A stretch of 52,532 bases of DNA from Bacillota bacterium. GTDB lineage: Bacteria; Bacillota; Sulfobacillia; DUSP01; JBFMCS01. Below are positions 1 through 52,532 of the stretch, piece after piece; position 1 is the stretch's first letter, and the number at the start of each line of letters is the position of its first letter. Below the pieces are notes generated by a model. That model saw nothing but the letters and a program-made list of their open reading frames with translations, was not told the origin of the DNA and searched no databases. A program made the position numbers and the translations under genes. Location: positions 1-52,532 of the forward strand of contig JBFMCS010000001.1 of assembly GCA_040754315.1 (NCBI GenBank), given 5' to 3'.

Positions 1-2
1 CT

Positions 3-145
3 GCGGAGCGAGACGCTCCGCGGTCGGCGTCCCTCCGAGGGAGGTCGGGGCAGGGGAATACCCCTATCCTCGGCGGCACCGCTGCCAGAGGCACACGGCC
101 CGCCGCGAGATGGTCTGGCTCCGGCACCGGGGTGCGATCCCCCGG
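3..145. other. Array of hairpins at the left edge, candidate structured RNA or insertion-sequence end
   Basis: Five compact hairpins lie end to end. They are an 8-bp perfect stem GCGGAGCG/CGCTCCGC (3-10 with 14-21), CCTCC/GGAGG (32-36 with 40-44), AGGGG/CCCCT (52-56 with 61-65), GGCGGC/GCTGCC with one G-U pair (72-77 with 81-86), and CCGGGG/CCCCGG (127-132 with 140-145). The segment abuts a nitrilase gene that has lost its 5' end, so it probably belongs to an inserted element lying mostly left of the window. A dense hairpin region at an element end fits an omega-RNA/right end of an IS200/IS605-type element, but no tnpB is visible on this side. The identity is inference; the hairpins are directly seen. 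Confidence 0.4.
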
Positions 146-860
146 CGCAAATTGTCGGGAGCGCTGTTCGCCCGGCGTCTTAGCAGTTGATAAAACGCTA
201 TGCTTTTTGGAACGGTACGAACTTGGCATGATGCGGGAACGTGCAGAACCCATCCCTGGCCCCTCTACAGAGTATCTCAAGGAGCTGTGTGCACGCACGG
301 GCGTTACAGTCATCGCTGGAACAGCGGAGGTTGCTGGCGAGCACTTGTATAATACCGCCGTCATGGTAGGCCCCTCAGGGTTTCTGGGCAAGTATCGCAA
401 GACTCATCTCTGGCCACCGGAGCCGGCGGTTTTCCGGGCTGGTACTGAGCTCCCAGTATTCTCCACATCACTTTGTACCATTGGAATCGGCATCTGCTAT
501 GACATGGAGTTCCCCGAGACCGCTAGAGCGCTCGCCCTCAAGGGTGCCGACGTCATATTCTACCCTTCTGCCGATATGAGCCCGTATGAGGATAAACACG
601 ACCTGTACACTAGGGCAAGGGCCCAGGAAAACGGGGTTTACGTCGTAAACGCGAACCCCGTGGGACACGCGGGGGAAAACACCTTCTTCGGCGGTAGTCA
701 AATTGTGGCGCCTTCCGGGGAAGTGCTGGGAAGAGCAGGTCCCTCCAAGGCATTCCTCATCGTCGACATAGACCTCTCGCGGGTGGCAGAAGAACGGGAG
801 GCCATGGGATATCTAGGCAACAGGCGCCCCCTATCGCTCTACTTTGGCAATGGCGGTTAG
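132..860 (+). pseudogene. 5'-truncated nitrilase-superfamily amidohydrolase
   Basis: This is a carbon-nitrogen hydrolase of the nitrilase superfamily, which hydrolyses amides or N-carbamoyl compounds with a Glu-Lys-Cys triad. The Lys motif YRKTHL (K90 counted from the ATG at 132) and the nucleophile motif GIGICYD (C122) are present, as is the C-terminal GGSQIVAPSGEVL stretch. Homology begins only near base 204, around ERYELG. The roughly 45-50 N-terminal residues that carry the catalytic Glu and the first strand are absent, replaced by the hairpin-rich sequence at 1-190. The frame stays open to the left window edge, so a fusion ORF could extend further left. With one of three catalytic residues missing it should be inactive. 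An upstream fragment of the same gene may exist outside the window. Confidence 0.75.
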
Positions 861-958
861 GAAGCATCCCACCCCGGGACAATACCGGCCATGCCATAAT
901 AAAGCAGGGCTGGAGTTTTGGCCTGCCTCATGCTCGCCCGTAGAGATCTGCTTTGTCT

Positions 959-2338
959 CTAGCCTTCCCAGACCTCGCTCGTCACCCTTATGCCGCGCCC
1001 GGGAGCCCTGCCTTCCAGGGGGTGGCCGTCCATTACCACCGGTTTGCCATTGACCACCACGTGGCTGATACCCTCTGGAGGCGCGTCAGGCTTCCCCGAA
1101 ACAGGGTACTCGGCCAGATCCCTTACACTCTTAGGGTCGAATACTACAATATCTGCGTCACAGCCCACAGCCAAACGCCCCTTATGTTTCAGCCCCAGGC
1201 GATCGGCGGGCATGATGGTGATCTTTCGAAGCGCATCCAGCAGGGACAGGAGGCCGGTTTCCCTAACATAGTTGCCCAGGAGCCTGGGATAGGTCCCGGC
1301 ATCCTGGGGATGTCCCGTGCCAGGACTGGGATTTCCCACAGCCCCATCTGTTGACACCATCATGTAGGGCCTCACCAAGGCCTCTCCTATCTCAGACTCC
1401 TTCCCTACAAAGGCGATGACAGCTATGTCCGGAGTCTGCCGCCTCAACCTGTCGAACATCTCTCCAGTGAAACGCTGTCCCGAATGCGGGCCGGTTGCGA
1501 CTACCATGTCCTCATGGCGACACCCGTACTTCCCTGGCCAGTCGTCGAAGACCGCTGACCCGACAAACGTGGCAAAAGCAGAGTAGACCCCAGAATCGGC
1601 TGTCAGATCCAAGTGCCGGTTGTGGGCGTCATCCAGGATGCTAAGGGCAGCGGTCATCTGTCCCATGCCTACCATGTAGGCAACATGGCTAACCTGGACG
1701 GGCACACCGGTTTCCTCACAGATTCTGACCGCTTCAGCGAATCCTTCGACACCACGCCAGGAATCGTACCGGGTATGAATGGCCACTGGCTTGCCATAGA
1801 GCGCGCACACCCGAGCCAGCTCCAATACCTCTTCCTGAGAGGCCCCAGGAGAGTACTCCAGTCCCAAGGAGAGTCCCACTGCTCCCTCTTCCAGGGCTTT
1901 GTGGAGCATGCCCTTCATAGCTTCAATCTGTTCCCTGGTGGCTGGCTGGTACCTGTCGGTAGCGCCGGCCGCCTCTCTCATGCTGAAGGAATGCCCAATG
2001 AAGGTGGCCGAGTTCAAAGGTAGTTCATTGACTTCCACGCTGTCAAGGAATGCCCCTATTGCCAGGGGGCTAAGACCACAGTTACCTCCCACGGTCGTTG
2101 TGACTCCCTGCCGCACCATGCATTGCGCCGGGTAAAGGTTGCCGTCTACATGAGCGTGAATGTCTATGAAGCCCGGGCAGACTACATTCCCCCTGGCGTC
2201 AATGGTAGTTCGTCCTTGAATTGACTCCCTGGTGATGCGCTTGATCTTCCCATCCGAGACTGCTACGTTTCCCCAGGTGTCCAGGTTTCTGTCAGGATCC
2301 ATCAACCGGCCGTTCTGGATCACTAGATCATAGATCAT
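959..2338 (-). CDS. N-acyl-D-amino-acid deacylase family amidohydrolase
   Basis: This is a metal-dependent amidohydrolase of the D-aminoacylase type, whose known members remove the acyl group from N-acyl-D-amino acids. The first strand carries the metal motif DIHAHVD (H61, H63). GGNCGLSP supplies the Cys (C87) that bridges metals in characterised D-aminoacylases. EEGAVGLSLGLEYSPG (about residues 150-165) is the family signature, and a later STDGAVG motif gives the catalytic Asp. At 459 residues it is slightly short for the family (about 480-530). The ATG at 2338 follows GGGGAGAAG at good spacing. It sits among an amidase, an aminotransferase and an M20 peptidase, which suggests use of N-substituted amino acids. 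Exact substrate unknown; dihydroorotase/hydantoinase-like chemistry is the alternative. Confidence 0.85.
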   Translation of the reverse strand: MIYDLVIQNGRLMDPDRNLDTWGNVAVSDGKIKRITRESIQGRTTIDARGNVVCPGFIDIHAHVDGNLYPAQCMVRQGVTTTVGGNCGLSPLAIGAFLDSVEVNELPLNSATFIGHSFSMREAAGATDRYQPATREQIEAMKGMLHKALEEGAVGLSLGLEYSPGASQEEVLELARVCALYGKPVAIHTRYDSWRGVEGFAEAVRICEETGVPVQVSHVAYMVGMGQMTAALSILDDAHNRHLDLTADSGVYSAFATFVGSAVFDDWPGKYGCRHEDMVVATGPHSGQRFTGEMFDRLRRQTPDIAVIAFVGKESEIGEALVRPYMMVSTDGAVGNPSPGTGHPQDAGTYPRLLGNYVRETGLLSLLDALRKITIMPADRLGLKHKGRLAVGCDADIVVFDPKSVRDLAEYPVSGKPDAPPEGISHVVVNGKPVVMDGHPLEGRAPGRGIRVTSEVWEG

Positions 2339-2378
2339 GAGTCATCTTCTCCCCTTCCAAGTGGTGCTGCCGTAACGC

Positions 2379-2403
2379 AAGACAACACGCCCGTTGTTGT
2401 CTT
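2379..2403. promoter_or_regulatory. 9-bp inverted repeat upstream of the deacylase, possible operator
   Basis: AAGACAACA and TGTTGTCTT form a perfect 9-bp inverted repeat with a 7-nt spacer, about 40 bases upstream of the deacylase start codon. The position and symmetry fit a regulator binding site. A terminator is less likely because neither strand has a convincing T-run after the stem. No regulator gene is adjacent. Confidence 0.35.
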
Positions 2404-2773
2404 TGAAGCCCGCCTGTGAGGTTCCCCAGTCATGGCGCTTTCACCTCCCTCCGGGTTAAGGAGTGGGGCACCCAAAAGCCATAAGGAATGCCAATTGGGA
2501 ACACCTGCCGGAAAGGCTGGCTCCGGGGTTCCTGGGAGAATGGGGGTCCGCTGGGGCTTGGGATCAGGCTGAGCGCCCGGCCCAAGGAGGTGTAGCCTGG
2601 AACAAGTCGAAAGAACAGTGATAGATCGACGTGGACGGCGAGGCAGGCCTCATAACCTGCCATTCAAAGGGTCAGTTAAACGTGAGAACCTTTGGGGATA
2701 GAGTCAGGTAGTACGGGAGTGCTTGGCACTGGCTTTTCGGCCAGTCCTGGAACCTAATCAAGGGGGAGCTAGA
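2404..2773. other. Divergent intergenic region without a gene
   Basis: These 370 bases separate the divergently transcribed deacylase (minus) and amidase (plus). The only open frame, on the minus strand at 2430-2663, has no Shine-Dalgarno sequence and no recognisable motif, so it is not called. Promoters for both genes must lie here, but no clear -35/-10 pair is visible. The last 14 bases (2760-2773) are the strong ribosome binding site of the amidase gene. Confidence 0.6.
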
Positions 2774-3631
2774 ATGAGTTCGGTAAAGATAGGACTAATC
2801 CAGATGTCTTGCGGCACAGATCGTCAAGCCAATCTCGCAAAAGCGCTGGCGATGTCATCTGAGGCGGTGAAGAAGGGTTCACAAATTGTCTGCCTTCAAG
2901 AGCTCTTCACTAGCAGGTATTTCCCACAAACGGTGGACGTGAGGAACTACAGCTTGGCTGAACCGGTTCCCGGGCCAACCCTCGCGGCTTGTTCCAAGTT
3001 CGCCCGGCAGCATGGCATTTGCATGATCGTTCCCGTCTATGAAGAGGCCATGCCCGGCGTCTACTTCAACACTGCGGTTCTCCTCGGCACTGACGGCGAA
3101 TTCGCCGGTAAGATGAGAAAGATCCATATCCCCGAGGGCCCGCAGTACCTCGAGAAGTACTACTTCACCCCCGGCGACCTGGGTTTCCCGGTTTTCGACA
3201 CGCCCCACTGCTGCGTGGGAATAGGGATCTGCTGGGATGAGTGGTTCCCCGAAACCGCCCGCATACTAGGATTGAAGGGTGCGGCAATAGTATTCTTTCC
3301 CTCCGCCATCGGATCTGAGCCGGACCGCCCAGGTTACAGTTCCCAAGAAGCATGGGAGACAGCCATTAGGGCGCAGGGCATAATGAATGGCCTTTTCGTT
3401 GCCACGGTCAACCGGGTAGGCGTAGAGGACGAAATGAGCTTCTACGGGGGGAGTTTCATTGCGGACCCCCTAGGTATGGTAATTGCCAAAGGAGGGTCCG
3501 GGGACGAAATAGTGACGGGGGACATTGACCTGGAGAGGATTACTGAGGCGCGTAATCTCCTGCAGTTTCACAGGGATAGGCGGCCTGAGGTCTACCAGGA
3601 AATCCTCAGAATCGTCAAGAGCGGGCAGTAA
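2774..3631 (+). CDS. N-carbamoylputrescine amidase-like carbon-nitrogen hydrolase
   Basis: This is a complete nitrilase-superfamily amidase of 285 residues. The triad is visible as E43 (CLQELFTSRYF), K116 (MRKIHIPEG) and C153 (GIGICWDEWFPE). The run HIPEG..YLEKYYFTPGD and the FFPSAIGSEP and FYGGSFIADP blocks match AguB/beta-ureidopropionase-type enzymes closely. Those enzymes split N-carbamoylputrescine or N-carbamoyl-beta-alanine to the free amine, CO2 and ammonia. The ATG at 2774 is chosen over an upstream in-frame ATG at 2723 because AAGGGGGAG lies immediately before it and the family begins at this point. No agmatine deiminase gene is in view, so the true substrate may be another N-carbamoyl amine or amino acid. 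Confidence 0.85.
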   Translation: MSSVKIGLIQMSCGTDRQANLAKALAMSSEAVKKGSQIVCLQELFTSRYFPQTVDVRNYSLAEPVPGPTLAACSKFARQHGICMIVPVYEEAMPGVYFNTAVLLGTDGEFAGKMRKIHIPEGPQYLEKYYFTPGDLGFPVFDTPHCCVGIGICWDEWFPETARILGLKGAAIVFFPSAIGSEPDRPGYSSQEAWETAIRAQGIMNGLFVATVNRVGVEDEMSFYGGSFIADPLGMVIAKGGSGDEIVTGDIDLERITEARNLLQFHRDRRPEVYQEILRIVKSGQ

Positions 3632-3779
3632 TCCGGGAAGAACGTCGATACCTACTACGACCACACTGCCGGTCACCTGAGCGAGTTTCTCGTTGTGCCC
3701 TTTCATCCGGTTTCTCGCCTCCTGGGTGTTTATCTGGTGTATCTTGCTAACACCATCTTCCCAGGAGGCTCTTTTGTCA

Positions 3780-4522
3780 TCAAAGACCATTCACAAACCT
3801 AACAGGAATGCTTACTCTAACCAGGGATACCTGGAATCCGAAGACCGCTCCCCCCTCCGGCCGGTTCTCATTGAAGACTGTGCCACCATGCTGCTCTTAC
3901 TATTTCCCGGGCAATTGCTATGCCCGGACCGCTTCCCCGGGACCCCGGGGTGCCAGGACCCCGGACCTGGTGATACCTCTCCCATATGTCTTCCCGGTGT
4001 TCTTCAGGCACCCCCGGCCCAGAATCCTCCACCTGGAACACCCCACGGAGCGCAATTCCCGTGCCTTCACCGTCACCACCCCACCAGTTGGGGACACCCG
4101 GATGGCGTTTTTAAGAAGGTTCCTGAGGGCCTTTGTATCGAGCCGTGTTCACCGGCAGCAATGAGTCGCCCCTCCCTACCGGGTTCCCATCAGCCACGTG
4201 CAATTAGTCAACTACGCCGTCCCCCTCGGCCCGGATCTCCAGGCCGGTTAGGCGCTCCGCTGCATCCTCCACCCTCACCATCCGTTCCTTGGCCCGAAGC
4301 TGGGGGGTTCGACTAGCATGGGCAAGTCGGGTTTTCCACGTACAGCAGGGGGCTTCCAGGTGAGGCGGGAGCGTCTTCATCACTTCGACGCTCCTGGCCT
4401 CTAGTGCGCAGAGGGCGCTCATCTTGTCCCTCAACCTCAGGTTGGCGCTCTCCAACTCCCGCCAGGCTGGAATCCCGCAGGGTCATGAGGAGGATGCCGG
4501 GCTTTTCGGGGCAGAGAATCAA
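3780..4522 (-). pseudogene. Decayed sensor histidine kinase
   Basis: No single frame is long, but shifting between minus-strand frames rebuilds the C-terminal half of a histidine kinase in the right order. A coiled-coil-like ELESANLRLRDKM leads into a degraded H-box area. Next come an N-box (LRNLLKNAIRVSPTGG, near 4110-4160), then in another frame a G1 box (VEDSGPGVPEEHRE) and a G2 box (GSGPGIAIAREIV, near 3910). A third frame supplies HGGTVFNENRPEGGAVF and ends at the TGA at 3780-3782. At least three frameshifts plus stops (for example TGA/TAG near 4200) make it non-functional. No response regulator gene is adjacent. Plus-strand ORFs here are shadows of this relic. Confidence 0.75.
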
Positions 4523-4631
4523 GGGACACCCCCCAGTACCGCTTGCAGGGGGGCGCCCCCACAGAGATGATCAGGCAACATCACACTACCGGCCCGCGGG
4601 AAAGAGCCGGAACCGGGGCCGGCTCACCACC

Positions 4632-6002
4632 TCAACAGCAGATATGGCCACTCCTCTGCCTGATCTGCCCTATTATCCTGTGGCCCCGGGCCGAGCCCGC
4701 CTTCTCGAAGAACCGGATGACAGCCTCGCGGTACCGGCCCTCCTGCGCCTCGGCTATGGCCTTGGGCAAGGCCTCCCGGAATACCTCAAAGCACGTGATG
4801 TCGCGGTGGGAGTAGTTCAACCTTATGTAGTCCCCAGCCTTCACGTTTCCAAGCCCATCGCCGGGGATCACCGCTATCCTATGGCTCAGCAGCCCAATGG
4901 TTACTTCTTGTGCCGTCACCCCGGCACCGCTCACATCAATGACCGTGCAGAACCCGAAATCAGGCTCCACAGGGAACTCCACGCCTTCTATCCCCTGGAT
5001 GGTCTCTTTGAGGTGGTTCCAGTTGCGCCGGATTGTCTCGGTTGAGCGGCGCAGGTACTCCTTGTCCCGCATTGCCTCCAGGGCAGCGTACTGCCCAGGA
5101 TAATTGATGTGGATCTTCGTGATCTCCATCTTTGTCAGGAAGGCCCCGCGGATGAGTTCAGGGTGCCCAGCCATGAAGCCCACCCTCAAAGCAGGCATGC
5201 CGTAGCCTTTCGAGGTCCCTGAGACAGATATTACGTGGTCCATGCTGTTGTCCGCATCGTGCAGGGACGGAAGTGGAATATGGGTGGCATTGGGGTTTGT
5301 CTGGTGGGTGTTATGGGTTATGTTGTTAAAGATCAGTATGTTGCGTTCCCTCGCGATGCTGGCGATCTCCAAGAGCTCCTCCCGGGTCTGCACAGTGCCA
5401 AAGGGGTTCACCGGGTCACACAACACAATCATCTTCGTCCGGGGAGTGATGGCTTCCAGCACTTCCACTGGCTTAAGCCTGTAGCCATTACCCTCGTTAA
5501 GTTCAATGGGTATAACCCGGGCCCCGCACAGCTCAGCTCCAGGAACGAAGTGGAAGTATCCCGGGTCTGTGCAGATCACCTCATCGCCTGGGTCCAGGAA
5601 GGTAAGGTATGTGTAGCCGATGCCCCCCTGGGCCCCTTCCACCCCCAAGATCTCGAAGTCAGGACCCAGTCGCCTTCCGAACTTATGGGCGGCCACAAGG
5701 CTCTTCAACTCCGGTAGGCAGTCTGGAGGATACACAGCCACGTTCTCGAAGGTGCTGGTCTCACGAAGGGCCCTGAGGGAGGATTCTGATGGCCCGACGT
5801 TGTTGGCCATGTACCCCATGTCATAGTAGCCCTCGCCTGTTACCCCATAGATCCCACCAGGCGCGACATCGTCCCAGTTGAGACCCAGAATGTCAATGGC
5901 AGTCTTAAAGGTGAAATAGTTGCCCATTCCCTGAGGGTGAGTCAACAGGGCCCGGGTCTTCTTGGATAGGTACCTCTCCTGCAGAGCGCTGATGCCTGCC
6001 AT
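4632..6002 (-). CDS. Fold-type I PLP-dependent aminotransferase with an atypical cofactor site
   Basis: This is a 456-residue aminotransferase of the class I/II fold. The Schiff-base lysine is K265 in SGTSKGYGMP, followed by the substrate/phosphate-side LRVGF. DPVNPFG (around 197-202) is the usual NPxG loop, and YIRLNYS near the C terminus holds the carboxylate-binding Arg. The strand that normally reads like VISDEIY reads IFNNITH here, so the Asp that contacts the pyridine nitrogen of PLP appears to be Asn227 and the following Tyr is replaced. The ATG at 6002 sits behind GGAGGGGG. Neighbouring deacylase and amidases would supply free amino acids. The substrate is unknown, and a lyase-like role is possible given the altered site. 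Confidence 0.8.
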   Translation of the reverse strand: MAGISALQERYLSKKTRALLTHPQGMGNYFTFKTAIDILGLNWDDVAPGGIYGVTGEGYYDMGYMANNVGPSESSLRALRETSTFENVAVYPPDCLPELKSLVAAHKFGRRLGPDFEILGVEGAQGGIGYTYLTFLDPGDEVICTDPGYFHFVPGAELCGARVIPIELNEGNGYRLKPVEVLEAITPRTKMIVLCDPVNPFGTVQTREELLEIASIARERNILIFNNITHNTHQTNPNATHIPLPSLHDADNSMDHVISVSGTSKGYGMPALRVGFMAGHPELIRGAFLTKMEITKIHINYPGQYAALEAMRDKEYLRRSTETIRRNWNHLKETIQGIEGVEFPVEPDFGFCTVIDVSGAGVTAQEVTIGLLSHRIAVIPGDGLGNVKAGDYIRLNYSHRDITCFEVFREALPKAIAEAQEGRYREAVIRFFEKAGSARGHRIIGQIRQRSGHICC

Positions 6003-6250
6003 AACTACCCCCTCCTTCTTGGCTGAAGCACAACGGCCCGCCGGGTCCTGAGGACCTCCCTGGTTGGCAGTCGATGAAGTCTTCTATGCATAGCGGTAGA
6101 AACCCTTCTCTCCCTGGAGGGACATGGAGGCTGCGTCAGTTCAGGGGCAGATGATTACGCAGTCCCCGTGTCGAATAGGCTAGGAAGGAGTATGGTATGA
6201 CTCCCGGGACGGCTCGGCTGGCATACAGCATGCAAAGGGGGAGCTAGAGG

Positions 6251-7021
6251 GTGAAGTTGAGAATGACCCTTCTTGTGGTCTTCGTGGTAGCGGCAATTCT
6301 GGCAGGATGTTCAATGCAGAGGGCTCAGCCCCAGGAGCCAGACCTTGAAGACGGCCCGCATACGGTGGTTCTCCAGGCAGCTCCCCAGGAAATCCAGGAG
6401 TGGGTGGCAAACTCCCTGCGCCTGTTTGCAGGACAAGCCCGTGACCATGGAGACCGTACGTATCTTCTGCTGACCCTGGGGGAGAAGCCCACCGGAGGCT
6501 ACGAAGCCCGGATATCTTCTTTATCCGTATCCGGCGGCGACTTGGTGGCCCTGTGCCGTTTCAAAGAGCCCTCCCCCGGAGAAACCGTCTCACAGGCCAA
6601 GACATACCCCTTTGACCTGGTGACCGTGCCCCGGCTGGAGGTCCCAGTAGAGTTCCGAGCAGAGGGAGACTCCCCACCGCACATCATGAGAGTACTTGGC
6701 TCTGATGTGGAACCCATCGTTGCCGAGAGTACCTGGATTAAGGTTTTCGAACCCCGCCCAGGCCAAGTTGTAGCGGGCTCATTCAGCCTTCGTGGGCTGT
6801 GCAGTGCCTTTGAGGGTACCGTCAACTACAGGCTCATGAGGAACTCAAGTATTCTTCACGAGGGCTTTGCCACGGGGGCCATGGGCGACTGGGGCTACTT
6901 CGAGGCAGTGATACCCCTGGACACTGCAGAAAACGGGCCCGCTGTGCTTGAGGTCTTCACGTACAGCGCCAAGGACGGTTCCGTGCAGGACCTTATTTCC
7001 ATCGACGTTACCGTGGAATAG
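6251..7021 (+). CDS. Lipoprotein with PrcB-like and Gmad2-like domains
   Basis: This 256-residue secreted lipoprotein has a basic N terminus and hydrophobic helix running into a lipobox LAGC (acylated C20). A proline/glutamate-rich linker leads to a domain with LGEKPTGGYEARI (about 76-88), the typical motif of PrcB_C-type domains. From about residue 155 there is a second, Ig-like domain (STWIKVFEPRPGQVV ... GDWGYFEAVIPL) resembling Gmad2 domains of Bacillota surface and spore-associated proteins. The GTG start at 6251 follows AAGGGGGAG. It is convergent with the M20 peptidase gene and transcribed away from the aminotransferase. The function is unknown; a surface-bound accessory of proteolysis or sporulation is inference. 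Confidence 0.75.
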   Translation: MKLRMTLLVVFVVAAILAGCSMQRAQPQEPDLEDGPHTVVLQAAPQEIQEWVANSLRLFAGQARDHGDRTYLLLTLGEKPTGGYEARISSLSVSGGDLVALCRFKEPSPGETVSQAKTYPFDLVTVPRLEVPVEFRAEGDSPPHIMRVLGSDVEPIVAESTWIKVFEPRPGQVVAGSFSLRGLCSAFEGTVNYRLMRNSSILHEGFATGAMGDWGYFEAVIPLDTAENGPAVLEVFTYSAKDGSVQDLISIDVTVE

Positions 7022-7163
7022 CGGGGGCATCCTGACGCCCCTAGCACCGGTGGACCCAACCGGTAACGTCTCAGTCTCACGCGAGAGAGCCACAGCCACC
7101 AGGCAGCGGACACTCACGGGACCCCCCACCAGCGAGGAGCGGCTGCCGGCAACTCCGCCTTCT

Positions 7164-8363
7164 TCAGGTGCAAAGGCTTATGGCTGTGGCTATGTAGACC
7201 TTGCAGCTCTGTACTATACTGTCCACAGGGCAGTACTCCACCTCCGAGTGGGCACAGGCCAGGTCGCCCGGGCCGAACACCACGGTCTCAATTTCCCCAA
7301 CGGAACTTAGGATGCCTGCATCGGTCCAAGCGGGGAAACGGCTGATCTCGCACCCTCCCAGTACAAAACGGCATGCATCCTTCATGGCAGCTACCAGCAG
7401 CGAAGAATCGGGGGTGCACAACGGGGGATGGCCGATCTCATTAGCCTCCATATCCCTCATGTTGTTCACCGAGGCCTTGAATTCGGGGTCCTTGGCAGCG
7501 ATCCCATTGAGCAAACCCTCTATCTCGTCCATCACCGACCTAGTGGATTCCCCGGGGATCCACCGCCTGTCCATTTGCAGCAGGCAATCCCCAGCGACGG
7601 TGCTGGGCTGGGTGCCACCCTTTATGAACCCAAGGTTGCAGGTGGCGGGTCCTGTGATGGGATTAAGCCTAGTACGCAGGTCAGGGAGCAGTTTTTCGTT
7701 GATAGCGATGATGACCTTGGACATCTTGGTTATGGCGTTTATGCCCCGCTCGGGAGTGCCCCCGTGGGCATACTTGCCATGCACCTTTACCTCAAGCCAC
7801 TCAAGCCCCCTGTGGCCCGTGTGGATCTCATTCCCGGTAGGTTCACCCACGATGGCATAGCGGGCCCTGGGCCCGTTCTTCACCAAGTGCCTTGTGCCCT
7901 CGCTCCACCATTCCTCATCAATGACACCGGTGAAGAGGACCCGTCCCGTCAGCCTGGCACCAGAGCGCCTTAGGCATACCATGGCCATGATCATCGCCGC
8001 CACGGCGCCTTTCATGTCCACGGCGCCCCTCCCATAGATGTTGCCATCCTTGCTAAAACCCTCGAAGGGGTCTATTGTCATGTTCTCGACCCCAACGGTG
8101 TCCAGGTGACCGTTGAGCATCAGGGTGGAACCTCCAGTGTTGTCCCCCAAGGCAGCTATAACATTACCCCTGCAGCCGAGCACGTCAACCTTCTCAGCGC
8201 TAACGCCGTTACTTTTCAGGTAGTCCCTGGCGAATTCCGCCACGTCCTTCTCGGGGTCCTCCAAGCCGTGGTAGCTCGGTATGGATATCAGTTTCTGCGA
8301 GAGCCACATGAGTTCACCCTCATCCAAGCAGGCTAGGGCACGGGCCACATGGTCTCTGTCCAT
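7164..8363 (-). CDS. M20 family metallopeptidase (ArgE/DapE/acetylornithine deacetylase-like)
   Basis: This di-zinc amidohydrolase/exopeptidase of the M20 family has about 399 residues from the chosen start. The metal ligands are in place: LNGHLDTV (H86, D88), GRGAVDMKG (D116), the catalytic acid pair VIDEEW (E151/E152) and GEPTG. The dimerisation/lid domain carries GHRGLEWLEVKVHGK, and a late H (AHSEVEY) completes the site. The ATG at 8363 is preferred to an upstream in-frame ATG at 8417 because AAGGGGAGAGGGG precedes it and the family starts here. Members hydrolyse N-acyl amino acids or dipeptides in the cytoplasm. The broken YfcC-type carrier gene lies just upstream on the same strand and may once have shared its transcript. 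Confidence 0.85.
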   Translation of the reverse strand: MDRDHVARALACLDEGELMWLSQKLISIPSYHGLEDPEKDVAEFARDYLKSNGVSAEKVDVLGCRGNVIAALGDNTGGSTLMLNGHLDTVGVENMTIDPFEGFSKDGNIYGRGAVDMKGAVAAMIMAMVCLRRSGARLTGRVLFTGVIDEEWWSEGTRHLVKNGPRARYAIVGEPTGNEIHTGHRGLEWLEVKVHGKYAHGGTPERGINAITKMSKVIIAINEKLLPDLRTRLNPITGPATCNLGFIKGGTQPSTVAGDCLLQMDRRWIPGESTRSVMDEIEGLLNGIAAKDPEFKASVNNMRDMEANEIGHPPLCTPDSSLLVAAMKDACRFVLGGCEISRFPAWTDAGILSSVGEIETVVFGPGDLACAHSEVEYCPVDSIVQSCKVYIATAISLCT

Positions 8364-8474
8364 TCCCCTCTCCCCTTTTCGCCAAGACCTTCCCTGGCCC
8401 TGTGGCGCACCCTCCACCTATAGGATCCTGGCCTGGGCGCCAGCGAGAGGCGATCCGGCCAGGACCCCTGTGTC

Positions 8475-9230
8475 TTAGAAGGGGCCAAACCCTATGGAGA
8501 CCGCGATTACCATGAACACAATGTTAACGATGTACCACAGGCCGAAGAGCGGCAGGATCCACCGGAACCACCGGTCCCAGGGTACACCTGCCACCGCCAG
8601 GGCACCCATGAAGTAACCAGATGTGGGCCAGAGGATGTTGGAGAAGCCGTCCCCGATCTGGTAGGCTAGGACCGCTGTCTGGCGAGTCAAGCCGATGAGG
8701 TCGCTCAAGGGTGCCAGTATGGGCATGGTCACTGCGGCTTGGCCACTGCCGGAGGGTATGATGAAGTTGATGGCCGACTGGACGAGCATCATCCCAACCG
8801 CGGAGAGGTGCAGGGGCATGTTCTGGAGCGGGATGGACAGCGCCCGTATTATGGTGTCAAGGATGCGCCCGTCCGTGAGGACTACCAGTATGCCCCGGGC
8901 GAAGGCAACGATGATTGCAGCGTACACCATCTCCCGGGCACCCTCAACGAACTTCTCGAACACCTGGTTGATCCCAAGACCGCCCAGCATTCCCCCGATA
9001 ATGGCCATGGCAAGGAACAAGGCCACCAATTCGTTTATCCACCACCCGAGCTTGGCCATTCCAATGGGCAACATGATAAAGGTAACGGCAAGAGTGAGAA
9101 GGGCCAGCTTGTGCCTGGTGGTGAACTCACCGGAGTCTTCCACGCGGAGGGTTTTCGCTTGCGATCAATGTCATAGACGGGGCTCAATTCCGGTTTCCGC
9201 TTAATAATTATGCTTTCATAATATGCGGTA
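8475..9230 (-). pseudogene. Truncated and frameshifted YfcC-family carrier
   Basis: This is the C-terminal half of a YfcC/DcuC-like membrane carrier (usual length about 470 residues), a family linked to transport of dicarboxylates or basic amino acids and peptides. About six hydrophobic helices follow FTTRHKLALL, and QSAINFIIPSGSGQAAVTMPI is the conserved re-entrant motif. Upstream of the GTG at 9143, the expected loop (ELSPVYDIDRKRK) continues in a different frame to about 9225. The gene therefore carries a frameshift near 9150, and everything N-terminal is missing. The break coincides with the start of an AT-rich segment carrying a toxin-antitoxin pair, so insertion probably destroyed it. 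Even if the 222-residue frame is translated it lacks half the transporter. Confidence 0.8.
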
Positions 9231-9232
9231 TT

Positions 9233-9571
9233 TTACTCCATATCCATCTGCGAAAGCTGACTTAGTTGGTCACGTTTAGCATAAATAACGGCAGTAACTT
9301 GTACCCTGCGATTTTCTTCGTCAATCCAAAAGTAAATGAGAAAGTTTTTTTCAGGCATTTTGCGGATACCGTAGTTATGCCACGGTTCTTCTTCAATTAG
9401 CGCAACCCGATGCGGAAGCTGCGAAAGCGATAAAATCGAGCGTTCTATATCGTCGAGTAAGCGCAGGGCGGCTTTCGGAGCTTTTAACTCTGAGGCAATG
9501 TATTTTATGATTTCTTGCAGCTGTCCCTCTGCCTGTGCAGTGATTTTAACCAGATACGTTCTATCTGCCAT
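9233..9571 (-). CDS. RelE/ParE-superfamily toxin
   Basis: This small basic toxin of 112 residues is of the RelE/ParE fold. The pattern LVKITAQAEGQLQEIIKYIASEL at the N terminus (helix 1), LPHRVALIEEEPWHNYGIRKM in the middle and NFLIYFWIDEENRRVQVTAVIYAKRDQ at the end is the canonical order of this family, ending in the strand that carries the conserved Arg. Such proteins either cleave ribosome-bound mRNA (RelE) or poison gyrase (ParE); the sequence alone does not decide which. It starts three bases after the antitoxin stop, so the two are translationally linked. Low GC relative to both flanks indicates acquisition by transfer. Confidence 0.85.
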   Translation of the reverse strand: MADRTYLVKITAQAEGQLQEIIKYIASELKAPKAALRLLDDIERSILSLSQLPHRVALIEEEPWHNYGIRKMPEKNFLIYFWIDEENRRVQVTAVIYAKRDQLSQLSQMDME

Positions 9572-9574
9572 AAA

Positions 9575-9874
9575 TTACAATCCCCGTCTTAAATCTGCAA
9601 GCACCTCAGAAGCGGGACGGGAACGATCAGATTTTGCTTCATTCAAACCGTTTTGCATGATTGCGTCAAATGCGGTGGCGTCCATTTCATCCAGCGCCTT
9701 CGGAACAGCAGGAAGCGACAGGGGAAACGGAATGCTCTTGGTCATAACAATTTGCTTATAGAGCATATTGATTACGACGGAAGCCGGAACTCCCAGCTTT
9801 GACATGATGGCTTCCGCTTTTTCTTTTATTTCAGGTTCAACGCGAGCGAGGACATTTGCCGTTTTAATAGCCAT
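9575..9874 (-). CDS. RelB/DinJ-family antitoxin
   Basis: This 99-residue antitoxin is partner of the adjacent toxin. The N terminus is a ribbon-helix-helix DNA-binding module: NVLARVEPEIKEKAEAIMSKLG forms the strand and first helix, and ASVVINMLYKQIV the second helix, as in DinJ/RelB. The C-terminal half (SRPASEVLADLRRGL) is the flexible toxin-wrapping tail. The ATG at 9874 follows AAAGGAAAGGTGGG. The upstream promoter carries an imperfect inverted repeat, consistent with self-repression by the antitoxin or the complex. Base composition is AT-rich like the rest of the island. Confidence 0.85.
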   Translation of the reverse strand: MAIKTANVLARVEPEIKEKAEAIMSKLGVPASVVINMLYKQIVMTKSIPFPLSLPAVPKALDEMDATAFDAIMQNGLNEAKSDRSRPASEVLADLRRGL

Positions 9875-9900
9875 AATAGTCCCACCTTTCCTTTTTCTTT

Positions 9901-9929
9901 ATTATATTCTATTGTATAACGATTAGCAA
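9901..9929 (-). promoter_or_regulatory. Sigma-A promoter and putative operator of the toxin-antitoxin operon
   Basis: On the minus strand TTGCTA (9929-9924) and a perfect TATAAT (9906-9901) are separated by 17 bases. An imperfect inverted repeat, ATTGCTAATCGTTATACAAT on the minus strand, covers the -35 and spacer, a fitting place for a ribbon-helix-helix antitoxin to bind. The antitoxin start codon lies 27 bases downstream of the -10. Confidence 0.75.
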
Positions 9930-10004
9930 TACATTATCCAAGTTAATTTCAGCGTTTCAGTGGTTCGTACAAATATTTCTTTCATGTCCCCACCACCACT
10001 ACTG

Positions 10005-10246
10005 TTATTCCGCCATGCCCAGAAAGACATCCCGCTCCAGCAGGCGGTCCCATTCCGTCCAGCCGTCCGCCTTCGCCCCCCTGCCCGCCACCTGCGCGAA
10101 CTGATTCAGCCTCGCCGGCACAAGTCGGCATGGAACAGGGCGAACGCGGCAAATGTCCGTGGTATTTCCGGTGACCCCCAATCTTTTTGCCCATGATGAG
10201 AAAGGATCATATGCGCCAGTTCACATCCAAAGAAGACACAAACTCC
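10005..10246 (-). pseudogene. Fragment of an HD-domain protein, YhaM-like
   Basis: A minus-strand frame reads CELAHMILSHHGQKDWGSPEIPRTF..ALFHADL. It resembles the HD-domain segment of YhaM-type 3'-5' exoribonucleases, where LEHMILSHHG..GSP..P is a hallmark. A single-base shift then continues ARLNQFAQVAGRG..DGWTEWDRLLERD to the stop at 10005-10007. Only about 75 residues of the C-terminal part remain and they are out of frame. Upstream, a different frame (DLHQVLDILANRYCPVIKKLK, about 10250-10335) also looks protein-like but was not recognised. The relic sits between the toxin-antitoxin pair and an ACR3 fragment. Confidence 0.5.
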
Positions 10247-10347
10247 AGATAGCGACGGTTGGAAGATTTCAGTTTCTTGATTACCGGGCAGTACCGGTTC
10301 GCCAGGATGTCCAATACCTGATGCAGGTCTTCCACTCAAATTAGGAT

Positions 10348-10545
10348 TTATCCATGTTGCTTTTCCTCCATAAACCAATGACTGGTTATATTGGCTATTC
10401 GCACCAGCGTCAACATAACAGGCACTTCAACAAGCACTCCTACGATGGTCGCCAGCGCCACATGCGATGTCGCATCAAACAGTGAAATGGCGACCGCTAA
10501 GGCCAACTCAAAGAAGTTGGACGCAACAATCATAATATAAGCCAT
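10348..10545 (-). pseudogene. 3' fragment of an ACR3-type arsenite efflux pump
   Basis: These 65 residues correspond to the last two transmembrane helices of the ACR3/Arsenical-resistance-3 transporter. [18 protein letters not shown] and [25 protein letters not shown] are near-diagnostic of the C terminus of this roughly 350-residue family, which extrudes As(III). The other 80 percent of the gene is missing. The upstream breakpoint falls at an inverted repeat (AGCCATTTCGC..GCGAAAATGGCT, about 10541-10570). No arsR or arsC neighbour is present. The fragment is probably the remnant of an arsenic-resistance cassette carried by the island. Confidence 0.8.
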
Positions 10546-10643
10546 TTCGCACTTACGCGAAAATGGCTTGAATACTGCATTTTAGACGCAAAACAAAACC
10601 ACCCACCGCTAAAATTCTCTGTATCAATAGATGGTAGATTATT

Positions 10644-10719
10644 TGGTGGAGCCGAGGGGGATCGAACCCCTGGCCTCATGAATGCCATTCATGCGCTCTC
10701 CCAGCTGAGCTACGGCCCC
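10644..10719 (-). tRNA. tRNA-Ala (anticodon GGC)
   Basis: A full cloverleaf can be drawn on the minus strand: acceptor GGGGCCG/CGGCTCC, D arm GCTC..GAGC, anticodon stem CATGA/TCATG, and T arm AGGGG-TTCGATC-CCCCT. The loop ATGGCAT gives anticodon GGC. The acceptor contains the G3-U70 wobble pair that is the alanine identity element, and the 3' CCA is encoded. Its 3' end borders the AT-rich island at lower coordinates, a typical integration position. Confidence 0.97.
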
Positions 10720-10754
10720 ACCTAAACCCTATCTCGCTTCTCACAGCACTTCCG

Positions 10755-10783
10755 ATTATAGCTCACTTGGCCATCAAAGTCAA
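10755..10783 (-). promoter_or_regulatory. Promoter of the tRNA-Ala gene
   Basis: TTGACT (10783-10778) and a perfect TATAAT (10760-10755) with a 17-base spacer lie on the minus strand, about 35 bases upstream of the tRNA 5' end. This is a near-consensus housekeeping promoter, as expected for a stable RNA gene. Confidence 0.85.
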
Positions 10784-10834
10784 TCGAGGCCCGAGCGCTG
10801 GCGAGCGCTGGTAGTCAAAGTCAAGACAGCCTCT

Positions 10835-11608
10835 TTACTCTGTAAACCGGTAGACCACCACAACTATACTGGTGAATTCCATATCCCCCGGTATGATGGT
10901 TGTATCCATAGCGACAGATATCCTCTCCGTTCTCATGATCCCATATCCACTACCTTCCTCAGTGACGGAGACGATCTCGCCTATCTTAACGCCGGCAGCC
11001 CCAGCCATGACATCTGCCTTACGCCTGGCATCCTTAATGGCCACCTTCATAGCTTCATCGCGGGCCCCATCAGCGTCTTTCTTGTCAAAACTGATACCTT
11101 CAACCCTATTGGCACCAGCCGCGGTCGCCGTATCAACCAGCAAACCCACCGTGTCCAAGTTGGTCGTGCGCACCATCAGCATGTTACTCACCCTGTAGCC
11201 AGCCGTGCCAATACTGGGCTTTTCATCGACGAGAGTTCGCGGGGGCTCTTGATAGACAGGCCAGACCGAGAAGTTGCCCGTAGCTATATCCCCGTCTTTG
11301 ACTCCAGCTTTTTTAAGGGCATCGATAACCTTATTCAGAGCCGTTGCGTTGGCCTCCATCGCGTCTTCGGCCTTGGCAGCCTCCGTCTCCACTCCCAGCC
11401 TGATTATGGCCGTATCAGGCCTGGCATCAACGGTCCCAACGCCTCTTACCGTCACTACATACTCCATGGGCCCTTCAGTAGCATCCGCAGGATTGACCGG
11501 AGGATTTGCCCCAGCAAGAACCAGAACCGCGACTCCCAGGGCAACCAGGAGCACCGTAAGGTACTTCCCCTTTAGCACTTTGACTACCCCCTTAGCACCT
11601 TTGCCCAT
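10835..11608 (-). CDS. SIMPL domain-containing exported protein (DUF541)
   Basis: This 257-residue protein has a basic N terminus and one hydrophobic helix (about 17-33), then a SIMPL/DUF541 domain. YVVTVRGVGTVDARPDTAIIRLGVETEA opens it and the ARRKADVMAGAAGVKIGEIVSV motif near residue 190 is characteristic. Members form ring-like periplasmic or cell-surface oligomers and have been tied to oxidative-stress defence, though the molecular role is unsettled. The ATG overlaps the stop of the upstream PHP gene (TAATG), so translation is coupled. It is the last gene of a three-gene minus-strand operon starting with the SleB-like hydrolase. Confidence 0.8.
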   Translation of the reverse strand: MGKGAKGVVKVLKGKYLTVLLVALGVAVLVLAGANPPVNPADATEGPMEYVVTVRGVGTVDARPDTAIIRLGVETEAAKAEDAMEANATALNKVIDALKKAGVKDGDIATGNFSVWPVYQEPPRTLVDEKPSIGTAGYRVSNMLMVRTTNLDTVGLLVDTATAAGANRVEGISFDKKDADGARDEAMKVAIKDARRKADVMAGAAGVKIGEIVSVTEEGSGYGIMRTERISVAMDTTIIPGDMEFTSIVVVVYRFTE

Positions 11609-12663
11609 TATGACGAAGGGGTATCGCCAAAGTTCCTTGGCCTAACGTAGATGGGGTTGGAGAACACCCATGGCTTCAGCCTATACCGGTGCCAGGTAGA
11701 CACCTCAACCCTGTAGGCGCCGGCCTCACCCGCATTGAAGGTCAGGCTGCGCCCCCAGGCGGTCGCAATGGGCAAACCATCCCTCAGAAGCCTTATTCTC
11801 CCCCACGCCGGAACTGTAACCTCGAACCGGGCTGGTGCCGTTGTCACAGACCCCATGGGGTCTCCGGACGCGGTGGAGAAGCGAAAGCCCTGTGAATCCC
11901 TGAGGTAGTCATTGGCCACATAGCACCGTCCTTGCTCAAGTGCCTCGTAGATCATCCCCGCGTCCCTCTGGACATCCCCAGTGAACCCCGAGGGCAGCAA
12001 CACGTGGGTCCTCACCGACCTGAAGCAGTAGCGAAAGGGATGGGCCTCCACATCCTTTCCCCTGATCCTCTTGACCCACCTGTGAGCGTCCATGGTGCCG
12101 ATGCCCACCACCCTTCGCTCCCTGTTCAGCAGGTCCCACTGCTGAATGGTCTTGGGATTCGGCATGTCAACCGCCAGGAACGGAAACACGCGGAACAGCA
12201 GGAACTTGAAGTGTGTCAACCGCACGCCCCAGTCTGTGGTGAAGTTGAAGATGGACATCCCGTTGAAGCCCTTCACGGACCAGTCGCGCCACGGGCTCTC
12301 ACTGGCACCAAAGGCCAAGTTGCCCTGAAAATGGGGGTGTTCTATGAAGCCAAGCCCCCCCTGCCTCTTTACCTCGTCAATCACCTCTTGTGGGCCAAGA
12401 GATGACGCGATGGGCTCACGCACGCGAAGGGCCAGGTAGTGATCTCCCCTCCTAGGAGACACCTCCTCACCCACAAGAAGAAGGTAATGGCCCCTCCAAC
12501 CTTCTTGATCCTTCATCTCCATGGTGTCATGGTCTGTCACTATGACAAAGACAGCCCGGCCCCACAGGGCCGAGCTATCAATGTGCTCAAGGGTTGCTGA
12601 ACTATCCCCTGAGTGAACCGTATGGACATGTATCACGCCAGCCGCGTCTGCCCAGTCCCTCAC
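11608..12663 (-). CDS. PHP-superfamily metal-dependent hydrolase
   Basis: This 351-residue protein has a PHP-type catalytic domain. IHVHTVHSGDS (N-terminal HxH), VIVTDHDT, VGEEVS, FIEHPH and GIGTMDAHRW provide the set of His/Asp/Glu ligands in order, as in trinuclear PHP phosphoesterases. The last roughly 80 residues (SVTTAPARFEVTV..YRVEVSTWHRYRL..PIYVRP) look like a beta-sandwich appended to the catalytic part, as seen in secreted PHP proteins. No signal peptide is seen. The GTG start at 12663 is two bases after the stop of the SleB-like gene, and its stop overlaps the SIMPL start. The substrate, a phosphodiester or polyphosphate, is unknown. Confidence 0.75.
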   Translation of the reverse strand: MRDWADAAGVIHVHTVHSGDSSATLEHIDSSALWGRAVFVIVTDHDTMEMKDQEGWRGHYLLLVGEEVSPRRGDHYLALRVREPIASSLGPQEVIDEVKRQGGLGFIEHPHFQGNLAFGASESPWRDWSVKGFNGMSIFNFTTDWGVRLTHFKFLLFRVFPFLAVDMPNPKTIQQWDLLNRERRVVGIGTMDAHRWVKRIRGKDVEAHPFRYCFRSVRTHVLLPSGFTGDVQRDAGMIYEALEQGRCYVANDYLRDSQGFRFSTASGDPMGSVTTAPARFEVTVPAWGRIRLLRDGLPIATAWGRSLTFNAGEAGAYRVEVSTWHRYRLKPWVFSNPIYVRPRNFGDTPSS

Positions 12664-12665
12664 GG

Positions 12666-13499
12666 CTAGTCGCAGAAACGGTGGTCTCCGATGACCTTTA
12701 GCACGTTCCGGGTAAACACGAATTTGGCACGGGCCATGACCGGGTTGTAGAAGTACAGCGCGCCTCCTGTGGGATCCTCACCCGCCAGTGCCCTCTTGGC
12801 GGCCTCGACCGCACCCTCCTTGACAGGCAGGTTTATGCGATTGTCGGCAACGACACTGAACTGCCCCGGCTGGTAAATCACGTCATTGATGGTATCAGGA
12901 AAGTCAGGGCTAAGCATCCTGTTGATCACCACGGCACCCACAGCCACCATGCCCTCGAAGGGCTGGTTTCCTGCCTCCGAGCTGATACAGCGTACAAGGA
13001 GGTCAAACTCCTCAGGTGTATACGAAACGATTGGTTCACCAGGGTAGGGCTTGACCCCAGCCTCCACCTCTTCGGCCATTAGCTCTACTGTACGTAGTTC
13101 TTCGTTCCACGCCACCTTCATCTTGAGCGCCTCGGCGATGAACCTGAGGGGAACCAGTACCCGCCCATCCAGCGCCACGGGAGCCGCGTCCATCTCCACC
13201 GTCTCGCCCCGGATAGTCGCCTTCTTATCTCCCACCTTCATCTGTATCACGGTCCCGCCGCAAAACACCCTCAAGAAACCGCTCACCGGATCGAAGGAGC
13301 TGGAACCGTCTAGGTAGTAACTCAGAGCGTCCACAGGTACCAGGACCCGGCCTTCCTCCACCAAAACCGCACTACTGAAGAGCAACGGCTCGCCGTTCAG
13401 CGTTACGTCTACTCCTGCCAGCACCGGGGCACTCACCACCAGCACCAAAAGGGTGATGAGCACCGCAAACCTGGCTTTTCTTCTCGACATGAGACTCAC
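12666..13499 (-). CDS. Copper-amine-oxidase-like domain plus SleB/CwlJ-type cell wall hydrolase
   Basis: This exported hydrolase of about 277 residues has a signal peptide (RRKARFAVLITLLVLVVSAPVLA). Next comes a StaN/copper-amine-oxidase-like N-terminal repeat module (GRVLVPVDALSYYL and GRVLVPLRFIAEALKMKVAWNEE, a substrate- or wall-binding fold widespread in Clostridia). The C-terminal half, from about residue 160, is a Hydrolase_2/SleB domain (LLVRCISSEAGNQPFEGMVAVGAVVINRML) with its catalytic Glu in SSEAGNQ. SleB and CwlJ degrade spore cortex muramic-delta-lactam peptidoglycan during germination. The GTG at 13499 is chosen because GGAGGTG precedes it. First gene of the PHP-SIMPL operon. Confidence 0.85.
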   Translation of the reverse strand: MSLMSRRKARFAVLITLLVLVVSAPVLAGVDVTLNGEPLLFSSAVLVEEGRVLVPVDALSYYLDGSSSFDPVSGFLRVFCGGTVIQMKVGDKKATIRGETVEMDAAPVALDGRVLVPLRFIAEALKMKVAWNEELRTVELMAEEVEAGVKPYPGEPIVSYTPEEFDLLVRCISSEAGNQPFEGMVAVGAVVINRMLSPDFPDTINDVIYQPGQFSVVADNRINLPVKEGAVEAAKRALAGEDPTGGALYFYNPVMARAKFVFTRNVLKVIGDHRFCD

Positions 13500-13590
13500 A
13501 TAGACACCTCCAGACAAGGCTTACCAAGCCGATAGCAAGGCAATTTCTCCCCATTACCAGGGTATTACCTGCCCGTTGTTTGTAACAGTA

Positions 13591-13620
13591 TTAATAACAC
13601 GCGCTTTTACAATATGTCAA
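13591..13620 (-). promoter_or_regulatory. Probable promoter of the SleB-like operon
   Basis: On the minus strand a perfect TTGACA (13620-13615) is followed, 18 bases on, by TATTAA (13596-13591). The region is AT-rich compared with its surroundings. About 90 bases of leader follow before the GTG start and contain a small GGCTT/AAGCC hairpin. I see no known riboswitch pattern in it. Confidence 0.55.
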
Positions 13621-13683
13621 CTGCCAGCCAGTTGCCAAATTCAAGCCGGTTACCCTGGAGGGCACCCTGCTCACGGTACCGCG

Positions 13684-13721
13684 AATCAAAACGGGCCCGG
13701 GGTTCGACTTCCCAGGCCCGT
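13684..13721 (-). terminator. Rho-independent terminator after the adenosine-specific kinase gene
   Basis: On the minus strand ACGGGCCTGGG pairs with CCCCGGGCCCGT (about 11 bp, one G-U) around an 8-9 base loop and is followed by TTTTGATT. It lies eight bases beyond the stop of the kinase gene and closes the prephenate dehydratase operon. Confidence 0.8.
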
Positions 13722-13728
13722 GCTCTCA

Positions 13729-14223
13729 CTACAGCTTGTAACCGAACCTTCTCAAAAGATCCTTGCGAGCCTTGATATCCTCCTCGCCTTCAATGCCCGC
13801 GCTGGCGCCACCGTCAATTACCCCCATTATGCCGCGTCCCTGGGGCGTCTGGGCCACGATGACCTGCACAGGGTTGGCTGTAGCGCAGTAGATGCCGCAG
13901 ACCTCCGGCACAGCCTTGATGGAGTTGAGTACGTTAATGGGAAAGCCCTTGTCCATGAGAATGATGAAGGCATGTCCTGTCCCCAGTCTCATGGCGTTCT
14001 CAGCGGCTGCCCTCTCCAGCTCCAGGTCGTTCCCTGCGTGCCTCACTAGCCTAGGCCCAGAGGACTCGCAGAAGGCAATACCGTAACGAATGCCCCCGCC
14101 TGCATTGGCCATCGCCTCGTAGAGGTCCTCAACCGTCTTGATGAAATGTGATTGTCCCAGGATCATGTTCATCTCACCGGGTTTCTCGATCTGGACTACC
14201 TCAAGTGTGATCTCGCCTGCCAA
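13729..14223 (-). CDS. Adenosine-specific kinase (DUF355 family)
   Basis: This 164-residue member of the small COG1839/DUF355 family was named from the archaeal adenosine-specific kinase that phosphorylates adenosine to AMP. Diagnostic runs are EITLEVVQIEKPGEMNMILGQ at the N terminus, HFIKTVEDLYEA, IAFCESSGPRLVR, FIILMDKGFPINVLNSIK and the glycine-rich VIVAQTPQGRGIMGVIDG. The TTG at 14223 is chosen: it lies behind GGGGGTGG and gives the usual family length, whereas the longer open frame runs into the upstream gene. It follows the spermidine-synthase-like gene by 19 bases and ends at a strong terminator. Confidence 0.85.
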   Translation of the reverse strand: MAGEITLEVVQIEKPGEMNMILGQSHFIKTVEDLYEAMANAGGGIRYGIAFCESSGPRLVRHAGNDLELERAAAENAMRLGTGHAFIILMDKGFPINVLNSIKAVPEVCGIYCATANPVQVIVAQTPQGRGIMGVIDGGASAGIEGEEDIKARKDLLRRFGYKL

Positions 14224-14242
14224 GTCGCCACCCCCAGCGTAT

Positions 14243-14875
14243 TTATGGCCTCTTAACCCCCACATACACACAGTCTTCCTCGGTGAAGCAGAAGTGCTCG
14301 GTGAACACCTGTCCAAACAGGTCCTCCAGCATTCTATTGGGCCCTGGGCACCAGATAGACACCGCACCGGGTATCTTCAACCGGACCTTCATTTGCTCCA
14401 ATCCCGGGGCTGAGTAGAGCCAGCCGTTTGTCTCCCGAACGGTCATCTCAGGCCCGTTGTCAAGGTCCACCAGGATAAGGTCCCATGAAGGCCCCGTCTG
14501 GATGCCCCCTAGGAAGTCCCCATGAACAACCTCTACCCGGGGGTCATCCAGGCATTTCCCGTTGAGGTCCCTCAGGGCCCCCTTGTTCCACCGGATGATG
14601 GCCTCCTCCGTCTCATACACCCGGATAGCCCGGATCCCTGGATAGGACAGCACCTGAGCCAGGGTAAACCCCATGCCAAGCCCGCCCACCAGTACCCTCT
14701 CGGGCTCGAAGCCCAAAACCCTGACAGCCTCCGTTACCATGGACCTCTCCGAGCGCCCATTGTACGAGGCCATGATGAAGACCCCGTTCAGTATGATCTC
14801 GTAGTGATCACCAAGTCTCTGGAACTGTATCTCAGAGCCACCCGTCTCGAGCCTCTCTATGACTTCCCTGTTCAC
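14243..14875 (-). CDS. Spermidine synthase-like protein
   Basis: This 210-residue Rossmann-fold protein is related to spermine/spermidine synthases. VLVGGLGMGFTLAQVL is the nucleotide-binding loop, VRVYETEEAIIRWN supplies the acidic residue at the end of strand 2, and VEVVHGDF and DLILVDLDNGP give the following motifs. It is shorter than true SpeE (about 280 residues) and lacks the N-terminal beta domain, so aminopropyl transfer is uncertain. It may be a methyltransferase-like enzyme. The ATG overlaps the prephenate dehydratase stop (ATGA), so translation is coupled. Confidence 0.7.
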   Translation of the reverse strand: MNREVIERLETGGSEIQFQRLGDHYEIILNGVFIMASYNGRSERSMVTEAVRVLGFEPERVLVGGLGMGFTLAQVLSYPGIRAIRVYETEEAIIRWNKGALRDLNGKCLDDPRVEVVHGDFLGGIQTGPSWDLILVDLDNGPEMTVRETNGWLYSAPGLEQMKVRLKIPGAVSIWCPGPNRMLEDLFGQVFTEHFCFTEEDCVYVGVKRP

Positions 14876-15693
14876 GGCGACCCGGAGGGGAAGGACCCAA
14901 GTACCCTGAGCATGGTGGTCTTGGTCCGCAGTTCCTCCATGGCCTGGCGAACCGGCACATCACTGGTGTGCCCCTCCACATCCAGGTAGAAAACGTACTC
15001 CCAAGGCTTGTCCCGGCTAGGCCTGGACTCCAGCTTCATGATGTTGATGCCCCTGTACGCGAAGGCGCCCAGGCACCAGAAGAGGGCCCCGGGAACGTGC
15101 TGCGTCATCACCACCAGGACCGTCTTGTTCCTCTCCCCCTTCTCCTCCCTCCCTCGCCCAATGGCATAGAACCGGGTGGAGTTTCCGGGATTATCCTGTA
15201 TATCTTCCTTGAGCACCTCCAGGCCGTAGATCCTCGCGGCCCTGCGGCTGGCTATGGCAGCTGCCCTCTTCTCCCGGGTTTCCGAAAGCATGCGAGCGCT
15301 CCCAGCGGTGTCGTGAGCCGCCACAGGCTGGGCCTCCAGTTCCCTGATGAACCTGGCACACTGGGCCAAGGCCTGAGGGTGCGAGTACACCCGGTTGATC
15401 TCGTGGAGGCCGGTGCCAGCGGGAGCCATGAGCGAGTGCTTGACCAGGAGCATTTCCTCACCGAATATGGTGAGGCCGTGGCCCAGCAGGAGATCATAAC
15501 TCTCGTTAATGCTCCCCGCATACGAGTTCTCTATAGGGATCAGCCCTGCATGGGCCGCGCCTGACTCCACACTGTCAAACACCTCCGGCAGGCTGGGACA
15601 GGGCATGACAGTCACCTCACCGAAGAACTTGACGACGGCCTCTTCGCTGTAGGCCCCCCGCTCCCCCTGGAACGCCACGATCCTTGTGTCCAC
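14872..15693 (-). CDS. pheA: Prephenate dehydratase
   Basis: This is a monofunctional prephenate dehydratase of 273 residues, converting prephenate to phenylpyruvate for phenylalanine synthesis. The periplasmic-binding-like catalytic domain (about 1-180) begins with VAFQGERGAYSEEA. It has IPIENSYAGSINESYDLL, SHPQALAQCARF and the active-site GNSTRFYAIG. From about 190 an ACT domain follows (LFWCLGAFAYRGINIMKLESRP), where the ESRP motif marks the phenylalanine feedback site. The GTG at 15693 lies behind GGGGGAG. It is the first gene of a three-gene operon. I found no T-box in the 228-base leader. Confidence 0.93.
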   Translation of the reverse strand: MDTRIVAFQGERGAYSEEAVVKFFGEVTVMPCPSLPEVFDSVESGAAHAGLIPIENSYAGSINESYDLLLGHGLTIFGEEMLLVKHSLMAPAGTGLHEINRVYSHPQALAQCARFIRELEAQPVAAHDTAGSARMLSETREKRAAAIASRRAARIYGLEVLKEDIQDNPGNSTRFYAIGRGREEKGERNKTVLVVMTQHVPGALFWCLGAFAYRGINIMKLESRPSRDKPWEYVFYLDVEGHTSDVPVRQAMEELRTKTTMLRVLGSFPSGSP

Positions 15694-15921
15694 ACGGTCT
15701 CCCCCCGCTATTGTGCCTCACGAGTCCCACAGTTAGAGCCCACGCGGGCCCGCGCTTGCTTCTTGTCTCTACTAGGGTCTTTCCTGCCCTCCCGGGGCGG
15801 CAACGGCAGTCAGCACGAGCGCTTGGGGGATTCGCCGGAACCGAACACTGCCCTAACCAGTGCCCGCCACAGTCTCCTTAACACAGTTATACCCCCTTCC
15901 CATGACGTGGTAATTAGACTT

Positions 15922-16530
15922 CTACGTCCCGAGCCCCCATCCTTCACAGGCCTCCAAGGGCGGGATCTCCAGGAACTTCAAGAGGGCCCACACCACGGCC
16001 ATGGCCGTCTGTTCCCTGTACCATGGGTTTTCCAGGAGGTCGGACTCGTACGGGTTGGTGATGAAGGCCATCTCAATAAGGCATGAGGGCATCCTGGTGG
16101 AGTGTAATGCGTAGAATTCCTGCCCAGGGACATCCAGGAACTTCACCCCTCGATCCCTTCTTCCTGTACCGGCCGCAAGGTACCTCTGGATCATATATGC
16201 CAAGACCATGCTGGGACCAAAGCGATTGTACCCATGGCCGGGGCCAGGAACCCAGGTCTCCGTGCCCTGCGCTGTCTCATCCTCCGACGTGTTACAGTGG
16301 ATACCCACATAAACCCCAGCATTCCACCGGTTGGCCATTACACTCCTGTCAGCCAGCGATACGTAGACATCTTTCTCCCTGGAAAGGGAGACAACCGTCC
16401 CGTACCGGATAAGACACCTAGAGAGCCTCAAGGCAACATCCAGGGCAATGTCCTTCTCAAGCACTCCGTTCCTGCTTACCCCCCCGGAATCAGACCCGCC
16501 GTGTCCAGGATCCAGGAACACCCGCTTCAT
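15922..16530 (-). CDS. N-acetylmuramoyl-L-alanine amidase (Amidase_3)
   Basis: This 202-residue zinc amidase cuts the bond between muramic acid and L-alanine in peptidoglycan. FLDPGHGG (H9) and LEKDIAL (catalytic-site Glu), YVGIHCN, and CLIEMAFITNPYESDLL (final Glu) are the Amidase_3 motifs in order. The protein begins directly with the catalytic fold and has no signal peptide or wall-binding repeats. It either acts after mother-cell or prespore release or uses non-classical export, as do some sporulation amidases. Role in sporulation is inference. Confidence 0.85.
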   Translation of the reverse strand: MKRVFLDPGHGGSDSGGVSRNGVLEKDIALDVALRLSRCLIRYGTVVSLSREKDVYVSLADRSVMANRWNAGVYVGIHCNTSEDETAQGTETWVPGPGHGYNRFGPSMVLAYMIQRYLAAGTGRRDRGVKFLDVPGQEFYALHSTRMPSCLIEMAFITNPYESDLLENPWYREQTAMAVVWALLKFLEIPPLEACEGWGLGT

Positions 16531-16664
16531 CTGGCATCACTCCAATTCTCACCAAGGTCCCCTACATAACTACGCAGGCGAGACCCGGTGAGTGCACAGG
16601 GTTTTCTGAGGCAAGGAGGATAAAGCCCTGGTGCATTAGAATATCTTGAAGGTGTGCTTGGGAG

Positions 16665-17903
16665 GTGGCCTACCTGGAAGTACTGAAGGTTTCCTCAGTC
16701 TTTGTCCTTATGGTGGTGCTCCTGCGGTTCAAGGTTAACCTTGGCGTAGCAATGCTTGCAGCCACAGCGTACCTGGCAGCCCTTTACCGCATGGCTTTGC
16801 TCACAGCCGTCTCAGTAGCGGCGGCTAGCGCCATTGCCGCCCCCACCCTGCTCCTCATGGCCACGCTCTACCTGATTATGGTGATGGAGAAGGTCATGAG
16901 TGACGAGGGGCTTATGAAACGAATGGTCAGCGGCCTAAAGGTCCTGGTGCCTGACTACCGGCCGGTCATGGCCATGATGCCCGCTCTGGTGGGCTTCCTG
17001 CCTTCCGCTGGCGGAGCCGTGTTTTCGGCCCCCCTCGTGGAGGCGGTCAGCTCCCAGTATGAGGTGAGCCCTGTCAGGAAGAGCTTCATCAACTACTGGT
17101 ACAGGCACATTTGTGAGTACACGGTTCCCCTCTATCCCGGCATGATCTTGGCCGCTACGATGCTGGGGGTGCCCGTGACAACCATCGTGAAGTCACTCTT
17201 CCCTGGATCCCTGGCATCCCTCCTGGCTGGCATACCCGTGGCCTTCTCAGGGCTCAAGAGGCCGGTAGCGGCCCAGGAGACAGCGCCTCACTCAGAAAGA
17301 AAGAAGGCCCTTCTGGCGCTGGCAGAGGCCACTGGGCCAATCCTTGCTGTGCTAGCATTGAGCGTGGTCTTCGGGCTCCACCTGGCCACATCACTGGTGG
17401 TGGTAGTGGGAGCCCTGCTGCTCGTGTACCGCTATAGCATGAAGAAAGCGCTTTCGGTGGCCAGGAGGGCCTTTTCCCCGGGCACCCTTCTCCTGGTCAT
17501 AGGGGTCATGGCGCTGAAGGACATGATGGAGGCCAGCGGGGCCGTGGAGGACCTCTCCGCGTACATGCAGGGTACTGGGGTAAGCCCACTTATACTGGTG
17601 TTCTTCCTGCCTTTCGTCGCGGGACTCCTCACAGGGTATTCCCCAGCCTGCGTTGCACTGTCCTACCCCCTTATCATCAACCTTCTGGGCACGGGGATAG
17701 ATGCCGTGCGGCTTGGGGCGGTAGCCTACGCGGTGGGCTTCATGGGCGTCATGGTATCCCCTGTTCACCTCTGCCTTATCCTGACGGTGGAGTACTTCAA
17801 GGCCGACCTGGCCAAGGTATACAGGGCCATCTTCTTGCCTCTCCTGGCTCCTGTTGCCGCGATAGCCCTGTGGAACATCCTGGTCATCGGTAGACTATGG
17901 TAG
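16665..17903 (+). CDS. DUF401 family membrane carrier
   Basis: This is a 412-residue polytopic membrane protein of the DUF401 family, with about ten hydrophobic segments. The family belongs to the ion-transporter/CitM-like clan and its substrate is unknown. The motif MMPALVGFLPSAGGAVFSAPLVE (about 100-125) and the late GLLTGYSPACVALSYPLI and GFMGVMVSPVHLCLILT correspond to the two inverted-repeat hairpin regions. The GTG at 16665 is preceded by AAGGTG nine bases upstream. It converges with the B3/B4 gene, six bases away. Glycine/proline-rich hairpins suggest coupled anion transport. Confidence 0.75.
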   Translation: MAYLEVLKVSSVFVLMVVLLRFKVNLGVAMLAATAYLAALYRMALLTAVSVAAASAIAAPTLLLMATLYLIMVMEKVMSDEGLMKRMVSGLKVLVPDYRPVMAMMPALVGFLPSAGGAVFSAPLVEAVSSQYEVSPVRKSFINYWYRHICEYTVPLYPGMILAATMLGVPVTTIVKSLFPGSLASLLAGIPVAFSGLKRPVAAQETAPHSERKKALLALAEATGPILAVLALSVVFGLHLATSLVVVVGALLLVYRYSMKKALSVARRAFSPGTLLLVIGVMALKDMMEASGAVEDLSAYMQGTGVSPLILVFFLPFVAGLLTGYSPACVALSYPLIINLLGTGIDAVRLGAVAYAVGFMGVMVSPVHLCLILTVEYFKADLAKVYRAIFLPLLAPVAAIALWNILVIGRLW

Positions 17904-17909
17904 CGCAGG

Positions 17910-18611
17910 CTAGAGATGGACCTCTGCGAAATCCCGGTGGGCCATGCCCACGGTGATGTGACCCCCCAGGTGTTCCCGCACTGCCTCCGCAAGGTAGTCC
18001 CGGGCTCTGGTTACTCGATCCAGGGTGCTCTCCCCGAACCCATCTATGGGAAAGAACAGATCGGCGCTGTCCTCCGTGACCTTGGCACCATCCCCTTGGC
18101 GCCACACCCACCTTCTTGTCCTGACCTCCAGGCCGTCCCCGTAAACGACCTCCCCGGCATCCACGGGTTCGGCATCTCCTCCACCCATGGGGCGAAAAAC
18201 CTCTCCCGGCCGGGACAGCCTCACCTCCAGGTCTCCCTCGAGGCGCCCTAGGTCATGACAGCCCACCGGCACAAGGAATGTCAAGGCCGCCGAGTTTGCC
18301 AGGTCCACCGCCGCGTTGATGGCGGGCAACGCGCCTCCCTGGGACACCCGCCTGGCCAATGCCTCAATGGACGACGGGTACTTGTTTGGGTTGATGCCAA
18401 CCTCGGCAAAGGCTGCCCTCCAGGCCTCGATGGCTGGGTGCGCCCGGGGGTCCAAGGGACCCAGCTCGCCCTGGGCTGCCCTGAGGGCAGCATCCAGCGC
18501 CTCCTTGCTTGACTTGGTGGATGGGCCGTTCCTTGCCCCGCGTGCCGCAACAATCCCTACCCGGAAAGTGGGAAAGAGGCGGAACACCGCCTCATCCACT
18601 CGGAATAACAA
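17910..18611 (-). CDS. B3/B4 domain-containing protein
   Basis: This stand-alone protein of about 233 residues resembles the B3/B4 editing domain of phenylalanyl-tRNA synthetase beta. FPTFRVGIVAARGARN, HPAIEAWRAAFAEVGINPNKYPSSIEAL, LPAINAAVDLANSAALTFLVPVGCHDL and YGDGLEVRTRRWVWRQGDGA are characteristic of the free-standing family. By analogy it could hydrolyse mischarged tRNA or bind free amino acids; this has not been shown for most members. The TTG at 18611 is preferred to an ATG at 18665 because GAAGGAGG lies seven bases upstream. Confidence 0.8.
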   Translation of the reverse strand: MLFRVDEAVFRLFPTFRVGIVAARGARNGPSTKSSKEALDAALRAAQGELGPLDPRAHPAIEAWRAAFAEVGINPNKYPSSIEALARRVSQGGALPAINAAVDLANSAALTFLVPVGCHDLGRLEGDLEVRLSRPGEVFRPMGGGDAEPVDAGEVVYGDGLEVRTRRWVWRQGDGAKVTEDSADLFFPIDGFGESTLDRVTRARDYLAEAVREHLGGHITVGMAHRDFAEVHL

Positions 18612-18697
18612 TCCCCGGCCTCCTTCCTCCTCGCCGGCACCCCTTGGCCAACCACACAGCAGCAATCTTCATAGGACCGTCCTAAGGGGCGGTCACG

Positions 18698-18883
18698 TCA
18701 GCGGGGCTTGAACGTCACGCACTGCGTCTCCCGGGATGAGGTGGATTCTCGCTCCCCCAGCTCGCCTATCTCCATGTCGTACCCCCTACTGCTGTCGGTG
18801 GATACCTTAATGGCCCGGGCCTCACACACGTTGCTCGTTCCCCAGTAGGCGCAGTTTCTCACCGTGCACCTCACATCTGTCAT
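18698..18883 (-). CDS. DUF1540 small cysteine-motif protein
   Basis: This 61-residue protein has the DUF1540 pattern: VRCTVRNCAYWGTSNVCEARAI then ETQCVTFKPR. The four cysteines can bind a metal ion. Such proteins are common and often multicopy in spore-forming Clostridia; their function is unknown. The ATG at 18883 is taken because GGGGGTGAG precedes it; GTG codons slightly upstream are possible. It lies between rsfS and the B3/B4 gene on the same strand. Confidence 0.8.
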   Translation of the reverse strand: MTDVRCTVRNCAYWGTSNVCEARAIKVSTDSSRGYDMEIGELGERESTSSRETQCVTFKPR

Positions 18884-18971
18884 CACTCTCACCCCCGGGG
18901 ATAGGGTGTGCCTCCCGGCCCAAAAGAATACCTATCCCGCTCATGATCAAGGCCTCCCGGGAGGGGGCTCT

Positions 18972-19328
18972 TTACTCCACAGGCTCCGGCTCCATTTCAA
19001 CCAGTGGGGCATCTCCCCACAGGCGCTCCAGGTTGTAGAAGGCCCGTTCGTGATCGTGAAACACGTGGACAACCGTGTCGCCGTAGTCCAAGAGAATCCA
19101 TCGCCCCCGGTCATAACCTTCCCGATGCAGAAACACAAGCCCCTGCTCTTTCAGCCTCTCCGTGACCCTGTCGGCTATCGCCTTAACCTGCACAGGCGTG
19201 CCCCCGCTGGATATCACGAAGTAGTCGGCCATCAAGGTCACAGGCCGCACATCCAAGACCATAACATCCCTGGCCTTCCGGTCTTGAGCAGCCTTGGCCG
19301 CCTCCCTGGCAACTTCGAGAGGATCCAA
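18972..19328 (-). CDS. rsfS: Ribosome silencing factor RsfS
   Basis: This 118-residue RsfS/Iojap-family protein binds uL14 on the 50S subunit and blocks joining to the 30S when nutrients run low. ADYFVISSGGTPVQVKAIAD and LDYGDTVVHVFHDHERAFYNLERLWGDAP are the family blocks. The TTG at 19328 lies behind GGGAAGGGAG and only three bases after the stop of the LCP gene. The order nadD-yqeK-LCP-rsfS is standard for Bacillota and supports the call. Confidence 0.93.
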   Translation of the reverse strand: MDPLEVAREAAKAAQDRKARDVMVLDVRPVTLMADYFVISSGGTPVQVKAIADRVTERLKEQGLVFLHREGYDRGRWILLDYGDTVVHVFHDHERAFYNLERLWGDAPLVEMEPEPVE

Positions 19329-19331
19329 CTG

Positions 19332-20630
19332 TCACGCTCCCTTCCCTGGCAACAGCAAGGCATCTTTTCCCAGCGTGATGACAAGATCCCACTCAGCGTT
19401 CTCCGAGCGCCTGTCGTAGATTACCGGTTCCAGGTCCAGCCTTCTCAGTGACCGGGCTATGGTCTTTGGCAGAGCCGTATCCCCGTTCAACACCACCACT
19501 TCGGTGCTGTCCTTGGAGACCGCCTCGCCGATGCCGGTGGAGACGCGGTAGCCCTCTCCCCTTAGGTGCTCGGCCACCTTCTCCATGGTCATCTGTCCCT
19601 CCGGAGTTCCCAGAAGGCGCACCCGCACCCCGGAGTTGGCCTCCCTGTCGATCCCCCGGACCAACTCATCTACGATACGCCGGGTCTCGGCCTGGTCAGC
19701 CACCCAGTAGCTCAGGGTGTAACCCCCGTCAGTTATCACAGCGTCCTTCCCTGGTATCATCCCCATCTTGATCCCGCTCCGCTCGATTTGCCCAACAAAC
19801 CCCACGAAGGACAAGATCTCCTTGGACTGCAGGTTAGTGTCGATGTACTTGGACATGTCGCTGGCAAGGGAGGGCAGTTTCAGCACGTTCCTGGTGGAGA
19901 AGAACTTGGCCAGGAGGGCGTCGATGAACCGCTGCTGGGCCTTGACTCTTCCGATGTCGGCATCGGTATACTCCCTGTAACGCACAAACTGCAGGGCCTC
20001 CTTGCCATCAAGCACCTGCTGGCCCGCCTTGATGTTGATGTAGAGATCCTGCTCAGGGTCGCTGTAGACCATGTCCCTCTCAATGACCATCTCCACGCCA
20101 CCCAGGGCATCCACAATCTCGACGAAGCCCTGGAAGTCCATACGCACGAAGTAGTGAATGGGCACGTCCAGGAAGTCTGCTATGGTGTCCACAGCTAGCT
20201 GGGCCCCTCCGTAGGCATGGGCGTGGTTTATCTTCTCGTACGCCGGCCTCCCCGGTATCTGCACCCGGGTGTCCCGGGGTATGGAGAGTATGCCTGTCGA
20301 GCCCATCTCGGGGTCCAGACTGAGGAGCATCATGGTGTCTGTTCTCTGAGCCCCGAAGGTATACTTGCCGTTCACTCCCCCGTCCAGTCCAAGTACGAGG
20401 ACGTTTATCCTCTCACCCGCCCCCGGAATGGGCATCTCCACCTCTTCCTCCGTCGCTATCCCCGTCATGAAGGTATAGAGGCTGTTGGCCGCCACCACCA
20501 CCGCCACAGCCGAGGCAATGGCCGTGAAAGCGAGGATGACCCAGATGAGGTTTTTGTACCTTGAGCGTTTCTTGCGCCTTGCCGTACTGTATATCTTGGT
20601 ATCCTCTTCCCACCCGCTAGCCTTGGCCAT
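19332..20630 (-). CDS. LytR-CpsA-Psr family wall-polymer transferase with LytR_C domain
   Basis: This LCP enzyme of about 432 residues attaches undecaprenyl-linked anionic polymers to peptidoglycan outside the membrane. A basic cytoplasmic tail and one transmembrane helix (about 27-48) precede the LCP domain. That domain has NVLVLGLDGG, RTDTMMLLSLDPE, SIPRDTRVQIPGR, KINHAHAYGG and QFVRYREYTDADIGRVKAQQRF, including the Arg/Asp residues that hold pyrophosphate and Mg. A C-terminal LytR_C domain (about 340-430) follows. The ATG at 20630 follows GAAGAGGGG and sits right after the yqeK stop. Confidence 0.9.
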   Translation of the reverse strand: MAKASGWEEDTKIYSTARRKKRSRYKNLIWVILAFTAIASAVAVVVAANSLYTFMTGIATEEEVEMPIPGAGERINVLVLGLDGGVNGKYTFGAQRTDTMMLLSLDPEMGSTGILSIPRDTRVQIPGRPAYEKINHAHAYGGAQLAVDTIADFLDVPIHYFVRMDFQGFVEIVDALGGVEMVIERDMVYSDPEQDLYINIKAGQQVLDGKEALQFVRYREYTDADIGRVKAQQRFIDALLAKFFSTRNVLKLPSLASDMSKYIDTNLQSKEILSFVGFVGQIERSGIKMGMIPGKDAVITDGGYTLSYWVADQAETRRIVDELVRGIDREANSGVRVRLLGTPEGQMTMEKVAEHLRGEGYRVSTGIGEAVSKDSTEVVVLNGDTALPKTIARSLRRLDLEPVIYDRRSENAEWDLVITLGKDALLLPGKGA

Positions 20631-20631
20631 G

Positions 20632-21234
20632 CTAGGACCCCTCTTCCGGTTGACCTCTTTCAGCATATGTTGACGTAGACCGACCTTTTTTTGTTTCTCC
20701 CTCCCCCAGCAGCCAGTTCCATGCGTCAATGGTGCGGGGATGGATGACGTGTCCTTCCTTCAACAGGTACTCTAGGGTTCCTCGCATGGAGAGCAAGACC
20801 GCCCTGCCCAGATCGTGTGTGGCAGCCACCCGTGCCTCCCCGGCCCCGGGCATGTCCCTCCCGGGTTCAATGTGATCCGCAAGGTAGAGGATCATCTCCA
20901 GCGGGGTCATTCCAGGCCCCCCCGTGCTGTGAAGCGCCACAGCCCTGAGGATCCCGGGATCCCTGATATCCAGGTGCTCTCGGATGAGCGCCGCCCCGAC
21001 CTTCCCGTGAAGCAGCGCTGGGCAGGCCCTCTCCACCTCGTCCACTGGCAACCCGAGGCGGCCGGCAACCTCTAGCACCTCCGTGTCTCGGATATCCCTG
21101 GCGTAGTCGTGCACAATCCCTGCCAGCGCCGCTGCGGTCGAGTCCTCCCCCCAGCGCTCCGCCAGCACCCTTGCGGTCTCACTTACACGCAGGCTGTGGC
21201 GGAACCTCCCGGGCGAAAGAACGCCCTCCAGCAA
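20632..21234 (-). CDS. yqeK: Bis(5'-nucleosyl)-tetraphosphatase YqeK (HD domain)
   Basis: This 200-residue HD-domain hydrolase splits Ap4A symmetrically to ADP in Bacillota. RFRHSLRVSETARVLAERWG gives the first ligand His, GIVHDYARD the HD pair, LLHGKVGAALIRE and AVALHSTGGPGMTPLEMILYLADHIEPGR the remaining ligands. The last 25 residues are a poorly conserved tail. The start is uncertain: a TTG at 21234 is the first usable codon, its Shine-Dalgarno sequence is weak, and the frame is open further upstream. Position between nadD and the LCP/rsfS genes is the conserved one. Confidence 0.88.
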   Translation of the reverse strand: MLEGVLSPGRFRHSLRVSETARVLAERWGEDSTAAALAGIVHDYARDIRDTEVLEVAGRLGLPVDEVERACPALLHGKVGAALIREHLDIRDPGILRAVALHSTGGPGMTPLEMILYLADHIEPGRDMPGAGEARVAATHDLGRAVLLSMRGTLEYLLKEGHVIHPRTIDAWNWLLGEGETKKGRSTSTYAERGQPEEGS

Positions 21235-21385
21235 TGCTGCCAGTCCAGCAAGGTCTTCTACTGCGAAGCACCCCCTGGAGAAGGTTTCTACCTCTTGCGG
21301 GAAAACCCTGCATATGAACTGAATAATTCAAGCCTCCCCATGGCCCGGTGAGAGCGAAAGAGGAGGCGTTGGAATAACCTATTGT

Positions 21386-21643
21386 CTAGAACCTGTTCTG
21401 GCGCGGACGCGCCTCATTTACCTTCAACGGCCTACCCGCAAGCAGCTGTCCATCCATGAGGTCAACGGCCTTCTTCGCCTCTTCGTCATTGACCTCCACA
21501 AAGCCAAACCCCCTGGACCGCCCTGTCTCTCTGTCCGTAATAATCCTACAGCTGACTACCTCACAATGAGGCGCAAAGGTTTGGGCCAGATCCTCCTCAG
21601 AGGTATTCCACGGAAGATTGCCCACGTACAGAGTCTTGGTCAT
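21386..21643 (-). CDS. RRM-domain RNA-binding protein
   Basis: This 85-residue protein consists of one RNA recognition motif. LYVGNLPW is RNP2 and RGFGFVEV is RNP1, with the order beta-alpha-beta-beta-alpha-beta complete and a short basic tail ending RPRQNRF. The aromatic residues Y and F that stack on bases are intact. Such single-RRM proteins occur in cyanobacteria and scattered Bacillota and are often cold- or stress-linked. The ATG at 21643 follows AGAGGTGAC; a GTG at 21658 overlaps that sequence. It sits between nadD and yqeK, not its usual place. Confidence 0.92.
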   Translation of the reverse strand: MTKTLYVGNLPWNTSEEDLAQTFAPHCEVVSCRIITDRETGRSRGFGFVEVNDEEAKKAVDLMDGQLLAGRPLKVNEARPRQNRF

Positions 21644-21678
21644 TTTAAGAAATGTCACCTCTTATTTAGTATTTCCGG

Positions 21679-22281
21679 CTAGCTGTATGAACCGTCCATG
21701 TAGAGGCGGTTCTTCTCAATGTACTGCGACACCGCCTCCGGCACCAGATACCTTATGGATTTCCCCCCCTTCACCATTCTCCTCAGATCGCTCGACGATA
21801 TTGCCAGCGCCGGCACCTCGAAACGGCAGATCCTGGTGAACAGCTGGCAGCCTAGAGTGTCCTTCAGGGACTCCATCCCGGCCATGCTGTAACCGGGCCT
21901 GGTAACCGCCACGAACTGGCACATCCCCAGTAGTTCCCGGGCGTTCTTCCAGCTCATGATCTCCAAGACCGCGTCCGCTCCCGTGATAAAGAATAGCTCT
22001 GCCTGGGGTCCAAATCCCTCTCTCAGGTCCTTCACGGTATCGATGGTATACGACACACCATCCCTGTCCAGTTCCATGGTGCTCACCTGGAAGCAAGGGT
22101 TCGACAGAGTGGCCAGCCACACCATAGCCAGCCGGTGGGAAGCCGGGCTGATGATCCGGTCAACCTTGTGGGGGGGGTTGTTAGCAGGTACAAAGACCAC
22201 GCTACCGAGCCCTAACCCGATTCTCACTGCCTCCGCCGCTACCAAGTGCCCGTGATGAATAGGGTCAAACGTGCCTCCCAT
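21679..22281 (-). CDS. nadD: Nicotinate-nucleotide adenylyltransferase
   Basis: This 200-residue enzyme adenylylates nicotinate mononucleotide in NAD synthesis. MGGTFDPIHHGHL is the nucleotidyltransferase HxGH region, PANNPPHK and FITGADAVLEIMSWKN are the substrate loops, and ISSSDLR is the C-terminal ATP motif. Other NadD proteins have three to five residues ahead of MGGTFDP. Here the frame continues upstream through VGI without a good start codon, so the ATG at 22281 is used. Confidence 0.92.
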   Translation of the reverse strand: MGGTFDPIHHGHLVAAEAVRIGLGLGSVVFVPANNPPHKVDRIISPASHRLAMVWLATLSNPCFQVSTMELDRDGVSYTIDTVKDLREGFGPQAELFFITGADAVLEIMSWKNARELLGMCQFVAVTRPGYSMAGMESLKDTLGCQLFTRICRFEVPALAISSSDLRRMVKGGKSIRYLVPEAVSQYIEKNRLYMDGSYS

Positions 22282-22472
22282 TATCCCGACTCTGGATGGC
22301 GGCCCGCCTACATCCCTAGCGCGTTCCCCGAAGCTGACTTCTATCTTTAACCGCTCCTCCCTACCATCAGGGATCCAGTACTACGTATTTACGCCGTTGG
22401 CTCCCAGATTCCTCCTCTTCTTCGCTGGACTGTAAAGCATTGGGAGGCAGAGTCTTCCAGGCCCCACAGGCC

Positions 22473-24203
22473 TTACGCACCTCGGAGCCTCTTCCCCTCT
22501 TCCTCCACCAGCACCCTGCGAAGCACCTTGCCCACCATGGTCTTGGGCAGGGCATCCCGGAACTCCAGGCTCTTTGGCACCTTGAACTTGGCTAGGTTCT
22601 CCCTGCAGTACTCTAGCATCTCCTCGACAGTGGCGGCCTGGCCCTCCTTCAGCACCACGTAGGCCTTGATGCTCTCCCCCTTGTAACTGTCAGGGACCCC
22701 CGCGGCCACTGCCTCCTTAACCTTGGGGTGCCCATAGAGCACCTCTTCTATCTCCCTGGGGTAGACATTGAAACCCCCCGCAATTATCATGTCCTTCTTC
22801 CTGTCCACGATCTTGAAGAAACCATCCTCGTCCATGCTGGCTATGTCCCCCGTGAACAGCCAGCCATCCTTGATGGCCATCTGGGTCTCCTCAGGCCGCT
22901 GCCAGTATTCCCTCATTACCTGGGGGCCCTTCACCGCCAGCTCACCGGTGGCCCCCGCGGTGAGGTCCTCTCCCGTCTCCAGGTCCACCACCTTTGCCTG
23001 TGTGTCCGGGAAGGGAATCCCTATACACCCAACCTTCCTGTGGCCGTACACCGGATTGCAGTGAGTGACAGGAGATGCCTCGGAGAGCCCGTAGCCCTCC
23101 ACTAGGCGCCCGCCGGTGAGACGCTCGAACTGTGCCTGGACCTCCACGGGGAGGGGGGCTGCCCCGCTGATGCACGCCTTGATGGACTTCAGGTCATACC
23201 TGGAGACATCCGGGGCATTGTTAATGGCCACGTACATGGTGGGAACCCCTGGGAATATGGTGGGCCTGTACCGGTTTATGCTCCGGAGTATCATCTTCAG
23301 GTCGAACCTGGGCACCAGGACCAGTGCTGACCCTGTGGTCACCGCCAGGTTCATGCAGGTTGTCATGCCGTAACTGTGGAAGAAAGGAAGCACCGACATG
23401 ATGATCTCCTTGCCGTCCTCGAAGTCCGTCAGCCAGGAGCGGGTCTGAGCAGCATTGGCCGCCAGGTTGCGGTGGGACAATACTGCCCCTTTGGGGGTTC
23501 CCGTGGTTCCCCCCGTGTACAGGAGGCAGGCCACGTCCTCGCACCTCGTGTTGACTTCCGGTGGAGGAGCCCCCCTGTGCTTGGCCATCAGGGACCCGAG
23601 CCAGTGGTCTTCCTCCTCCAGGTGAACACGTTCTCCCTCCTTTCTCTCCTTGAAGATGGTATAAAGGAGGCGAAGGAAGGGAGGGAAGTGCTCCTTGATG
23701 CCGGTGACGATGAGGTTCCTGATGCCTATCCGGTCTTTGATCCTCCGGGCCATGGGATAGAACCTAGCCATGGTGACGAGGGTTTCCGACCCACTGTCCT
23801 TCAGCTGGAACTCCAGTTCCCTCTCGGTGTACAGGGGATTACAGGGTACCATCACCGCGCCTGCCTTCAGCCCTCCATAGAAACATGTCGCCATCTGCGG
23901 GCAGTTGGGCAGGTGCACTGCAACGCGGTCCCCCTCTTGGACTCCTAGTGCCGCCAGGGCAGCGCTGAATGTCTCCACCGACCCCTTAAGCTCATTGTAG
24001 GATAGTCTTGTGCCTAAGAACAGCATCGCTGTGTTGTGAGGATACCTCTCCGCTGATTGCGCCAGCAGCTCGTGGAGAGTGAGCTCCGGGTAGGCGATGG
24101 CCGGGGGCACGCCGGGTTCGTAGCTCCTAAACCAGGGGCTATCCATTCCCTCCATCTCCTCCCAACGTAGGATGACCGGCTCGGCCACGTCCATACGAGC
24201 CAC
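22473..24203 (-). CDS. Long-chain-fatty-acid-CoA ligase-type AMP-forming synthetase
   Basis: This 576-residue adenylate-forming enzyme activates a fatty or other carboxylic acid through an acyl-AMP and then forms the CoA thioester. LLYTGGTTGTPKGAVLSH is the ATP-binding P-loop motif, VEGYGLSEASPVTH the adenine/Tyr-Gly motif, DGWLFTGDIASMDEDGF and IVDRKKDMIIAGGFNVYP the hinge motifs. LPKTMVGKVLRR contains the catalytic lysine. The overall pattern is FadD-like. The start is GTG at 24203 (GTG GCT CGT ATG), or the ATG nine bases on. It follows the OB-like gene after a 170-base AT-rich gap that may hold its promoter. Confidence 0.9.
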   Translation of the reverse strand: MARMDVAEPVILRWEEMEGMDSPWFRSYEPGVPPAIAYPELTLHELLAQSAERYPHNTAMLFLGTRLSYNELKGSVETFSAALAALGVQEGDRVAVHLPNCPQMATCFYGGLKAGAVMVPCNPLYTERELEFQLKDSGSETLVTMARFYPMARRIKDRIGIRNLIVTGIKEHFPPFLRLLYTIFKERKEGERVHLEEEDHWLGSLMAKHRGAPPPEVNTRCEDVACLLYTGGTTGTPKGAVLSHRNLAANAAQTRSWLTDFEDGKEIIMSVLPFFHSYGMTTCMNLAVTTGSALVLVPRFDLKMILRSINRYRPTIFPGVPTMYVAINNAPDVSRYDLKSIKACISGAAPLPVEVQAQFERLTGGRLVEGYGLSEASPVTHCNPVYGHRKVGCIGIPFPDTQAKVVDLETGEDLTAGATGELAVKGPQVMREYWQRPEETQMAIKDGWLFTGDIASMDEDGFFKIVDRKKDMIIAGGFNVYPREIEEVLYGHPKVKEAVAAGVPDSYKGESIKAYVVLKEGQAATVEEMLEYCRENLAKFKVPKSLEFRDALPKTMVGKVLRRVLVEEEGKRLRGA

Positions 24204-24373
24204 CGGCAGGCAAAAGCATGGCCTCGTGGACTCACAAGAGGGGGAGCTTTCCTAGGTTTTCGCCGCGAGATAGGGGACTCCTGCCACTTGGGTCACAATA
24301 TTTGGTACTCTCTCATTATTCCCTAACTATTGTTAAGAACCTATCCATGTGCTCCAACCCTCGAAGATTGGGG

Positions 24374-25048
24374 TCACGGGGCAGCGTCTGGTGTCGTTTC
24401 CGTAATGACCTGTTTCCCCGTTATGAAAACGTAGGCGAATATCACGAAGCCCACGCTGGGACCCATGGGGCCCAAGAGCAAGATCTTGAAGAGGTAGGGA
24501 GACAGCACCAGCAAAAGAGCGGGGATCAAGAGGTAGCGCCGGTACCTCATGGAGAGCCTGGCCCGGGAAACAGGCTCTCCCTCCTGCCAGTAGACAGACA
24601 CAGCCCTCTCACCCTCATGTGGCTCGGGGACCTCCAGGGGTATCCCTGCAAGGCCAGGGTAGGCCTGAGCCTCGGGGGGAATCACGGCTATGCCCCTTGC
24701 TTCCACGAAGATCCTCTTGTCCGGGGAGAGCTTCAACCGTCCTATGACCTGCATCACTTGGCCCTTCTCGATGGTGGTGTTGAGCATCATGTTCTCGAAC
24801 TCCACCAGGACCCGCCCGGTGTTGTCGTCCAGGGTCCCCCAGAGCACGTTGCCAACGACCTCCAGGTGTACCAGGCGGCCGTCCAAAGCAAACCGCCGTT
24901 CCTCTCCCTTCAGGGAGCGGGGGCGTATGCGGTCCACAGACAGCGACAGCTGTTCGATTGTCATGGGCGGGAAAGCCTTAAGGCGCTTCTGCTTGCGATG
25001 CTCCTCCCTTTGCTCCAGCTTCCGAAGGAAGGAGGGCTTATCTTCCAT
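24374..25048 (-). CDS. Unrecognised protein, OB-like N-terminal part and C-terminal membrane anchor
   Basis: I do not recognise this 224-residue protein. A charged N terminus (EQREEHRKQKRLK) leads to a beta-rich stretch. VVGNVLWGTLDDNTGRVLVEFENMML and KGQVMQVIGRLKLSPDKRIFVEARGI resemble the pattern of a small OB fold such as those in nucleic-acid-binding proteins. The C-terminal third has two adjacent hydrophobic helices (YLLIPALLLVLSPYLFKILLL and VGFVIFAYVFITGKQ), so it is anchored with the OB part probably cytoplasmic. It starts 23 bases after the MttB-family gene stop, suggesting one transcript. Function is not inferred. Confidence 0.6.
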   Translation of the reverse strand: MEDKPSFLRKLEQREEHRKQKRLKAFPPMTIEQLSLSVDRIRPRSLKGEERRFALDGRLVHLEVVGNVLWGTLDDNTGRVLVEFENMMLNTTIEKGQVMQVIGRLKLSPDKRIFVEARGIAVIPPEAQAYPGLAGIPLEVPEPHEGERAVSVYWQEGEPVSRARLSMRYRRYLLIPALLLVLSPYLFKILLLGPMGPSVGFVIFAYVFITGKQVITETTPDAAP

Positions 25049-25071
25049 TCGTGCTGCACCCCCGGTATTGT

Positions 25072-26502
25072 CTAGAGTACCAGCCCTGCCTTCTGGAGAA
25101 TCCTCTCCAGCTCCTTTACCTGGTATTCATCCAGGAATCCAGGGAGCGGGTCCCGGAGGATCTCCTTCACTCGTTCCCTAGCCATGGAGAGTATGCCGGG
25201 CTTACCTTCCTGGACCCAGGCATCATGAGAGAGCCGTTGGTACAGCTGGGGTATGTAGTGCTCCCCCAGGCGTACCAGGCGGCAAGTAGACTCCTCCGCC
25301 AGGAAGTTGCCCCCCGGACCAACGCTCTTGATGAGTTCCACGAGGCTCATGCCAGGACCTGTGTCTATCCCCTTCTGGACCCGCTCTATCTGGAGACACA
25401 TCTCTGCGTCCAGCACCATCTGCTCCAGGCACAGGCACTGGTCGGACTGGAGGAGCCCGATGCCTATGACGCCGTCGGACCCAGCGAGCATGGGGATGAT
25501 GCCGTTCGTTACCTTCTCCAGGGAAGCCTGCACACCTGGCTCCACCGCATCGGTAACAAGTCCCGTGGTAATGCTGGGCAGGCCGTAGTAGCCAGCCATT
25601 TCCGCGCACGCCGCGTTTATGAGGCCCTCTTCCGGAGCCCCTGCGGCAAAGGTCCCGCGTCTCATGTCCATGACAGACCCAGCGGCCCCATAGACTACCG
25701 GGGTTCCGGGGGTGCATGACTGCAGCAGCGTCAAGGAGCTCAGTACCTCCACGTTGTTGACGATGACGGTTCCCATGAGGCTTGCAGGGGCTGTGGCCCC
25801 CGCCATGGGCATGGGAAGAGGCACCACGGGGACACCGTACTCGGTCAGGGCCATAACCGCTTCAGTCATGGGCCCGTCGTGTCTCAGGGGCGAGACGGGG
25901 CAGCACACCACTGAGAACACCCTCCTGGCCGCCGCCTGCTCTCTTCCCCCGGTAAGCACTTGGAGGGCCTCAAACACGAATGGCACCTCCTGGGGGCGGT
26001 GGATCTCATGCTGGATGTGCTTGCCCGTCCACCGGGCCGCCTCGAAGAACTCCTTCAGGGGCCTGACGTTTGCGGGCACATCCCCCGCGATTACCGGCCC
26101 CCAGTAAATCCTCACTGGATCCAGGGCCTCGGCGATAATGGTGGCCTGTACCAGGTCCTTGAGGGTCGACGGCCTCTGCTGCCCTGTGTCGAAATCCCGG
26201 GTATAGCTGCCAGAGCCATCGGTACCCACATGGCAACAGCTGCCGTCCAGGGCCGCGTCCATCTCAGGGTTCAAGCCCCCTAGGGTGACGCTGGAGGGGG
26301 CCCTGCCAAGCGCCTCCTCGACGAGGCCCGGGGGTATCAGGGCCCTCTTAGCGCCGAAGTCCACCTTTGCGCCTGAGTCCGCCAGGCATCGAAGTGCGGT
26401 ATCGCTGGGAAACTCCACGCCAGTCTCCGCCAGTATTTCCAGGGAGGCCTGGTGAATCCTGTGCCTCTCCTCAGGAGAGAGCACCGATAGGACGGTTTCC
26501 AT
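25072..26502 (-). CDS. MttB-family methyltransferase without pyrrolysine
   Basis: This 476-residue TIM-barrel protein belongs to the trimethylamine:corrinoid methyltransferase (MttB) superfamily. TGVEFPSDTALRCLADSGA near the N terminus, GPVIAGDVPANVRPLKEFF, MAGATAPASLMGTVIVNNVEVLS and GSVMDMRRGTFAAGAPEEGLINAA are family blocks. There is no in-frame UAG, so this is the large non-Pyl subgroup. Characterised members demethylate quaternary amines such as glycine betaine, proline betaine, carnitine or gamma-butyrobetaine, handing the methyl to a corrinoid protein. No corrinoid protein, RamA-like activator or MtbA homologue is in the window. The ATG at 26502 is favoured since GGGGGGTG lies seven bases upstream. 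Downstream of the symporter operon. Confidence 0.8.
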   Translation of the reverse strand: METVLSVLSPEERHRIHQASLEILAETGVEFPSDTALRCLADSGAKVDFGAKRALIPPGLVEEALGRAPSSVTLGGLNPEMDAALDGSCCHVGTDGSGSYTRDFDTGQQRPSTLKDLVQATIIAEALDPVRIYWGPVIAGDVPANVRPLKEFFEAARWTGKHIQHEIHRPQEVPFVFEALQVLTGGREQAAARRVFSVVCCPVSPLRHDGPMTEAVMALTEYGVPVVPLPMPMAGATAPASLMGTVIVNNVEVLSSLTLLQSCTPGTPVVYGAAGSVMDMRRGTFAAGAPEEGLINAACAEMAGYYGLPSITTGLVTDAVEPGVQASLEKVTNGIIPMLAGSDGVIGIGLLQSDQCLCLEQMVLDAEMCLQIERVQKGIDTGPGMSLVELIKSVGPGGNFLAEESTCRLVRLGEHYIPQLYQRLSHDAWVQEGKPGILSMARERVKEILRDPLPGFLDEYQVKELERILQKAGLVL

Positions 26503-26589
26503 ATGGCCCACACCCCCCATTGCGAGCCCCGCGGCCTTGGCCCCGGGTGAAAGAGGGGGGAGGTCGAGACGTACCCCCCCCTCGCCAGG

Positions 26590-27915
26590 TCAGACGTTCT
26601 TGTTCGGGAGATCCCGGAAGGCCTTGATCACAAGGTATAACCCAATGAACAGGAGGATGTACAGGAAGGTGATACTCCCCGCTATGAGCCCGGAGTTGTG
26701 GAAGTAGTAGTTGCCGGGAACGATCTCAAGGTACGGGGCGCCAAAGGGCATCCCGCTGGCTTCGGCCCATCCCAGGCTGTTGTGCTCCTGGCTCCACCTG
26801 ACCATGTCCATGGGACCGTGAAGATTGAAGACATTGTCCTTCCACAGGTAGTGGGCGCTGCGGGTTCCCAGGGCGAAGGGGAGACGGGTCCCCTGCTCCC
26901 TCTCCCAGGAAGCGGCGAGCTCCGTGGGCCCGTAGGGCTCCCACCATGGCTTTGGCTGCCAGCCGCTGGGGATGACAAATGTTATGGCCTCGCCATCCCT
27001 GAGGGTCCAGCCCGTGGGTACCCCTTCATAGTCTACGGTGTACTCGAGGTAGTCTTCACTGTGGCCAAGGATGGCCGCGGCATCCTCCCCCGGGGGAAGA
27101 AGGGAGCAGGCCTCCCAGATCCAGCACGTGTAGTTGTCGGGATAGGGGTACCTGTACTCGTACAGCAGATAGGCCACGGCGGTCTCCATGTACAGGTCAC
27201 TGGCATCCGCGCCTATGGTGCCCGAGAGGACAAGGTCATACATCCAGTAACCCACATTGGTCCAGGCCTCGAACAGCCGACCAGCCAGGGCCTCCAAGCC
27301 CCAGCCTACAGCCAGGATCTCCACCTCAACCCCTCCCGGTCCTCCGGAGACATCCACCTCAAAGATGCCGCCGTCTTCCGGTGAGAGCACTAGGTCGTCT
27401 TCATAGGCCAACGCACAGTCGAGCCTGTCATAGGCGTCATAGATGGCATCCAGCCAGGAAGTGACTACCTCATCGCCCTTTTCCTCCCAGGTGTCCTCCA
27501 GGTTCGCTATCTCCCTGTCGGAAAACCCCAGGACGGCCTTGGCCGCCGTGGCATCCAGGACCAGGGTGGCAGCGATCTTTACCGTGTACTCGTCAAACCC
27601 GTAGTCACCGCCAGGGTCCATCTGGGCAATGCGCTGGTCGTCCAGGTAGGTCATACTGAGGTTCTCTATGGTCAGGCTGCCCCCCGCCGCCTGCCTCAGG
27701 AGAGGAAGGCTTGAAAGAGTGAGCTCATCGAGGTTCAGCGCCTCCATGACCAGGTACCCGTCGGCATAGACGGTGCCATCCTCCTCATAGATGTCCTCGG
27801 GGTCCAGCCAGATCTCCTGGAACTCGAAGGTTACCTGGCGGGCACCGGTGGCAGCGGCAGCCAGGGGTACAGCCGCCACGAACAGGAAAAGGAGAGCAAC
27901 GGTTAACCGTTTCAC
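26590..27915 (-). CDS. Unrecognised exported, C-terminally anchored protein of the symporter operon
   Basis: This 441-residue protein has a signal peptide (LTVALLFLFVAAVPLAAAA), a large acidic, tryptophan- and tyrosine-rich extracellular part and one C-terminal transmembrane helix (GSITFLYILLFIGLYLVIKAF), so most of it faces outside. An early segment with FEFQEIWLDPEDIYEEDGTVYADG and repeated hydrophobic-acidic strands suggests a beta-rich fold. I recognise no family. Its GTG start overlaps the stop of the preceding 160-residue membrane protein (GTGA), which itself overlaps the sodium/solute symporter stop. The three are therefore one tightly coupled unit. A substrate-binding or gating role for the symporter is inference. 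Confidence 0.65.
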   Translation of the reverse strand: MKRLTVALLFLFVAAVPLAAAATGARQVTFEFQEIWLDPEDIYEEDGTVYADGYLVMEALNLDELTLSSLPLLRQAAGGSLTIENLSMTYLDDQRIAQMDPGGDYGFDEYTVKIAATLVLDATAAKAVLGFSDREIANLEDTWEEKGDEVVTSWLDAIYDAYDRLDCALAYEDDLVLSPEDGGIFEVDVSGGPGGVEVEILAVGWGLEALAGRLFEAWTNVGYWMYDLVLSGTIGADASDLYMETAVAYLLYEYRYPYPDNYTCWIWEACSLLPPGEDAAAILGHSEDYLEYTVDYEGVPTGWTLRDGEAITFVIPSGWQPKPWWEPYGPTELAASWEREQGTRLPFALGTRSAHYLWKDNVFNLHGPMDMVRWSQEHNSLGWAEASGMPFGAPYLEIVPGNYYFHNSGLIAGSITFLYILLFIGLYLVIKAFRDLPNKNV

Positions 27916-28394
27916 GGCTGCCCACCCCCTTCCTCGTGGCTGGCCTTGTTATTCGCCCGCCTGAGCCGCTCGGTCAAGGGGTGCCCAAAGATGGCCTGGT
28001 AGAAGCTGGGCTGGTCGTACACGGTCTCTACGTGCTGCCACTCTGACACCGTGATGTAGATGATGAACAACACACCATATATGCCGATGAGGCACCAGTA
28101 GGCAACGCCGATGAAGGGTTGGTTGTACACCCGGCAGGACCAGTACAGGATGAAGTACACCCCGTACCAGAAGAAGGGCCCCAGGAATGCCAGGATGAAG
28201 AGCTCCCGGTCAAACCAGGTGGCTCCCTGGTCAATGCTGGGGTCCTGGACAGGGGCCGCGTGGCCCTTCTTATCTAGGACCTTCGTCCTCAGGTCGTATA
28301 TGAACCACGCGAAGAAGAACATAACCACAAGGAAGATGAAGGCTACTCCGCCAACGGTCAGGTAGTCCTTGAAGTCCCAGTCAGCGGTTCCCAT
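27912..28394 (-). CDS. Unrecognised three-to-four-helix membrane protein overlapping the symporter gene
   Basis: This 160-residue integral membrane protein has helices at about 13-33, 66-85, 95-118. Conserved-looking aromatic clusters include FLGPFFWYGVYFILYWSCRVYNQ and a cytoplasmic charged tail ending in ANNKASHEEGGG. It starts inside the symporter stop codon (TGATG) and its own stop overlaps the next start. It is larger than the roughly 90-residue DUF4212 small subunits known beside some SSS symporters and shows no obvious similarity. An accessory subunit of the transporter is the simplest reading, not proven. Confidence 0.65.
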   Translation of the reverse strand: MGTADWDFKDYLTVGGVAFIFLVVMFFFAWFIYDLRTKVLDKKGHAAPVQDPSIDQGATWFDRELFILAFLGPFFWYGVYFILYWSCRVYNQPFIGVAYWCLIGIYGVLFIIYITVSEWQHVETVYDQPSFYQAIFGHPLTERLRRANNKASHEEGGGQP

Positions 28395-29899
28395 CAGCTG
28401 GCAACCTCCTTCCGTTGGGCCAGGGCCTTGGTGTCTATGGGCTTGCCGAACATGTTGCCTATGAGGTAGGCCAGGAGCGCCAGGGGGAAGGAGAAGTAGA
28501 TGGCCATCTCAGCCCACAGGTTCACCTCGGCTCCGAATACCTGGACCGTCCAGATGTAGGTGTCCCAGCCCTCCAGCAGGCTGCCCTTGGCAAACACCAG
28601 GAATATGTATACGCAGGCAGACACGAACCCTACCAGGGCTGCCATGGCCCCGCCCACCATGCTTTTCCTGAAGGGCCAGAAGAAGGCCCCCAGGATGGGT
28701 ATCAGGCAGACAGAGGTGAGCACGGCGCACTTCAGGACCTCTACCAGCAGTATCCTGGGAAACACGAACATCATGAAGAACGAGACCACGAACATCCCCA
28801 CCAGGCACCACTTGGTAAGCTTGAGGACCGACTTGTCACTCATGGTAGGCCGGAAGATCTTTCTCACGATGTCGTGGGACAGGTTGGCCGCGGATACCAG
28901 TAGGTACGAGTCGATGGTGGACATGATGGCCGCCAGCGCCCCCGCAAGGAACAGGCCCTGAAGCCCGTAGGGAAGGAACGTCAATACCGTAGTGATGAGG
29001 GCGTAGTCCTGCTTTATCTGGAACCCGGGGAAGGCAGCCCAGCCCACCAGCCCGAAGGCCACCAGGACCTTGTCAATGAGGATCCAGATGGTGATCAGGG
29101 CAACGAAACCCCTGACCGCTGTCTTGTGATCCCGCGCAGCAAAGAACCTCTGGTAGAATACGGGCTCCACTATGACAGTGAGGCCCATGGTGGCGTAGAC
29201 AGCCATGATTACCCAGGAGAGCGAGCCTCCCGATGGGTCCAGGTGCCACTCAGGGTTCATGGCCAGTATGTGGCTCCAGCCGCCCATCTTGTAGAGGGCG
29301 ATGGGCAGGGCGACGATCATGCCCAGCCACATCACAGTGAACTGGACCATGTCGGTGACGGCCACCGCCCAGAGGCCACCCATGAGGGTGTAGGCTAGTA
29401 CCACCAGGCCCCCCACCAGGGCGCCCAACCACATGGGCCAGCCCAGCCACACATCAAAGGTGACACCCAGGGCCATGAGATGCGGGATGGGCAGGCAGTA
29501 GAAGATGCTGCTCAAAGCAGCGAAGAACCGGGCCACGTTGCCGTAGAACCTTCCCAGCACATCCGGCAGCGTGAGATCCCCAAGTATCCTCAGGCGAGCC
29601 ACAAGGAAGAATACGAGGAAGATGGCAGCGAAGTCGTAGGGTGGGTAGTACGCTATCTGAGCTATCAGCCCCTCCGCGTAGAAGAAGCCAGCATCCGCAT
29701 ACATGTAGACCCCGCCGAAATACGAGGCCATCAGCGTTCCAACCAGAAGGGGCAATGTCATCATGCGCCCCGCCAGCATGTAGTCCTCGAAGTCATCGAT
29801 CCTCTTGGACCATACTGCCCCCACGTAGACCATGCCTGCGAGGTAAATGGCTATGATGATCCAGTCCACTATGTGAGCGGTGCTTGTGCCTATGCCCAC
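28394..29899 (-). CDS. Sodium:solute symporter (SSS) family protein
   Basis: This 501-residue carrier of the SSS/LeuT-fold family has about 13 transmembrane helices. DDFEDYMLAGRMM at the first loop, YTLMGGLWAVAVTDMVQFTVMWLG (the conserved helix with the Na2-site neighbourhood) and LAGALAAIMSTIDSYLLVSAANLSHDIV (the highly conserved helix 8-like signature with S/T residues of the sodium site) are diagnostic. Substrates in the family range from proline and pantothenate to acetate and choline-like compounds; the sequence does not decide. It heads a unit with two overlapping membrane-protein genes and lies 108 bases after the saccharopine-dehydrogenase-like gene. Confidence 0.9.
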   Translation of the reverse strand: MGIGTSTAHIVDWIIIAIYLAGMVYVGAVWSKRIDDFEDYMLAGRMMTLPLLVGTLMASYFGGVYMYADAGFFYAEGLIAQIAYYPPYDFAAIFLVFFLVARLRILGDLTLPDVLGRFYGNVARFFAALSSIFYCLPIPHLMALGVTFDVWLGWPMWLGALVGGLVVLAYTLMGGLWAVAVTDMVQFTVMWLGMIVALPIALYKMGGWSHILAMNPEWHLDPSGGSLSWVIMAVYATMGLTVIVEPVFYQRFFAARDHKTAVRGFVALITIWILIDKVLVAFGLVGWAAFPGFQIKQDYALITTVLTFLPYGLQGLFLAGALAAIMSTIDSYLLVSAANLSHDIVRKIFRPTMSDKSVLKLTKWCLVGMFVVSFFMMFVFPRILLVEVLKCAVLTSVCLIPILGAFFWPFRKSMVGGAMAALVGFVSACVYIFLVFAKGSLLEGWDTYIWTVQVFGAEVNLWAEMAIYFSFPLALLAYLIGNMFGKPIDTKALAQRKEVAS

Positions 29900-30006
29900 G
29901 GTCTAACCTCCCCTTTTCTGGATTTGCCAGGAGACCTGGGCGAACAATGGAAGTGCGGGTATCGACTCCCCCTCTTGGGTCTCAGTAGCTTCTTTTTGTC
30001 ACTGTC

Positions 30007-31209
30007 TCATGCCCCCTTCTTCCTTAGAGTGCTCTCCCTTATGTATATGGCCAGTCCCATTTCTGCCAGGCGTTCCAAGAAGGGATCCGGGTCCAGCTGT
30101 TCCGGGCACACAACGCCAGAGCCCTTGATAGTGCCATCGGCTATCATCTCGGCCGTGGCAACAGGCGGAATACCGGTCTGGTACACCGTGCAGGTGACTC
30201 CCAGCCGCTGGAATGCCTCCTCGTGGCTGTTCATGGTGTACAGGTAGAACTCCTTTTCCTCACCGTTCCTCGCCCCGCGGACGAGGGTGCCCACGCATGA
30301 CCAGCCATGGATCTTGCCGCTGAGTTCCACCGGCTTAGGCAGGAGGGCCGTGACGACATCCCTGGGGACCACCCTGACACCCTTCACTTCCACGGGCTCC
30401 GTCCTATCCAAGCCCAGAAGGTTAAGGGTCTTCAGAACCTGGACCAGCTGGTCATCCAGCGCATACTTAAAGTCACAGTAGCGAAGCCCCTTCCCAATAT
30501 TTCGAGGGAGCATTTCTACTTCCTCGTGGGCTACCGTGTAAACCTTGAGGGCCCCTATGGGATCAGGAAAGGTGAACTCCTCGATGCCGGTCTCCAGGGG
30601 AACACCCAGGATGAACTCCCCGTCCTTGAAGGTCATGGGGGGTTGGACTATGCACTCATCAATGGCAACTTCAGGGGAGAAGTAGAGGGCGAACCTGTAA
30701 CCCTGAACCTCGCCGTTGTCACCGTCCCTGACAAGGATCTCATCCACCCGGTCGAGCCTGTCGGCTGCGTAACGCGCGAATACGTTTGTGCAGCCAGGAT
30801 CCACCCCCATGGAGAGAATCGCCATGCGATCGATCTCCCTGAACCTGGCATCGTACAAGAACTGCTTGCCAATGTGGACGTTCCCTGGGAGTTCCACCAG
30901 CCCGTCAGAGGCCATGTCCAGGTAGTGCACCCGGGCCCTCAGGGCGGCCTCCATGATATGAAGGTTGAACCTGGGCACCACAGCGTTTATGACCATGTCC
31001 ACCCCTGCGAAGGCTTGGGCCATCTCCTCCACGCCAGCGGCGTTGACCCTGGCCACCTCAAATCTGGTGTCGTTGATCTGAGCCCCGAGGCGCTCGGCCC
31101 AGGTCGTGTCTAGATCCGCCAAGACAATCCTCTCAAATACGTCACGCTCTGCCATCTTCTTGGCTATGACAGTACCTACTCCTCCGACGCCTAGCACCAT
31201 GACTCTCAC
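30007..31209 (-). CDS. Saccharopine dehydrogenase-like NAD(P)-binding oxidoreductase
   Basis: This 400-residue protein begins with the Rossmann motif MVLGVGGVGTVIAKKMAE. DVFERIVLADLD ends the second strand, then VVPRFNLHIMEAALRARVHYLDM and SMGVDPGCTNVFARYAADRL match the saccharopine dehydrogenase/carboxynorspermidine-synthase superfamily. Members link or split amino-acid adducts such as saccharopine or lysine-derived imines. The ATG/GTG at 31209 follows TTAGGAGG. It is upstream of, and probably cotranscribed with, the symporter unit. Substrate unknown; an amino-acid or opine-like role would suit the neighbouring transporter. Confidence 0.8.
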   Translation of the reverse strand: MRVMVLGVGGVGTVIAKKMAERDVFERIVLADLDTTWAERLGAQINDTRFEVARVNAAGVEEMAQAFAGVDMVINAVVPRFNLHIMEAALRARVHYLDMASDGLVELPGNVHIGKQFLYDARFREIDRMAILSMGVDPGCTNVFARYAADRLDRVDEILVRDGDNGEVQGYRFALYFSPEVAIDECIVQPPMTFKDGEFILGVPLETGIEEFTFPDPIGALKVYTVAHEEVEMLPRNIGKGLRYCDFKYALDDQLVQVLKTLNLLGLDRTEPVEVKGVRVVPRDVVTALLPKPVELSGKIHGWSCVGTLVRGARNGEEKEFYLYTMNSHEEAFQRLGVTCTVYQTGIPPVATAEMIADGTIKGSGVVCPEQLDPDPFLERLAEMGLAIYIRESTLRKKGA

Positions 31210-31545
31210 GCTATTACCTCCTAACGGTCTGCCTCTTGCCCTCGAAACAGGAGAGCAAAAAATGTGCCATTACCCGTGAGTGCCTCCACGCCTGCTCGGG
31301 CCGGAGGGTCTTATCATATTCGATAAGCCAGCCTTGGAACGAATTCCTAGAGGAAAAGGCAAAACCCCCATTCAATAGGGGTTTAGGCAGGTGGGTGCAG
31401 GGGAATCCCGCTCGTCTCAGTTGTGCGAATTGTCCCAGTCATGAGACCTCGCTGGTGCTGCCAGGCGCCCATGTCCCAATAGTGGGATGGCACCCTCTCG
31501 AATTCCCTGAAGAGCACATCCATTCCGGGTACGGAGCCGTACGAC
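31210..31545. other. Intergenic region between obg and the accessory block
   Basis: These 336 bases are without a credible gene. It contains the obg terminator (31355-31384), an AT-rich stretch around 31305-31335 (TTATCATATTCGATAA) that may hold the promoter for the saccharopine-dehydrogenase-like operon, and the TTAGGAGG ribosome binding site of that gene. Open frames at 31236-31583 show no protein-like pattern. Confidence 0.6.
31355..31384 (-). terminator. Rho-independent terminator of the rplU-obg operon
   Basis: Read on the minus strand, AAACCCC and GGGGGTTTT flank an 8-base loop (TATTGAAT) and are followed by TTTTGCCTTTT. It lies about 160 bases beyond the obg stop. Confidence 0.7.
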
Positions 31546-33256
<1,711 letters not shown>

Positions 33257-33311
33257 CTACCTCCCAGGCCGAGCGGGAACGCCAGCCCTACCAGTCATGG
33301 CCTTGGATGTG

Positions 33312-33593
33312 CTACTGGATCGCTTCCAGCTTCATCACGCTTACTCTTGTCTTTTCCTTGCCCTTTGGCGCGTAGGATACCACGCCATCAACCAAGGCGT
33401 AGAGCGTGTCGTCCCGCCCGATGCCCACGTTGGTGCCCGGGTGGATACGGGTGCCGCGCTGGCGCAGCAGGATACTGCCAGCCTTGACGCGGTGCCCATC
33501 ATGGCACTTCACGCCCAGCCTCTTAGCGTTGGAGTCCCTCCCGTTCCTGGAACTCCCCATACCCTTCTTATGAGCGAATAGTTGCAGGTTCAT
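33312..33593 (-). CDS. rpmA: 50S ribosomal protein L27 (bL27)
   Basis: bL27 of 93 residues. The first nine residues, MNLQLFAHK, form the Firmicute-type N-terminal extension removed by the Prp protease at the QLFA site, exposing the tail that reaches the peptidyl-transferase centre. [17 protein letters not shown] and [28 protein letters not shown] are conserved. Strong GGGGGTGA ribosome binding site. The protease gene is immediately upstream. Confidence 0.98.
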
Positions 33594-33597
33594 GAGT

Positions 33598-33927
33598 TCA
33601 CCCCCTATCCTTAGGCGGACCTTCGTCTAAGACCTTCACATGACGGGGATAGGTTCCGGCTACATCCTTCAGGCCCAGCACCATGGCTTCCAGTAAGACC
33701 CTGCAGCACTTGGGCTGGTCCACCGCCACCGCCAGGTATCCGTCCCTCTTTTTCACATCAGGTTTGAGTCCCAGGACGGTCTCCAGCCCCAGGACTGCGG
33801 TCTGGCTGAGGGCGGACACAGCGGCGCAGACAATGTCCTCACCTGGGTCAGCGTACCCGGAGTGGCCATCCACACAGAAAGAGGAGATGTTGCCCTCCTC
33901 ATCCCGGTGAACCGTCACGCTAATCAT
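33598..33927 (-). CDS. prp: Ribosomal-processing cysteine protease Prp
   Basis: This 109-residue cysteine protease (YsxB family) trims the L27 extension. The catalytic pair is His in [11 protein letters not shown] and Cys in [13 protein letters not shown]. It lies between rplU and rpmA as in all Bacillota with extended L27, and the extension with the Prp site is present in the neighbouring rpmA product. The ATG at 33927 follows GAGGC and comes just after the rplU stop; a TTG six bases earlier overlaps rplU. Confidence 0.94.
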
Positions 33928-33929
33928 TG

Positions 33930-34244
33930 TCAAGCCTCTATAGCTTCGATCTTCAGGCTGGTGAAGGGCTGCCTGTGGCCCTGGCGCTTCCTGTAGTTGG
34001 TCTTGGACTTGTACTTGAACACCAGTATCTTTGGACCACGCCCGTGATTGACTATGGTTGCCTTGACCTTAGCCCCGAAAACCCGTGGGGTTCCGATGAG
34101 GACCTGCCCATCGTCCTTGACCACTGTCAAGACGTTCTCCAGGTCCACGCTGGCTCCAATTTCAGCCTCGATCTTCTCCACCCAGATGACGTTTCCTATA
34201 GTGACCTTGTACTGCTTTCCTCCGGTCTCCACCACGGCATACAT
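33930..34244 (-). CDS. rplU: 50S ribosomal protein L21 (bL21)
   Basis: bL21 of 104 residues: MYAVVETGGKQYKVTIGNVIWVEKI at the N terminus, LIGTPRVFGAKVKATIVNHGRGPKILVFKYKSKTNYRKRQGHRQPFT carrying the signature, and a short C-terminal tail. The ATG at 34244 follows AAGGGGTGA; upstream in-frame codons lie in the leader RNA. First gene of the operon rplU-prp-rpmA-spo0B-obg. Confidence 0.98.
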   Translation of the reverse strand: MYAVVETGGKQYKVTIGNVIWVEKIEAEIGASVDLENVLTVVKDDGQVLIGTPRVFGAKVKATIVNHGRGPKILVFKYKSKTNYRKRQGHRQPFTSLKIEAIEA

Positions 34245-34330
34245 CCAGATCACCCCTTGAAGGGACTCGCCGGATCGGGTAAGGGGCTTCTCTCCCCTTT
34301 TTCGCTGACCCATCCCGAGCGGTTCTACAT
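34245..34330 (-). ncRNA. rplU 5' leader, candidate L21 leader RNA
   Basis: About 85 bases separate the promoter from the rplU start codon. The leader contains ACCGCTCGGGATGGGT, a hairpin AAGGGG-AGAGAAG-CCCCTT (34299-34281 on the minus strand) and a second GC-rich pairing near the ribosome binding site (TCCCTT/AAGGGG). Bacillota rplU genes often carry an autoregulatory L21 leader at this position. I could not match the full consensus from memory, so this is a positional and structural inference. Confidence 0.4.
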
Positions 34331-34335
34331 CTCGC

Positions 34336-34364
34336 ATTTTAGCATGGGGAACACCCGAAGTCAA
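34336..34364 (-). promoter_or_regulatory. Promoter of the rplU-obg operon
   Basis: TTGACT (34364-34359) and TAAAAT (34341-34336) are separated by exactly 17 bases on the minus strand. A good sigma-A promoter about 90 bases upstream of the rplU start. Confidence 0.8.
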
Positions 34365-34484
34365 CGAAAGGGGACGGCCGTTGTCGCTGGCCTGGGGACA
34401 GTTGCCAAAGACGCACCGGATACACGGACATGGATAACGGGCAATGTGGCGAGCCTTAGCTCAACGAGGTTTTAGTGCCGGCGC

Positions 34485-34670
34485 TTAGATTGGGCCCCGC
34501 AGGTCAACTGTTTTCCCCAGGTAACCGGTATTATAGGCGATGGCCGTCACCAGCACTTGCATGTGTACGTTGGCCTGTCTGCGTAGTGGAACGAGACAAG
34601 CCGGTGACCTCTTAAATCCAAAGGCGCCGTTCAACCTAATGCGACCTGCGATCAAGGCTTCGGCGTGCAC
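34485..34670 (-). pseudogene. C-terminal fragment of a DDE transposase
   Basis: A 61-residue minus-strand frame (AEALIAGRIRLNGAFGFKRSP..PLRRQANVHMQVLVTAIAYNTGYL) has the look of the end of an IS1182/IS5-like transposase. There, a conserved basic region is followed by VQxLxTAxAxN. The rest of the gene is gone and adjoining frames are littered with stops. It lies in a 570-base gap between the rplU promoter and the deaminase gene, so it probably records the event that placed the deaminase here. Confidence 0.5.
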
Positions 34671-34741
34671 GTGCCGCTTCTAGATGGCTGTCTACGCGCA
34701 TGAGTAGTTGCCTCTCACGGCTGTGGCGGATAACTGGTGCC

Positions 34742-34767
34742 TGCCAGGCAAGTACAATAGCCTGGCA
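34742..34767. repeat. 8-bp inverted repeat in the transposase-scar region
   Basis: TGCCAGGC and GCCTGGCA pair around a 10-base AT-rich loop. There is no T-run, so a terminator is unlikely; it could be a remnant of an element end or an operator for the downstream deaminase gene. Confidence 0.3.
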
Positions 34768-34936
34768 ACCCCCGCCTTGGACACCACTACGGGACCAAGC
34801 GATGGCGCTCCAGTGTGGTCCATGACGGCTTGCGGCCTGACACACATCCCCTGGGAGGAAAGGCCATGACACAAGACGTATACTATAGCAGGCCAGGTCC
34901 TCTGAACCGCCAAGATGGGAAGGGAGCCGAGCGGAC

Positions 34937-36295
34937 TTGAAACCTGCTGACCTCCTCCTAACCGGAGGGCTCGTGATTACCATGAACGCCTCGACACAGG
35001 TACACGCCCCTGGTTCGCTGGTGATGACAGCCGGGCAGATAATGGATGTCGGTCCCTCGCCCAAGGTGGACGCCAGGTGGAAGCCGCGCGAGGTCTTGGA
35101 TGTCCAGGGCCGCATTATCATGCCCGGGCTCATAAACAGTCACACCCATGTGGCGATGGCCTTCACAAGAGGGCTCGGTCATCTTCCTAACCTGGATGCC
35201 CTCTACGATGTGGCGTGGCCACTGGAGCAGCTCCTCGCGCCTGAAGACATCTACCCCTTGGCCCTTCTTGGGATCGCCGAGTGCCTCAAGAGTGGCTCCA
35301 CCACAATAGCTGACCACTACTTTCACGCGAGCCACATCGCCCAAGCCTGCCTGGACTCGGGCATCCGGGCGGTACTGGGATCAACCCTGATTGACCAGGG
35401 TGGTCCCTTGCCCTCGGAGAGCACCTGGGAGAAAACCCTGGACTTCCTGGAGACCTGGACCGGAAGGACGTCCAGGATCACCCTGGCCGTAGCTCCCCAC
35501 GCCACTGACACCGTATCTCCCAGCCTGCTTAGGCAAGCCATCAAGCTCTCACGAGACGAGGAGCTCCTCATCCACATGCACCTGTCCCAATCGGACGAGG
35601 AGGTAGGTGTCATAGAGAAAGCCCACGGCAAGACCCCCGTGGGTTACCTCTGGGAAATGGGAGGACTAGGCCCCAGGACCCTGGCGGCCCATGCCAATCA
35701 CCTTAAGGAAGGCGACCTCCACCTCCTGGCCACCTCCGGCTGCAGCGTGGCCTACTGCCCCTCATCCCATGCCTCCACCGGTCATGCCGCTCCCGCCGCC
35801 CATATGATACGCCAGGGTATCCCGGTCTGCCTTGGCACAGACTGCCCTGCCTTCAACGATGACATGGACATGCTTGAGGAGATGAGGACAGCCATCTTCT
35901 GCCAGAACACCCTGGAGAGGCAAGCCTGGGCCATTCCCATTGCGAAGGCGGTAGAAATGGCCACGTCCGGGGGCGCATCGGCCCTAGCGCTTGACAAGAT
36001 CACCGGGAGCCTGGAGCCAGGCAAGCGCGGTGACATCCTGCTGCTGGACGCCCGTGCACCCAGGATGACACCGCTGCACGCCGGGACAGGCGCCTCACTG
36101 GTGGCCCTGTGCGCCAGCGAGGCCCAGGTGGAGGCAGTCTGGGTCGACGGCATCCAGGTAGTCAAGGACGGGAGGCTCCTCACCATTGACGAGGAAGAGG
36201 TGCTTGCCAGGGGAGCGTCCACCTGCCGCCGCCTCGCCAAAAGGGCAAGCGCAAGAGCGCCGGCACTATACCGTGCACTCTTGGGCGAGCGTTGA
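34937..36295 (+). CDS. Amidohydrolase of the MTA/S-adenosylhomocysteine deaminase family
   Basis: This 452-residue TIM-barrel deaminase has the metal motif NSHTHVAMAFTRGLG (H69, H71), LIHMHLSQSDEE (H215), LAAHANHL (H252) and LGTDCPAFNDDMDM (D302). This is the MtaD/SsnA/atrazine-chlorohydrolase subgroup pattern. Characterised members deaminate 5-methylthioadenosine, SAH or adenosine to the inosine analogue. The TTG at 34937 follows GGAAGGGAG at a rather long distance. It is the only plus-strand gene within the ribosome/sporulation block and sits next to a transposase scar, which suggests insertion. Deaminase activity on adenine nucleosides is likely; SsnA-like guanine or triazine deamination is the alternative. 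Confidence 0.85.
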   Translation: MKPADLLLTGGLVITMNASTQVHAPGSLVMTAGQIMDVGPSPKVDARWKPREVLDVQGRIIMPGLINSHTHVAMAFTRGLGHLPNLDALYDVAWPLEQLLAPEDIYPLALLGIAECLKSGSTTIADHYFHASHIAQACLDSGIRAVLGSTLIDQGGPLPSESTWEKTLDFLETWTGRTSRITLAVAPHATDTVSPSLLRQAIKLSRDEELLIHMHLSQSDEEVGVIEKAHGKTPVGYLWEMGGLGPRTLAAHANHLKEGDLHLLATSGCSVAYCPSSHASTGHAAPAAHMIRQGIPVCLGTDCPAFNDDMDMLEEMRTAIFCQNTLERQAWAIPIAKAVEMATSGGASALALDKITGSLEPGKRGDILLLDARAPRMTPLHAGTGASLVALCASEAQVEAVWVDGIQVVKDGRLLTIDEEEVLARGASTCRRLAKRASARAPALYRALLGER

Positions 36296-36302
36296 GTCAA
36301 CC

Positions 36303-37997
36303 CTATACTAGTCTCGCCTTGGCATAGGTCCGGAAGGCCCGGGTCACCTCAACCTTTACCCGGTCCCCCACCATCTTGCCCCCTCCTTCGATGTCGATGA
36401 CATAGCCCTCAACCCGGGCGATGCCGTCCCAGGGATTGGATACGTGGGGCTCCTCAACCTTCAACTCCAGGACCTGTCCCTCATGTACAGGAAAGGCCTT
36501 CTCCTCAACCTCCTTGCGAGTCCCCAGCGCCCTGAGATTAATGCTCTCCATATGCACCTCATCCGACCCCTTGATGTAGACGCAGCGCCCCGTTTCCTTC
36601 TCCAGCTCCCGGAGGTTCGAACCGCCCGCTCCTATCAGCAGGGAGGCCACGGCAGGGTTCACCTCAATAAGAACTGCCTCACTCTCGGAACGCTTGAGGA
36701 TGGACTTGAGTTCCTCGCGGACCTTCCGTGCCATGGTCTCCTCAGATAGCACCTTTCCCTTTCCCTGGCAATAGGGGCAGGGCCGCAGCATCGAAGCCTC
36801 AAGTCCCTGCCTTACCTTCTTCCTGGTCATCTCCACCAGACCCAGCTGGGTAAGCCCGAGAATGTGGGCCTTGGTCCTATCTCGCTTGAGGCATTCGTCC
36901 AGGACCTTTAGCACCTCTTGGCGGTGCTCCGCCTTCTCCATGTCTATGAAGTCAATGATTATGATCCCGCCTATGTCTCTAAGCCTCAGCTGGCGGGCGA
37001 TCTCCTTGGCTGCCTCCATATTGGTCTTGAACACGGTATCCGCAAGATTGGTTGTGCCCACGTACTTCCCGGTGTTCACATCGATGGCTGTGAGTGCCTC
37101 CATCTGGTCAATCACCAGGTAGCCCCCGGACTTCAGCCAGACCCTCTTCTTCAGCGCTTGCTCCACTTCGGACCCGAGCCCGTAGAAGTCAAAGAGGCTA
37201 CGCTCCTTCTGGCTGAACAGCTGCACCCGTTCCTTAAGGGCGGGGGATATGTAATCGAGAAGGTCCAGTATCCTGTCCCTCTCGTTCCGGTCGTCAACGT
37301 AGAGGCGCTCCACATCCTCAGTGAACAGGTCGCGAATGATCCGGTAGACGAGTCCAATATCCCTGTGCAGGAGCGCTGGCGCCTTGCTGTTCTTGGAGCG
37401 CTGCTGAACCCTGTTCCACAGGCGCTTGAGGAAACTCATGTCGCTCTCCAGTTCCTTCCGGGACTTCCCCTCGGCGACCGTCCTCACGATCAGCCCCACC
37501 CCGGAAGGACGGATGCCTTCCGTCATCTTGCGGAGCCGGTCTCTCTCCTTGTCTTCCTGTATCCTCCGGGACACCCCCACATAATCCACGCTGGGCATGA
37601 ACACTAGGTATCTTCCCGGGAGGGTGATATGCCGGCTCACCCTGGCGCCCTTGGAGCCTATGGGTTCCTTAACGACCTGCACCATGATCTCCTGGCCCAC
37701 ATGGAGGATATCCTTGATGGTGAGGTTCTTGAGATCCTCCCCGATGTCTTCCTCATCATCCTCGTTCTTGGGCATGAGGGCGTCATCGACATAGAGGAAG
37801 GAATTCCGGTCAAGGCCGATATCCACGAAGGCTGCCTGCATCCCAGGGAGCACATTGTCGACCTTTCCCTTGTAGATGTTCCCAACCACCCTCTGGGTAA
37901 CGGGGCGTTCAATGTAGTACTCCACGAGAGAGCCGTCTTCGAGAACCGCTACCTTGGTCTCATCATGCTCGACGCTGACCAAGATCTCCTTTTCCAA
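36303..37997 (-). CDS. rng: Ribonuclease E/G family endoribonuclease
   Basis: This 564-residue RNase of the E/G family cuts single-stranded RNA and matures rRNA. An S1 domain at about 35-130 includes an acidic insertion (MPKNEDDEEDIGED). The DNase-I-like catalytic part has D306 (ALTAIDVNTGKYVG) and D349 (IIIIDFIDM) as Mg ligands, and the zinc-link CPYC (C407, C410) for dimerisation. No RNase E-type degradosome tail; length is between RNase G and E. A further S1-like stretch (VYDIEGGG-type barrel) is present near the C terminus. The TTG at 37997 lies behind AGGAGAG. Third gene after TIGR03960 and DUF2344. Confidence 0.9.
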   Translation of the reverse strand: MEKEILVSVEHDETKVAVLEDGSLVEYYIERPVTQRVVGNIYKGKVDNVLPGMQAAFVDIGLDRNSFLYVDDALMPKNEDDEEDIGEDLKNLTIKDILHVGQEIMVQVVKEPIGSKGARVSRHITLPGRYLVFMPSVDYVGVSRRIQEDKERDRLRKMTEGIRPSGVGLIVRTVAEGKSRKELESDMSFLKRLWNRVQQRSKNSKAPALLHRDIGLVYRIIRDLFTEDVERLYVDDRNERDRILDLLDYISPALKERVQLFSQKERSLFDFYGLGSEVEQALKKRVWLKSGGYLVIDQMEALTAIDVNTGKYVGTTNLADTVFKTNMEAAKEIARQLRLRDIGGIIIIDFIDMEKAEHRQEVLKVLDECLKRDRTKAHILGLTQLGLVEMTRKKVRQGLEASMLRPCPYCQGKGKVLSEETMARKVREELKSILKRSESEAVLIEVNPAVASLLIGAGGSNLRELEKETGRCVYIKGSDEVHMESINLRALGTRKEVEEKAFPVHEGQVLELKVEEPHVSNPWDGIARVEGYVIDIEGGGKMVGDRVKVEVTRAFRTYAKARLV

Positions 37998-38000
37998 ACT

Positions 38001-38735
38001 TCATCTCTCCTCATAAGCATCCATTAGATGCGGTTTAGAACAAAAACTTCGCTGGCTCTTACAAGGGCTGCCCTTCAGCAATAGGTCCTCGCGATGCACA
38101 TCAATGTGACCCAGGTCTATCCTGTCCTCCAGCCGGGAGGACAGGAGACTCATAACCTCTTTGGGCCTGAGGGTGCCCTGTGGCCCCACCCCCAGGACCA
38201 TCCTGATGGTCACCTCGCCTCCATCCAGAGAAAGCACCTCCAGGGAATGCATAAGAGGCCTAGCATCGTGAGTCCTACCCTCCTTCCCTCTCTTCCTCAC
38301 CGGAATCGTATCCATAGAAAGCAAGTCCTCTATGGCCTTCTCGAGAGCCACAGGCGCCAGCGTCTCATCGCACCGGGCACTTACCCTGTACGAGGCAGCC
38401 CTAACCTGTGCCTCCAGGGAAGGTCCCATCTCGGGCACCTCCATAACCTCGGCTACCTCGATCCCCGGAGGCAGCGATCCCGAGAGTGCCTTGGCGAACT
38501 CCAGCGGTCCCAGTCGCCCTTCGAGGAAGAACTCAGCGTACTCGGCGTCGCTGCCAGCACCGACAGGCAACGCGGTGGCCAGGGAGAACCTGGGGTGAGG
38601 GTTAAAGCCCTGGGTCAAGGCCACAGGGATGCCCGCCCTTCTGAGCGCCCGTTCTAGGGCCCTCCTCAGGTCCAGGTGGGACATGAAACGGGCATCATGG
38701 AGTTTCCTCAGCCGGGCCCTGATGCGCTGAGCCAC
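38001..38735 (-). CDS. DUF2344/TIGR03936 radical SAM-associated protein
   Basis: This 244-residue partner protein belongs to the neighbouring radical SAM enzyme. KLHDARFMSHLDLRRALERALRRAGIPVALTQGFNPHPRFSLATALPVG is the near-invariant N-terminal block of TIGR03936. In some lineages this domain is fused to the C terminus of the radical SAM protein; here it is a separate gene overlapping it by 41 bases. The GTG at 38735 follows GGAGGAGAG. The pair always accompanies rng and rplU in Clostridia; its reaction is unknown. Confidence 0.9.
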   Translation of the reverse strand: MAQRIRARLRKLHDARFMSHLDLRRALERALRRAGIPVALTQGFNPHPRFSLATALPVGAGSDAEYAEFFLEGRLGPLEFAKALSGSLPPGIEVAEVMEVPEMGPSLEAQVRAASYRVSARCDETLAPVALEKAIEDLLSMDTIPVRKRGKEGRTHDARPLMHSLEVLSLDGGEVTIRMVLGVGPQGTLRPKEVMSLLSSRLEDRIDLGHIDVHREDLLLKGSPCKSQRSFCSKPHLMDAYEER

Positions 38736-40593
38736 CGGTGCTCTCTCCTCCCTTGATATCCATGGGAACCCCTAGCTCCAGACACACCCCGCAGCTTTTG
38801 CACGGCTCCTCCCTGCAGTCTGAGGTCTTCTGGCCCTCCATAGCCCTGCGGTGTTCCCTCATGAGGAATTCCTCGGATAACCCCACATCTATGTGGTCCC
38901 AGGGGAACACCTCGTCGTAGTGTCTTGGCCGGTTTGCGAAGAACGCGGGATCAAGCCCAGCCTCCTCGAAGCCCTCCAGCCAGCGGTCTAGCCGGAAATG
39001 CTCGGTCCAGGCATCGAAGCGGGCACCCCTCCTCCACGCCCCCTCCACGGCCCGGGCAACCCTCCGGTCTCCCCTGGAAAGGGCGGCCTCCAGGAAGCTC
39101 ACCTCCGCATCGTGCCATGAGAACTTGACCCCAGGCATTCTCAGCCGCCTGGCCAGGTGCTCCTGCCGGCGCTTCACCTCGTCCAGGGGGATCTGCCCCT
39201 CCCATTGAAATGGGGTATGGGCCTTGGGAACGAACACGCTGGCACTCACAGTCAGCCGGAGCCGGTCCTTTTGCCCTTGGGCCCTGTGGATCTCCCGCAC
39301 CCTCTTGACCAAGTCCACCATGGCATCCAAGTCTTCACCTGTCTCCGTGGGCAACCCCACCATGAAGTAGAGCTTCAGGCTGTTCCAACCCGACTGGAAA
39401 GCCTGGGCCACGGCTTCCAGGAAGTCCGCCTCGACAACATCCTTGTTTATGACATCCCTGAGCCTCTGGCTTCCTGCCTCCGGCGCCAGGGTAAGGCCGG
39501 ACTTGCGAACCCTCCGGACCTGCTCGGCCAAGGACAGCGAGAACGCGTCCGCCCTGATGGAGGGAAGCGATACCCCTACACCCTTGGCCTCAAACTCCCC
39601 CAGGAGGTCAAGAAGGGTCTTGATTCCCGAGTAGTCCGTGCTGGAAAGGGAGGACAGGGATATCTCATCATGTCCCGTGGCAGCCAGGATACGCCTGGCC
39701 TGGTCCAAGAGGGTCTCTGGTGAGCGTTCCCTCACAGGCCTGCAGGTAAAGCCGGCGTGACAGAACCGGCAGCCCCTGGTGCACCCCCGGAATACCTCCA
39801 GTACCACTCGATCGTGTACCACGTCCATATTGGGCACGATGGGGTATAGGGGGAATGGGGCAATGTCCAGGTCCTCCACCACCCTCTTCCTCACTGTACG
39901 CGGCAGCCCCTCCCCGGGTTCAATGGAGGACACGCGACCGTCCTTGCAGTACCCGACCCTGTACATTGAGGGGACGTACACCCCATCAATTGCTGCTAGG
40001 TCACTAAGGAGCCCCCTGCGGCCACCGGGGCGCCCTGACTGTTTCCAGGAGAGGTAGGCGTCAACCAAGTCCAAGACCAGGCCCTCCCCCTCTCCCAGGG
40101 CCATGGCATCAAAGAAGGGCACCATAGGTTCCCCGTTGAGGGTGCACGGGCCTCCCGCAAGGATCAAGGGGTCGGTGTTGGCCCTCTCGGACGCAAGCAA
40201 TGGAATACCTGCGAGATCCAGCATGTTCAGGACATTGGCGTAGCCCATCTCGTACTGGAGGCTAAAACCGATCACGTCAAACTCCCTAGCCTTCGTCCAG
40301 CTCTCCAGTGAGAACAGGGGGATGGATGCCTCCCTCATCCTCTCCTCCATGTCCACCCAAGGCGCGAAGACCCTTTCGGCGTAGACATCGGGCCTGGAGT
40401 TCAGCACGTGGTAGAGAATGTGGGTGCCCAGGTGAGACATGGCAACCTCGTACACATCGGGGAATGCCAAGGCGAACCTCACCTGAACGCTAGCGGGGTC
40501 CTTGTGGACCGAGTTGAGTTCGTTTCCCAGGTAGCGAGTGGGCTTGGTGACGGACAGAAGAAGCCTGTCCCGGTCGTGGCCCTGTATAACCAT
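38695..40593 (-). CDS. TIGR03960 family B12-binding-domain radical SAM protein
   Basis: This radical SAM protein of about 632 residues has an N-terminal B12-binding-like Rossmann part (about 30-190, with ALAFPDVYEVAMSHLGTHILY) and an iron-sulfur motif FRGCTRGCRFC (C271, C275, C278). The SAM-binding segments include SLSSTDYSGI and LTLAPEAGSQRLRDVINK. The C-terminal region has a Cys-rich CKSCGVC motif near residue 610, a possible second metal site. Function is unknown; a tRNA or ribosome modification role is often suspected from synteny. The ATG at 40593 gives the family length but has no clear ribosome binding site; the open frame continues to 40719. Confidence 0.88.
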   Translation of the reverse strand: MVIQGHDRDRLLLSVTKPTRYLGNELNSVHKDPASVQVRFALAFPDVYEVAMSHLGTHILYHVLNSRPDVYAERVFAPWVDMEERMREASIPLFSLESWTKAREFDVIGFSLQYEMGYANVLNMLDLAGIPLLASERANTDPLILAGGPCTLNGEPMVPFFDAMALGEGEGLVLDLVDAYLSWKQSGRPGGRRGLLSDLAAIDGVYVPSMYRVGYCKDGRVSSIEPGEGLPRTVRKRVVEDLDIAPFPLYPIVPNMDVVHDRVVLEVFRGCTRGCRFCHAGFTCRPVRERSPETLLDQARRILAATGHDEISLSSLSSTDYSGIKTLLDLLGEFEAKGVGVSLPSIRADAFSLSLAEQVRRVRKSGLTLAPEAGSQRLRDVINKDVVEADFLEAVAQAFQSGWNSLKLYFMVGLPTETGEDLDAMVDLVKRVREIHRAQGQKDRLRLTVSASVFVPKAHTPFQWEGQIPLDEVKRRQEHLARRLRMPGVKFSWHDAEVSFLEAALSRGDRRVARAVEGAWRRGARFDAWTEHFRLDRWLEGFEEAGLDPAFFANRPRHYDEVFPWDHIDVGLSEEFLMREHRRAMEGQKTSDCREEPCKSCGVCLELGVPMDIKGGESTGGSAHQGPAEETP

Positions 40594-40719
40594 GTCAGAG
40601 CGCGGTGTGCCGCTGTGCCCCCTCTGCCAGTCATCTTCTTGTACGATTATAACCCATTTTCCTGGTATTGACCACGGAGGCGGGCTGGCGGCGCCTGCCC
40701 CGGTTCCGGTGCACCCCAA

Positions 40720-41203
40720 GAACCTATAGGCTGTGGAGGCCCCCGGGCTACGTGAGTGCCCTGTGGGTCTAGGCTGGCCACGGGACCCTGCGCGTCAAAC
40801 ACCATCCCTAACCCTGCCTTTGGTGAAATGACGGGGGGTGAACTACTGGAGGATGAGGTTTTGGAAAGGGTTCTGAGTGAGGAGGGCTATGCGGTCCCGG
40901 CGCTGTAACCAGCCGGGGGTCAAGCCCACATGACACTAGAGGATCCGGGGCTCCCCCGGAGGACACGGGCATGTTGCCAGCCATGGCCCCCAATACTCCC
41001 AGCCCGGATCACTCAAAACCATTGGGAAACCTGGGCGAGCATCTCACCTCGCCGAGCCCAGTCCGGAAGTGAACCGGCTGGGGGCGGCGACAACCTTCAG
41101 GGCGCATGCCTCTAGGCGCTGGTGACACTTGCCTCATTGCCGAGGCACCAGAAGGCCAGGCAGTCTTAGAGCAGGGCTCCTACCAGGGAGCCCGTCGGGC
41201 ACC
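40720..41203. other. Intergenic region without a recognisable gene
   Basis: Nearly 500 GC-rich bases lie between the divergent ends of the radical SAM and IclR genes. A 25-codon plus-strand frame beginning near 40830 (GELLEDEVLERVLSEEGYAVPAL) is protein-like and could be the tail of a lost gene, but nothing extends it. No terminator or tRNA was found. Confidence 0.5.
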
Positions 41204-41998
41204 CTAGGAACCCCGGAGGCCCCGGGCTTCCGGATAACCCATCTCCCTGGAGATGGCATTCGAATACTTCAATATGAGTTCCGTGAACTCCTGGGTAGCC
41301 CTATCGTCCATCCGGGTGGCGGGGGCGAGTATGGCTATGGCGGCAATAACCTGTCCGTTGTGGTTACGGATGGGCGCTGCTACCGACCTGGCGCCCACTA
41401 CGCCCTCACCATCTGAGAAGGCATAGCCCTGCTGGCGTATCTTTGCCATTTCGGGTTTCAAAGCCCTCGGGTCAGTGATGGTGTTTGGTGTATAGGCTTC
41501 AAGTCCCTTCTCCTGGATGATCCTGTCCATCTCCCTTTCAGGCAGGAAGGCCATGAGCGCCTTGGACAGCGCGCCCACATGCAGGGCCACCCTCTCCCCC
41601 AGCGCTATCCTGACCTGAAAGTTGCTGGGCGTCTCCTTAGAGACCAGGCAGAGGGCTTCGTCGTGGTCTATCACGCTCAGATTGACGTTTTCCTTTGACA
41701 CCCTGGCCAACTCCTCCGCGTAGGGAGTGGCCACCCGGACAACATCCAGGCTATCCAGCAGGGCCGCGGCTATTTCTATGATCCTGAAGCCCAACCGGTA
41801 CTTGCCCGTCACCCAATCCTGGTCCGCAAAGCCCTTGGCCATGAGGGTATTGACCAGCCGGAAGACGGTGGCGACAGAAAGCCCTGTCTTCCTTGAGAGA
41901 TCCGTAAGGCTCTGACCGGACGGCACCTCGGTCATGGCGGAGACTATGTCAAGCGCGCGCTCCACGGAACGAACGGTATTCTTCTGGCTCAGCCCCAT
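41204..41998 (-). CDS. IclR family transcriptional regulator
   Basis: This IclR regulator of about 264 residues has an N-terminal winged helix (TVRSVERALDIVSAM..QSLTDLSRKTGLSVATVFRLVNTLMAKGF) and a C-terminal effector domain typical of the family (HVGALSKALMAFLPERE, QGYAFSDGEGVVGARSVAAPIRNHNGQVIAAIAI). Such proteins control catabolic genes for aromatic or small organic acids. No target operon is adjacent, so it may act elsewhere. The ATG at 41998 has GGGAGGGG almost touching it; a GTG at 42025 or the ATG at 42061 are alternatives. Confidence 0.88.
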   Translation of the reverse strand: MGLSQKNTVRSVERALDIVSAMTEVPSGQSLTDLSRKTGLSVATVFRLVNTLMAKGFADQDWVTGKYRLGFRIIEIAAALLDSLDVVRVATPYAEELARVSKENVNLSVIDHDEALCLVSKETPSNFQVRIALGERVALHVGALSKALMAFLPEREMDRIIQEKGLEAYTPNTITDPRALKPEMAKIRQQGYAFSDGEGVVGARSVAAPIRNHNGQVIAAIAILAPATRMDDRATQEFTELILKYSNAISREMGYPEARGLRGS

Positions 41999-42061
41999 CC
42001 CCTCCCGCAGACCCGTTTTCGCCACGCAGAAGGCCTTTTCATTCTTCTGTCCCGGCCACAA

Positions 42062-42453
42062 CGAATCCTTCCATTATCGATAAAGAGCAAACAGAACAGG
42101 TGTCCAAAGACCGCCGGGGCTGAAGCCGAGCCCGTAGCACATCGGGTAGGATCGCTGATAGGAAGGGAAAGATGCTGGCCTGTGGCGAGCCTGTTTCCGC
42201 CCTGAACGACTGGACATCCCTGTGGGAAGTGTATCTACGAACCCGCCCTGGCTGAGCTGGAACGGCTGTGAATAGGCCCTAGGGAGGAACGCCAGGACCT
42301 GGAGGCAGGGCAGGTGGGCATGCCCCCAGGCCCTTAACGTGGGGAAGTGAAAAAGGCTGCCTCAGGTCTTCCGGTCCCGTCCCACAGGTGTGCCGTGAGA
42401 GCCTGACAGGCCGCCCGGCGGCCACCGGCGGCCCTCAATCTCTTCTTGGGCGA
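42062..42453. other. Intergenic region without a recognisable gene
   Basis: About 390 GC-rich bases lie between the IclR gene and spoIVFB. Short protein-like runs (for example LWEVYLRTRP near 42210 on the plus strand) are not supported by start codons or length. The IclR promoter is expected at the lower end, and an AT-rich TTATCGATAAAG lies at 42074-42085. Confidence 0.5.
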
Positions 42454-43329
42454 CTAGCGCCCCAGCAGGCGGCCCAGGGACACCCCTCCACCCATGTTAA
42501 GCATTGCATCGAGGATCTGGAGTTCAGATAGGCGCCCCAGCGGCGCTAGGTCATCGTCAGCCACAACCACCAGGTGGTAGCAACCCGGCGAGAAACCCCT
42601 GGCCACCTCCTCCACCAGGGCATCCCGGTGCGCGATGATCTGCCTTACAGGCATCTGTCCCTTCTTCAGCAAGACCTCTTTCTTCCTGGCTACATCCAGG
42701 AGGATGAGAAAGGCCGCCGAACGCCTCTCCTTGCCGGCGGCCATGAAGAGAAAGGCCCCGGCAACCGCCAGGTTGACCCCAGCCATCTGGCCCGTCCACA
42801 CCATCCCGGCGCCCAGGGCCACCAGGGTTGCAGCAATCCAGCGGCCGTGGCCAGTCAGGACCTTTGTGGCCTCCCGGTAGCCCAGGCGGGGGGTAAGCAT
42901 CGCCCTGAGCACCCGGCCCCCGTCCAGGGGCAGCACAGGAAACAGGTTGAAGAGGCCGATGGCCAGGTTGGTCTCGATGAACAAGGTGAGGGAGCCAGGC
43001 CGCCAGATCGGGATGCCCGAAAGCCACCAGGCCAAGGCCGACACTGCCAGGTTGTGAAGGGGTCCGGCCAAGGCGACCACGGCCTCAACGGCGGTATCCC
43101 CCCAGTCATCCTCAAAGCGCAGGGCACCCCCGAAGGGGTAGAGGTCTACCTCCGTGGGCCTGTGGCCAAACCCTGAGGCCACAAGAAAATGGGCCATCTC
43201 ATGACCCGCTATAGAGAGTAGCAGCGCCAGGGCGTGAGAGCCCAAGCCGGCCAGGACGAAGCCAAGCGCCAGGACCAGGAAGGCCCCGTTGATCCTGACC
43301 CTTACCCCACATACCTCCCCGATGTACAC
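42454..43329 (-). CDS. spoIVFB: SpoIVFB-like M50 site-2 protease
   Basis: This 291-residue intramembrane zinc protease has the metal motif AGHEMAHFLV (H43, E44, H47) in a hydrophobic helix and the third ligand in LFPVLPLDGGRV (D136). A C-terminal regulatory domain resembling a CBS module (KKGQMPVRQIIAHRDALVEEVARGF ... YHLVVVADDDL..GRLSE) follows. SpoIVFB processes pro-sigma-K in the mother cell after engulfment. The partner SpoIVFA-like gene is eight bases upstream. In Bacillus the pair also lies beside rplU; here rng, the TIGR genes, the IclR gene and the deaminase gene lie between. Confidence 0.88.
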   Translation of the reverse strand: MYIGEVCGVRVRINGAFLVLALGFVLAGLGSHALALLLSIAGHEMAHFLVASGFGHRPTEVDLYPFGGALRFEDDWGDTAVEAVVALAGPLHNLAVSALAWWLSGIPIWRPGSLTLFIETNLAIGLFNLFPVLPLDGGRVLRAMLTPRLGYREATKVLTGHGRWIAATLVALGAGMVWTGQMAGVNLAVAGAFLFMAAGKERRSAAFLILLDVARKKEVLLKKGQMPVRQIIAHRDALVEEVARGFSPGCYHLVVVADDDLAPLGRLSELQILDAMLNMGGGVSLGRLLGR

Positions 43330-43336
43330 GGCCGGT

Positions 43337-44077
43337 CTACGGCCCTTGCTCGCCCTTGCCCAGGTAGGCGGCAGGATCTACTGGGACCCCCTCTTCCCGC
43401 ACCTCAAAGTGCAGGTGGGGAGTGAGGGCGTTCCCTGTCTGCCCAACCCTCCCTATGATGTCCCCTTGTTTGACCGGCTGAGGGCTCCGCACCAGTACCT
43501 CAGAGAGGTGGGCGTAGGCTGTCTCCAGTCCTGCTCCATGAAGCACGGTGACAAGGTTCCCGTAGGTCGGGCTCTCCACCACCCCTGATACCTGCCCATC
43601 CATGACTGCCATGACCGGGGTGCCCAGGGGGGCTTCAATATCAAGGCCTTCATGGAAGTGATCCTTCCCCGTATCCAGGTCTGACCGCCAGCCGAAACCG
43701 GAGATTATGCGGCCCTCCATGGGCCATTTCATGGTTTGGGTCTCCGGTTCCTTCTCTTCCTCTAAAAGGGGAGAGAGGAAGGGTAAGAGGGGCTTATCCC
43801 CCCGGGCCAGGGTCTCCGCGGTAGGCAGCCTCCGCAGCGCTGTCACCAAGTTCGTATCCCGGGTGACCACCCACCTCACCGCATCCCGGGTTTCCCCTGC
43901 CACACTGGGGGGCAACTCCTGGATAGCCAGGACCAAGGCTAACAGCACCAGGGACACAACGGTCTGCTTGAGAAACCGGGAGCTTCCCGTTCTGTCGCCA
44001 AGATCGTAGGGAGCCCTTCCCCACCGCCTGAGGCCCTTCCTGAGGGAGCGCCTTACCCTCCGGCTCGCGTGACCCAT
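43337..44077 (-). CDS. spoIVFA: SpoIVFA-like membrane protein with M23 (LytM) domain
   Basis: This 246-residue protein has a basic cytoplasmic tail, one transmembrane helix (about 38-54), a linker and a C-terminal LytM/M23 domain (about 120-240). The zinc and catalytic residues appear complete: HFHEGLD (H142, D146), AYAHLSE (H190) and PHLHFEV (H221, H223). SpoIVFA anchors and restrains the SpoIVFB protease and is itself cut by SpoIVB/CtpB; the immediate spoIVFB neighbour supports that role. Presence of intact M23 residues leaves open an endopeptidase activity like that of clostridial SpoIIQ. ATG start with GAGAGGATGG ahead. Confidence 0.8.
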   Translation of the reverse strand: MGHASRRVRRSLRKGLRRWGRAPYDLGDRTGSSRFLKQTVVSLVLLALVLAIQELPPSVAGETRDAVRWVVTRDTNLVTALRRLPTAETLARGDKPLLPFLSPLLEEEKEPETQTMKWPMEGRIISGFGWRSDLDTGKDHFHEGLDIEAPLGTPVMAVMDGQVSGVVESPTYGNLVTVLHGAGLETAYAHLSEVLVRSPQPVKQGDIIGRVGQTGNALTPHLHFEVREEGVPVDPAAYLGKGEQGP

Positions 44078-44239
44078 GTCCCTACCATCCTCTCAGGTGT
44101 GTCTCTGAAGATGTATATGGGACGGGGGGCCCCGGTATACCACCTCGGGCAAGGCATCTAGGGAACGAAGAGCGCCTTTGCCACCGATTCCAGATGGCCC
44201 AGGGTTAGACATTCGTGCATCTGGCAACACGACCTTACG

Positions 44240-44715
44240 TCAACGCCCTTGAAGTAAGCCCTGTACTCTCCGGAAACGTTCGAGGAGATTACGCAGGTGG
44301 CATCCATAACTCCGCCTCAGCCGGAACGCGAGTTGGTGGAAGTGGACGAACCGGATCCGCCGGGACAGGTGAAAAAGGAGCTGGTGGGCCGGGTCTTCTG
44401 TGATTCCTGAGCGCTTCAGGGTATTTTCTAGCAACCGACCAGCGGTGAAGTGGAGTAGTTCCACCCATCGCCCGTTTGTGAGGGGACAGGCTTTATCGGG
44501 AGCAACTTCGCGTAAGAAGTTCAGTATGCGGCGACTCACCGCCAAGGTGAGAGCATGGCCACCAGCACCAGGGCATCTACGACCTCTCTTTCCGCTATGG
44601 ATAACGTCCAGACCATAGACGCGTTTTGCTTCCTTGAATACAAGTTCGATGCTCCATCGCGCTCCGTAAAGGAGGGCCACATCCTCCGCGCTCGCCGCGA
44701 TCAGCTTCGGTGGCT
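44240..44715 (-). pseudogene. Remnant of an IS4-type transposase
   Basis: The C-terminal portion of a DDE transposase. SAEDVALLYGARWSIELVFKEAKRVYGLDVI contains the conserved Y-(2)-R-(3)-E region with the third catalytic Glu typical of the IS4 group, followed by a leucine- and arginine-rich tail to the stop at 44240. The frame upstream meets a stop at about 44716, and the N-terminal two catalytic Asp residues are missing. It abuts the left boundary of a tnpB relic. Confidence 0.8.
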
Positions 44716-44874
44716 ATGGATAAGGCGGAGAAGCTGATTGGTGCTCTGCAGCGGATGGCACAATGGGTTGAACGCTTGCCCGTATCGATCAGGACTACCG
44801 TTGGCTACCTGCTATTAGCGGCACCTTAACAAGACCGTACAGTACCCTGGAATCACGGATACGGCCGCAGGAAG

Positions 44875-44895
44875 CCCAGGGTCTTTGACCCTGGG
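44875..44895. repeat. Perfect 9-bp hairpin upstream of the tnpB relic
   Basis: CCCAGGGTC and GACCCTGGG flank a TTT loop, 34 bases upstream of the tnpB start. A second stem (ATGCGG/CCGCAT) follows at about 44900-44920. Subterminal hairpins next to tnpB are typical of the left end of IS200/IS605 elements, where TnpA recognises them. No tnpA is present here. Confidence 0.55.
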
Positions 44896-44928
44896 AGGAA
44901 TGCGGCCCCCCTTCCCGCATCTGGAACC

Positions 44929-45318
44929 ATGAACCTGGCGTTCTTTGTCAAACTCCAGCCCACGCCCGAACAGTCCGCCGCCCTCCTGGAGGCAATGGAG
45001 AGGTTCAACGCCGCCTGCAACGCAGTGCAGAAGCAGCCTTCCGGGAGCATTCGGCCAATAAGATCCGCCTTCAGGAACTCGTCTATTACGACATCCGGGA
45101 GCAGTTCGGGCTCCCCGCCCAGATGGCGATCCGTGTCATCAGCAAAACCGCTGAGGCCTACAAGCGGGACAAATCCAAGAAGCCCACGTTCAGACCCCAC
45201 GGTGCCATTGTCTACGACCAGCGGGTGCTGTCCTGGAGGGGCCTTAACCGCGTGTCCATCCTGACGCTTGAAGGCAGGCAGATCATCCCCATCGTTTTGG
45301 GCGGCTATCAAGCGGGGC
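44929..45318 (+). pseudogene. tnpB: 5' part of a tnpB (IS200/IS605 family) with a frameshift
   Basis: The start MNLAFFVKLQPTPEQSAALLEAMERFNAACNAV is the N terminus of TnpB, the RNA-guided nuclease of IS200/IS605 elements. Near base 45030 the reading continues in the next frame as AEAAFREHSANKIRLQELVYYDIREQFGLPAQMAIRVISKTAEAYKRD, which a single-base deletion explains. Homology stops about 45318 within the RIPxVxGGYQ region, so the RuvC and zinc-finger parts are missing. It is a dead, doubly damaged copy. Whether it is the same subfamily as the tnpB at the right edge cannot be told, as the two fragments do not overlap. Confidence 0.85.
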
Positions 45319-45757
45319 CTGGTTCAGATTGCCGAAGCCATTGGGTTCCCGGCGAAATTTGCAGGAATGCTAGCTATCGCTCTGGGCGTGGGCTTAGTCC
45401 TGCTAGGGACACCTTCGCCAAAATGCCCTGGGCAATTCGATTGAATGTGAACCTAAATGCTCCCCCGCATTACAGAGCGCTTTGCCCTCCCTTCGGAGAT
45501 GATCATGCTTCGATTTTGCAGGCAAATCCAGCCATTCCTGGGAAAGAAAGAACTTCATATTCTACACGCACTAATAGTCAATCTCCTTCTTGAGAAGTTG
45601 CTTGCATAGAATTGTCCTCGGCTTAACAGGGTCCATTTTGGCAGTGGGTGTTCTACTATCAGAACAAACTACTCAAAGGCAAGAGCGTGGCTGAAAGGTC
45701 TTCTGAAGGCGTAACGCATAACGGGTATTTTTGATTATTTGAAGGAAGGTGAGGCCG
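45319..45757. other. Junction region between the tnpB relic and the zinc-ribbon gene
   Basis: Composition drops in GC toward the right. Immediately after the tnpB break, a plus-strand frame reads AEAIGFPAKFAGMLAIALGVGLVLLG, a single hydrophobic helix from some other lost gene. A 50-codon frame (45457-45609) follows. The stretch 45610-45745 is AT-rich and should contain the promoter of the zinc-ribbon gene, though no strong -35/-10 pair is visible. Confidence 0.5.
45457..45609 (+). CDS. Possible 50-residue small protein, unrecognised
   Basis: The frame from ATG 45457 to TAG 45607-45609 encodes a basic, leucine-rich peptide (ITERFALPSEMIMLRFCRQI, then LGKKELHILHALIVNLLLEKLL) that could form an amphipathic helix. 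There is no evident Shine-Dalgarno sequence and no family resemblance, and it lies in decayed surroundings. Its regular pattern is the only support; it may be the tail of a lost gene. Confidence 0.25.
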   Translation: MLPRITERFALPSEMIMLRFCRQIQPFLGKKELHILHALIVNLLLEKLLA

Positions 45758-45943
45758 GTGAAATTCTGTCCCAAGTGCCGTAGTGTTGTTTATCGAGATC
45801 CCTATCTGAAGATGGAATTGTGTACGGGCTGTGGGTACTCGAAGAAGAGTCCAACCTACGACCTTGGGAAGAGGGGGGTTATGCCGCGAGTCCGGTCAAA
45901 CCGAAGTGCTGATGCTGAAGAGAAGGCTCTCGCATACAAGTAG
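45758..45943 (+). CDS. Small zinc-ribbon protein resembling the RpoM/TFS N-terminal domain
   Basis: This 61-residue protein begins FCPKCRSVVYRDPY, followed by LCTGCGYSKKSPTYDL. The C-x2-C ... C-x2-C ribbon with the FCPxC start is the hallmark of the N-terminal domain of archaeal/eukaryotic RNA polymerase subunit M/transcript cleavage factor S. The rest is a basic tail (GVMPRVRSNRSADAEEKAL); the second ribbon with the catalytic acidic pair is missing. The GTG at 45758 follows GGAAGGTGAG; a GTG at 45749 is possible. It lies alone between insertion-sequence relics and the large signalling gene. Function unknown; acquisition from an archaeon is possible. Confidence 0.65.
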   Translation: MKFCPKCRSVVYRDPYLKMELCTGCGYSKKSPTYDLGKRGVMPRVRSNRSADAEEKALAYK

Positions 45944-46123
45944 CAGTGCCATATTCCATTATGGGACTTAAGGGGGGCTTGCGGTTGCCCAACGCTTGCC
46001 CAACTCCGGCAGACAGGTAGTACGTTGAGCCACACCCATCTGTCTCCACCCGGCGCGGGGAAAAAAGGAGATGATCCGGTAGGCTTGGGCACCTGGCTGG
46101 CTCTTTCCGAGGTGACTCGCCTG

Positions 46124-48991
46124 TCAGCCGTTCTTGACCCTCCTCCGGGACATGAGCCTCTTGCGGTACATCCAGGCGTCCGCTGCCTGGATCAGCTCCT
46201 CGGCAGTGGACACCTCAGTGGGATAGGCTGAGGTGCCACTGGAGAACGTGGGCAGCGGCAACCTAGCCCCGGGGGTATCCACGACGGTGGCCGATATCGC
46301 GGCCCTAATCCGCTCTATGAGCTCGGCGGCACCCTGGGGGTCCGTGTCCGGGAGCACCAGCACGAACTCGTCCCCTCCGAAGCGAGCGAATATATCCTCG
46401 TCCCTGATGACAGACCTCACGGTGGCAGCCATCGCCTGCAGCACCCGGTCACCGGAAACGTGCCCGTGGGTGTCGTTGATCCCCTTCAGGTCATCAATGT
46501 CCATGAAGACCAGGGTGACGTGGCCCCCGTGCCTCCTTGCCCTTGATATTTCCTTGCTCAGGCGCTTTGACAGGTACCGGCGATTGTGGGCTCCGGTGAG
46601 GAAGTCGGTGTCCGCTGCCATCTCCAGCTTGATGACCAGCTGCGCTGTCTCGATGGCCGAGGCTACATGCCCTGATACGGTGCGAAGGAGGCTCACATCC
46701 GCTTCATTGAACCCATTGTCGTCCTCACTGGCTAGGCACAGCACACCCAAGTCGCCACCGGCCCCCTTCAAGACGCAGCTGGCGCAGGACCTGGCTCCTT
46801 CGGTGTGCCCAGGGCCCAGCGTTATCCCCCCGGGTTCCAGGATTGGCCTAAGAACACTCCTATCCACCATAAGTCCCACGGGGGGGCTCAGCGATCCCCT
46901 TGCTGAACGCACGACCGCACCGTAGGGGGTCAGCAGGTAGAGGTAACAGTGCTGGTATCCCAGGGTCCTGTGAAAGGTGTCCATGATGGCGTCCACGATC
47001 TCATCAGGCTCATTTAGGCGTGTCCGGATCTCCGCCACGCTCATCAGGGCGCCCATCTCGCGAGCCCTAAGAACGGCCCTGACCGCCACTGCCTGGGGTT
47101 TCTCCATGCCGTCCTTCTCACCAGTGTCAACCCTGGGGATCTCTCCCCTCTCGGCCAGCCTAAGCAAGGCGGCGACTGCCTCAGGATCGAACTGGGTCCC
47201 CGATGCCAGGTGAACCTCCCGCAGGGCCTCCTGGGAGCTGAGGGTCCTGCGGTGACGCCTTGGTGAAGTCATTGCAGCCAAGGCGTTGGCCAGGGCCAGG
47301 ATGGAGACAAGCCGAGACGGCTTGGTGATACCCGCCGGGTAACCGTGCCCGTTGTACCACTCGTGATGGTGGAGGACCAGATCAGAGACATCGTTAAACG
47401 GGGACCCGGACTCCTCAAGGATGGCTGCCCCTGTCTCAGCATGGGACATGAGCATTGCCTGTTCCTCTGGCTTCAGCCTGCCCGGCTTCTTCAGTATGGT
47501 ATCGGGGATGCCCACCTTTCCTATGTCATGGAGCAGGGCGGCCATTTCCAGCCTCCGCACATCCTCGGCATCCAGGTTCATCTCCTGGGCAATGGCCACC
47601 GCGTAGCCTGCCACAACGCTGGAGTGAGCAGCCAGCCACTGGTCCCTGGTATCGATTGTGGTGCCGAGCAGGCGCATACTGGCTTCGAATTCCTTCTTCA
47701 CCCTGGCATGGAGCCTAGAGTTCTCCAAGACCATTGAGACGATGTCCGCCAGGGCCTCGGCAACGCCCAGGTCTTCCGGCCCCCAGTGGTTCACTCGCTT
47801 GGAGTGGCAGTGAATGGCCCCCACGGGCCTGCCCTCATGGCGGACCGCCACAGCCATGCACGAGCGGTAGCCCGGGGAGCTCAAGCCATTTAGCGCAGGG
47901 GCCCGGGGGGGGGCCTCCTTGGTATCTCCTGCGATGAAGGGAAGGCCCAGAACGTAGCAGGACGGCATCAAGCCAGAAGCGTCAACGAAACACGAGCCTG
48001 ACCACTTGAGATCGGCGGGGTAGGCCCCGGTTATGAGGCTTCCCTCACCCCCGATAAGGTAGAGCTCAGCGGCGTCCGCCCCCATGACCCCAGCCAGAGC
48101 CTCGGCCACCAGGCTGGGTATCTCCTCTTCAGGGCGGAGCGCAACGATGCTTCTCACTGCCCTGTGAAAGCCACCGAGGGGATCACTCTTCCAGTGGTGT
48201 ACTATGCCTTCTCCTGCGTACTCCAGGAGGTTATGTGCCCCGGGTTCCAGTGATGAGCGGCGGGCGCCGACCCAAATAGCCCCACCCCCCACCCCTTGCC
48301 AGGTAGTGCTGGCGGTATCCCAAAACCCGCAATCCGATTCGCCGGGCAGGCCTACGGTGAAGCCGGCTATCTCGGAGGGATGCAAGCCATGAGCTGCCAC
48401 CAGTCGTAACTGGTCTCGCTGCGTGTGGTAGACACCCCCCGCATCGCCCCCCAGGAGGGTAACCGCCCTGGTGAGGAGGCCTGGGATGCCCAAGAGAGCG
48501 ACAAGGGGAGGGTTGAGGCTGGGGTCTCCCCCCCAGCGCAGCGCCGAGGCACCGGGCCAGCTGGAGGGCCCAGGGGCGAACTCGGAGGCCTTGCGGGCAT
48601 CGTAGATGCACCAGACCCGGGCACCCTCCGACATTGCGCCGTCCACCTGGGTTTTCCAGTCAAAGGCACCTCCTGGCCCATACCTCTCCAGCGCAACATC
48701 CATATCAAAGAAGGCATGGAATACCTCGCCCGGGCAGGATCCCTGGCACCTCTCACGGATGAAATCCTTGACTGCCCGGTCTCCGGAAGGGGGGCCGGGC
48801 CAGGGAATAACCAGGGGGGCCTGGTTATTTGCCGACAGGTAGGCCTTGACCTCTTCGGGGTGACAGGAAACAACAAGACACTGGCCCGGGAAACAAACCC
48901 CCTGTGCCAGCACTTCTTTGAAGAACTCCATCTTCCCCTGGTCGTCATCAACCCAGATTGCCAAGGGACGTGAAAAACCGGCATGTTCCAA
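46124..48991 (-). CDS. MEDS-GAF-GAF-HD-GYP-GAF-GGDEF signalling protein
   Basis: This soluble protein of 955 residues combines both cyclic-di-GMP enzyme folds with sensors. Residues 5-165 resemble a MEDS (DcmR-type) sensory domain. GAF-like domains follow at about 165-270 and 285-430, then HD-GYP at about 445-605 (HDIGK with H488/D489; GYP 550-552), another GAF (about 640-785) and GGDEF at 790-945. The cyclase motif GGDEF (872-876) and an I-site R863-x-x-D866 are intact, so synthesis with product inhibition is expected. The HD-GYP metal-ligand motif usually DAYDAMTS reads NALAAMTS (N569, A572), so hydrolysis may be lost. The TTG start at 48991 follows GGGCGGG. Confidence 0.85.
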   Translation of the reverse strand: MEHAGFSRPLAIWVDDDQGKMEFFKEVLAQGVCFPGQCLVVSCHPEEVKAYLSANNQAPLVIPWPGPPSGDRAVKDFIRERCQGSCPGEVFHAFFDMDVALERYGPGGAFDWKTQVDGAMSEGARVWCIYDARKASEFAPGPSSWPGASALRWGGDPSLNPPLVALLGIPGLLTRAVTLLGGDAGGVYHTQRDQLRLVAAHGLHPSEIAGFTVGLPGESDCGFWDTASTTWQGVGGGAIWVGARRSSLEPGAHNLLEYAGEGIVHHWKSDPLGGFHRAVRSIVALRPEEEIPSLVAEALAGVMGADAAELYLIGGEGSLITGAYPADLKWSGSCFVDASGLMPSCYVLGLPFIAGDTKEAPPRAPALNGLSSPGYRSCMAVAVRHEGRPVGAIHCHSKRVNHWGPEDLGVAEALADIVSMVLENSRLHARVKKEFEASMRLLGTTIDTRDQWLAAHSSVVAGYAVAIAQEMNLDAEDVRRLEMAALLHDIGKVGIPDTILKKPGRLKPEEQAMLMSHAETGAAILEESGSPFNDVSDLVLHHHEWYNGHGYPAGITKPSRLVSILALANALAAMTSPRRHRRTLSSQEALREVHLASGTQFDPEAVAALLRLAERGEIPRVDTGEKDGMEKPQAVAVRAVLRAREMGALMSVAEIRTRLNEPDEIVDAIMDTFHRTLGYQHCYLYLLTPYGAVVRSARGSLSPPVGLMVDRSVLRPILEPGGITLGPGHTEGARSCASCVLKGAGGDLGVLCLASEDDNGFNEADVSLLRTVSGHVASAIETAQLVIKLEMAADTDFLTGAHNRRYLSKRLSKEISRARRHGGHVTLVFMDIDDLKGINDTHGHVSGDRVLQAMAATVRSVIRDEDIFARFGGDEFVLVLPDTDPQGAAELIERIRAAISATVVDTPGARLPLPTFSSGTSAYPTEVSTAEELIQAADAWMYRKRLMSRRRVKNG

Positions 48992-49323
48992 CAGGAACCC
49001 GCCCTTCAGTTTGATCGCGGGTCTGGTCGCGGCGGCTATCCAGGTATCTTTGCTGCAGCTGGGCGCCGGGAGATCTGGTACTCTCTACTATGGTAAATCG
49101 AGCGGTCACTAGCTGGGCTTTACCCATCGCAGGCAGGCAATCCCTGGAAGGCACAACCACTCCCTGTTAGCGTTGCTGGCGGCAGTACGCCTTGGGGTAA
49201 AAAAAGTGAAAAAAGACAGGCGACGGTGCCGGGCAAAGGTCCCCGGCGAAAATGCGGCGAACACCATAAGTACTACATCCATCTTCGTTGCCCTTCAACT
49301 ACCTTTCCGGGGAGAGATGCCCT
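48992..49323. other. Divergent intergenic region with a leader hairpin
   Basis: These 332 bases separate the minus-strand signalling gene from the plus-strand amidohydrolase gene. In the amidohydrolase leader, A-tracts (49200-49217) precede a GCCGGG/CCCGGC hairpin (49228-49247). The pattern did not match a riboswitch I know. No gene is seen. Confidence 0.5.
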
Positions 49324-50874
49324 TTGAAGCACCCGCTGGTCCTGTACAACGGAAGCATCATTACCATGGACCCGGAATGCCCCAAGGCGGAGGCCGTGGC
49401 CATCAAGGGTGGCCACTTTGCGCTGGTGGGCAGCACTAGCCAGGCTAAGGAGGCTTTCCCCGAGGCTGCCTACATTGATCTTGAGGGTAAAACCGCCCTG
49501 CCGGGTTTCGTGGATTCCCACTGCCACTTCACCTGGACAGGACACCACCTGGTCCGCCCCAGTGTGGAGCACTGCTCATCCGTGAAGGAGTGCCTGGAGG
49601 CACTATCTTGTGAGCGCGAATGCCTGGACACGGGAGAGCCGCTGGTTACCTGGGGGATTGACGAGATTCGCCTGAGGGAAGGCCGCCTGCCCACCCTGGA
49701 GGAACTGGACAGGGCTGTACCGTGTACACCCCTGTTCTGCATCTATTCCACGGGCCACGGCACCCTGGTGAACTCCCTGGGACTAGGACGGGTGGTATCC
49801 GAGGCGTCAAGTCGCGGCGTGTCCCTATTTGCCCAGGACCTGAAGACGGGGTTCATCAGGGGAGAGGCTAACGATGTAGCCCAGGACCTGGCGTCAAGAC
49901 TCCTCACCCCCCAGCAACGCGAGAGGGCCATCCAGGAGGTCACGAGGAAGTGTGTCATGAACGGGGTGACCACTGTCCACGCCTTGGAGGGCCGGAGGCA
50001 ACCGTGGGACCCGGAGGTAACCTCCCTGCTCGAGATGAAGGAGCACCTTCCCCTGGATATTGTTGTGTACTACCAGACCACGTCGGTGAAGGCCGTTACC
50101 GATCTGGGACTGCCCCGGATCGGGGGATGCGTGTTCGTGGACGGCGACTTCACACCCCATACCGCCGCGCTGAGGGAACCCTACGCCGATGACCCCAGCA
50201 CCCATGGGGTCCTCTACTTCCGCCAGGAGGAACTGGATGCCTTTGTGGCGGAGGCGCACAGGGCTGACCTGCAGGTGGCGCTCCACTGTGTGGGGGATGC
50301 CGCCATAGAACAGGCCCTTAGCTCTTACGAGACTGCCTTGCGAGACACACCAGGCCATGACAGGCGCCACCGTATAGAGCACTTCGAGATCCCCGACCAC
50401 GCCTTGGCCCAGAAGGCTTGTGATCTAGGGGTGGTACTGGCCATGCAGCCCGCCTTCGACCACTTCTGGGACTACAAAGCCTACGAGCGGCAACTGGGGC
50501 AGGAGAGGGCCTTGAGGAAGAACCCCTTTCGCCGGCTGCTGGACCAGGGACTCATCATCGGAGCAGGCTCTGACAGCTTTGTGACCCCCATAGACCCCTT
50601 GCTGGGCATCCACTCCTGCCTGAACCACAGCGTGAGAGAGTCCCGGATCGGGCTTCATGAAGCCATCGCCATTTACACCATAGGGTCTGCCTACATAGGC
50701 TTTGAGGAAAGTGTAAAGGGAAGCATAAGGCAGGGGAAACAGGCAGACGTCGCCATACTCTCCCAGGACATCCACAAGGCTGACCCCGCAAGGATCAAGG
50801 ACATCAAGGTGGCGGCTACCATTAGGAGGGGCGACTTCGTATGGCAAAGCCCGGGTTTTCCCGGAAAGAGGTGA
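49324..50874 (+). CDS. YtcJ-like amidohydrolase
   Basis: This 516-residue amidohydrolase belongs to the YtcJ/amidohydrolase_3 group. ALPGFVDSHCHFTW is the first metal motif, HCVGDAAIEQAL and RIEHFEIPDHAL carry the barrel His residues, and GAGSDSFVTPIDPLLGIHS holds the last Asp. Related enzymes hydrolyse exocyclic amide or formamide bonds (for example N-substituted formamide deformylase), and many have unknown substrates. The TTG at 49324 is chosen because GGGGAGAG stands six bases ahead and the conserved YNGSIITMD follows shortly. A candidate terminator hairpin lies at 50935-50960. Confidence 0.85.
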   Translation: MKHPLVLYNGSIITMDPECPKAEAVAIKGGHFALVGSTSQAKEAFPEAAYIDLEGKTALPGFVDSHCHFTWTGHHLVRPSVEHCSSVKECLEALSCERECLDTGEPLVTWGIDEIRLREGRLPTLEELDRAVPCTPLFCIYSTGHGTLVNSLGLGRVVSEASSRGVSLFAQDLKTGFIRGEANDVAQDLASRLLTPQQRERAIQEVTRKCVMNGVTTVHALEGRRQPWDPEVTSLLEMKEHLPLDIVVYYQTTSVKAVTDLGLPRIGGCVFVDGDFTPHTAALREPYADDPSTHGVLYFRQEELDAFVAEAHRADLQVALHCVGDAAIEQALSSYETALRDTPGHDRRHRIEHFEIPDHALAQKACDLGVVLAMQPAFDHFWDYKAYERQLGQERALRKNPFRRLLDQGLIIGAGSDSFVTPIDPLLGIHSCLNHSVRESRIGLHEAIAIYTIGSAYIGFEESVKGSIRQGKQADVAILSQDIHKADPARIKDIKVAATIRRGDFVWQSPGFPGKR

Positions 50875-50934
50875 AACCCTGCCGGGCTGGAGGCCCTGAG
50901 AATGGAATCCTGGAGTGAAGGCCAAAAAGTGATG

Positions 50935-50960
50935 AAGACCTCGCCGCCGCGTGAGGTCTT
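50935..50960 (+). terminator. Candidate terminator after the YtcJ-like gene
   Basis: AAGACCTC and GAGGTCTT form an 8-bp perfect stem with a GC-rich 10-base loop, 60 bases beyond the stop codon. The T-run is poor (TTGACT), so it could instead protect the mRNA end or be an inverted repeat of other use. Confidence 0.4.
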
Positions 50961-51299
50961 GACTGTGGCAGTTGCGAGGCCATGGACAAGGAGCCCAGGC
51001 TGCACCAGGGTGCAGGGAAACCCTTACTGGACCGCGGAAGCCGGGGTCAGCGTGTGCCCAGTGTACGATTGCTGTCTAAACCAGAAGGGGTTTTGACACT
51101 CGGGCTGGTGTGAGGGACTCCCCTGTGAGACCTCTAGGTGCTTCATGGACCCCGCCTTGACCGAGGAGGGGGAAGAGGCATCCCTCAGGGCTCGCCTGCG
51201 GGTTCTTGAGACCAGGAGGCAAAGGCCGTGAATCCGGGCTCAGGGCCCGTAAGGATCACAGGATACTAGCGTACGCGAGCCCGGGCGGCAGGTCACCGG
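50961..51299. other. Intergenic region between convergent genes
   Basis: About 340 bases lie between the YtcJ-like gene and the convergent MBL-fold gene. A 28-codon frame starting at about 51145 (MDPALTEEGEEASLRARLRVLET) resembles a coiled-coil piece but has no ribosome binding site. Nothing else is recognised. Confidence 0.5.
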
Positions 51300-52277
51300 C
51301 TAGAGCCAGGGATTAGACCCATGGTCCCCATGGGACTTGAGCATCCGGGCCAAAGCATCCTGGCTCAATAGATCCGGCCTCAATCTCGCCACCCTTTCGA
51401 GGTGCCTGTCTATCATGAGGCGCTCGTACATTCTCACCCAGGGATCCCTCTCCTGGTACTTCAGCGCGTAGACCAGCCCCCGGCAGGCCATTTCCTCTGG
51501 GCCCAAGCCATCTTCCAGGAAGCGTATCACCTTGTCATCCCGCTGGTCGATGACGGAGAGATACCCTTTGAGTCTCCGGCGGAACTCTGCCGCCCCGACG
51601 GCGCCCTCTTGGTGCCCCGTCACGAACACCTTCGCATCTATGCCCGCGATCCGGCGCGCGCTGGCGGCGAACTCCTCCGGGTCCCCGTCTGCCGTGGCAT
51701 ACCACGGCCCGAAGGCCGTGAGATCGAAGTCAGCCGTGTAGACCACTCCCTCCCGGGGGAAGTAAGGGCAGCAGAAGCCTGCGGAGTGCCCAGGGGCGTG
51801 CACCATGATGACCGTGGTGTCACCAAGGCTGAACTCGACATCCATAGGATACTCACCACTGGCCCACCCTGTTGACAGGCCCCACTCGTATCGCCCCGCC
51901 GATGAGAAGGGGGAGGGCGGCAGGCTTCCCAGGGCGGCCCTCCGGGCCCAGGATCGCGCGGCGCCCGGGCCGAAGTAGCGGTCAACTCCGAGCACGCCTG
52001 CGAGGTCCTCCAGGGAATTGGTCCTCTTGAACTCCTGGGGGTTTGTCAGGAGCTCTGCGTGCCGGAACAGGTAGTTATAGCGCAGGTGGTCGTAGTGGCA
52101 GTGGGTATTGAGCAAAGTGGCAACCCTTGACGCCAGGTGCCCCAGTACCTCGACACCCGCGCCAGGATCTATCAGGGCAGGGTACTTCCCCGCCACCAAG
52201 AGGGAGGTGCACCTGGGGAACTTGCTGTCGGGGTAACCGTAGAGAACCGTCACGCATCCGTACGAGGTATGCCGCAT
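51300..52277 (-). CDS. MBL-fold metallo-hydrolase
   Basis: This 325-residue metallo-beta-lactamase-fold protein has the zinc motif LLNTHCHYDHLRYN (HxHxDH form), HAPGHSAGFCC with the next His, the bridging Asp in YTADFDLTAFG and VFVTGHQEG with the last His. The C-terminal quarter is a helical tail. Family functions range from glyoxalase II to lactonases and RNases; the helical tail resembles the stand-alone SoxH/CphA-like hydrolases but no substrate is implied. The ATG at 52277 has no good Shine-Dalgarno sequence; a GTG about 24 bases downstream is possible. The adjoining element end may have replaced the native leader. Confidence 0.85.
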   Translation of the reverse strand: MRHTSYGCVTVLYGYPDSKFPRCTSLLVAGKYPALIDPGAGVEVLGHLASRVATLLNTHCHYDHLRYNYLFRHAELLTNPQEFKRTNSLEDLAGVLGVDRYFGPGAARSWARRAALGSLPPSPFSSAGRYEWGLSTGWASGEYPMDVEFSLGDTTVIMVHAPGHSAGFCCPYFPREGVVYTADFDLTAFGPWYATADGDPEEFAASARRIAGIDAKVFVTGHQEGAVGAAEFRRRLKGYLSVIDQRDDKVIRFLEDGLGPEEMACRGLVYALKYQERDPWVRMYERLMIDRHLERVARLRPDLLSQDALARMLKSHGDHGSNPWL

Positions 52278-52286
52278 GGGGAGCCT

Positions 52287-52299
52287 GGTTTACCAAACC
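52287..52299. repeat. Small hairpin at the presumed right end of the TnpB element
   Basis: GGTTT-ACC-AAACC forms a 5-bp stem immediately after the tnpB stop codon and about ten bases before the MBL-fold start codon. Position and shape fit the right-end palindrome of an IS200/IS605 element, but the stem is short. Confidence 0.4.
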
Positions 52300-52302
52300 C
52301 AC

Positions 52303-52532
52303 CTAAATCGCAAGTTTGGAAGGCCGCCTCTCTTCGGCCAATTTTGACGCTTCATCCAGGATTGCTCCGAAAAGTCTTACATCCTGTCCACGCCCGTTTA
52401 GACTGTCCGTGAACCCACTCCGGCCAGTATGGATTCTTAACGCTTCCGCCTCAATGTTAAAGGCGGCATTCCAATCTCTGCCTGCGGTGTAACCGCACTC
52501 ACAAACAAATGTTCGGTCATTCAGCGTCAAGT
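52303..52532 (-). CDS. tnpB: TnpB (IS200/IS605 family), C-terminal part, runs off the right edge
   Basis: The last 75 residues of a TnpB RNA-guided nuclease. LNDRTFVCECGYTAGRDWNAAFNI holds the second half of the zinc ribbon and the final RuvC Asp (RDWNAA). The variable tail (GRSGFTDSLNGRGQDVRLFG..ASKL) is the usual TnpB ending encoded by the part of the gene that also forms the omega RNA. The frame is open to the edge, so the gene is 5'-partial here. Its 3' end is only 25 bases from the MBL-fold gene, so the transcript of the element would read into that gene. Confidence 0.9.
   Translation of the reverse strand, partial: LTLNDRTFVCECGYTAGRDWNAAFNIEAEALRIHTGRSGFTDSLNGRGQDVRLFGAILDEASKLAEERRPSKLAI

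Follow-up and report, generated by a model that had tools for sequence, protein, structure and literature searches.

A conserved symporter gene module of Bacillota: a probable, not yet described multi-subunit importer of methylated amines

The window, the whole 52,532-nucleotide stretch of Bacillota DNA analysed here, carries on its minus strand the three overlapping genes that an earlier sequence-only reading had singled out. These encode an SSS sodium:solute symporter of 501 residues, the permease (28394..29899); a 160-residue membrane protein with three predicted transmembrane helices (27912..28394); and a 441-residue protein with a signal peptide, an acidic Trp/Tyr-rich ectodomain and a C-terminal anchor (26590..27915). 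The junctions are also as that reading described them: on the coding strand the symporter stop and the next start share TGATG, and the second stop and third start share GTGA. A purine-rich, ribosome-binding-like stretch lies 5' of each gene. Start/stop overlaps are frequent in bacterial operons and carry little weight by themselves. On the same strand, 69 bp beyond the 441-residue gene, follows an MttB-superfamily methyltransferase gene without a pyrrolysine codon (25072..26520), then after 23 bp the gene for a 224-residue OB-fold-like protein with C-terminal membrane segments (24374..25048), and after a further 170 bp that for an AMP-binding, acyl-CoA-ligase-like protein (22473..24203). A saccharopine-dehydrogenase-like gene, also on the minus strand (30007..31209), lies 107 bp upstream of the symporter gene; no such gene was found beside the corresponding genes in related genomes. 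The sequence-only reading left the MttB-superfamily, OB-fold-like and saccharopine-dehydrogenase-like neighbours unmentioned.

The symporter contains an SSF domain (PF00474, residues 40-422) at 123.2 bits against a cut-off of 22.8. This is its sole domain match, with no BCCT or drug/metabolite-transporter domain, and the NCBIfam superfamily model TIGR00813 scores 135, under its cut-off of 184. SSS proteins (family TC 2.A.21, SLC5) are sodium-coupled permeases. The closest PDB matches are choline transporters, sfCHT (9rws, 1.3e-19) and human CHT1, at only about 19-25% identity to sfCHT. In the alignment the Gln-Arg pair of the choline transporter intracellular gate (PMC13220886) is retained. 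The choline site itself is an aromatic cage formed, in sfCHT numbering, by W99, Y126, W176, W298 and W445 (PMC13220886). In the window protein W99 is replaced by Tyr, and W298 and W445 each by Glu; the Y126 and W176 columns align poorly. Glu at the W298 position is found throughout the subfamily and in more distant SSS proteins, and Glu at the W445 position in the window protein only, its relatives keeping Trp. Because the cage residues are not conserved, assignment as a choline transporter was dropped. As judged from these residues, a cationic, protonatable amine would suit the site.

The two overlapping partners have no family match in Pfam, NCBIfam or the PDB. The second product is indeed a small membrane protein, with three hydrophobic segments. 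With a threshold of E=1 it has no DUF4212-type match in either Pfam or NCBIfam, and its two relatives have none in Pfam. The third has hydrophobic segments at residues 4-22 and 415-433 and a pI of 4.05 between residues 27 and 405, which agrees with the predicted signal peptide, acidic aromatic ectodomain and C-terminal anchor; these features suggest type I membrane topology. Across the three whole proteins of its family the net charge is -47 to -52, each of the 15 aligned Trp is invariant, and Trp and Tyr are enriched in the invariant alignment columns (36/43; p=1e-9). AlphaFold2 models built from alignments of three sequences are poor for both the 160- and the 441-residue protein (mean pLDDT 60 and 48, respectively), and PDB fold searches with these models gave nothing significant. 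The OB-fold match of the 224-residue protein is weak (E 0.0064) and is found in two of three family members.

The module formed by the symporter and its two partners occurs in four genomes from two classes of one phylum: the genome of the window (G000) and three relatives in another class (G436, G461 and G468). Two of the four share a genus. For the 441-residue protein, 398 genomes of the phylum and 98 of the class of G436 were searched, and for the 160-residue protein the 398 and 154 more; the phylum sample yielded G436, and the 98 added G461 and G468. When 84,980 species genomes were scanned for the 441-residue protein by a method that picks up close relatives only, a single one came up, at 50% identity, in the metagenome-assembled genome JPMR_maxbin.103 (locus L010, in G468). 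Relatives of the window proteins are 55-59% identical for the symporter (G436, G461, G468; 60% in a separate comparison with G468), 37-40% for the 160-residue protein (G436, G468), and 50 and 53% for the 441-residue protein.

The module is complete in G436, interrupted by a transposon in G468 and broken up by forks in the assembly of G461. In the assembled parts the partners accompany this symporter subfamily in the same order, which the sequence-only reading had proposed as a check. The G436 contig runs pylS, pylD, mttC, pylB, pylC, symporter (502 aa), 156-aa protein, 441-aa protein, and its four Pyl proteins exceed their NCBIfam cut-offs. Its first junction is TGATG and its second an ATGA overlap. 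The TGATG junction recurs in G461 and, beneath the transposon insertion, in G468, which also has the ATGA overlap between the second and third genes. Thus order and coupling are kept across two classes, which supports a functional unit.

In G468 one contig ends with pylS-pylD-mttC-pylB-pylC-symporter followed by the transposon, and the insertion sequence starts just past the ATG that overlaps the symporter stop (CTGATG). The L010 contig opens with the opposite end of an element of this kind and passes into the 160-residue gene (positions 1-150). The element (start of C104, locus L068; and L010) has inverted repeats at its ends and is flanked on both sides by the 8-bp target duplication GGGGTTTG. 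Rejoined, the empty site reads MGAEGFDFKDYFTIAG, like the other 160-residue proteins. The element is inserted within the first codons of the 160-residue gene, between it and the symporter gene. Beyond the 160- and 441-residue genes, L010 continues with the OB-fold/membrane protein, MttB with an in-frame TAG, an MttB-like gene, MtbB with TAG, and a further superfamily member, MttB3.

In G436 and G461 the last 127 bases of the 441-residue gene are common to two contigs each (the forks involve C51, C80 and C106 in G436, and C176 and C212 in G461). On one contig, in both genomes, MtbB (TAG), MttB (TAG), MttB2 and MttB3 follow, then the genes for a methyl-THF:corrinoid methyltransferase and for an AMP-binding ligase. 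The other leads to MttB2, a regulator (sigma-54-type in G436) and then a second SSS gene, and in G436 the OB-fold protein is called ahead of MttB2. The forks suggest two nearly identical copies of this tail stretch per genome. In G461 the second SSS gene runs through TGATG into the start of another 160-residue gene. Together, the shared tail and this second junction indicate that the module is probably present twice in both genomes. Gene calls in these GC-rich contigs are partly on the wrong strand, and frames were used only with match or family support. A 351-residue gene of the clusters that had been labelled MtrH is the first part of the TAG-containing dimethylamine methyltransferase MtbB.

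Relatives of the 224-residue protein adjoin the 441-residue gene in G468 (44% identity) and G436 (40%), and none is found in 367 other genomes of the phylum. This protein, recurring in the window, G468 and G436, is a probable fourth member of the module. The AMP-binding ligase, 41% identical to the ligases that end the G436 and G461 clusters, appears more loosely tied to it.

Outside the module neither partner was found without the symporter in the genomes searched (398 plus 98 for the 441-residue protein; 398 plus 154 for the 160-residue protein), the latter being absent from the 153 further genomes in the class to which the window belongs. A single match to the 160-residue protein in genome G196 (7e-4, 36% over 62 residues) was taken as chance because the surrounding reading frames show no module gene. 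Nor was the symporter subfamily found alone: every SSS protein above 38% identity in the 398 genomes belongs to the module. With the lack of family matches for the partners, none of the three outcomes that the sequence-only reading named as refuting it was encountered. The next best, in G399, G069 and G080, are 31-38% identical and have no such partners, as is also the case for 37% copies in G468 and G469. Near the G468 copy (L070, G468:C46, 633-4023) lies a saccharopine-dehydrogenase-like gene 51% identical to that of the window, with a 77-residue frame between the two.

PylS is present in all four genomes that carry the module. Among the 98 genomes of the class of G436, 19 of which have PylS above the cut-off, the module occurs in 3 of the 19 and in none of the other 79 (Fisher p=0.006, uncorrected for kinship). 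The remaining 16 PylS-positive genomes lack it, so the module is dispensable for methylamine use. In the window's own genome the module stands by itself: PylS, PylB and PylC are encoded on a different contig, and the TAG-containing MttB and MtbB genes also lie on contigs other than that of the module. MttB-superfamily matches number 28 in this genome, and four of them contain a single in-frame TAG. The window gene has an MTTB domain (PF06253) at 268 bits against a cut-off of 25, reaches 399 bits with the model for MttB proper (TIGR02369), below the cut-off of 525, and is an open frame without TAG. By its identity to MttB3 of L010 (47%, clearly the best within G000 among the copies compared), it is the ortholog of MttB3 in the related clusters. 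As this methyltransferase lacks pyrrolysine, the substrate of the window copy is less certain than that of its relatives.

Because the module of the relatives lies inside a pyrrolysine/methylamine gene cluster, uptake of methylated amines is the favoured reading. The symporter and the 160- and 441-residue proteins, probably with the OB-fold/membrane protein, would form a multi-subunit, sodium-coupled importer of methylated amines feeding MttB/MtbB-type corrinoid methyltransferases, a proposal to which we give about an even chance. The SSS protein would act as the permease, and candidate substrates are trimethylamine, dimethylamine and related quaternary amines. Outside the membrane, the 441-residue protein could draw in and hold the cationic substrate through charge and cation-pi interactions and hand it to the permease; its invariant Trp set, many invariant Tyr and negative charge would provide the basis for cation capture. 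The three-helix protein may join the permease and the 441-residue protein, and the OB-fold/membrane protein may work on the cytoplasmic side. More tentatively, and at less than even probability, this would be a heteromeric SSS transporter, with a three-helix subunit, an anchored cation-capturing ectodomain subunit and perhaps an OB-fold cytoplasmic subunit, serving as a dedicated methylamine importer of pyrrolysine-using bacteria. Against the methylated-amine reading stand the poor models of both partners, the loss of the aromatic cage of choline transporters, the separation of the G000 module from the pyl and TAG-containing methyltransferase genes, the 16 PylS-positive genomes that lack the module, and the small number of independent cases, four genomes with two in one genus. 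Of the three-part sodium-coupled complex envisaged by the sequence-only reading, the functional unit has gained support from the genes, their overlaps, the conserved order and the linkage to pyrrolysine and methylamine methyltransferase genes; we infer complex formation, import and its direction, the compound carried and what each accessory protein does.

One alternative, which we consider rather unlikely though the strongest of those weighed, keeps a single uptake system and changes its substrate to a carboxylated, betaine-like quaternary amine or a derivative of an amino acid. The non-pyrrolysine MttB would demethylate this compound, and either the ligase or the saccharopine-dehydrogenase-like enzyme would act on the product. 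Characterised MttB-superfamily members without pyrrolysine use quaternary amines with an acidic group (PMC12155760), and the window MttB has no pyrrolysine codon. An MttB3 ortholog is present in all three related clusters and the ligase in those of G436 and G461, and a G468 dehydrogenase 51% identical to that of the window lies near a distant SSS gene. However, the dehydrogenase does not adjoin the module elsewhere, the module of the relatives is directly beside pyl genes and trimethylamine and dimethylamine methyltransferases, and the highly acidic ectodomain is easier to reconcile with a substrate of net positive charge than with a zwitterion.

Alternatively, the 160- and 441-residue proteins could stand apart from the transporter as a sensor or envelope pair, whose cotranscription with the symporter would reflect detection or handling of the same amines. 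The sigma-54 regulator in the G436 cluster makes amine sensing plausible, and the absence of a significant fold match for either model would accommodate such a role. We nevertheless regard it as improbable, as the overlap with the symporter is conserved between classes, neither protein occurs without the symporter in the genomes searched, and neither has a signalling domain match in Pfam or NCBIfam. Less probable still, and in our estimate very unlikely, is a lineage-specific cluster around an ordinary stand-alone symporter, with partners that hitchhike and contribute little. Distant SSS homologs do stand alone, and the set is confined to four genomes, two of one genus; yet two classes keep order and coupling at 37-59% protein identity, and two genomes probably hold the block twice.

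Compared with known transporters, the proposed methylamine importer would be unusual. Small membrane proteins of the DUF4212 and DUF485 types are encoded beside SSS symporters, an arrangement that the module shares, but its small protein has 160 residues and three transmembrane helices and is accompanied by an anchored ectodomain protein. The terms subunit, accessory and heteromer are absent from a review of prokaryotic SSS transporters (PMC7918813), whereas the module symporter is encoded with two or three membrane proteins. Known methylamine transporters are few: TmaT, of the BCCT family, is characterised as a sodium/trimethylamine symporter with a LeuT-type fold, and MttP, of the drug/metabolite transporter superfamily, adjoins trimethylamine methyltransferase genes in methanogens and is a candidate whose transport is unproven (PMC11708041). 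Both belong to families other than that of the module symporter, and the paper on them does not use the term subunit (PMC11708041). E. limosum has an EamA transporter in its choline-demethylation cluster (PMC12155760). In our literature search, methylamine uptake by pyrrolysine-using bacteria was not described, and the module is probably an undescribed system of this kind. If so, the pairing of an SSS symporter with an extracellular, membrane-anchored protein would be architecturally unusual in this family, and a LeuT-fold symporter would have its own substrate-binding ectodomain protein. Among LeuT-fold transporters, SGLT2-MAP17 and the heteromeric amino-acid transporters SLC7-SLC3 are examples in which the partner is a small accessory protein or carries a membrane-anchored ectodomain. 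The likeness to the module is in architecture only, as the PDB search gave no sequence relation.

The window's genome also holds an SSS paralog (L006, G000:C56:17279-18619) with three in-frame TAG codons; the stretch read contains neither TAA nor TGA and no frameshift. In this pyl-encoding genome, the gene reflects either TAG readthrough or gene decay.
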